Positions 1 to 33,130 of a stretch of DNA of 33,130 bases are shown here, in pieces (position 1 is the stretch's first letter; each line of letters opens with the position of its first letter). This stretch comes from Candidatus Omnitrophota bacterium. Lineage in GTDB: Bacteria; Omnitrophota; Gorgyraeia; 2-01-FULL-45-10. The translations under genes and the position numbers were made by a program. The notes beneath the pieces were generated by a model. That model made no database searches. It was not told where the DNA came from and was given only the letters and a program-made list of their open reading frames with translations. Where the stretch lies: contig JAHJHP010000077.1 in the NCBI GenBank assembly GCA_018823705.1, positions 1 through 33,130 on the forward strand, read 5' to 3'.

Positions 1-40
1 GATTCTTGCGCAACTCAAAGACTCTATTAATATCTCTCAT
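1..40 (-). CDS. 5' end of a minus-strand CDS truncated by the window edge (MRDINRVFELRKN...)
   Basis: Reverse complement has GAGGAG (48-53) 7 nt upstream of ATG (40-38), then an open frame to the window edge. Confidence 0.4.
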   Translation of the reverse strand, partial: MRDINRVFELRKN

Positions 41-173
41 AATAAGTCTCCTCATATTACACCTCCCATATCTACCATAAAAACCAAAGCAAAACAAAAG
101 AAGAATCAAAAGATAGTGCACTCGTTCCGCGGATAATAGATTTGTTAAAAATAAAAAAGTCAGAAAAAGCACA

Positions 174-201
174 TTGATATGTTACTTTTATATGGTACAC
201 T
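174..201 (+). promoter_or_regulatory. Putative sigma70 promoter for the PPDK-like gene
   Basis: TTGATA (174-179), 16 bp spacer, TACACT (196-201). A 7 bp inverted repeat ACTCGAA/TTCGAGT (199-205/214-220) sits at the expected start site. Confidence 0.4.
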
Positions 202-306
202 CGAACACATGCTTTCGAGTTAGAGCATATAATGCTTGGCGCTATAAAAGACCAAACGTTTTTTATTAGTGAATAGATTTATTAATTAAGACAAAAAGGA
301 GTAGAC

Positions 307-3300
307 ATGATGAAGGCGAATAAAATAATGTCAATGTTAATTTTGGTATGTTTCTTGTTTAATACCGCCGTATCAGATCTTGCGTTTGGCCTCGCTGTTC
401 CTTCGGGTTTGGATGATGTCGTGGGGATACAGCACAAAGACATGCATATGATAAAGTTTGCGCTGGAAGAACAGCTAGTGGCTTTAGCCGTTCCCGACCT
501 CGCCGTAAGTCTAAGTACTTTTCAAACAATACTGGGAGAACAACTTGTTAGAGAAAAAACGATGTTCCAACCGGCAGATATGCGATTCTTCTTTCACGAG
601 ATAATGCTTACAGACACCGGTCTCCGCGTTATGGTCAGGCTCAAGGATGGACATGGATTAAGGACCTATTACGCTACATTCTCTTTGCAGAAGGATGAAA
701 ATGGCGGGTTTCCTATAAGTGTATATACAGAGGAGCAATATAGAGGTACCGCCGGATTTATAAAAGGCGCTGTCGTTCCTGCTTATGTGTATTTTTTTGG
801 TGATGGCAAAACTTCAGCGGAAGAATTATTTGGTAATACTTTGGATGAACGAAAAATAATTTTAGGAGGCAAAGGCGAAGGCCTTCATTCCATGGTCCGC
901 GCTAACATCCCCGTTCCACCCGGTTTTACGATAACGACTGACGCATGTAACTATTATGCTCTTGAGCATAAGTGGCCTGAAGGGCTGAAGGAAGAAGTGG
1001 ATTCCAATGTAGTCCGGATGGAAAAGCTTTTACGCAAAGCATTTGGAGATAACGAAAACCCGTTATTGGTAGCAGTGCGGTCCGGCGCGAAATTATCCAT
1101 GCCGGGGATGATGGACACCATACTAAATCTAGGCCTCAACGATGCTGCGGTTTTAGGCTTTGCCAATAAGACCGGTAATGAGCGTTTGGCGTGGGATAGC
1201 TATCGTAGATTAATTCAGATGTTTTCCGACGTTGTTCTGGGTATTGAAAAGAAAGATTTTGAAAGAATAATCGAGGCGAAGAAAGAGGAGTTAGGCGTCA
1301 AGCAGGATGTGGAGCTAGATGCGGAAGCGCTTAAAGATCTGGTGGTAAAATTTAAAGCCCTCGTGGAAAGCCATGGTAAGGTATTTCCTCAGGATGTCCG
1401 CCAGCAGTTGACCATGGCGATTAACGCTGTCTTTGAATCATGGAATAATCCGCGGGCTGTTACCTACCGTAACCTCTATAAAATCCCGCATGATTTAGGA
1501 ACGGCAGTTAATGTTCAAGCGATGGTTTTTGGTAACACCGGAAATCAATCCGCGACCGGTGTAGGTTTTACCCGCAATCCTTCGACTGGTGCTAAAGAAC
1601 TCTACGGGGAATTCCTGATTAACGCTCAAGGCGAAGACGTGGTGGCCGGTACCCGTACTCCGCAACCCATTTCTCAATTGAGAGATGCCATGCCTGAAGC
1701 CTACAAACAGCTTATGGAAATTACCAACGGTCTTGAAAAGCACTACGGGGATATGCAGGATTTTGAGTTCACCGTAGAGGACGGGACCCTGTATCTTTTG
1801 CAGACACGCTCAGGCAAACGTACCGGTGTGGCGGCGGTTAAGGTGGCGGTGGATATGGTTAAAGAAGGGCTTATCACCAAAGAAGAAGCGTTGATGCGTG
1901 TTAACCCTCAACAATTTAACGAAGTTTTGTTTCCCACTTTGGATCCTCAGGCGAAGAAAGACCTGACATCCAAAGAAATATTGGCCACGGGATTATCGGC
2001 AGGGCCGGGCGCGGCTACGGGCCAGATTGTTTTTACATCCGAGGACGCGGTTGAATGGACAAAAGAAGGTAAGCAGGTTATCCTTTGGCGTAAAGAGACT
2101 TGCCCCGACGATATTGCGGGAATGGATAAGGCAATTGGAGTAGGAACCTCTGTAGGCGGTATGACTTCACATGCGGCACTTGTATCCCGGGGAATGGGCA
2201 AAGTAACCATGGTGGGCGCTGGCCGAGTCGATGTCAACTACGAAAAGAAGGAAGCGTATATAAGAAATGAAAGTGGCGAGGTTACCCATACCTTAAAAGA
2301 AGGGGATTGGGTTACCCTGAATGTGGTAGAAAAAGAGCCGGCGCAATTGATTTTAGGTAAGAAAGATATTGTGCGGCCGGAAGCCATCGGCGATGAATTA
2401 GCGGAGTTTTTGTCTTGGGCCAAGAAAGCGAGCCGTTTGCGTGTGTGGGCTAATGCTGAGATTCCGCATGACGCCAAAAAGGCATTCAGCTTCGGAGCTG
2501 AAGGTATCGGTTTATGCCGCACAGAGCACATGTTCTTTGGCGAAGATCGTTTACCCATTATGCAGGAGATGATTTTGGCTGATTCGGTTGAAGCGCGAGA
2601 GGCTGCTTTAAATAAACTTCTTCCGATGCAGAGGGAAGATTTTATCGGGCTCTTCCGTGAGATGAAGGGTTATCCGGTTACCATCCGAACATTGGATCCG
2701 CCATTGCATGAATTCCTGCCTAAGCGCGAAGAGCTGATGGTTGAAATTAAAGAACTAGAGTTGACCAAGGCTGATCCTATATTGGTTGCGGAGAAAAAGA
2801 AGCTGTTGAGTCGGATAAACGAATTGCATGAATTCAACCCGATGATGGGAATGCGCGGCACGCGCTTAGGAATTATGATGCCTGAAATTACCGTTATGCA
2901 GGCCCGGGCGATTGCTGAAGCGACTGTTGCCGTAATTAAGGAAGGCGGAAAGGTTGTCCCGGAGATTATGATTCCCCTGGTGGGAAAATTAGAGGAATTC
3001 ACCCATCAAAAAAAGATTGTGGCCGATACGGTTGAAACGGTCATGAAAGAATCAGGAGTCTCTTTTCAATATCGCGTCGGCACGATGATTGAAGTGCCGC
3101 GAGGCGCGCTGACTGCCGATGAGCTTGCTATGGAAGCGGAATTTTTCTCGTTTGGCACAAATGACCTGACTCAGTATGGCGCAGGTTTTAGCCGGGATGA
3201 TATCGGAAAGTTTATGGCGCATTACCTGTCGTTAGGGATATATCCTCTCGATCCTTTTGAGACATTTGACGCAAAAGGGATCGGTGAACTTGTGCGTATT

Positions 3301-4170
3301 GCGGTAGAAAAAGGGAGAAAGACAAACCCGGACCTGAAGATAGGAGTCTGTGGTGAACATGGAGGGGATCCGGAATCCATCCAATTCTTTGATAAAGTCG
3401 GGTTAGATTATGTCAGCTGCTCGCCATACCGCGTTTTGGGCGCATGGTTAGCGGCAGCTCAAGCGACTATAAAAGATAAGCTTAGCAAGAGTCCTGTGGT
3501 TAAAACGGAAAGTGATGGTGGATTGAATTCGAAAGTGGATGTAGCGCAGGAGATAACTGCTATGGTTTCGCTTGCTTCTGAAGCAGGTGCGCCTATGTCA
3601 ATGGAGCGCTATAACCTGCTTGTTACCTCAGATTTTTTTGCCAATGGAGAACTCGAAGGACATAGGGCAAAGTATGGAGATAGATTTGATCTTGATAGAA
3701 TAAGTGGTGTATCCACCGAGCAGTTCGTTGATAATATACTGGCAAAAGCCAGCGGTAAAGAGACAAAGACGATAGCTCTTGTTACAAACGATCTATCGGC
3801 TGAACAACTTGAAAGGCTGACAAAGGTCGGCATAAGGTTTGTAAGAGTTGATACTGTAGGCCTTCTGCGCGCCAAAGCAGATGAAGACGCTGATAGAGAG
3901 AAATTCCAAATCGATACTTATGCTATGATGTTGCTGTTGCGACGGATCGATAGTAGCATAACCGCGGACTCCTCTATTTACAGGTTATTGAGTTTCTACC
4001 TGAAATCGCATTTTGAGCTGACAGGTGCGATAGCGGTAGATGACTACATAAACGCTGTCGTCACTAATGATGTCATGAAACTCATTCGCGGGCTCTTATT
4101 ATACAGGCCTATCGAGCAGTACAGAGTACCTGACTATAATAATGTCGCTGCAACGCTGGTATCGGCGTAA
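307..4170 (+). CDS. ppdK: Pyruvate, phosphate dikinase with signal-peptide-like N-terminus and extra N- and C-terminal regions
   Basis: 1287 aa. PPDK motifs present: GGMTSHAALVSRGMGK (phosphohistidine), RTEHMFF, MGMRGTRLGI, FFSFGTNDLTQ, CGEHGGDPES...GLDYVSCSPYR. N-terminus MMKANKIMSMLILVCFLFNTAVSDLAFG is hydrophobic; about 200 aa follow the PPDK core. Confidence 0.9.
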   Translation: MMKANKIMSMLILVCFLFNTAVSDLAFGLAVPSGLDDVVGIQHKDMHMIKFALEEQLVALAVPDLAVSLSTFQTILGEQLVREKTMFQPADMRFFFHEIMLTDTGLRVMVRLKDGHGLRTYYATFSLQKDENGGFPISVYTEEQYRGTAGFIKGAVVPAYVYFFGDGKTSAEELFGNTLDERKIILGGKGEGLHSMVRANIPVPPGFTITTDACNYYALEHKWPEGLKEEVDSNVVRMEKLLRKAFGDNENPLLVAVRSGAKLSMPGMMDTILNLGLNDAAVLGFANKTGNERLAWDSYRRLIQMFSDVVLGIEKKDFERIIEAKKEELGVKQDVELDAEALKDLVVKFKALVESHGKVFPQDVRQQLTMAINAVFESWNNPRAVTYRNLYKIPHDLGTAVNVQAMVFGNTGNQSATGVGFTRNPSTGAKELYGEFLINAQGEDVVAGTRTPQPISQLRDAMPEAYKQLMEITNGLEKHYGDMQDFEFTVEDGTLYLLQTRSGKRTGVAAVKVAVDMVKEGLITKEEALMRVNPQQFNEVLFPTLDPQAKKDLTSKEILATGLSAGPGAATGQIVFTSEDAVEWTKEGKQVILWRKETCPDDIAGMDKAIGVGTSVGGMTSHAALVSRGMGKVTMVGAGRVDVNYEKKEAYIRNESGEVTHTLKEGDWVTLNVVEKEPAQLILGKKDIVRPEAIGDELAEFLSWAKKASRLRVWANAEIPHDAKKAFSFGAEGIGLCRTEHMFFGEDRLPIMQEMILADSVEAREAALNKLLPMQREDFIGLFREMKGYPVTIRTLDPPLHEFLPKREELMVEIKELELTKADPILVAEKKKLLSRINELHEFNPMMGMRGTRLGIMMPEITVMQARAIAEATVAVIKEGGKVVPEIMIPLVGKLEEFTHQKKIVADTVETVMKESGVSFQYRVGTMIEVPRGALTADELAMEAEFFSFGTNDLTQYGAGFSRDDIGKFMAHYLSLGIYPLDPFETFDAKGIGELVRIAVEKGRKTNPDLKIGVCGEHGGDPESIQFFDKVGLDYVSCSPYRVLGAWLAAAQATIKDKLSKSPVVKTESDGGLNSKVDVAQEITAMVSLASEAGAPMSMERYNLLVTSDFFANGELEGHRAKYGDRFDLDRISGVSTEQFVDNILAKASGKETKTIALVTNDLSAEQLERLTKVGIRFVRVDTVGLLRAKADEDADREKFQIDTYAMMLLLRRIDSSITADSSIYRLLSFYLKSHFELTGAIAVDDYINAVVTNDVMKLIRGLLLYRPIEQYRVPDYNNVAATLVSA

Positions 4171-4191
4171 TACAAGATAGGTTGAAATGCT

Positions 4192-4230
4192 AAGCCCCCG
4201 AGGAGAGATCCTTCCCGGGGGCTTCTTTTA
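4192..4230 (+). terminator. Rho-independent terminator after the PPDK gene
   Basis: AAGCCCCCG...CGGGGGCTT stem followed by CTTTTATT. Confidence 0.8.
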
Positions 4231-4262
4231 TTGGAAATAGGCTATTTTATGCATGAAAATCC

Positions 4263-4291
4263 TTGCTACTTATTATGAATAATTATATAAT
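4263..4291 (+). promoter_or_regulatory. sigma70 promoter for tRNA-Val
   Basis: TTGCTA (4263-4268), 17 bp spacer, TATAAT (4286-4291), about 20 nt upstream of the tRNA. Confidence 0.6.
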
Positions 4292-4312
4292 AACGCCGAC
4301 GAATTTAAGAGC

Positions 4313-4389
4313 GGACGCGTAGCTCAGTCGGTTGGAGCGCTGCGTTCACATCGCAGAGGTCACAGGTTCGAGTCCTGTCGCGTCCACCA
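4313..4389 (+). tRNA. tRNA-Val (anticodon CAC), CCA encoded
   Basis: Acceptor GGACGCG/CGCGTCC, anticodon stem CTGCG/CGCAG with loop TTCACAT, T-arm ACAGG-TTCGAGT-CCTGT, 3' ACCA. Confidence 0.95.
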
Positions 4390-4429
4390 TCTTGTTGTTT
4401 AAGTCTGGGATGGTGTAGTGTAGAGAGTT

Positions 4430-4535
4430 GGGACTCGAAGCCAATTTTCGCCGACCAGCGGGAGGAAAAGCCCTCCGGGCGACAGAAAATTGGCTGGTCA
4501 GGAGGCCGCCACCGGCGGCCGGATGACCGAGTCCC
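4430..4535. repeat. Compound nested palindrome downstream of tRNA-Val
   Basis: Outer arms GGGACTCG (4430-4437)/CGAGTCCC (4528-4535) enclose AGCCAATTTTC (4439-4449)/GAAAATTGGCT (4485-4495) and GGTCA (4496-4500)/TGACC (4524-4528) with GGCCGCC (4504-4510)/GGCGGCC (4514-4520). Confidence 0.8.
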
Positions 4536-4586
4536 CGCCTGACCGCAGTTAAAAACTATCAGGCGGGCAGGCTGTCGCGTCCACCA
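4528..4586 (+). repeat. Duplicated tRNA-Val 3' end (CGAGTCC + CTGTCGCGTCCACCA) split by a REP-like hairpin
   Basis: CTGTCGCGTCCACCA at 4572-4586 is an exact copy of 4375-4389; CGAGTCC at 4528-4534 copies 4369-4375. Between them lies a CCCGCCTGA...TCAGGCGGGCAGG hairpin. Confidence 0.75.
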
Positions 4587-4593
4587 ACTACGA

Positions 4594-4852
4594 TTTGGCC
4601 TTCGCCAAAAAGTGTGGAACTGTCCCGCCCGGAACAGAACAAGGGGCGGGATCCCGCCCGAAATAGACAGATGGCGGGGCTGTTTGGCTTCGGCCTGCTA
4701 GAGTTAAATAATAGCAGGGCTAGCGCCCAAATCGTTTTAAGGAAAACTTAAATCGGTTTTCCTTAATCCAGATTTTGACGAAGCAAAATCTGGATAGAAC
4801 TACCGTACAAAATCCAAAATTTTCTTTGTAAAATTTTGGGTTAAGGATCCTT
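4594..4852. repeat. Array of consecutive intergenic palindromes
   Basis: TTTGGC/GCCAAA (4594-4609); GGGCGGGATCCCGCCC perfect palindrome (4644-4659); CCTGCTA/TAGCAGG (4694-4718); TTAAGGAAAAC/GTTTTCCTTAA (4737-4766); ATCCAGATTTTG/CAAAATCTGGAT (4766-4795); CCAAAATTTT/AAAATTTTGG (4814-4839); AAGGATCCTT (4843-4852). Confidence 0.75.
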
Positions 4853-4879
4853 TACCTTATGTGGAAGTAATAAAGACAG

Positions 4880-5599
4880 GTGGAGATGATAAATACTGAA
4901 GAGCAAATAAAGTTACTTGTGGAGTTACAGAAACTGGATTCTCAGATACTGAAGATGGAGGATGAGCTCAACTCTATTCCCGAGATACTGTCAAAGCTTG
5001 AGAGCGATTTTAATGAGAAGAGCTCTAACCTTAAGAAGCATGAAGATGATACAAAGGCACTCCAGCTTAAGCGTAAAGAAAAAGAGGGGGAGCTTAAGGC
5101 CAAAGAAGATATTGTAAAGAAATATACCACGCAGATGTATCAGGTCAAGACCAATAAAGAGTACACCGCTCTTCAGGAGGAGATCGGCAGAGTTAAAGCT
5201 GACAGCTCACTCATCGAAGAGGCCATATTGAAGATCTTCGATCAGGTCGATGCCGAGAACAAAGAAGTCGCCGCGCAGAAAGAGTTCCTTAAGAAGGAAG
5301 ATGCCGTCATGCGGGAAGAGAAGACGAAGCTTGATGCAGACGCGCTCCGCATAAAATCGGACCTGGATAGATTGAAGGCCCAGCGCGCCGAGCTAACCGT
5401 AAAAGTCGATCAAAAGATACTTGCCAGGTATGATAGGATACTGGCCAATAAAGACGGCCTGGCGGTCGCTCCCATCACCGGTGAGTCATGCCAAGGCTGC
5501 TTCGGACATATGCCCGCACAGGTTATAAATGAGGTGAGGATGAAGAGTTCGATAATCTGCTGCGAGAACTGCACCAGGATACTTTACATTGAAGAGTAA
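4880..5599 (+). CDS. Coiled-coil protein with C-terminal C4 zinc ribbon (COG1579-like)
   Basis: Long helical region then CQGCFGHMPAQVINEVRMKSSIICCENCTRILY. Start is GTG 4880 or, more likely, ATG 4886. Confidence 0.85.
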   Translation: MEMINTEEQIKLLVELQKLDSQILKMEDELNSIPEILSKLESDFNEKSSNLKKHEDDTKALQLKRKEKEGELKAKEDIVKKYTTQMYQVKTNKEYTALQEEIGRVKADSSLIEEAILKIFDQVDAENKEVAAQKEFLKKEDAVMREEKTKLDADALRIKSDLDRLKAQRAELTVKVDQKILARYDRILANKDGLAVAPITGESCQGCFGHMPAQVINEVRMKSSIICCENCTRILYIEE

Positions 5600-6005
5600 A
5601 AAATTATACATATATGCTGACGGCGGCAGCCGCGGCAATCCCGGACCTTCGGGTATCGGCGTGGTGATATTGGATTCAAACAGAAAGAAGATCAAAGAAT
5701 CATTTAAATTTATCGGTGAGACGACGAACAATATAGCCGAATATAGCGCGCTCGTCTCCGGCCTCGAAGCAGCGGTGGCTCTTAAAGCGACGGATATTGT
5801 TATCTATCTGGATAGCGAGCTTCTGACGAAACAGCTTAACGGAGAATATAAAGTAAGAGACGCTAATATGAAGATCCTCTTCAATGAATCTCTCGGTCTT
5901 TTAAAAAAATTCGATTCATTCGAAGTCAAACATATAGCGCGAGCTAAAAATAAAGAAGCTGATAAGCTTGTAAATAAAGCGATTAATTTAGCAGGGTTGT
6001 TTTAA
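5589..6005 (+). CDS. RNase HI-family protein
   Basis: YADGGSRGNPGPSGIGVVI...NNIAEYSALVSGLEAA...YLDSELLTKQLNGEYKV...HIARAKNKEADKLVNKA; TTG start overlapping the upstream stop. Confidence 0.88.
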   Translation: MKSKKLYIYADGGSRGNPGPSGIGVVILDSNRKKIKESFKFIGETTNNIAEYSALVSGLEAAVALKATDIVIYLDSELLTKQLNGEYKVRDANMKILFNESLGLLKKFDSFEVKHIARAKNKEADKLVNKAINLAGLF

Positions 6006-6017
6006 ATAATTATAGAC

Positions 6018-6434
6018 TTCGTATACCGGGTGTTCGCTCCGATTTATTTCGGAGAGGAAAGTCCGGGCTCCATATAGCAGCGTAACGGTTAACGGCCGTC
6101 CGTCGAAAGACGAGGATTTAGAGCCACAGAGACGAGTCCTGTATCTGAACGAACCCGAAAGGGTGAGCGAGTGATACAGGGGTGAAACGCGGCAATCTCT
6201 ACGTGGAGCAAGACCAAATAGGTTCCGATCCAGGATCTGCTAGATCCTACTGGAAAATACGTCAGTATCGGAACGGGTTAGGTCGCTAGCGCTGGCCAAT
6301 GCCTCTGGCATTGACCGCGCATGTCGTTGGCTTTGCCAACGACTAGAGCCACGGAGCAATCCGTGGTCGAGATAGATGAGCGCCTCATTCCGCGCAAGCG
6401 GGATAAGACAGAACCCGGCTTACAGGTATACGAA
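6018..6434 (+). ncRNA. rnpB: RNase P RNA, bacterial type A
   Basis: P1 TTCGTATACC (6018-6027)/GGTATACGAA (6425-6434); GAGGAAAGTCCGGGCTCC, GGAGCAAGACCAAATAGG, GAGATAGATGA and AGACAGAACCCGGCTTA conserved blocks. Confidence 0.95.
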
Positions 6435-6475
6435 ATAATAAGGGACAGCGGTTTTTCGCTGTCCCTTATTATTTT
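6435..6475 (+). terminator. Rho-independent terminator of rnpB
   Basis: AATAATAAGGGACAGCG-GTTTTT-CGCTGTCCCTTATTATT, then TT. Confidence 0.85.
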
Positions 6476-6566
6476 AGCTTCTGCCAAATACCAACCAAAA
6501 TAATAATACTCCCCAGTAAGATGAACGGGACGAAACCTCGAGTAAAATAATATGTTTCGCTAATGC

Positions 6567-6595
6567 TTGACAAGGTGGAGTCGCTGGTGTATACT
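6567..6595 (+). promoter_or_regulatory. Strong sigma70 promoter of the dcw cluster (mraZ promoter)
   Basis: TTGACA (6567-6572), 17 bp spacer, TATACT (6590-6595). Confidence 0.85.
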
Positions 6596-6603
6596 TGAAC
6601 CAT

Positions 6604-6630
6604 AAAGTGGCATAAAGTGGTGCAAAATGG
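6604..6630 (+). promoter_or_regulatory. Putative MraZ operator: three direct repeats with 10 bp period
   Basis: AAAGTGG (6604-6610), AAAGTGG (6614-6620), AAAATGG (6624-6630), just downstream of the -10 and before mraZ; resembles described MraZ boxes. Confidence 0.8.
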
Positions 6631-6645
6631 AGGATTGCATAGGTC

Positions 6646-7095
6646 ATGTTTTACGGTGAATATGAACATACTATAGATAAAAAGGGGCGGCTTATCATAC
6701 CCTCCAAGTTCAGGGAGGCGTTTAAAGAGTACGATATAGAGAAATTCTTTATAACGCGCGGCCTCGATAAATGTCTTTTTATGTTCACGGAGAATGAGTG
6801 GAAGACTCAGGAGTCAAAATTCAAATCGATATCATTTACAAAGTCAGAAGCGAGAAAATTTAACCGTATGTATTTTGCGGGTGCGTCACAAATAGAGTGC
6901 GATAAGCAGGGAAGGATCCTCATACCGAAGTACCTGAAAGATTATGCCGTGATAAAAAGGGATGTGATGATCATCGGCGTCTCTAACAGGATAGAAATAT
7001 GGTCTCAAGAGGCCTGGAAATCATATTACGATAATTCCAAGGAGTCCTTCGAAGATATCGCGGAAAAACTTATGACGGAAGAAGGAGGGCAGTAG
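6646..7095 (+). CDS. mraZ: Transcriptional regulator MraZ
   Basis: [26 protein letters not shown]...[22 protein letters not shown]; two SpoVT/AbrB-like repeats, heads the dcw cluster. Confidence 0.95.
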
Positions 7096-7096
7096 T

Positions 7097-7285
7097 ATGC
7101 CGAATAGATGCGTCAGACAGGTGAAGAGGGACAGAAATTATCAGGTAAATATAGACACGGTAATCGAGAGATTTAAGAAGGTCAGGGCGTTGAATTGTAA
7201 TCCTGCCGACGTAGGACTGGATTGTTACATATGGAACACGTTCTTTGCCAATTCCAGATCCAACGCTATATCGAGATTTTTGTAA
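7097..7285 (+). CDS. Possible 62-aa small protein between mraZ and rsmH
   Basis: ATG at 7097 preceded by GAAGGAGGG at good spacing. No recognised family; coding status uncertain. Confidence 0.35.
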   Translation: MPNRCVRQVKRDRNYQVNIDTVIERFKKVRALNCNPADVGLDCYIWNTFFANSRSNAISRFL

Positions 7286-8183
7286 GATACCGGAGAATAC
7301 CCGAAGAGTGCACCTGCCGGTAATGCTTGACGAAGTCATAAGCTCTTTAAACCTAAGGCCGGGCTATACAGTGTTGGACGCCACTGTAGGTGGCGGCGGC
7401 CATGCGATTGAAATCATAAAAAAGATCTGTCCCGGCGGCAGACTTATCGGCATAGATGCCGACGTAGCTGCTCTGGCTAGAGCCGGAGAAACCCTTCAAA
7501 GTTTCGCGGGATCCTGTAGATTGATACACGATAATTTCCGGAACCTGGACGTGATTCTGGATGCAGAAGGGGTTCAAAAGCTGGACGCGTGCCTGTTGGA
7601 CGTAGGCATATCCTCGTTTCAAATAAATGACGGGGACCGGGGTTTCAGTTTTCAACATGATGCGAAACTGGATATGAGGATGGATCTCGGGTTGGAAAGA
7701 TCAGCCTGGGATGTCGTGAACCGTTACAAGGAAGAGGACCTTGCTGAGCTTATAAGAAATTACGGCGAGGAGCGTTTCGCCAGGCGCGTGGCGCGTTATA
7801 TAGTCAATGAGCGCCGCGAAAAAACGATAGATACGACCGAACAATTAAGGCTGCTTATTCACAAGGCGCTAAGGCTCAGGCGGGGCAGGATAGACCCCGC
7901 TACCAGGACTTTTCAGGCCATAAGGATCGAGGTCAATGATGAGCTGCGAGCGCTTGAAGAGGGATTGAAGAAAGCCGTAGAGCATCTGGCGCCATGCCGC
8001 AGGATTGTGGTTTTATCGTTTCATTCTTTGGAAGACAGGATAGTTAAAAATACTTTTAAGGCATACGCGGCTCGAGGGGACCTGAAGATAATTACCAAAA
8101 AACCGCAAGTTGCTTCCGATCGCGAGAGAGTCAGTAATCCGCGTTCAAGGAGCGCAAAGTTAAGGGTGGCGGAGAGGATATAG
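7245..8183 (+). CDS. rsmH: 16S rRNA (cytosine(1402)-N(4))-methyltransferase RsmH (MraW)
   Basis: HLPVMLDEVISSLNLRPGYTVLDATVGGGGHAIEI...LLDVGISSFQINDGDRGFSF...VVLSFHSLEDRIVKNTFK. True start may be GTG 7308 (MHLPVMLDEV). Confidence 0.95.
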   Translation: MPIPDPTLYRDFCKIPENTRRVHLPVMLDEVISSLNLRPGYTVLDATVGGGGHAIEIIKKICPGGRLIGIDADVAALARAGETLQSFAGSCRLIHDNFRNLDVILDAEGVQKLDACLLDVGISSFQINDGDRGFSFQHDAKLDMRMDLGLERSAWDVVNRYKEEDLAELIRNYGEERFARRVARYIVNERREKTIDTTEQLRLLIHKALRLRRGRIDPATRTFQAIRIEVNDELRALEEGLKKAVEHLAPCRRIVVLSFHSLEDRIVKNTFKAYAARGDLKIITKKPQVASDRERVSNPRSRSAKLRVAERI

Positions 8184-8188
8184 GCAAC

Positions 8189-8569
8189 ATGAGAGCATTC
8201 AGGGTATCGATCATTATAGTAAGCGCAACGGCTGTGGCGTTATTATACGTACACCAGCAGGTCGAACTCGTTAAGCTAAGCTACTCGATAGAGATCAAGG
8301 AAAAGGCCCTCAAGGATGTTCTTGACCACAATGAGGGGCTGGGATATAATATCGATAATTTAGAAGCTCCCAATCGATTGGAAGAGGCTCTTCTCGCAAA
8401 GAAAGTGGAGATCGCGTTTCCGAAGAGGGGGCATGTCGTAAGGCTGGCCAGCTCAAAGCATAAGAGAAGCGATGGCCGTCCTTATATACTGAAGGTCGCT
8501 AAGAGATACGACATATTTGCGTTTTTCGACTTCCTAACACCGAAAGCGGAAGCCCAGGTTAATCAATAA
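8189..8569 (+). CDS. ftsL: FtsL-like cell division protein
   Basis: Short single-TM protein with coiled coil, between rsmH and ftsI; call rests largely on position. Confidence 0.6.
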   Translation: MRAFRVSIIIVSATAVALLYVHQQVELVKLSYSIEIKEKALKDVLDHNEGLGYNIDNLEAPNRLEEALLAKKVEIAFPKRGHVVRLASSKHKRSDGRPYILKVAKRYDIFAFFDFLTPKAEAQVNQ

Positions 8570-8610
8570 TAAGCTTCGGTTGGCATTCAGTTTAAGGATT
8601 CTTTTAATTC

Positions 8611-10296
8611 GTGCATAGTGGAATCTTCAGGGCGCGGCAGTTAGCCATCTTTCTTTTTTTTCTCCTATCATTAACCCTTCTGTTAGTGCGGCTCTTCTAT
8701 CTTCAAGGCATCCAGCGCAATTTTTACTACAAAATAGCGAATGAACAGCATGTGGTCTCTACCGAGATACAGCCGCGGCGTGGAACTATCTTCGATCGTA
8801 ATATGCAGATCCTGGCCCAAAACATCAACACAGATTCCGTATTCGCGAATGCCCGTATCATAAAAGACAAAGAGGCATGCGCCAAGGCTGTAGCCGCAGC
8901 ATTGAAACTCGATGAAAAATTTGTCCTTGAAAGGATCTCCCGCGATAAAGGTTTCGTCTGGATAAAGAGAAAAATAACTTCGCAGGAATCGGCAGAGATA
9001 AAAAAACTTAAGATAAAAGGTATCGAGCTGATCGAAGAATCTAAAAGAGTATATCCTAACAAGTCTCTCGCCTGTCATCTTCTGGGCGCGGTTAATATCG
9101 ATAATAACGGGCTCGAAGGCGTAGAATATAATTATAACAATTACCTCAAAGGCCAGAGCGGATGGCTCATCTCCACCCAGGACGCTAAAAGGAAGCTTCT
9201 CGCGTTGTACGATTATGAGTTTATCCCTCCGAAGAATGGCATGAATATAGTGCTTACGATCGATGAGGTGATACAATCTATCGCCGAACGCGAGCTCCGT
9301 AAAGCATATGAAAAGCACAATGCCATGGCAGCGTCGATAGTAGTGATGGATCCGCGGACGGGCGCCATCCTGGCGCTTGCAAATCTTCCTAATTTCGACC
9401 TGAACGATCTGAATAGCAGGCAGCAGAACTCGATAAGAAACAGGGCTATAAACGATTTCTTTGAGCCCGGTAGTATCTTTAAAGTCGTGACCGCCAGTGG
9501 ATTACTGGAAGAAGGATTGGTGAAACTGACCGATAAGTTCTTTTGCGAGAACGGCGAATGGAAGCTGGGCAGTAAAGTGCTGCATGACGTCCATCCGTAC
9601 GGAATACTGACTTTTAAGGATATCATCGTAAAATCATCCAACATAGGCACTGTCAAAGCGGCCAGGCTTTTGGGGCCGAATAAGATGTACAAGTACATTA
9701 AGGCCTTCGGGTTTCTGGGCCGCACAGGCATCGATCTTCCCGGTGAAGTTACAGGGATGAATCGGCCGCCGGAAAAATGGTCTAAGGTCAGCATGAACGC
9801 GATACCCATGGGCCAGGAAGTCACTGTCACCGCTATGCAGCTAGTCACAGCCATATCGGTGATAGCCAATAACGGTTTCTATGTAAGGCCGAGGTTGGTT
9901 AAGGATATCGTTAATGAAAACGGCGAGGTGATAAAGGAATTTCCTCCGGTGCTGATCAGGAAGGTGCTAACGCCCAAAACATCCGTATATATGCGTTACA
10001 TATTGAACAGTGTTGTCGAATCCGGCACGGGGAAGAAAGCGAGGGTAGAGGAATTCAGGGTAGGCGGGAAGACCGGCACTGCCCAAAAGATAGAGGGCGG
10101 CACGTATTCACACAGCAAATTTATCGCCTCATTTATAGGATTTGCGCCTTACGATAACCCCCTCCTTGCGATAGCGGTCTCGGTCGATGAGCCGCATCCC
10201 GTGTATTATGGAGGAGATGTAGCCGCCCCTGTATTTAAAGGTGTCGTGGAAGAGACGCTTAAGTATCTGAATATAAAAGGACTTCAAGTAAATTAA
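8611..10296 (+). CDS. ftsI: Division transpeptidase FtsI / class B penicillin-binding protein
   Basis: N-terminal TM; RRGTIFDRN; SxxK in GSIFKVVTA; SSN in KSSNIGT; KTG in GGKTGTAQ. GTG start. Confidence 0.93.
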   Translation: MHSGIFRARQLAIFLFFLLSLTLLLVRLFYLQGIQRNFYYKIANEQHVVSTEIQPRRGTIFDRNMQILAQNINTDSVFANARIIKDKEACAKAVAAALKLDEKFVLERISRDKGFVWIKRKITSQESAEIKKLKIKGIELIEESKRVYPNKSLACHLLGAVNIDNNGLEGVEYNYNNYLKGQSGWLISTQDAKRKLLALYDYEFIPPKNGMNIVLTIDEVIQSIAERELRKAYEKHNAMAASIVVMDPRTGAILALANLPNFDLNDLNSRQQNSIRNRAINDFFEPGSIFKVVTASGLLEEGLVKLTDKFFCENGEWKLGSKVLHDVHPYGILTFKDIIVKSSNIGTVKAARLLGPNKMYKYIKAFGFLGRTGIDLPGEVTGMNRPPEKWSKVSMNAIPMGQEVTVTAMQLVTAISVIANNGFYVRPRLVKDIVNENGEVIKEFPPVLIRKVLTPKTSVYMRYILNSVVESGTGKKARVEEFRVGGKTGTAQKIEGGTYSHSKFIASFIGFAPYDNPLLAIAVSVDEPHPVYYGGDVAAPVFKGVVEETLKYLNIKGLQVN

Positions 10297-10298
10297 CT

Positions 10299-11753
10299 AT
10301 GGATATCAGAAAAGTTCTTAAGGATGTGCGGGTGAGGGCCGGCGAAAATATCCGGAATGTCGATATAGATAGAATCACGGACGATTCGCGCAAGGTCCTG
10401 CCCGGAGATCTATTTGTAGCCCTAAAAGGCCATTCCCTGGATGCTTCGAAATTTGTGGACTTGGCGCTGGATGCGGGCGCAAGGGCCATCGTAACCGATA
10501 AAGAATTCGATTCACGGCCCGGTATCTCCAAGATACTGGTTGATGATACGCGCCTGGCGCTTGGCGCGATAGCGTCCAATTTTTACGGCCATCCTTCGCG
10601 TAGGCTTAAAGTCGTGGGAATAACAGGGACAAACGGCAAGACCACGGTAAGTTACCTCATCGAAAGCATCATTAAGGCTTCCGGTTGCGACGCAGGTGTT
10701 ATAGGTACGATAAATTACAGGTTAAATGGCAAGACGCTACCGGCAATAAATACGACGCCGGGCGCCCTGGCGCTCCAGGAGATGCTCCGAGAGATGGTAA
10801 GCTCAAATACCGGTTATGCGGTAATCGAGGTATCCAGTCATTCCCTGGACCAGGGAAGGGTCGATAATGTCCTGTTCGATGTCGGCGTCTTCACCAATTT
10901 AACAAGCGACCATCTCGATTACCACAAGACGATGGCGAATTATTTTAAGGCGAAGAAGAGGCTCTTTGAAAAATTGAAAGCCGAGGGTTCGGCTGTGCTT
11001 AATTTAGACGATAGTAAAGCGGCGTCCCTTAAAAAATCTATAAAAAACCGGGTGATAACTTACGGCACTAAAGGTAGGTGCGATGTCGGCGCGATAGATA
11101 TCGTGTTATCGATGGCTGGCACAAGATTTATCGCGCGCACCCCTGACGCGAAGTTCAATATACGGACCAGGCTCATAGGTATTCATAACGTATCTAATAT
11201 ACTGGCCGCTGTGAGCGTAGCGATCGCCCTTAAGATACCGGAAGAAGCCATAGTAAAAGGTATCGCGTCCATGGAGAGAGTGCCTGGCAGGCTGGAAGCT
11301 GTGGATGCGGGGCAGCAGTTCAAGGTATTTGTGGACTTCGCTCACACAGAGGACGCGCTATTTAATGTGCTCGGCCTTCTGAGAGATGTTGTGAAACGCC
11401 GCATAGTCACCGTATTCGGCTGCGGCGGAAACAGGGACAGGACGAAGAGGCCGTTGATGGGTAAAATCGCATGTAAATATTCGGATTATGTGATAGTGAC
11501 ATCGGATAACCCCCGCTTTGAAGACCCCGGAGCTATAATACGGGAGATAGAGAGCGGCATTAAAGGTAAGTTCTCAAATTACGATATAATCCCCGATCGA
11601 AAAGAAGCTATAGCTAAAGCTTTGGCTTCAGCGGCGAAAGACGATATAATAGTGATAGCGGGCAAAGGCCACGAGAGCTGTCAGATAATCAAAGACGAGA
11701 TTATTCCGTTTGACGACCGGAAGGTTGCTCTCTCAATATTGAAAAAATTATGA
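10299..11753 (+). CDS. murE: UDP-MurNAc-tripeptide synthetase MurE
   Basis: GITGTNGKTTVSYLIES, EVSSHSLDQGRV, DFAHTEDAL, CGGNRDRTKRPLMG, DNPR motif (TSDNPRFEDP). Confidence 0.95.
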   Translation: MDIRKVLKDVRVRAGENIRNVDIDRITDDSRKVLPGDLFVALKGHSLDASKFVDLALDAGARAIVTDKEFDSRPGISKILVDDTRLALGAIASNFYGHPSRRLKVVGITGTNGKTTVSYLIESIIKASGCDAGVIGTINYRLNGKTLPAINTTPGALALQEMLREMVSSNTGYAVIEVSSHSLDQGRVDNVLFDVGVFTNLTSDHLDYHKTMANYFKAKKRLFEKLKAEGSAVLNLDDSKAASLKKSIKNRVITYGTKGRCDVGAIDIVLSMAGTRFIARTPDAKFNIRTRLIGIHNVSNILAAVSVAIALKIPEEAIVKGIASMERVPGRLEAVDAGQQFKVFVDFAHTEDALFNVLGLLRDVVKRRIVTVFGCGGNRDRTKRPLMGKIACKYSDYVIVTSDNPRFEDPGAIIREIESGIKGKFSNYDIIPDRKEAIAKALASAAKDDIIVIAGKGHESCQIIKDEIIPFDDRKVALSILKKL

Positions 11754-13108
11754 AGATAAGCGAGATACTGAAGATAACTGGCGGGAAGTTGTTGACCGGC
11801 GCGCGCGGCGTCGACATTGACTTGTCAAAAGTCTCGACCGATTCCAGGGACATAAAGAGAGGGGAATTTTTTATAGGCGTAAGAGGCCCAAATTACTGCG
11901 GAAGCCTATTTGCAAAAGACGCGCTTAAGAAAGGCGCGATCGGCGCTATAGTGGAGCCGAGAGACCATTCCATCGAATGCGCTGGTAAGATATTGATCAG
12001 AGTTAAGGATGCGCTGAAAGCTATGCAGGATATAGCAGCCGCGCACAGGGCGAAGTTCGGGATCCCTGTAATATGCGTCACCGGGAGTAACGGCAAGACG
12101 ACGGTGAAAGAGATGATAGCGGATGTGCTATCGTCCAAATACAGAGTTTTAAAGAATGAAGGAACTAAGAATAATCATATAGGTGTTCCGCAGACTCTTC
12201 TAAAGTTAAAGAGCGGCCATCAGATATGTGTGCTTGAGCTTGGCGCGAACCACGGCGGAGAGATCAAAACGTTATCCCGCATCGCACGGCCCACGGTCGC
12301 TGTAATTACGAATATAGGCCCGTCGCATCTTGAGTATTTTGTAGATCTGGCCGGAGTTTGCAGGGAGAAGACGTGTATCCTGGACGCCCTTAAGGCCGGC
12401 GAGGCCGCATTAATAAACGGAGATGATCCGATGCTGACTAGGGTAAGGCCCGGCAGGTTCAAATTATTGCGGTACGGATTCGATAGCTGCAATGATTTCA
12501 GGGCATCGGATGTCTCGACCGCAGGTTTCAGCCTGAAGTTCACCGTTAATGGCGCGGAAGAGTATTCTCTCAATCTGCTTGGCGCACACAATATCCATAA
12601 TTCTCTCGCGGCGATAGCTGTGGCGCGTCGATTCAATGTAAATGCGCGCTCCACAAGAAAAGCCCTGCTGAATTTTAAGCCTGCATACATGAGGCTTGAC
12701 CATTTAAAATTGAAAGGCATCTCTTTTATCAACGACTCTTATAATTCAAATCCCGCATCGATGGGGGCTGCACTCGAAGCGATAAGCGCATACCCGGCGC
12801 GGGCTAAGTGGATAGTGAGCGGTGATATGCTGGAGCTCGGAAGAGGAGCGGCGCATCTTCACCATATCGCCGGAGAGCATATTGCGGGCTCTGCCGTGAC
12901 CGGGCTATTGACATTCGGCAAGCTTTCCAGGCATACGTTATCCGGGGCGTCCGCGCGAGGCATGGAAAGGAAGAACCTGTGGCATTGCGCTACGCATGAC
13001 GAGATAGCCGATACGCTTAAGAGAATCGCCCGCTCCGGTGACATAGTGCTGATCAAGGGGTCCCGCGCGATGAAGATGGAAAAGGTCATAGAGAGAATGA
13101 AAGGTTAA
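11750..13108 (+). CDS. murF: UDP-MurNAc-tripeptide-D-Ala-D-Ala ligase MurF
   Basis: VTGSNGKTTVKEMIADVL, NNHIGVPQTLL, ELGANHGGEI, NDSYNSNPASMGAAL. Confidence 0.95.
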   Translation: MKISEILKITGGKLLTGARGVDIDLSKVSTDSRDIKRGEFFIGVRGPNYCGSLFAKDALKKGAIGAIVEPRDHSIECAGKILIRVKDALKAMQDIAAAHRAKFGIPVICVTGSNGKTTVKEMIADVLSSKYRVLKNEGTKNNHIGVPQTLLKLKSGHQICVLELGANHGGEIKTLSRIARPTVAVITNIGPSHLEYFVDLAGVCREKTCILDALKAGEAALINGDDPMLTRVRPGRFKLLRYGFDSCNDFRASDVSTAGFSLKFTVNGAEEYSLNLLGAHNIHNSLAAIAVARRFNVNARSTRKALLNFKPAYMRLDHLKLKGISFINDSYNSNPASMGAALEAISAYPARAKWIVSGDMLELGRGAAHLHHIAGEHIAGSAVTGLLTFGKLSRHTLSGASARGMERKNLWHCATHDEIADTLKRIARSGDIVLIKGSRAMKMEKVIERMKG

Positions 13109-13109
13109 T

Positions 13110-14198
13110 ATGCTTTACTACATATTTTACCCGTTGAGAGACCTGTGGTTCGGTTTTAACGTATTCAAATATATCACATTCAGGGCCGTGATGGCCGCGC
13201 TTACCGCATTTTTAATATCTATAATATTGGCGCCCATCGTCATATCCTTGCTCAAAAAATTCAATCTTGGGCAGTATATCAGAAAAGATCACGTGGAAAA
13301 CCTCCATACGCTGACCAAACATAAAGAGGGCACTCCGACGATGGGAGGTATCCTGATAATACTGGCAATACTCATATCGACTTTACTCTGGGCGGATGTG
13401 CTGAATCAGTATGTTATCATGACCCTGGCGTCGTTCTTATTTTTAGGTTTTGTCGGATTCAGGGATGATTACATAAAGATAACCAATAAGACTAACGCCG
13501 GCCTGGGCCCCAGGGCGAAGCTGCTCTGCCAGGTAACGTTGGGTGTCGCGATAGCCCTTTACGTTATCTATTTTACGCCTATCCCTACGGATCTTGTGAT
13601 GCCGTTTGCTAAAGACTTTATTTTAAGCATGGGTATCTTTTATATAATATTCGTCGTGCTTGTCCTGACCAGTTCAAGTAATGCGGTGAATCTGACCGAC
13701 GGACTGGACGGGCTTGCGATAGGATGCACGATAATAGCGGCGCTGTCTTACGCGATATTAAGCTACGTTGCCGGTAACTTTAAATTGAGCGACTATCTGA
13801 ATGTGTACTATCTTGAAGGCGCCGGCGAACTTACCATATTCTGCGCTAGCATGATAGGCGCCGGGCTTGGCTTCTTATGGTTCAACTGTCATCCCGCTTC
13901 AGTATTTATGGGTGATACGGGATCGCTGGCGCTTGGCGGCGGGCTCGGCGTAGTCGCCATATTTATAAAGAAGGAGCTGCTCTTATTTCTGGTCGGGGGA
14001 ATATTTGTTATCGAGGCGCTTTCGGTTGTGCTGCAGATCGCATGGTTTAAGACGACAAGGAAGAGGCTCTTTCTTATGGCGCCGATACATCACCATTTTC
14101 AGCTGCTTGGCTGGAAAGAGTCGAAGATCACTATAAGGTTCTGGATAGTCGCGATAATCCTCGCTCTCTTCAGTCTGGCTACACTAAAGCTACAGTAA
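13110..14198 (+). CDS. mraY: Phospho-MurNAc-pentapeptide transferase MraY
   Basis: KEGTPTMGGILI, NAVNLTDGLDGLAIG, FMGDTGSLALGG, APIHHHFQLLGWKE; multi-TM. Confidence 0.97.
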   Translation: MLYYIFYPLRDLWFGFNVFKYITFRAVMAALTAFLISIILAPIVISLLKKFNLGQYIRKDHVENLHTLTKHKEGTPTMGGILIILAILISTLLWADVLNQYVIMTLASFLFLGFVGFRDDYIKITNKTNAGLGPRAKLLCQVTLGVAIALYVIYFTPIPTDLVMPFAKDFILSMGIFYIIFVVLVLTSSSNAVNLTDGLDGLAIGCTIIAALSYAILSYVAGNFKLSDYLNVYYLEGAGELTIFCASMIGAGLGFLWFNCHPASVFMGDTGSLALGGGLGVVAIFIKKELLLFLVGGIFVIEALSVVLQIAWFKTTRKRLFLMAPIHHHFQLLGWKESKITIRFWIVAIILALFSLATLKLQ

Positions 14199-15607
14199 TG
14201 GAGACGCGCGCAATGGAGCTGAAGGGTAAGCGGGTCACGGTCATAGGGCTTGGAAATAGCGGGGTGAATGCCGCGCTTCTTCTATCCAGGCACGGCGCGA
14301 AAGTCTTTGTTACCGACGCTGGCTCAAGCGCGGAGCTGAAGAAGACGAAAGACCTTCTCGCCGCTAAAAAAATCAACGTCGAGATCGGGATGCATTCGGA
14401 AGCGTTTGTTAAAGGAAGCGATCTCGTCGTGGTGAGTCCGGGCATCGAGGATTCATCGCAAAGTATCAGGTGGGCTCTCGAACATAAGATAAAGATAATA
14501 AGCGAGATGGAGCTCGGTTACCGCTTTTGCAAAGGCAGGATAATCGCTATAACCGGAACGAACGGCAAATCTACAGTAGCAATGCTTATCGGCGAGATAC
14601 TTAAGGCAAATTTCGGCGATACGGTGGTCTGCGGCAACATGGGCAATTCGCTTTGCGGCGAGGTATCTAAGATCAGGAAAGATACCTGGGTTGTTCTCGA
14701 GGTCTCTTCCGCCCAGCTCGAGCGCATCGAAAAATTCAAACCATATATAGCCATAATACTTAACGTGACAGACGACCATATGGATCGTTATAAGAATTTC
14801 TATGAATATTTTAATCACAAATTGAAGATATTTGCCAATCAGGATGAGCGCGATCTTTTGATATTGAATTATGACGCCGAGAATCTAAGGCGGCTGAAAG
14901 GGCTTACCGGATCGAGCGTCTTATTCTATGCCAAAGACAGGCTGATCGCTAATGGCCTCGATATCGCCGCGTACATAAGGGATGAATGGATCTGCTGTAT
15001 TTACGGCGAAGGCGAGAAAGAGATAGTGCATATAAACGATATCACGCTTAAGGGCGTTCATAATCTTGAGAACGTGATGGTATCGAGCCTGGTCGGTATG
15101 ATCGCCGGCGTTACGGCAAGATCTATCAGAGATACCGTAAGAAAATTTACTACGCTTGAGCACAGGTTCGAAACCGTTGCCGTTATCGATGGCGTAGAAT
15201 ATATAGATGATTCGAAGAGCACTACCGTGGATTCCACAAAGAGGGCTCTTGAATCATGCGATAAACCCGTCATCTTAATAGCCGGAGGGAAAGATAAGCA
15301 CAGTGATTATAGCGTGGTGAAGAATATAGTAGAGGATAAGGTGAGGCGCGTCGTGCTGATAGGGGAAGCGTCAGGCGTTATAAAAAAAGCATTGATCGAA
15401 AGCTCCCTCGTAGACGAGGCCGTAGACATGGATGAGGCGGTGGGCCTCGCCGGCAAGTACGCCGCCAGCGGATGGATAGTGCTGCTATCACCGATGTGCT
15501 CGAGTTTTGATATGTATAGAGATTATAAAGAGCGCGGCAATAAATTCAAAGAGGCCGTGAAGAGATTAAGCCGAAAGATTAAAGCTAGCGAAGGCCTGAA
15601 GAAATGA
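14198..15607 (+). CDS. murD: UDP-MurNAc-L-alanine:D-glutamate ligase MurD
   Basis: VIGLGNSGVNAALLL, ITGTNGKSTVAMLIGEIL, NVTDDHMDRY, HRFETV, DDSKSTTVDST. Confidence 0.95.
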   Translation: METRAMELKGKRVTVIGLGNSGVNAALLLSRHGAKVFVTDAGSSAELKKTKDLLAAKKINVEIGMHSEAFVKGSDLVVVSPGIEDSSQSIRWALEHKIKIISEMELGYRFCKGRIIAITGTNGKSTVAMLIGEILKANFGDTVVCGNMGNSLCGEVSKIRKDTWVVLEVSSAQLERIEKFKPYIAIILNVTDDHMDRYKNFYEYFNHKLKIFANQDERDLLILNYDAENLRRLKGLTGSSVLFYAKDRLIANGLDIAAYIRDEWICCIYGEGEKEIVHINDITLKGVHNLENVMVSSLVGMIAGVTARSIRDTVRKFTTLEHRFETVAVIDGVEYIDDSKSTTVDSTKRALESCDKPVILIAGGKDKHSDYSVVKNIVEDKVRRVVLIGEASGVIKKALIESSLVDEAVDMDEAVGLAGKYAASGWIVLLSPMCSSFDMYRDYKERGNKFKEAVKRLSRKIKASEGLKK

Positions 15608-16698
15608 GAAGCGTAAGAGCATCCATATTTACAATAATCGCCGTGCTGGTGGGCGTGGGCGTTGTTATGATATATTCCGCCAGCGCTATTTACGGTTACA
15701 GTAACATGCACGACAGCCTCTATTACCTGAAGAGGCATCTCATATACCTTGCAATAGGGCTGGTTCTGATGCTGGTCGCGATGTCGGTGGATCTGAAACG
15801 CGTGAAAGTATTCGCCAAGCCGATGTTGCTGGCATCGATAATATTGCTGGTACTGGTCCTGGTCCCGCATATAAGTAAAGAGATATCGGGCGCCAAACGC
15901 TGGTTCAGGCTCGGCCCGGTCAATTTTCAGCCGTCGGAGTTTGCCAAAGTAGCGATACTTATATATATGGCGGACTTTATATCCAGGAAGAAAGAACTCG
16001 TGAAGAGCTTTATACACGGATATCTTCCCGCGATGACGGTGCTTGGCTTGACTGTGGGGCTTATACTGCTGGAACCTGATCTGGGTACGGCGGTAACGAT
16101 CTCGGTCATAACAATAATGATGCTTTACGCCAGCGGGCTCAGGGTATCCTATGTTATAGCCTCGTTATTGGCCAGCCTGCCGCTGTTGTATATGCTCTTA
16201 TTCAGGGTGCCTTTCAGGAGAAAACGGCTAATGATATTTTTGAATCCGTGGGCCGATAAGCGCGGCACGGGTTTTCAGATAATCCAATCGTTTATAGCGC
16301 TCGGCTCCGGCGGTTTATTCGGCGTAGGCCTGGGGCAATCCAGGCAGAAATTATTTTACCTGCCCGCATCACACACGGATTTCATATTCTCCATAATAGG
16401 GGAGGAGCTGGGATTTTTAGGAACAGCGTCGATCGTGGTGCTTTTTATGCTATTTGTGTGGGAAGGTATGAAGGTAGTTATGAGGACTTCGGGGCTATTT
16501 GAAAAAATGCTCAGTTTCGGCATAGTGTCAACGATAGCTCTTGAAGCAATAATAAATATTGGTGTGACCGCGGGGGCTCTTCCCACGAAGGGCCTGCCGC
16601 TCCCATTCATAAGTTACGGCGGTAGCGGGCTGATATTTCATTTGATGGCAGTCGGTTTACTATTGAATGCGGCAAAAGGCTGTGAGACGGTGAGATGA
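15604..16698 (+). CDS. ftsW: SEDS glycosyltransferase FtsW
   Basis: Multi-TM; GAKRWFRLGPVNFQPSEFAKVA, LLEPDLGTAVT, HTDFIFSIIGEELGFLG, GLPLPFISYGGSGL. Confidence 0.95.
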   Translation: MRSVRASIFTIIAVLVGVGVVMIYSASAIYGYSNMHDSLYYLKRHLIYLAIGLVLMLVAMSVDLKRVKVFAKPMLLASIILLVLVLVPHISKEISGAKRWFRLGPVNFQPSEFAKVAILIYMADFISRKKELVKSFIHGYLPAMTVLGLTVGLILLEPDLGTAVTISVITIMMLYASGLRVSYVIASLLASLPLLYMLLFRVPFRRKRLMIFLNPWADKRGTGFQIIQSFIALGSGGLFGVGLGQSRQKLFYLPASHTDFIFSIIGEELGFLGTASIVVLFMLFVWEGMKVVMRTSGLFEKMLSFGIVSTIALEAIINIGVTAGALPTKGLPLPFISYGGSGLIFHLMAVGLLLNAAKGCETVR

Positions 16699-16699
16699 T

Positions 16700-17803
16700 A
16701 TGAAGAAGATCATAATAGCCGCAGGTGGTTCGGGCGGCCATATATTTCCGGCCATAGCTTTGGGGAGTTCACTGTCGGCACCGGGCAAAAATATTGAGAT
16801 AATGTACATCGGGAGCGATAAAGCTCTCGACAGAAGGATCTTCGAAAAAGAGGGCGTGCGATACAAGGTGCTTTCGGACAATAAGCTTGCGTATAATATT
16901 TCCGCTCGCATGGCCGCAGTATCATTTAAATTGCTGGCCGATATATTCAGAGCGATATCGATAGTCTCTTCATATAGGCCGGACGTTGCGGTAGGATTCG
17001 GCGGATACGTATCTTTTCCGGTAATATTCGCAGCCAGGCTTTTTGGCATACCTACGATAGTGCACGAACAGAACGTTGTGCCGGGAAGGGCCAACAGGCT
17101 GCTCTTCGGCCTCGCCGAAAGAATAGCAGTCAGTTTTAAGGAGACTAAGGGCTCTATCGGCAAATATGCGGGAAAGTGCGTATTTACCGGCAATCCCGTG
17201 CGCGCCGGAATATCGGCAAGCGGCCGTGCGGCCGGCATCAAACGATTTGGGTTGGACGAGAAGAAGTTTACGATACTTGTGATAGGCGGCTCTCAGGGGG
17301 CGTCTTTTCTCAACAGGACTTTCGTTGCGGCTCTTTCCTCGATGAACTCTGAATCCAGGTCATCTATACAGGCGATCCATATAACCGGTGTCAAAGATTA
17401 TGAGTGGGCGTTAAAGTCCTATGAGGAGCTTGACATAGAGCACAGGGTCTATTCGTTCGTTGATAAGATCGAAGATGTTTATGCCCCCGCCGATATCGTG
17501 ATCACCAGATCCGGCGCTTCGGCTATATTTGAACTTGCGTTGCTTCAAAAACCGATGATACTCATACCGTATCCTTTTGCCATGAGCCACCAGCTGGATA
17601 ACGCGCTGGTATTTTCCAGGAAAGGCGCGGCCCTGTTGGTAGAAGAGAAGGACCTGAGCGCCGGCCATCTCACCGGGCTGATACTTGGCCTGGTGCATAA
17701 CCGAAGCCGGATGGAAAGCTTGAGCGATGCGGCAGGGCGGCTGGCGCAGCCGCGGGCTGCGGATAATCTGGCAGGTGAAGTGATAGCTTTAGACAGGAAA
17801 TAG
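16700..17803 (+). CDS. murG: UDP-GlcNAc transferase MurG
   Basis: AAGGSGGHIFPAIAL, VGFGGYVSFP, IVHEQNVVPGRANR, VIGGSQGASFLN, ITRSGASAIFELAL. Confidence 0.95.
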   Translation: MKKIIIAAGGSGGHIFPAIALGSSLSAPGKNIEIMYIGSDKALDRRIFEKEGVRYKVLSDNKLAYNISARMAAVSFKLLADIFRAISIVSSYRPDVAVGFGGYVSFPVIFAARLFGIPTIVHEQNVVPGRANRLLFGLAERIAVSFKETKGSIGKYAGKCVFTGNPVRAGISASGRAAGIKRFGLDEKKFTILVIGGSQGASFLNRTFVAALSSMNSESRSSIQAIHITGVKDYEWALKSYEELDIEHRVYSFVDKIEDVYAPADIVITRSGASAIFELALLQKPMILIPYPFAMSHQLDNALVFSRKGAALLVEEKDLSAGHLTGLILGLVHNRSRMESLSDAAGRLAQPRAADNLAGEVIALDRK

Positions 17804-17804
17804 G

Positions 17805-20114
17805 ATGCTAAACAAGAAGAGAAAAATACATTTTGTCGGAGTAGGCGGCATAGGGATGAGCGGTATAGCGCAGATTCTTATAGATATGGGCCATAATGTG
17901 TCGGGTTCAGACGTGGAGAGATCCCATATAACCGAGCGGTTCGAAGCCATGGGCGGTAAGATGTATGCCGGGCACAGAAGCTCAAATCTGCCTCCCGACA
18001 CCGAACTCCTCGTCTATTCCTCGTCTATAAACAAAGATAACCCCGAGATCGCGGAGGCCCGGAGACGGAAAGCCGAAATAATCCACCGCGCTCGAATGCT
18101 TGGAGAGATATTTAACCGCAAAAAAGGTATCGCTGTGAGCGGCACCCATGGTAAGACCACGACTACTTCACTCATATCGGTGATGCTTGAGAATGCCGGA
18201 CTGGATCCGACCGTGATAATAGGCGGTGAGGTCAGCCGGTTCAACGGTAACGCCAAATTGGGCAAAGGCCCTTATGCCGTCGCCGAGGCCGATGAGAGCG
18301 ACGGTTCATTTGTGCATCTTAAACCGCTCTACGGGATCATCACTAATATGGAGATGGAGCACCTTGACCACTTCAAGAATCTTGCGCATATCCACGAGTC
18401 CTATAGGTCGTTCATCGATAATATAAAAGTCGGCGGCGCCGTATTTTATAACCGGGAGGACCTGAATACCAGGATCGCGATGAAAGGTTACCGAAAGACG
18501 AGCGAGAGTTTCGGCTTTTCCAGGAACGCCGATATCTATCCTACAGATGTCAGAATGGAAGGTTTCAATACATCTTTCAGATGCGTCTATAAACATAAGA
18601 TACTGGGCACTGTAAATATAAGCATTCCGGGCAGGCATAATATACTGAACGCAATGGCAGGGATACTTGTTGGGTTAAAGCTCGGGATCGGTTTTAAAGA
18701 GATAACGCGCGCGATAAAGGATTTTGACGGCGCCAAACGCCGCTTCCAGTTGAGGGTTGACGCAGGCGGAGTGATGCTGATAGACGATTACGCTCACCAT
18801 CCGACCGAGATCAAGGCGGTCCTTGATGCTTGCCGGAATTGGAAGAAGAGGAGGATCATCGCGATATTCCAGCCGCATAGATTTTCGCGCACTAAATTTC
18901 TGGCAGACGGTTTTGGCAAATGTTTCAAGGGTGTCGATAAGCTGATCCTCACAGATATCTATGCCGCGAGCGAAAAGGCCATAAAGGGAGTTTCTATAAA
19001 GAATGTTTATGATAAGGTGAAAGCAAACGGTGTCTCAGACGTTCGTATAGTAAAAAAAGAGTTTATCCCGGAATATGTGATGCGCCTTAAGAAGCCCGGC
19101 GATATCATTCTGGTGCTTGGAGCCGGAGATATAAAAGTCATCGCCGATAGATTGTCCGATATGCTCGGAGGGCCGAAGCGCCGGGGGATCTGCCGGTCGC
19201 CGGATAAGGAATTGATCGCAAAACTCAGAAATAGTGTGAAGGGCAGAATATTATCCGGCGAAAAATTATCGCGGCGCACATCATTTAAGGTAGGCGGACC
19301 GGCATCGATATGGGTCGAGCCTGCCGATATCAGGGACCTGCGATCCGCGCTCGTATTCGTGCGCGGACATAAAATACCGATGTTTGTCATAGGCAACGGA
19401 TCCAATATACTGGCTTCGGATAGCGGTTTTAAAGGCATGCTTATACATCTTGGTTCAGAATTTTTCAGAAAGATAAGACTGAGCGGCGGCACAGTTACTG
19501 TCGGAGCCGGTTTTAGCCTGCCCAGGCTTGTTCGTATTGCCTGCGAAAACGGCCTGGGAGGGCTGGAGTCGCTCATCGGAATACCCGGCACTACAGGCGG
19601 AGCCATTTACATGAATGCCGGCGGTTATAAAAATCCGGCCTACAGGAATATCGGGGAGTTTGTTAAATCGCTAAAAGTCATGGACTATAGGGGTAAAGTT
19701 AAGACCCTCAATAAACGAGATATTATATTTGGTTACAGGTCTTCAAACCTTGACAGGTATATAGTGCTGGAAGCCGAGCTAAGGCTCGACAGGTCTGAAA
19801 AGGCAGGATTGTTATCAAGTTGCAATAGTTTCTTAAAGATAAAAAAGGATAAACAGGTACTCGATGAGCCGAGCGCAGGATGTATGTTCAAGAATCCTGA
19901 CGGTTTCCAGTTTACGTGCGGGCAGATGATGGATATGCTTAAGCTTAAGGGTAAGAGAATCGGTGGCGCTGCGGTTTCCGGGAAGCACGCCAACTTTATA
20001 ATAAACAGCGGTGATGCGACCTGCGAAGATGTGCTGGGGCTTGTCGATTATATAAAAAGCCAAGTAAAGGAAAATTACGGCATAAATCTGGAAATGGAAG
20101 TTAAATTGATATGA
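17805..20114 (+). CDS. murC/murB: Fused UDP-MurNAc-L-alanine ligase MurC / UDP-MurNAc dehydrogenase MurB
   Basis: MurC: HFVGVGGIGMSGIAQIL, SGTHGKTTTTSLI, DDYAHHPTEI. MurB begins after about residue 465: SRRTSFKVGGPASIWVEP, VIGNGSNILASD, GIPGTTGGAIYMNAGGY, EPSAGCMFKNP. One uninterrupted 769-aa ORF. Confidence 0.95.
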   Translation: MLNKKRKIHFVGVGGIGMSGIAQILIDMGHNVSGSDVERSHITERFEAMGGKMYAGHRSSNLPPDTELLVYSSSINKDNPEIAEARRRKAEIIHRARMLGEIFNRKKGIAVSGTHGKTTTTSLISVMLENAGLDPTVIIGGEVSRFNGNAKLGKGPYAVAEADESDGSFVHLKPLYGIITNMEMEHLDHFKNLAHIHESYRSFIDNIKVGGAVFYNREDLNTRIAMKGYRKTSESFGFSRNADIYPTDVRMEGFNTSFRCVYKHKILGTVNISIPGRHNILNAMAGILVGLKLGIGFKEITRAIKDFDGAKRRFQLRVDAGGVMLIDDYAHHPTEIKAVLDACRNWKKRRIIAIFQPHRFSRTKFLADGFGKCFKGVDKLILTDIYAASEKAIKGVSIKNVYDKVKANGVSDVRIVKKEFIPEYVMRLKKPGDIILVLGAGDIKVIADRLSDMLGGPKRRGICRSPDKELIAKLRNSVKGRILSGEKLSRRTSFKVGGPASIWVEPADIRDLRSALVFVRGHKIPMFVIGNGSNILASDSGFKGMLIHLGSEFFRKIRLSGGTVTVGAGFSLPRLVRIACENGLGGLESLIGIPGTTGGAIYMNAGGYKNPAYRNIGEFVKSLKVMDYRGKVKTLNKRDIIFGYRSSNLDRYIVLEAELRLDRSEKAGLLSSCNSFLKIKKDKQVLDEPSAGCMFKNPDGFQFTCGQMMDMLKLKGKRIGGAAVSGKHANFIINSGDATCEDVLGLVDYIKSQVKENYGINLEMEVKLI

Positions 20115-21028
20115 GAACTAAAGCGATGGGAAGGGTAGGTGTGCTGTCGGGAGGGCCCTCGAACGAACGCGAGATAAGCCTGATGAGCGGCAGGGCAGTG
20201 TATGCGAGCCTTATCAAGGAAGGCGTCGACGCCTTCCTTATTGATGTGGGCGACGATATTTACGATATACTGAAAAAGACGAAGATCGACACGGCATTTA
20301 TAGCTCTTCACGGAAGATTCGGCGAGGACGGCACAGTCCAAAAGATTTTGGAGGATATGAAGATACCTTATACAGGCTCCGGCCCCAAAGCGTCAAAGGC
20401 CGCACTGGATAAGGCCCTGACAAAAGCTATACTGGAACGTTCCGGTATCCCTGTACCGCGTTATATAATCTTTAAAAAAGACGATTTCAGGATAGAGGAC
20501 TGCCATGATCTGGGTTTTCCGGTAGTGGTGAAGCCGCATCTTGAGGGCTCCAGCATAGGCCTTTCCGTAGCTAAGGCCAAGGACGAGCTTCCTGATGCGA
20601 TAGATAAAGCATTTCAATACGGTGAGCTGGCGCTCGTAGAAGAACATGTCGCGGGGCGGGAGATTACCGTCGGGATTCTGGATGACGAACCTCTTCCGGT
20701 CATAGAGATCGTCACAAGAGGCAACCTTTACGATTACGAGGCAAAGTATGCGGACTCTGAGACCAGATATCTCGTTCCGGCTCCGATTGATGAAGAGACG
20801 GCCATGGAGGCACAGTCGCTGGGGAAGAGATCGCACCTGGCTCTTGGGTGCAGATGTTTTTCGCGCATCGATATGATGATGGACTCATCATCCAAGATCT
20901 TTGTCCTGGAGGCTAATACGATACCGGGCATGACCGAGAGAAGCCTTCTGCCGAAAGCGGCGCAGGCAATTGGCTTGAGTTTTGGCAATTTATGTATTAG
21001 ACTGATCGAGAACGCTTTAAAAGGATAG
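20111..21028 (+). CDS. ddl: D-alanine--D-alanine ligase
   Basis: GVLSGGPSNEREISLMSG, ALHGRFGEDGTVQ, VVKPHLEGSSIGLS, FVLEANTIPGMTERSLLPKAA. Confidence 0.95.
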   Translation: MRTKAMGRVGVLSGGPSNEREISLMSGRAVYASLIKEGVDAFLIDVGDDIYDILKKTKIDTAFIALHGRFGEDGTVQKILEDMKIPYTGSGPKASKAALDKALTKAILERSGIPVPRYIIFKKDDFRIEDCHDLGFPVVVKPHLEGSSIGLSVAKAKDELPDAIDKAFQYGELALVEEHVAGREITVGILDDEPLPVIEIVTRGNLYDYEAKYADSETRYLVPAPIDEETAMEAQSLGKRSHLALGCRCFSRIDMMMDSSSKIFVLEANTIPGMTERSLLPKAAQAIGLSFGNLCIRLIENALKG

Positions 21029-21037
21029 GTAGATGAC

Positions 21038-21832
21038 ATGCGAAGACTGAAAAGAATAAAGAGGCCGAAAACATCCAGGGCGGGGGCCGGGATAAAGGAT
21101 TTTATAGTATCGAAAGCGACCACGGTCGTTGTGGTATTCGTTTTCCTGATATTCGCGGCCATACTTTTCAAGGCATTTCTTCACGAGTCAGGCTATTTCA
21201 AACTGCGCGCGGTGGATGTGAAAGCTTCGTTCCTGGACGCGCGCGCGGCATCATCCATAAGCAACCGTATATTGAACACTTATAGGTCAAGGAACATATT
21301 CAGCGTAAATTTGAAACATATCGCTCAATATATCCAGAACAGCTACGGAGACGTGCGGGATGTTGCCGTCCGTATGTCTCTTCCCGATAAATTGATAGTG
21401 AGCCTTAAGTTAAGGCGGCCGGTGGCGCTTGTAAAGAGCGGGAAATATTATCCTGTTGATGAGGATGGAGTGGTGCTTCCGGTAGGCAGCCGCGTGAACG
21501 CGCTTGATGACCTGCCGATCATCAACGGACTCGACATAAGAACGGTAAATGCGCGTCATACAAACAGGAATTTGAAGCTTGCGCTTAAGCTATTGGAAGA
21601 GATACGGCTGACGCGGTCATTATCGTCTCTCGGAGTGACCGCGATAAATGTGTACGATCCCAGGAATATGTCGTTCAATCTTAAGAACGGCGTAGAGATC
21701 AGGGTTGGAGAAGAGAAGTTCAGGGAGAGGCTTGATCTTCTCAGTAAAGCTCTCAGAGATCCGAGGCTTGCCATGGATAACATTACCTATATAGATGTCC
21801 GTTTTAAGGATATCATCGTAGGGCCCAAATAA
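21038..21832 (+). CDS. ftsQ: FtsQ/DivIB-like division protein (POTRA)
   Basis: Single N-terminal TM, POTRA-like segment, LPDKLIVSLKLRRPVALV...YYPVDEDGVVLP; between ddl and ftsA. Confidence 0.85.
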   Translation: MRRLKRIKRPKTSRAGAGIKDFIVSKATTVVVVFVFLIFAAILFKAFLHESGYFKLRAVDVKASFLDARAASSISNRILNTYRSRNIFSVNLKHIAQYIQNSYGDVRDVAVRMSLPDKLIVSLKLRRPVALVKSGKYYPVDEDGVVLPVGSRVNALDDLPIINGLDIRTVNARHTNRNLKLALKLLEEIRLTRSLSSLGVTAINVYDPRNMSFNLKNGVEIRVGEEKFRERLDLLSKALRDPRLAMDNITYIDVRFKDIIVGPK

Positions 21833-21851
21833 TGGTAATAAAACCGGAGGC

Positions 21852-22922
21852 ATGGCGCAGGTGAAGAAGCCAATCACAGTAACGGGCCTGGATATAGGGT
21901 CGTCAAAGATAGCGGCAGTAGTCGCGCGGGTAGACGATGATGGTAGCATAAGTATAGCGGCGCGCGCGACCGGCGAAGCCTGCGGCGTAGCCAGAGGCAT
22001 GCTTATAGACCTCAATGATTCGATAGATTCTGTGTCCAAGGTCCTGGCGAAGCTCAGCAGCAGTTGTGCTGATAAGCCGGGTGAAATATATGTCAATATC
22101 AGCGCGAAGGACGTTAAGGGGGCGAGATCCATCGGGATGGTCCCTATTTCACTCAGGGGCAGAGAGATAGCACGGCCCGACATCGAAAATAGCGTTAATG
22201 CCGCCAGCACCATACATCTTCCTTTTGACAGAGAGATAATACATAAGATAGTCCACTCTTTTTCCATAGATGATCAGCCATGGATAAAGAATCCGCTCGG
22301 ACTGTATGCCTCCCGGCTGGCTTGCCAGGCGTATGTCATAACCGCGAATGTAAATCATATACAGAGTATCTGTAAGTGCGTGAATGACGCGGGCTACGAT
22401 GTGAAAGATGTCGTGTTTACGGGAATAGCAAACGGGACCGTGCTGATCGATAAGGAAGCCAGGGAGTCAGGGGCCGTGCTGATCGATATGGGTAATTCTC
22501 TTACGGAAGTCTCGGTATTTCTGGGAGGGACGCTGGATAGCTTCAATATAGCCGGATTCGGAAGCCGTGACGCCGGAGATGACTTTCGCTCTAAGCCCCG
22601 GTTCAATGATATCATATCCGGGATAGTTGCGTCTATTCAGGATCTTAAGGCTAAGGGCTCAAAAGTCCCGTCAGTGATCCTCACCGGAGGGTTTGCGCTG
22701 GCAGACGGCATGATAGAATTTCTGGAGGAGAGGCTGTCCCATCCGGTTAAGATGGGCGCGCTTCGCGGAGTGCGGGGTGACATCTCCGGGCTCGACAGCG
22801 TTCGTCTCGCAACGGCTATAGGGCTTTCGAAATATGCTCATGAGAAGAGGCTCTCCTCGCATCGCAGCGCCGCTAACCGTATACATACAAAAGTTGTAGA
22901 ATTATTTAACAATTACTTTTAA
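21852..22922 (+). CDS. ftsA: Divergent, shortened FtsA
   Basis: TGLDIGSSKIAAVV, GMVPISL, KNPLGLYASRL, VLTGGFALADGM; C-terminal possible amphipathic tail. Middle region shortened and phosphate-2 motif altered. Confidence 0.88.
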   Translation: MAQVKKPITVTGLDIGSSKIAAVVARVDDDGSISIAARATGEACGVARGMLIDLNDSIDSVSKVLAKLSSSCADKPGEIYVNISAKDVKGARSIGMVPISLRGREIARPDIENSVNAASTIHLPFDREIIHKIVHSFSIDDQPWIKNPLGLYASRLACQAYVITANVNHIQSICKCVNDAGYDVKDVVFTGIANGTVLIDKEARESGAVLIDMGNSLTEVSVFLGGTLDSFNIAGFGSRDAGDDFRSKPRFNDIISGIVASIQDLKAKGSKVPSVILTGGFALADGMIEFLEERLSHPVKMGALRGVRGDISGLDSVRLATAIGLSKYAHEKRLSSHRSAANRIHTKVVELFNNYF

Positions 22923-22932
22923 CTTATCCACG

Positions 22933-23706
22933 ATGGGGTCCTTTCGAATGGATATAGAGATCGGCTACAGGCAATGGATCGTTCCGGAGCCTATAGCCGT
23001 TTTTTTATTAGTCCACGGGCTTGGCGCTAACAATGAAAGATGGGAGGCGATGGCCGATTTCTTCGCCGATAAGCGCATATCATCTTATGCCATCTACTGC
23101 CCGAATCCTGAGGATTATAACGGCAATATCCTGCGCCTCCGGGAGACGATCGTTAAAAATAATCCGGCAAAGAAGATATTTCTGATAGGTGAAAGCCTTG
23201 GCGCGATCATCTCTTTTTTGCTTGTCTCCCGGCACCCGGCGCTGTTTGACGGCCTCGTCTGTTTGTCGCCTGCTTTCAGCAGTAAGCTGAAACTTCCCCC
23301 TGCGGACTATCTTAAGATCTTGATGTCGCTTATTTACGACCCAAAAAGAGAGTTCAACCTGCCGTTCGATTCTACTATGTGCACGCGCGATATAGCATAC
23401 CGGACTAAGATGGAGGCCGACCAGCGCGAAAGCCGTCGGGCTTCATCGCGATCGATTGCAGGAGTATTTCTATATCAGATCTTAGCATCGTTTTCCGCAA
23501 AGGTAATGACACCCCCGGTTCTTTTCCTTCTCGCGGGGGACGATAAGATAGCGGATTCCGCGCGGAGCGCTGTGATATTTAAGCGCCTTAGGGCAAAAGA
23601 TAAGACGCTTATAGAATACTCATCTATGTATCACTCGCTCTCTGTAGAGCTCGGGAAAGAACAAGTATTCGATGATCTTATGAAATGGACAGAGAAGAGG
23701 ATATGA
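22933..23706 (+). CDS. Alpha/beta hydrolase (lysophospholipase-like)
   Basis: LLVHGLGANNERWE, GESLGAIIS nucleophile elbow, LLAGDDKIADS, YHSLSVE. Confidence 0.85.
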   Translation: MGSFRMDIEIGYRQWIVPEPIAVFLLVHGLGANNERWEAMADFFADKRISSYAIYCPNPEDYNGNILRLRETIVKNNPAKKIFLIGESLGAIISFLLVSRHPALFDGLVCLSPAFSSKLKLPPADYLKILMSLIYDPKREFNLPFDSTMCTRDIAYRTKMEADQRESRRASSRSIAGVFLYQILASFSAKVMTPPVLFLLAGDDKIADSARSAVIFKRLRAKDKTLIEYSSMYHSLSVELGKEQVFDDLMKWTEKRI

Positions 23707-23707
23707 A

Positions 23708-23738
23708 GGGAACTTTTCGCTATTGACCGATTGTCTAA
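23708..23738 (+). promoter_or_regulatory. ECF-type promoter upstream of the sigma factor gene
   Basis: GGGAACTTTT-N14-TGTCTAA; same elements and spacing as 24809-24839. Confidence 0.8.
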
Positions 23739-23755
23739 GATAGTAAGAGCTGCTT

Positions 23756-24310
23756 ATGCCTGAAATTTCAAACGAACTTATAATGAGAGCAGCCAAGGGC
23801 GATGTTGACGCTTTTGAAGAGATATATAAGGCGACGAGCAGATTTGTATATAATGTAGCGCTTCGCACAACCAATAATCGGGATAACGCCAGCGAAGTGA
23901 CGCAGGACGTTTTCCTGAAGGTTTACAACAGCCTTCGGAATTTCGCGTTCCGGTCATCTTTTAAGACCTGGGTCTACCGTATCGCGGTCAACACCGCGAT
24001 CAACCATTGTAAGGCGAGATCAAGGCATGAACGCGGCAGGATAGAATACGATCCGGCGGTGCATGATACGGAAGTCTCTGGCAGCGCGAGATCGGGACTT
24101 GACGAAGCAGAGTCCGAGAGGAGGATGGCGCATCTATTGGGCCTGCTCGATCCGGATCAGCGGGCCTGTATCGTCCTGAGGGAGATTGAGGGACTCGATT
24201 ATCGGTCCATAGCGGATACTCTCGGTATAAATATAAACACGGTTCGTTCCAGGCTGAAGAGGGCGCGCGAGAGGCTTATGAAAGCACCCGGAAAGGAATG
24301 GCGGCCATGA
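23756..24310 (+). CDS. ECF RNA polymerase sigma factor (RpoE-like)
   Basis: Region 2 DNASEVTQDVFLKVYNSLRNF...FKTWVYRIAVNTAINHCK; region 4 REIEGLDYRSIADTLGININTVRSRLKRARERL. Confidence 0.95.
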   Translation: MPEISNELIMRAAKGDVDAFEEIYKATSRFVYNVALRTTNNRDNASEVTQDVFLKVYNSLRNFAFRSSFKTWVYRIAVNTAINHCKARSRHERGRIEYDPAVHDTEVSGSARSGLDEAESERRMAHLLGLLDPDQRACIVLREIEGLDYRSIADTLGININTVRSRLKRARERLMKAPGKEWRP

Positions 24311-24807
24311 AATGCGATCAGGCGCGTGAATTGATTCTGACTGATTATATGGATTCAGAACCGGGCTGCGGCCTCCGGCACGAAGTGGATGAACATTTGC
24401 GCCAATGCGTATCGTGCTGTGAGTTTCGTGAAGTCGCGCGCGAAAAGATTATCGGTCAGTTCGCCTCGGCAAGAGTTGAAGATCCGCCGGAATTTGTATG
24501 GAGAGGCATAAGAGAGAAGATCATGTCGAAGGCCGGCGTTAGCCACGGAATATTAGCGAACTCCGCGGCCGCTATACGGCTGGCATTCTCGTCGCTACTG
24601 AGTATTCCCAGGCCGGTTGCAGTATTGGTTGCGGGGGTTATGATCGCCATTCTTCTCCTTTCGGCAGCTCCGGGCATGCGAAGACGTGCCCTGTATGGGT
24701 ATCTCAACGAACAGATCACTTTTATAGCCAATCTTGATGACGGCGAGGCAGACGGATCCGATATATTCGACACGGATATACAGATCGGCGCGGATAATTT
24801 TCTGTGA
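24298..24807 (+). CDS. Anti-sigma factor with zinc-finger-type N-terminus and one TM
   Basis: EVDEHLRQCVSCCEF (HxxxCxxC), TM PVAVLVAGVMIAILLL; overlaps the sigma gene. Confidence 0.85.
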   Translation: MAAMKCDQARELILTDYMDSEPGCGLRHEVDEHLRQCVSCCEFREVAREKIIGQFASARVEDPPEFVWRGIREKIMSKAGVSHGILANSAAAIRLAFSSLLSIPRPVAVLVAGVMIAILLLSAAPGMRRRALYGYLNEQITFIANLDDGEADGSDIFDTDIQIGADNFL

Positions 24808-24808
24808 C

Positions 24809-24839
24809 GGGAACTTTTTATGCACCCCGGTATGTCTAA
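24809..24839 (+). promoter_or_regulatory. ECF-type promoter upstream of the Spy/CpxP-like gene
   Basis: GGGAACTTTT-N14-TGTCTAA, matching 23708-23738. Confidence 0.8.
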
Positions 24840-24853
24840 TGTGGTAAAGGAGG

Positions 24854-25393
24854 GTGATTGATATGAAGACGAATGTCAGTAGGTATTTGGCAGCGGTAGT
24901 GGTTGCGGCAATGGTCTTTTTGCAAGCCGGAGCATGTGCCGGTGAAACCGAAAATACCGGACAGAAAGTGGGCTATAAGGAGGCACGCATTAAAAAGATG
25001 TCCAAAGATCTCCAGCTTACGCCTCAGCAGGAAGAGGCCCTTACCAGGGATCGCGAGGAATTTACTTCAAGGTCGAAAGGCCTCAAGGAGAGTATCCGGT
25101 CCGCCAGGACAGGCTTGAAAGAGGAGCTTGAAAAACCTGCGCCGGACAAGGTTAAAGTGGATAGTCTTGTGGCTGAGATCAAAGATATGATGGGCCGGCA
25201 GATGCAGAACAGAGTAGATAAAATCATGAATATGAAGAAGATACTGACTCCGGAGCAGCTAAATAAGATGAAGGAGTCCATGAAGGCTAATAAGGATATG
25301 AAGCGCGACAAGCACAGTAAGCGCGACAAGTTCAAAAAACACAATAAGTCCGATAAGGGCGGATATAAAGACAATAACGATTGCATGATGTAA
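24854..25393 (+). CDS. Secreted Spy/CpxP/ZraP-like protein
   Basis: Signal peptide; paired LTPQQEE and LTPEQLNKM motifs in a helical protein; Lys/Asp/His-rich tail. Likely start ATG 24863 with AAAGGAGG upstream. Confidence 0.7.
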   Translation: MIDMKTNVSRYLAAVVVAAMVFLQAGACAGETENTGQKVGYKEARIKKMSKDLQLTPQQEEALTRDREEFTSRSKGLKESIRSARTGLKEELEKPAPDKVKVDSLVAEIKDMMGRQMQNRVDKIMNMKKILTPEQLNKMKESMKANKDMKRDKHSKRDKFKKHNKSDKGGYKDNNDCMM

Positions 25394-25401
25394 GCATAGT
25401 T

Positions 25402-25448
25402 TCTAACCAGGTTAGAATGAGGGCTTTCTAACCTGGTTAGATTTTTTT
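25402..25448 (+). terminator. Rho-independent terminator with 15 bp perfect arms
   Basis: TCTAACCAGGTTAGA (25402-25416)/TCTAACCTGGTTAGA (25427-25441), then TTTTTTT. Confidence 0.8.
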
Positions 25449-25451
25449 GTC

Positions 25452-25480
25452 TTGACAGGTGAACGAACGTTCACTATAAT
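25452..25480 (+). promoter_or_regulatory. Consensus sigma70 promoter with LexA-type SOS box in the spacer
   Basis: TTGACA (25452-25457), 17 bp spacer, TATAAT (25475-25480). Spacer holds palindrome GTGAACGAACGTTCAC (core GAAC-N4-GTTC). Confidence 0.88.
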
Positions 25481-25490
25481 ACCTTTTGCT

Positions 25491-26075
25491 ATGGATAAGG
25501 TTAAAGTCAGCGCGTATTTGAGAAGACTGGAATCTTTTTACTCGAAAGCGGATAGAATGCCATCCTACTCCGAGATGCTGCAAATATTCGGACTTAAAAG
25601 CAAGAACGCAGTTTATAAACGTGTCGCTCGGCTCGTAAGGGAGGGCCTGGTGCGCAAAGACCGCACAGGGCGCCTTATACCGCTCGCGCGAATCAATAAG
25701 CCGGTCAGACTCCTCGGCCTCATACAGGCAGGTTTTCCGAGCCCCGCGGAGGAAGAGGCTGCCGATCTCATTTCCATAGATGAATACCTTATATCAAATC
25801 CTCAGGCCACATACCTTCTGAAGGTGGATGGTGATTCGATGATCGATGCCGGGATACATCCCGGAGATCTCGTTCTTGTGCAAAGAGACCTGGAAGCGCG
25901 CCATGGCGATATAGTTGTGGCTTCAGTAGATAGGGAGTGGACGCTAAAGTATTTCGAGAGAGATGGAGGCAAAGTCGTATTAAGGGCGGCCAACTCTAAA
26001 TATACCCTTATCAAACCAAGCCAGGAACTCCTCATAGCAGGCGTTGTCATAGCGAATGTCCGCAAATACAAATAA
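25491..26075 (+). CDS. lexA: LexA-type repressor with UmuD-like S24 peptidase domain
   Basis: wHTH RMPSYSEMLQIFGLKSKNAVYKRVARLVREGLVRK; UmuD-like QAGFPSPAEEEAADLISIDEYLISNPQATYLLKVDGDSMIDAGIHPGDLVLV; Ser in GDSM, Lys in TLKYF. ORF track start 25452 overlaps the promoter, so ATG 25491 is preferred. Confidence 0.88.
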   Translation: MDKVKVSAYLRRLESFYSKADRMPSYSEMLQIFGLKSKNAVYKRVARLVREGLVRKDRTGRLIPLARINKPVRLLGLIQAGFPSPAEEEAADLISIDEYLISNPQATYLLKVDGDSMIDAGIHPGDLVLVQRDLEARHGDIVVASVDREWTLKYFERDGGKVVLRAANSKYTLIKPSQELLIAGVVIANVRKYK

Positions 26076-27432
26076 TCCGGATGATTTTATCGCGTTAAGT
26101 GCGTATCCGCAGGCGATAATACATGTCGACTGCGATGCGTTCTTCACCTCTTGCGAGGCCTCGCGGGATCCGTCGCTTAAAGGAAGGCCTGTCGTGACAG
26201 GCAAGGAGCGCGGTATCGTCTCGTGTCCCAGTTATGAGGCGAAGGCGCAGGGCGTAAAACGCGGTATGCGCCTTGGAGAGGCAAAGAAGCTATGCGCCGG
26301 CCTGGCCATACTTTCCAGCGACTATGAACTCTATTCGATATACTCCGCCAGAATCTTTACCATATTGCGACGTTTCACGCCGCAGGTCGAGGAATATTCG
26401 ATAGATGAGGCATTCTGTGATCTGGCGGGTTTGAGACGCTTCTACCGCTCGTCTTATTCCGATATAGCCCTCAAGATAAAGGAGTCCGTCCGAAAAGAGC
26501 TGGACATAACGGTTTCGATAGGCCTGAGCCTTACCAAAATGCTGGCGAAGATATGCTCCAAAGAGAATAAGCCCGACGGTCTTACGGCAGTGCCGGGATA
26601 CAGACTGCGCGAGTTCCTGAAAGATAAGCCGCTTGAGCGGGTTTGCGGATTCGGGCCGAATACAACGGCGCTCCTTAATAAGTGCGGTATACGCACGATC
26701 CTTGATTATGTGAGCAAACCGCTTTCGTTTGTAGATAAGCTCCTGGGCAAGATAGGCAGGGAGCTATGGCACGAACTACGCGGCGATTCGGTATATAAAG
26801 TTTCCGGCGAAGGGAACTCTAAACAGCTTTCGATATCCAAGACGAAGACGTTTGTGCCTGTATCCGAGGATCCGGAAGTTGTGAAAGGAGAGCTTCTGCG
26901 TAATATGGAGTCTGCCTTTATCAAGCTGCGGCGCCACCGCTTAAGCGCGCGCTCGCTTGCGATAATCTTGAGAAGAGAAGATTTCAACCACACAGGCCTT
27001 GAAGCCGATCTTACCCGGCATTCATCCTCGACTCTCGAATTCACCGGGATATGCGCGGAACTCTTCCGTCGGATATTCGAGAAAGGAACCCGTTACAGGG
27101 CGACCGGCGTTATACTTTCGGATATTATATATGAGAAGGACGAAGAGAGAGGCCTATTCGATAATCGGGCCGAAATAGAGAAGACCCGCGTTCTCGGCCA
27201 TTTGATAGATGAGATCAATGCTTCGTACGGCAAGCATACCATACATATAGCCTCGACCGGGCGCGTATTAAATAAGGAAGAGCATCCGCGTAATGATCTT
27301 GCCTGGCGGAAGACCGCGCTTCTGAGAGGCGAGACGTTTCGTCGACGCATAGGCATACCGCTGCTAAAGTTGAAGTATAAAAAAGTCAGATTATTACTAT
27401 TGTTAATGTTAATCAATGGTGGTATACTATAG
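26056..27432 (+). CDS. Y-family DNA polymerase (UmuC/DinB-like)
   Basis: IIHVDCDAFFTSCEASRDPSLKGRPVVTG, YSIDEAFCDLAG, VSIGLSLTKMLAKICSKENKPDG; overlaps lexA by 20 nt. Confidence 0.93.
   Translation: MSANTNNPDDFIALSAYPQAIIHVDCDAFFTSCEASRDPSLKGRPVVTGKERGIVSCPSYEAKAQGVKRGMRLGEAKKLCAGLAILSSDYELYSIYSARIFTILRRFTPQVEEYSIDEAFCDLAGLRRFYRSSYSDIALKIKESVRKELDITVSIGLSLTKMLAKICSKENKPDGLTAVPGYRLREFLKDKPLERVCGFGPNTTALLNKCGIRTILDYVSKPLSFVDKLLGKIGRELWHELRGDSVYKVSGEGNSKQLSISKTKTFVPVSEDPEVVKGELLRNMESAFIKLRRHRLSARSLAIILRREDFNHTGLEADLTRHSSSTLEFTGICAELFRRIFEKGTRYRATGVILSDIIYEKDEERGLFDNRAEIEKTRVLGHLIDEINASYGKHTIHIASTGRVLNKEEHPRNDLAWRKTALLRGETFRRRIGIPLLKLKYKKVRLLLLLMLINGGIL
27400..27428 (+). promoter_or_regulatory. 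Putative sigma70 promoter inside the 3' end of the Y-polymerase gene
   Basis: TTGTTA (27400-27405), 17 bp spacer, TATACT (27423-27428). Confidence 0.5.
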
Positions 27433-27457
27433 TTGAAGCAGAATTTTTTTTAAGGTT

Positions 27458-27904
27458 ATGATAAAAACATTTACAAAGTGTTTAAAGGTGGTGTTTGAGA
27501 TGTCAACATTAAGACGCCTGACAAGGACGGTCGTAGTTCTCACGTTGGTGATGGACTTTTTTATATTCGGTACTCTCGCCGAGACTATGTCGTCTTACTC
27601 CGGACAGTATGCGGTCGATCTTGAACAAAAACAGATACTGCTGGAATCGATCAGGGAAGACGTTTGCAAAGTAGAGAATAAATTTCAGGAAAATATAGGC
27701 AACTCCAATGTGTTTGATAAGGAAAAGACCGGGCGCCTGAGGACAGGGGATATTGATCTTGCCAGGATTATGCCTCAAACGGAAAAGATTAATATAGCAT
27801 TTGTATGCATGAACGGCACTCTTTCGCCGCAGCGCGAAAGGGATCATATCCTCCAGGGTAAAGCCAACCCAATCGAGTATAACTCCGCAAAATCGGAAGA
27901 TTAA
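27458..27904 (+). CDS. Hypothetical protein, probably exported or membrane-anchored
   Basis: Hydrophobic N-terminus (VVVLTLVMDFFIFGTLAET); start 27458 or 27500. Confidence 0.55.
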   Translation: MIKTFTKCLKVVFEMSTLRRLTRTVVVLTLVMDFFIFGTLAETMSSYSGQYAVDLEQKQILLESIREDVCKVENKFQENIGNSNVFDKEKTGRLRTGDIDLARIMPQTEKINIAFVCMNGTLSPQRERDHILQGKANPIEYNSAKSED

Positions 27905-27926
27905 AAGCTTATTAAAAGCCGCTGGA

Positions 27927-28469
27927 TTACAGCTTATCGGATATTGCAGTATTCTCTTTTATGCCTAACTGTGACGCGTCTATCAAGGCAGAGATGTTCT
28001 TCTTTTCCGTATTCAATATTTCGATTATCGAAGCATCTTTGGTTTGCGTGAGAGCCTCATCCATATACTTTATATCGTATGCACAGTAATTTGATAAGAA
28101 CTTCAGCCATCCTATCAGGACTCCCAGGGTTTCTTTATTCAGCCCGGTCCCGGAGGTGAGAGCTATTTTTGTCATTTTCAAATACGATTCGATCGTTGCC
28201 AGGGAATAATTGTTAATTTCAAATACCCTCTCCATGGTTCTTATATCGCGGGTTTGAGCTTTACGGGTAAGTTCCGGAAGCGTGCTTCCCATCTTGGCCA
28301 TTGAGGCCCTAACGGCATCGAGCTTACGTATATGTTCCTGGCAGTGAGAATAGCCCGGCCACGAAAGCGACAATATCGCCGCGATGAATAGGCATGGCAA
28401 CGTATATTTGTGATATACCATTGTAGAGAAGTATAGCATACTTTTCATAAAATTCAAATAGCGGCGCAT
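27927..28469 (-). CDS. Hypothetical secreted helical protein
   Basis: Signal-like YTLPCLFIAAILSLSWPGYSHCQE then helical sequence; convergent with the upstream gene. Confidence 0.6.
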   Translation of the reverse strand: MRRYLNFMKSMLYFSTMVYHKYTLPCLFIAAILSLSWPGYSHCQEHIRKLDAVRASMAKMGSTLPELTRKAQTRDIRTMERVFEINNYSLATIESYLKMTKIALTSGTGLNKETLGVLIGWLKFLSNYCAYDIKYMDEALTQTKDASIIEILNTEKKNISALIDASQLGIKENTAISDKL

Positions 28470-28502
28470 AACTTAATTAGTTTTTTTATACAGCATAAAC
28501 TA

Positions 28503-28530
28503 TTCACACGCATCGTAAATATGATATAAT
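28503..28530 (+). promoter_or_regulatory. Putative sigma70 promoter for the PilZ gene
   Basis: TTCACA (28503-28508), 16 bp spacer, TATAAT (28525-28530). Confidence 0.5.
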
Positions 28531-28572
28531 ACACATATAACAGTGTGATCATCTCATTGCGGAGGAGTTGTT

Positions 28573-29052
28573 ATGGAGGATATGGGCCTCAACAGAAGAA
28601 GATATCCCAGGTATGATACCGAGATGGAGGTATACTTCAAGGTCAGGTACGATACACACATCAGAGTTGAGTTCCAGGTTATAGAGAGCCACCATGAAGG
28701 TAGCATCAAGCCTAAATACTTCGGGCTATGTAATAATGTCAGCGCGGAGGGCCTGCTCATCGTCTCCAAGAAAATACTTACAAGGGACGATATTTTATTG
28801 CTCGAAGTGTATGATCCGATAATAAAGAATCCCATCAAGATGGAAGGCCAGGTACGGTGGTGTGAAAAATGCCCCGGATCGAGCAAGGAACACGACCTGG
28901 CTTATACCGGAATTCAGATCACTATGGTGAACGGCAAGCCGGTCGTCGATACTCTATATTTTGACCAGAAGTACATGGTCGTATGGAGCGGTGTATTGGA
29001 ATCGATATTCGGCACTTTTGCGGCGATAAAGAATAAACCAAAAAATAAATAA
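28573..29052 (+). CDS. PilZ domain protein (putative c-di-GMP receptor)
   Basis: RRRYPRYD (RxxxR) and NNVSAEGLLI ((D/N)xSxxG) with expected spacing; GGAGGAG RBS. Confidence 0.85.
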   Translation: MEDMGLNRRRYPRYDTEMEVYFKVRYDTHIRVEFQVIESHHEGSIKPKYFGLCNNVSAEGLLIVSKKILTRDDILLLEVYDPIIKNPIKMEGQVRWCEKCPGSSKEHDLAYTGIQITMVNGKPVVDTLYFDQKYMVVWSGVLESIFGTFAAIKNKPKNK

Positions 29053-29065
29053 GAGAACGCCGTAG

Positions 29066-30778
29066 TTACTTGTCTCGCGCCCCGGATACGGCAGATCTTA
29101 TTATCTTCTTTGTGGCCGTCTTCGGCAGTTCCTCATCAGACAACCTAAAATTTACTATCCTCTTATATGGGGCAAGATCTTTGCTCAGGCGCGCTATCTC
29201 GGATGAGATCCTACCCGTAATATCCTCTTGCGCGGAAATGTTCTCCTGCGTGAAGAGCTCGGAGTTGGGCACGATGACAGCGTAAACCTCTTCATGGCCT
29301 TTTCGAATGCCTCTCGTGGCAGTCCTGGCCATCACGCACAGTTCTTTTATATAAGGGCTTTGGCCGATGACACCCTCAACCTCTTCGGGAAAAACTTTTT
29401 TACCGCCGCCCAAAATTATCATATTCTTTATCCTGCCCGATATGTATAAAAAACCGTCTTTGTCGAAATAGCCGAGGTCGCCCGTATGAAACCATCCGTT
29501 CCGGATCACTTCGGCAGTCATTCCGGGATTTCTAAAATAGCCTTTCATGACATGGGGGCCCCGGGTTAATATCTCTCCTTCGGTATCCGCCGGCCGTTCT
29601 TTTAATATCATTACCTCGACTCCCGGCAGCGGTTTTCCAACAGAGCCGAATCTGTTATCTTTGAAAGTATTTACCGATATGACCGGAGCCGTTTCGGTGA
29701 GGCCATATCCCTGCAGTATCCTGAACCCGAGCGCGTTCATATCGATTTCGATATCTATATCGAGCGGCGCGCCTCCGCTGATAAAAGTATGCAATCTGCC
29801 GCCAAACTCTTTATGGATCGAGCGGAAGAATATCCTCCCCGCTCTTATATTAAATTTAAGCAAAAAAGCAGAGACGGATAATAGTACCTGAAAGGCGCTT
29901 CGCCTGAGGGGGGTAAGTTTCGCGACCTTTCTCATTATTCCGGAATGCATCAGCTTAAGCACCAGAGGCACCGAGATCATCGCTGTAGTCCTCGTCTCTT
30001 TCATGAGTGGCAGAAGCGTGGTCGTCTTCAGTGTGTCGCAATAAGTCACGCATGACCCGGCGTATAGGGGAGCTATGAGGCCTCCCGTGATCTCCAGCAT
30101 GTGATTGAGCGGCAGTACGGAGAGGAGCCTATCTTTAGGGGTCGGGCGGATGATCTCGCTGAATTCTACAGCCTGATATAACAGGTTCTTATAGCTCAGC
30201 TCGACGCCCTTTGCCAGGCCGGTGGTGCCCGAAGTATAGACGATGATCGCGGTGTCTTCGGGGTATATAGGCCTATCCCTATCTTTTCCCCTGTGAGGCC
30301 TTAATTTACTCAATTGTATTACGTCAGTGCGCGGGCTCTTATCGAGAAGGATTATATTCTTGAGATATTTAAGGTCAGGCCTTAAGCGGTCTAGCATTTC
30401 AATAAGTCCGTCGCTTACGAATATAGCCTTTGCCTGGCTGTCGTTAAGTATGAACCGCACTTCAGCAGACGTCAATTTTACATCCAGCGGCAAAATGGCG
30501 CCGCCGCAGGATATTATACCGAAGTAAGCTGCTGCCCATTCGGGCCTGTTCTCGGAAAAAATCGCGATCCTGTCACCCTTAGCAATACCCAGATTGATAA
30601 GGACCGAGGAGATGCTGACGACGCGGCGTCCCAACTTTGTATAAGATATCTCCCTGAAGGACCCGTCTTCGTTCTTTATCCTGAGAGCCGTCTTATTGCC
30701 GTGTTTCTTGTTTATCGTCTCAAGAATATCCCTGATAGTGATATTCTTCAACACGGTCTTTACCATCGAATTGATCAT
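29066..30778 (-). CDS. AMP-dependent synthetase/ligase (long-chain acyl-CoA synthetase-like)
   Basis: IVYTSGTTGLAKGVELSYKN, GYGLTETAPVIS, WFHTGDLGYFDKDGFLYISGRIKNMIILGGGKKVFPEEVE. Confidence 0.92.
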   Translation of the reverse strand: MINSMVKTVLKNITIRDILETINKKHGNKTALRIKNEDGSFREISYTKLGRRVVSISSVLINLGIAKGDRIAIFSENRPEWAAAYFGIISCGGAILPLDVKLTSAEVRFILNDSQAKAIFVSDGLIEMLDRLRPDLKYLKNIILLDKSPRTDVIQLSKLRPHRGKDRDRPIYPEDTAIIVYTSGTTGLAKGVELSYKNLLYQAVEFSEIIRPTPKDRLLSVLPLNHMLEITGGLIAPLYAGSCVTYCDTLKTTTLLPLMKETRTTAMISVPLVLKLMHSGIMRKVAKLTPLRRSAFQVLLSVSAFLLKFNIRAGRIFFRSIHKEFGGRLHTFISGGAPLDIDIEIDMNALGFRILQGYGLTETAPVISVNTFKDNRFGSVGKPLPGVEVMILKERPADTEGEILTRGPHVMKGYFRNPGMTAEVIRNGWFHTGDLGYFDKDGFLYISGRIKNMIILGGGKKVFPEEVEGVIGQSPYIKELCVMARTATRGIRKGHEEVYAVIVPNSELFTQENISAQEDITGRISSEIARLSKDLAPYKRIVNFRLSDEELPKTATKKIIRSAVSGARDK

Positions 30779-30806
30779 GCTTCAATACCTCTCGCGCGGA
30801 GACGGA

Positions 30807-31616
30807 TTATATTCGTTTATTCAGCCACTTCAGAAGGTCGGCAAAGACTTTTTCTCTATCGAGTTCCATGGTAAGGGAGTGACGCATTTCCGGATATTCG
30901 ATCATCTCTTTATGTTTAAACTTCATTCCTTTAAAAATCTTTCTGCTCGCTCCGGAATTGACGAACGTATCGCTTCCGGCAAGCAAAAAGAGAGTATCGG
31001 TCTTGACTTTATGTTTCAGCATATTGCTCGAGAGCTGGCCCAGCAGTATGCTCTCGAGCAGTTTGGGTGTCGCTAATCTATGCTCAAGCTTGTCGTTGTC
31101 GATGATCTTTTTGCATTCCGGATCGCGCGTGCACATATCGCTTGTAAAAGGCATTATGAATTGTTTCCTGGAATTATAAAAGCGCGCCGAGATCATTCTG
31201 ACGTATTCCATGAAAGAGAACTTCAGGCCGCTGGCAAATCCGGGGGTTATGCATATCAATCCTCGGAACAATGACGGTTTTTTTATGACCGTGAGAAAAC
31301 CAATCAGGCCTCCCATGCTTTCGCCGGCTATGAATACAGGCAGCTTTCTGTGTTCCCTCTTGATGATGCTGTAAAGGCGCCGCACATCCTTAATATATAC
31401 ATTGAGCGAATCTATATGCCCCTTTAGACCTTCCGTATTGCCGAAACCTTTTAATTCTATGGAATAGGACGAGATGTCGTGTTTCACGAGGAAGTCGGCT
31501 ACGAACTCCCAGTTATTGCTATGTCCGCCGAGCCCGTGCACCAATAGCATGACCGCCCTGGGAGACGAGGATCCCCATTGCCTGTAAAGAATATTTCTCT
31601 TTTTACAATGTTTCAT
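30807..31616 (-). CDS. Alpha/beta hydrolase (monoacylglycerol lipase/lysophospholipase-like)
   Basis: LLVHGLGGHSNNWEFVADF, GESMGGLIGF, LAGSDTFVNS, MRHSLTME; paralogous to 22933-23706. Confidence 0.9.
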   Translation of the reverse strand: MKHCKKRNILYRQWGSSSPRAVMLLVHGLGGHSNNWEFVADFLVKHDISSYSIELKGFGNTEGLKGHIDSLNVYIKDVRRLYSIIKREHRKLPVFIAGESMGGLIGFLTVIKKPSLFRGLICITPGFASGLKFSFMEYVRMISARFYNSRKQFIMPFTSDMCTRDPECKKIIDNDKLEHRLATPKLLESILLGQLSSNMLKHKVKTDTLFLLAGSDTFVNSGASRKIFKGMKFKHKEMIEYPEMRHSLTMELDREKVFADLLKWLNKRI

Positions 31617-31762
31617 TTTTATCCTTTTTTTATATTATAGCATACGCGCGAAATAAAGATAATAGTTTACTTTTATATATAGATTGTGATATACTTACCC
31701 ACAGGTGAAGGTGCGAACGGATGGAACGGTCGAACCTTCATCGATGCTAAAAAGGAGGTAAC

Positions 31763-31930
31763 ATGGCATATCAAGGTGGTGGCGGCGGGTTCGGTGGAGC
31801 CCCGAGAGAAATGCACAAGGCGACTTGCGCAGAGTGCAAAAAAGAGTGCGAAGTTCCTTTTAAACCTAGAGAAGACCGTCCTGTATATTGTAAGGATTGT
31901 TTTTCTAAGCGTAAGGATGCAGGCCGTTAA
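31763..31930 (+). CDS. 55-aa CxxC-x17-CxxC zinc-ribbon mini-protein
   Basis: MAYQGGGGGFGGAPREMHKATCAECKKECEVPFKPREDRPVYCKDCFSKRKDAGR; AAAGGAGGT RBS. Below the track's length cutoff. Confidence 0.9.
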   Translation: MAYQGGGGGFGGAPREMHKATCAECKKECEVPFKPREDRPVYCKDCFSKRKDAGR

Positions 31931-31978
31931 AAGGGGGAGATCTTATAAAGTTCTCTCTTTTCGATAAGGTGCTCATTC

Positions 31979-32010
31979 AAATGCCCTCTCCTTAGGGAGA
32001 GGGCATTTTC
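31979..32010 (+). terminator. Rho-independent terminator
   Basis: AAATGCCCTCTCC-TTA-GGGAGAGGGCATTTTC. Confidence 0.85.
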
Positions 32011-32044
32011 TTATTTATAAATTCAGAAATAACGGGAGGGCGTA

Positions 32045-32239
32045 TTGGCTAGAGATAACTATTCATATCAAAGGTATCAGAGGGATCTGGCAAAGAAGAA
32101 GAAGAAGGAAGAGAAGATGCTGCGTAAACTGAATAAGAAGAAGGAACAGGATTCTCAGTCCGCGGGAGAGACCCCGAATCAGGATGGCGGCGTTAAAATG
32201 CCCGATTCTGCCGTAACGCCGGATAACGAAAACCTGTAA
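32045..32239 (+). CDS. Small Lys-rich hypothetical protein
   Basis: TTG start after GGGAGGG; MARDNYSYQRYQRDLAKKKKKEEKMLRKLNKKKEQ; abuts the next gene. Confidence 0.6.
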   Translation: MARDNYSYQRYQRDLAKKKKKEEKMLRKLNKKKEQDSQSAGETPNQDGGVKMPDSAVTPDNENL

Positions 32240-32247
32240 GAGGGGAA

Positions 32248-32892
32248 ATGGCCTTTATGGGCAGCAATTGGAGTGATCTTAGGAAGCAGGTTCCATGGAA
32301 AGCCATGATTTTCGGATTTTTGATACCGAAAGGTATATTATTTTTAGGCGTAAGCCTGAATATGTTGTTTACGGGCGCGATATTGGCGACCTTATGGTGC
32401 CTGGCTGTATCCGCGGTAGCATATATGAAGGAACGTAAGCTCAATATATTCGCGCTCTTTGCGTTGGCGATGATCTTCCTGCGGGTGGTCGTCATTCTGG
32501 CGAGTAAGAGTCCGGCGCTCTACCTCCTTGCACAGGCCCTGGACAGCGCATTATATGGCCTGATATTCCTCGCGTCTCTATTATTTCCGCGTTCTATTAT
32601 ACAGTTATTAGCGGAGGCATCCGGCGCGATCATCCCGGAAGCGATCCGTAAGAGCCCTTATTATGAAAAGGCCTGGCGTATCGTCACTGGCGTTTGGGCC
32701 GGCACGTTCATCTTTCTGGCGGTGATATTGGCTGCATTGAAGATGAGCAGCTTGAAGTCGGTGGTTGTAGTCGATATGCTGGCATCATGGCCGCTCACAA
32801 TCAGCCTGATAGCATTTACCGTATTGTTTCCCAAGTGGTATTGGAAGAGGACTGTAGCAGTAGCTGACATTCCCGCCTGCACGCAGGAATAA
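32248..32892 (+). CDS. Multi-TM protein, VC0807-like family
   Basis: Several TM segments, ALDSALYGLIFLASLLFPRSIIQLLAE; AGAGGGG RBS. Confidence 0.7.
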   Translation: MAFMGSNWSDLRKQVPWKAMIFGFLIPKGILFLGVSLNMLFTGAILATLWCLAVSAVAYMKERKLNIFALFALAMIFLRVVVILASKSPALYLLAQALDSALYGLIFLASLLFPRSIIQLLAEASGAIIPEAIRKSPYYEKAWRIVTGVWAGTFIFLAVILAALKMSSLKSVVVVDMLASWPLTISLIAFTVLFPKWYWKRTVAVADIPACTQE

Positions 32893-32924
32893 AATTGTAG
32901 GCGGGCAGGTAAACGTCAGCTACT
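32859..32924. repeat. REP-like palindromic element with 10 bp flanking inverted repeat
   Basis: AGTAGCTGAC (32859-32868)/GTCAGCTACT (32915-32924) around CCCGCCTGCACGCAGGAATAAAATTGTAGGCGGGCAGG; same 38-nt layout as the 4533-4570 element. Confidence 0.75.
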
Positions 32925-32952
32925 TTGTGGATAACGTCATACAAATTATAAG

Positions 32953-32989
32953 ACGGTCCGGTATCTTTACGATCCGGGCCGTATTTTTT
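32953..32989 (+). terminator. Probable rho-independent terminator
   Basis: ACGGTCCGG...CCGGGCCGT imperfect stem followed by ATTTTTT. Confidence 0.65.
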
Positions 32990-33130
32990 ATATAATGCCA
33001 TCGAGAAGTTAGCTCTCTATTTGTCTAAAACTGTCCAATTCCCCCGACGTGGGCACTAGAGTAGAGACACCCCTACTATAGCGAACCCCCGATGTTTTCG
33101 CGAAGAGCCTAGTATTTCAGCTCGATAACA

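Follow-up and report, generated by a model that had tools for sequence, protein, structure and literature searches.

The window analysed here is a stretch of 33,130 nucleotides from the genome of a Candidatus Omnitrophota bacterium (contig JAHJHP010000077.1, positions 1 to 33,130). Near its start an intact tRNA-Val gene is followed by a structured body, termed element A below, by a split copy of the tRNA 3' end and by a series of nested palindromes. All features are on the + strand:

4313..4389, +, intact tRNA-Val(CAC) (ARAGORN; Rfam RF00005)
4367-4375 and 4369-4389, +, T-arm segment T54-C62 and 3' end C56-CCA of tRNA-Val, both reproduced downstream (sequence)
4390..4429, +, spacer from tRNA-Val to element A, homologous to the spacers of G005 (without A) and G269 (with A)
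4430..4534, +, structured body of element A, closed by stem P1 (covariance models R1 and R2; covariation)
4431..4437, +, 5' strand of P1, GGACTCG, an inverted copy of the T-arm sequence CGAGTCC of tRNA-Val (sequence; comparison across 68 loci)
4528..4586, +, right copy: 21 nt repeating the 3' end of tRNA-Val, in the pieces 4528-4533 and 4572-4586, the first 7 nt being the 3' strand of P1 (sequence)
4534..4571, +, hairpin E, a 38-nt dispersed palindrome inside the right copy (CCCGCC...GGGCAGG; same unit at 32872-32909)
4587..4865, +, repeat B, multi-hairpin, 3' limit approximate; elsewhere it begins directly after the CCA of tRNA genes
4623..4679, +, hairpin C, a dispersed palindrome within B that the B copies L003 and L004 lack
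4767..4842, +, hairpin pair D, two dispersed palindromes within B that the B copies L002 and L003 lack

A first-pass annotation of this DNA had noticed that the tRNA-Val 3' end is duplicated about 200 bp downstream and that the duplicate is split by a hairpin, and this observation is correct. The segment CGAGTCCTGTCGCGTCCACCA (4369-4389) is repeated as CGAGTC(C) at 4528-4533(4) plus CTGTCGCGTCCACCA at 4572-4586. When the 38-nt hairpin (4534-4571) is set aside, the copy is exact from C56 to CCA, 21/21, which within about 200 bp is far beyond chance. The heptamer CGAGTCC (4528-4534) has a second role as the 3' strand of the stem closing the structured element at 4430-4534. Its partner, the 5' strand GGACTCG (4431-4437), is its reverse complement, and the extended left strand, GGACTCGAA to 4439, matches tRNA-Val T54-C62 in inverted orientation. 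The interval 4390-4586 folds with a z-score of -4.8. It had been described as holding only nested palindromes and no integrase; no ORF of at least 80 aa was found in it, in keeping with the latter part of the description, while 4430-4534 is a member of a conserved structured family and not just one more palindrome.

BLAST searches in relatives identify 4430-4534 as a dispersed repeat of ~105-125 nt, of which this is the sole intact body found in the source genome. Covariance model R1, built from 13 copies of A, has matches in 58/292 genomes of the class, and model R2, built from 79 copies, in 61/384 genomes of the phylum, other classes included. The named records of A all come from Candidatus Omnitrophota. 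A strict pattern scan of GTDB species genomes gave matches in Omnitrophota only; the model searches covered Omnitrophota. The Rfam 15 covariance models have no match over element A, and a literature search limited to open-access papers brought up no description of it. A viral source was rejected, as the pattern of A has no match in IMG/VR. Element A is explained by no known family. Its structure consists of the closing stem P1, a long P2 that encloses an internal hairpin, and P3; the internal hairpin is flanked by the conserved unpaired blocks CGCCGA, GAGGAAAAG and CGNNAG. In the alignment 91.5% of cells are paired, 19 of the 24 pairs show double changes, and double-change cells number 385 against a shuffled mean of 110. 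The covariation of element A is strong. Its conserved unpaired core points to binding by a protein or to a function as RNA, neither of which has a part in the reading favoured below. Regarding a likeness of this core to RNase P RNA (GAGGAAAAG, CGACAG), model R1 with filters off gave no match on the RNase P gene of the window, and the candidate was rejected.

The tRNA-Val arrangement recurs beside dozens of other tRNA genes. The first-pass annotation had proposed to search relatives for the unit beside further tRNA genes, and this succeeded strikingly. Nearly all copies read first lie just 3' of tRNA genes (Gln, Leu, Tyr, Val, Lys). Among the 79 copies examined, 68 are downstream of a same-strand tRNA gene detected by ARAGORN, mostly 10-60 nt away, and the tRNAs concerned represent more than 20 anticodon types. 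As for the other 11, one adjoins a tmRNA whose 3' end is copied (L172), two adjoin a tRNA-Asn split by a group I intron, with Rfam matches to the intron (L125 and L168), one lies by the 3' end of a tRNA gene at the edge of a contig (L163), two are themselves cut by contig ends (L139, L140) and one has a tRNA-Val that begins before the contig start (L053); the rest are near degenerate tRNA-like sequence or nothing recognisable. A tRNA-Tyr of the source genome (L067, after tRNA-Thr) also looks split by a group I-like intron.

In nearly all cases the ends of element A fit the tRNA beside which it lies. From C56 onwards the right copy is identical to the adjacent tRNA at a mean of 19.8/21 positions, and the left strand agrees with the reverse complement of the adjacent T-arm at 7.5/8; when the tRNAs were permuted 2000 times, the latter value was 6.03/8 with a maximum of 6.37. 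The outer boxes of A, GGANTYG and CRANTCC, are copies of the T-arm. They form a P1 stem of 7-8 bp, the 3' strand of which runs on into the tRNA copy from C56, and this right copy usually stops at the tRNA end and sometimes extends into spacer or terminator. In G096, one copy at tRNA-Lys and one at tRNA-Tyr have bodies that are 98% identical and P1 stems that differ, each fitting its own tRNA. In L053 (G005) the right copy fits its tRNA and the left strand corresponds to the type of a different tRNA, which is what a recent arrival should show. Both the identity of the family and the tailoring of its ends are secure.

The 21-nt copy could also have been read as what is left of a tandem tRNA gene that palindromes broke later, and partial tRNA genes of this kind exist. 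In four genera (G005, G006, G014 and G020; loci L052, L020, L025 and L055) a tRNA-Val that ends at nt 56, its 3' part replaced by a C-type hairpin that cuts it at the T-loop, lies upstream of the intact tRNA-Val gene. At the A loci that were read the second block is not such a remnant. There the copy begins at C56 whichever of many isotypes it derives from, and likewise at a tmRNA, and the left flank is an inverted T-arm. No 5' tRNA part is seen; tandem decay is therefore rejected for the A loci and is highly improbable as an account of the copy.

At many loci a perfect 21-nt copy is followed by an unrelated spacer, so a simple long target-site duplication with neutral decay does not fit all cases. 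Perfect copies next to diverged spacers would be consistent with selection on A as a structured RNA, possibly catalytic or guide-like, that is retained next to tRNAs for a function related to the T-arm, its bodies evolving in concert and P1 being selected for pairing. The strong covariation, the conserved unpaired core and the use of the tRNA's own T-arm sequence in P1 all agree with such a role. It is nevertheless hard to reconcile with the patchy distribution (58/292 genomes, and one intact copy in the source genome against 10-13 in G015), with copies of A that are often decayed, truncated or split, and with several copies after terminators; we regard this explanation as unlikely. Spacers of about 40 nt at different tRNAs (L133, L127, L137, L138, L147 and L057) share, 6-9 nt upstream of A, the motif TTTTAAGGT or TTATAAGGT, which may be a promoter or belong to a longer element end.

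The unit is not unique, and it has element-free counterparts. At tRNA-Leu-GAG of the source genome the spacer is uninterrupted and A is missing, while in G003 and G015 the homologous spacer contains A and a 21-nt copy. At Val-CAC, the spacer in the window can be aligned with its A-free counterpart in G005, and the identity ends where A starts. Exact tandem units occur at L058, L059 and L191. The last unit of an array is often 3'-truncated (L126, L136, L156, L160, L166, L179, L206) and retains 8-60 nt from the start of A in addition to the copied tRNA 3' end and the spacer. The duplication spans all or part of the spacer at L158, L159 and L134 and reaches into the terminator at L196. Empty sites and arrays together suggest a mobile or homogenised DNA element. 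The mean identity of A bodies is 65% at different tRNAs within a genome versus 53% at the same tRNA between genomes, kinship being ignored, and this likeness within genomes could reflect gene conversion in place. Mobility rather than homogenisation in place is the likely case.

Exact tandem units and arrays of one unit and a part are what an integrative cassette would leave. In such a scheme a circle composed of C56..CCA-spacer-A would enter the T-loop by means of a tyrosine recombinase, either host Xer or one supplied elsewhere, and A would act as a folded, single-stranded, attC-like site with P1 as its paired core boxes. The boundary in the T-loop, the use of both tRNA and tmRNA targets, the resemblance of P1 to complementary core boxes and the presence of tyrosine recombinases in every genome of the family are compatible with this. 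However, spacers differ among the tRNAs of one genome even where the bodies agree, and the G005 spacer is kept without A; the spacer thus seems local. Moreover, a cassette carrying the 3' end of one tRNA would create a hybrid tRNA at another, and G015 and G003 have just two Phage_integrase proteins per genome, probably XerC/XerD. A cassette is therefore the less probable origin, although we hold it somewhat likelier than an RNA kept for its function.

Whether copying takes place on DNA or on RNA can be approached through tRNA genes that lack an encoded CCA. Their copies mostly lack CCA too (L160, L176, L178, L191), and at L192, L193 and L196 the copies lie beyond terminator-like hairpins, which argues for copying at the DNA level. 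An RNA route, in which the 3' fragment left by tRNA cleavage becomes attached to A and a reverse transcriptase copies the product into DNA, would account for the many copies that stop exactly at CCA and for their beginning at C56. It would also account for L199 (tRNA-Ser of G310), where, counter to the other CCA-less genes, the gene has no encoded CCA and the downstream 3' copy has one. The absence of CCA from most copies at CCA-less genes weakens copying of a mature tRNA, with L199 as one possible exception, and no RVT_1 match was obtained in G015. We consider the RNA route very unlikely.

Partner enzymes were looked for in G015, which is rich in A (10-13 copies) and 93% complete, and in other genomes. 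No RVT_1, Y1_Tnp or PF07282 match was found in G015, and a retroelement, a REP/RAYT system and TnpB were rejected as partners on that ground; the A-rich genomes are MAGs, from which a gene may be missing through an assembly gap, and at 93% completeness the absence is suggestive, not proof. RVT_1 is present in 7/26 genomes of the family and absent from the A-rich G015, G016 and G012. Y1_Tnp was found in none of G015, G014 and G017, and PF07282 (TnpB-type nuclease) in 1/9 A-carrying genomes tested.

The layout is not restricted to one body. At tRNA-Asp of the source genome (L211, 1459-1720) there is a second conserved body, G, unrelated to A and arranged in an A-like way, and further G bodies are located at tRNA-Val of G245 (L222) and G269 (L212) and at tRNA-Met of G011 (L216). 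First comes an inverted copy of the T-arm, at most some 20 nt long and altered at the same two bases in every case; the body and the direct 3'-end copy follow. G repeats the layout of A, so the layout, and not one sequence, is the general feature. The end stem of G carries tandem GA mismatches.

Other repeats have settled around the same tRNA ends. Hairpin E has three exact-pattern copies in the source genome; the view that a dispersed hairpin interrupted the tRNA copy later is borne out by this. Repeat B (ACGATTTGGCC...) stands directly after the CCA of tRNA-Met, Val, Lys and Ala genes in the source genome and, in the window, directly after the copied CCA. Its copies (window 4587-4865, L002, L003, L004, L007, L008) show compensatory changes in the outer arms. 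The D pair (4767-4842) is flanked on both sides by TTAA, suggesting a TTAA target duplication. Degenerate 3'-end copies follow the Asp, Thr-CGT, Pro-GGG and Glu-TTC genes of the source genome, some with C-type hairpins in place of the body. A hairpin TCCTACTTCGCTC...GAGCTTCGTAGGA is found after the CCA of tRNA-Pro, of tRNA-Leu and, in G003, of tRNA-Val (L078, L090, L045).

Comparison with known systems gives partial likenesses. Islands integrated in tRNA and tmRNA genes and integrase-less CIMEs share with A the target from T-arm to 3' end (tyrosine integrase, T-loop sublocation), the direct repeat of the tRNA 3' part at the far end, which A also has, and tandem accretion. Unlike these, A has neither integrase nor cargo, and no larger version was seen at the A loci read; it has a covarying structured body of 105-125 nt and carries on its left a T-arm copy in inverted orientation, and one body serves many tRNAs with its ends retailored. 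The duplicated 3' end had been proposed as a possible footprint of a remnant or of a minimal non-autonomous element. In outline the minimal element tied to tRNA 3' ends holds. The remnant of an integrase island finds no support, since a conserved structured family with an inverted left end that also matches the tRNA is not what a classical att footprint predicts. Integron attC sites and their cassettes are similarly folded, with complementary outermost short boxes and tandem arrays, but in A the boxes are tRNA-specific T-arm copies (GGANTYG / CRANTCC) and not RYYYAAC/GTTRRRY, there is no cassette gene, and single copies sit at scattered tRNA genes. REP/BIME elements with their RAYT (Y1) and MITEs are small, dispersed, intergenic, palindromic and non-autonomous, as A is, and the window hairpins E, C and D are REP-like in look. 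A differs from them in its position and orientation, which are fixed relative to tRNAs, in ends copied from the target and in the lack of a Y1_Tnp match in G015. Group II introns, retrons and IS605 omega-RNAs likewise combine a structured sequence with a segment complementary or identical to the target; A, in contrast, has no Rfam match, G015 has no RVT_1 or TnpB match, and the target-matching ends differ per tRNA.

Based on these results we favour, with a probability of roughly 0.55, the reading that the duplicated 3' end of the tRNA forms the right-hand terminus of a structured DNA repeat that is non-autonomous and has spread or been homogenised among Omnitrophota tRNA and tmRNA loci. Insertion would be linked to the T55|C56 step in the T-loop and would duplicate the tRNA 3' end. 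The left strand would be matched during or after insertion, by copying from or correction against the new T-arm, and the enzyme may be the host's or may have been lost. The window copy would then be a decaying one, with hairpin E interrupting its right copy and repeat B lying after the copied CCA. More tentatively, A and G may represent a class of mobile structured elements with at least two unrelated bodies, in which the terminal inverted repeat is rewritten at each insertion from the T-arm and 3' end of the target tRNA, one strand being a direct duplication and the other a target-templated inverse copy. Such a class would need no transposase, integrase or reverse transcriptase of its own to move.

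What is new here is the conserved structured family itself, its target-matched inverted left end and its recurrence at many tRNAs and a tmRNA. Mobile elements normally have fixed ends and a chosen target. Element A keeps its folded body and has ends that fit the target and are different at each tRNA. Ends of this kind call for target-templated end formation or for continual correction against the tRNA, and we know of no element family that provides either. The analysis brings to light a structured family that is distributed across a little-known phylum, and element A offers a reason for the nested palindromes around tRNA 3' ends in Omnitrophota.
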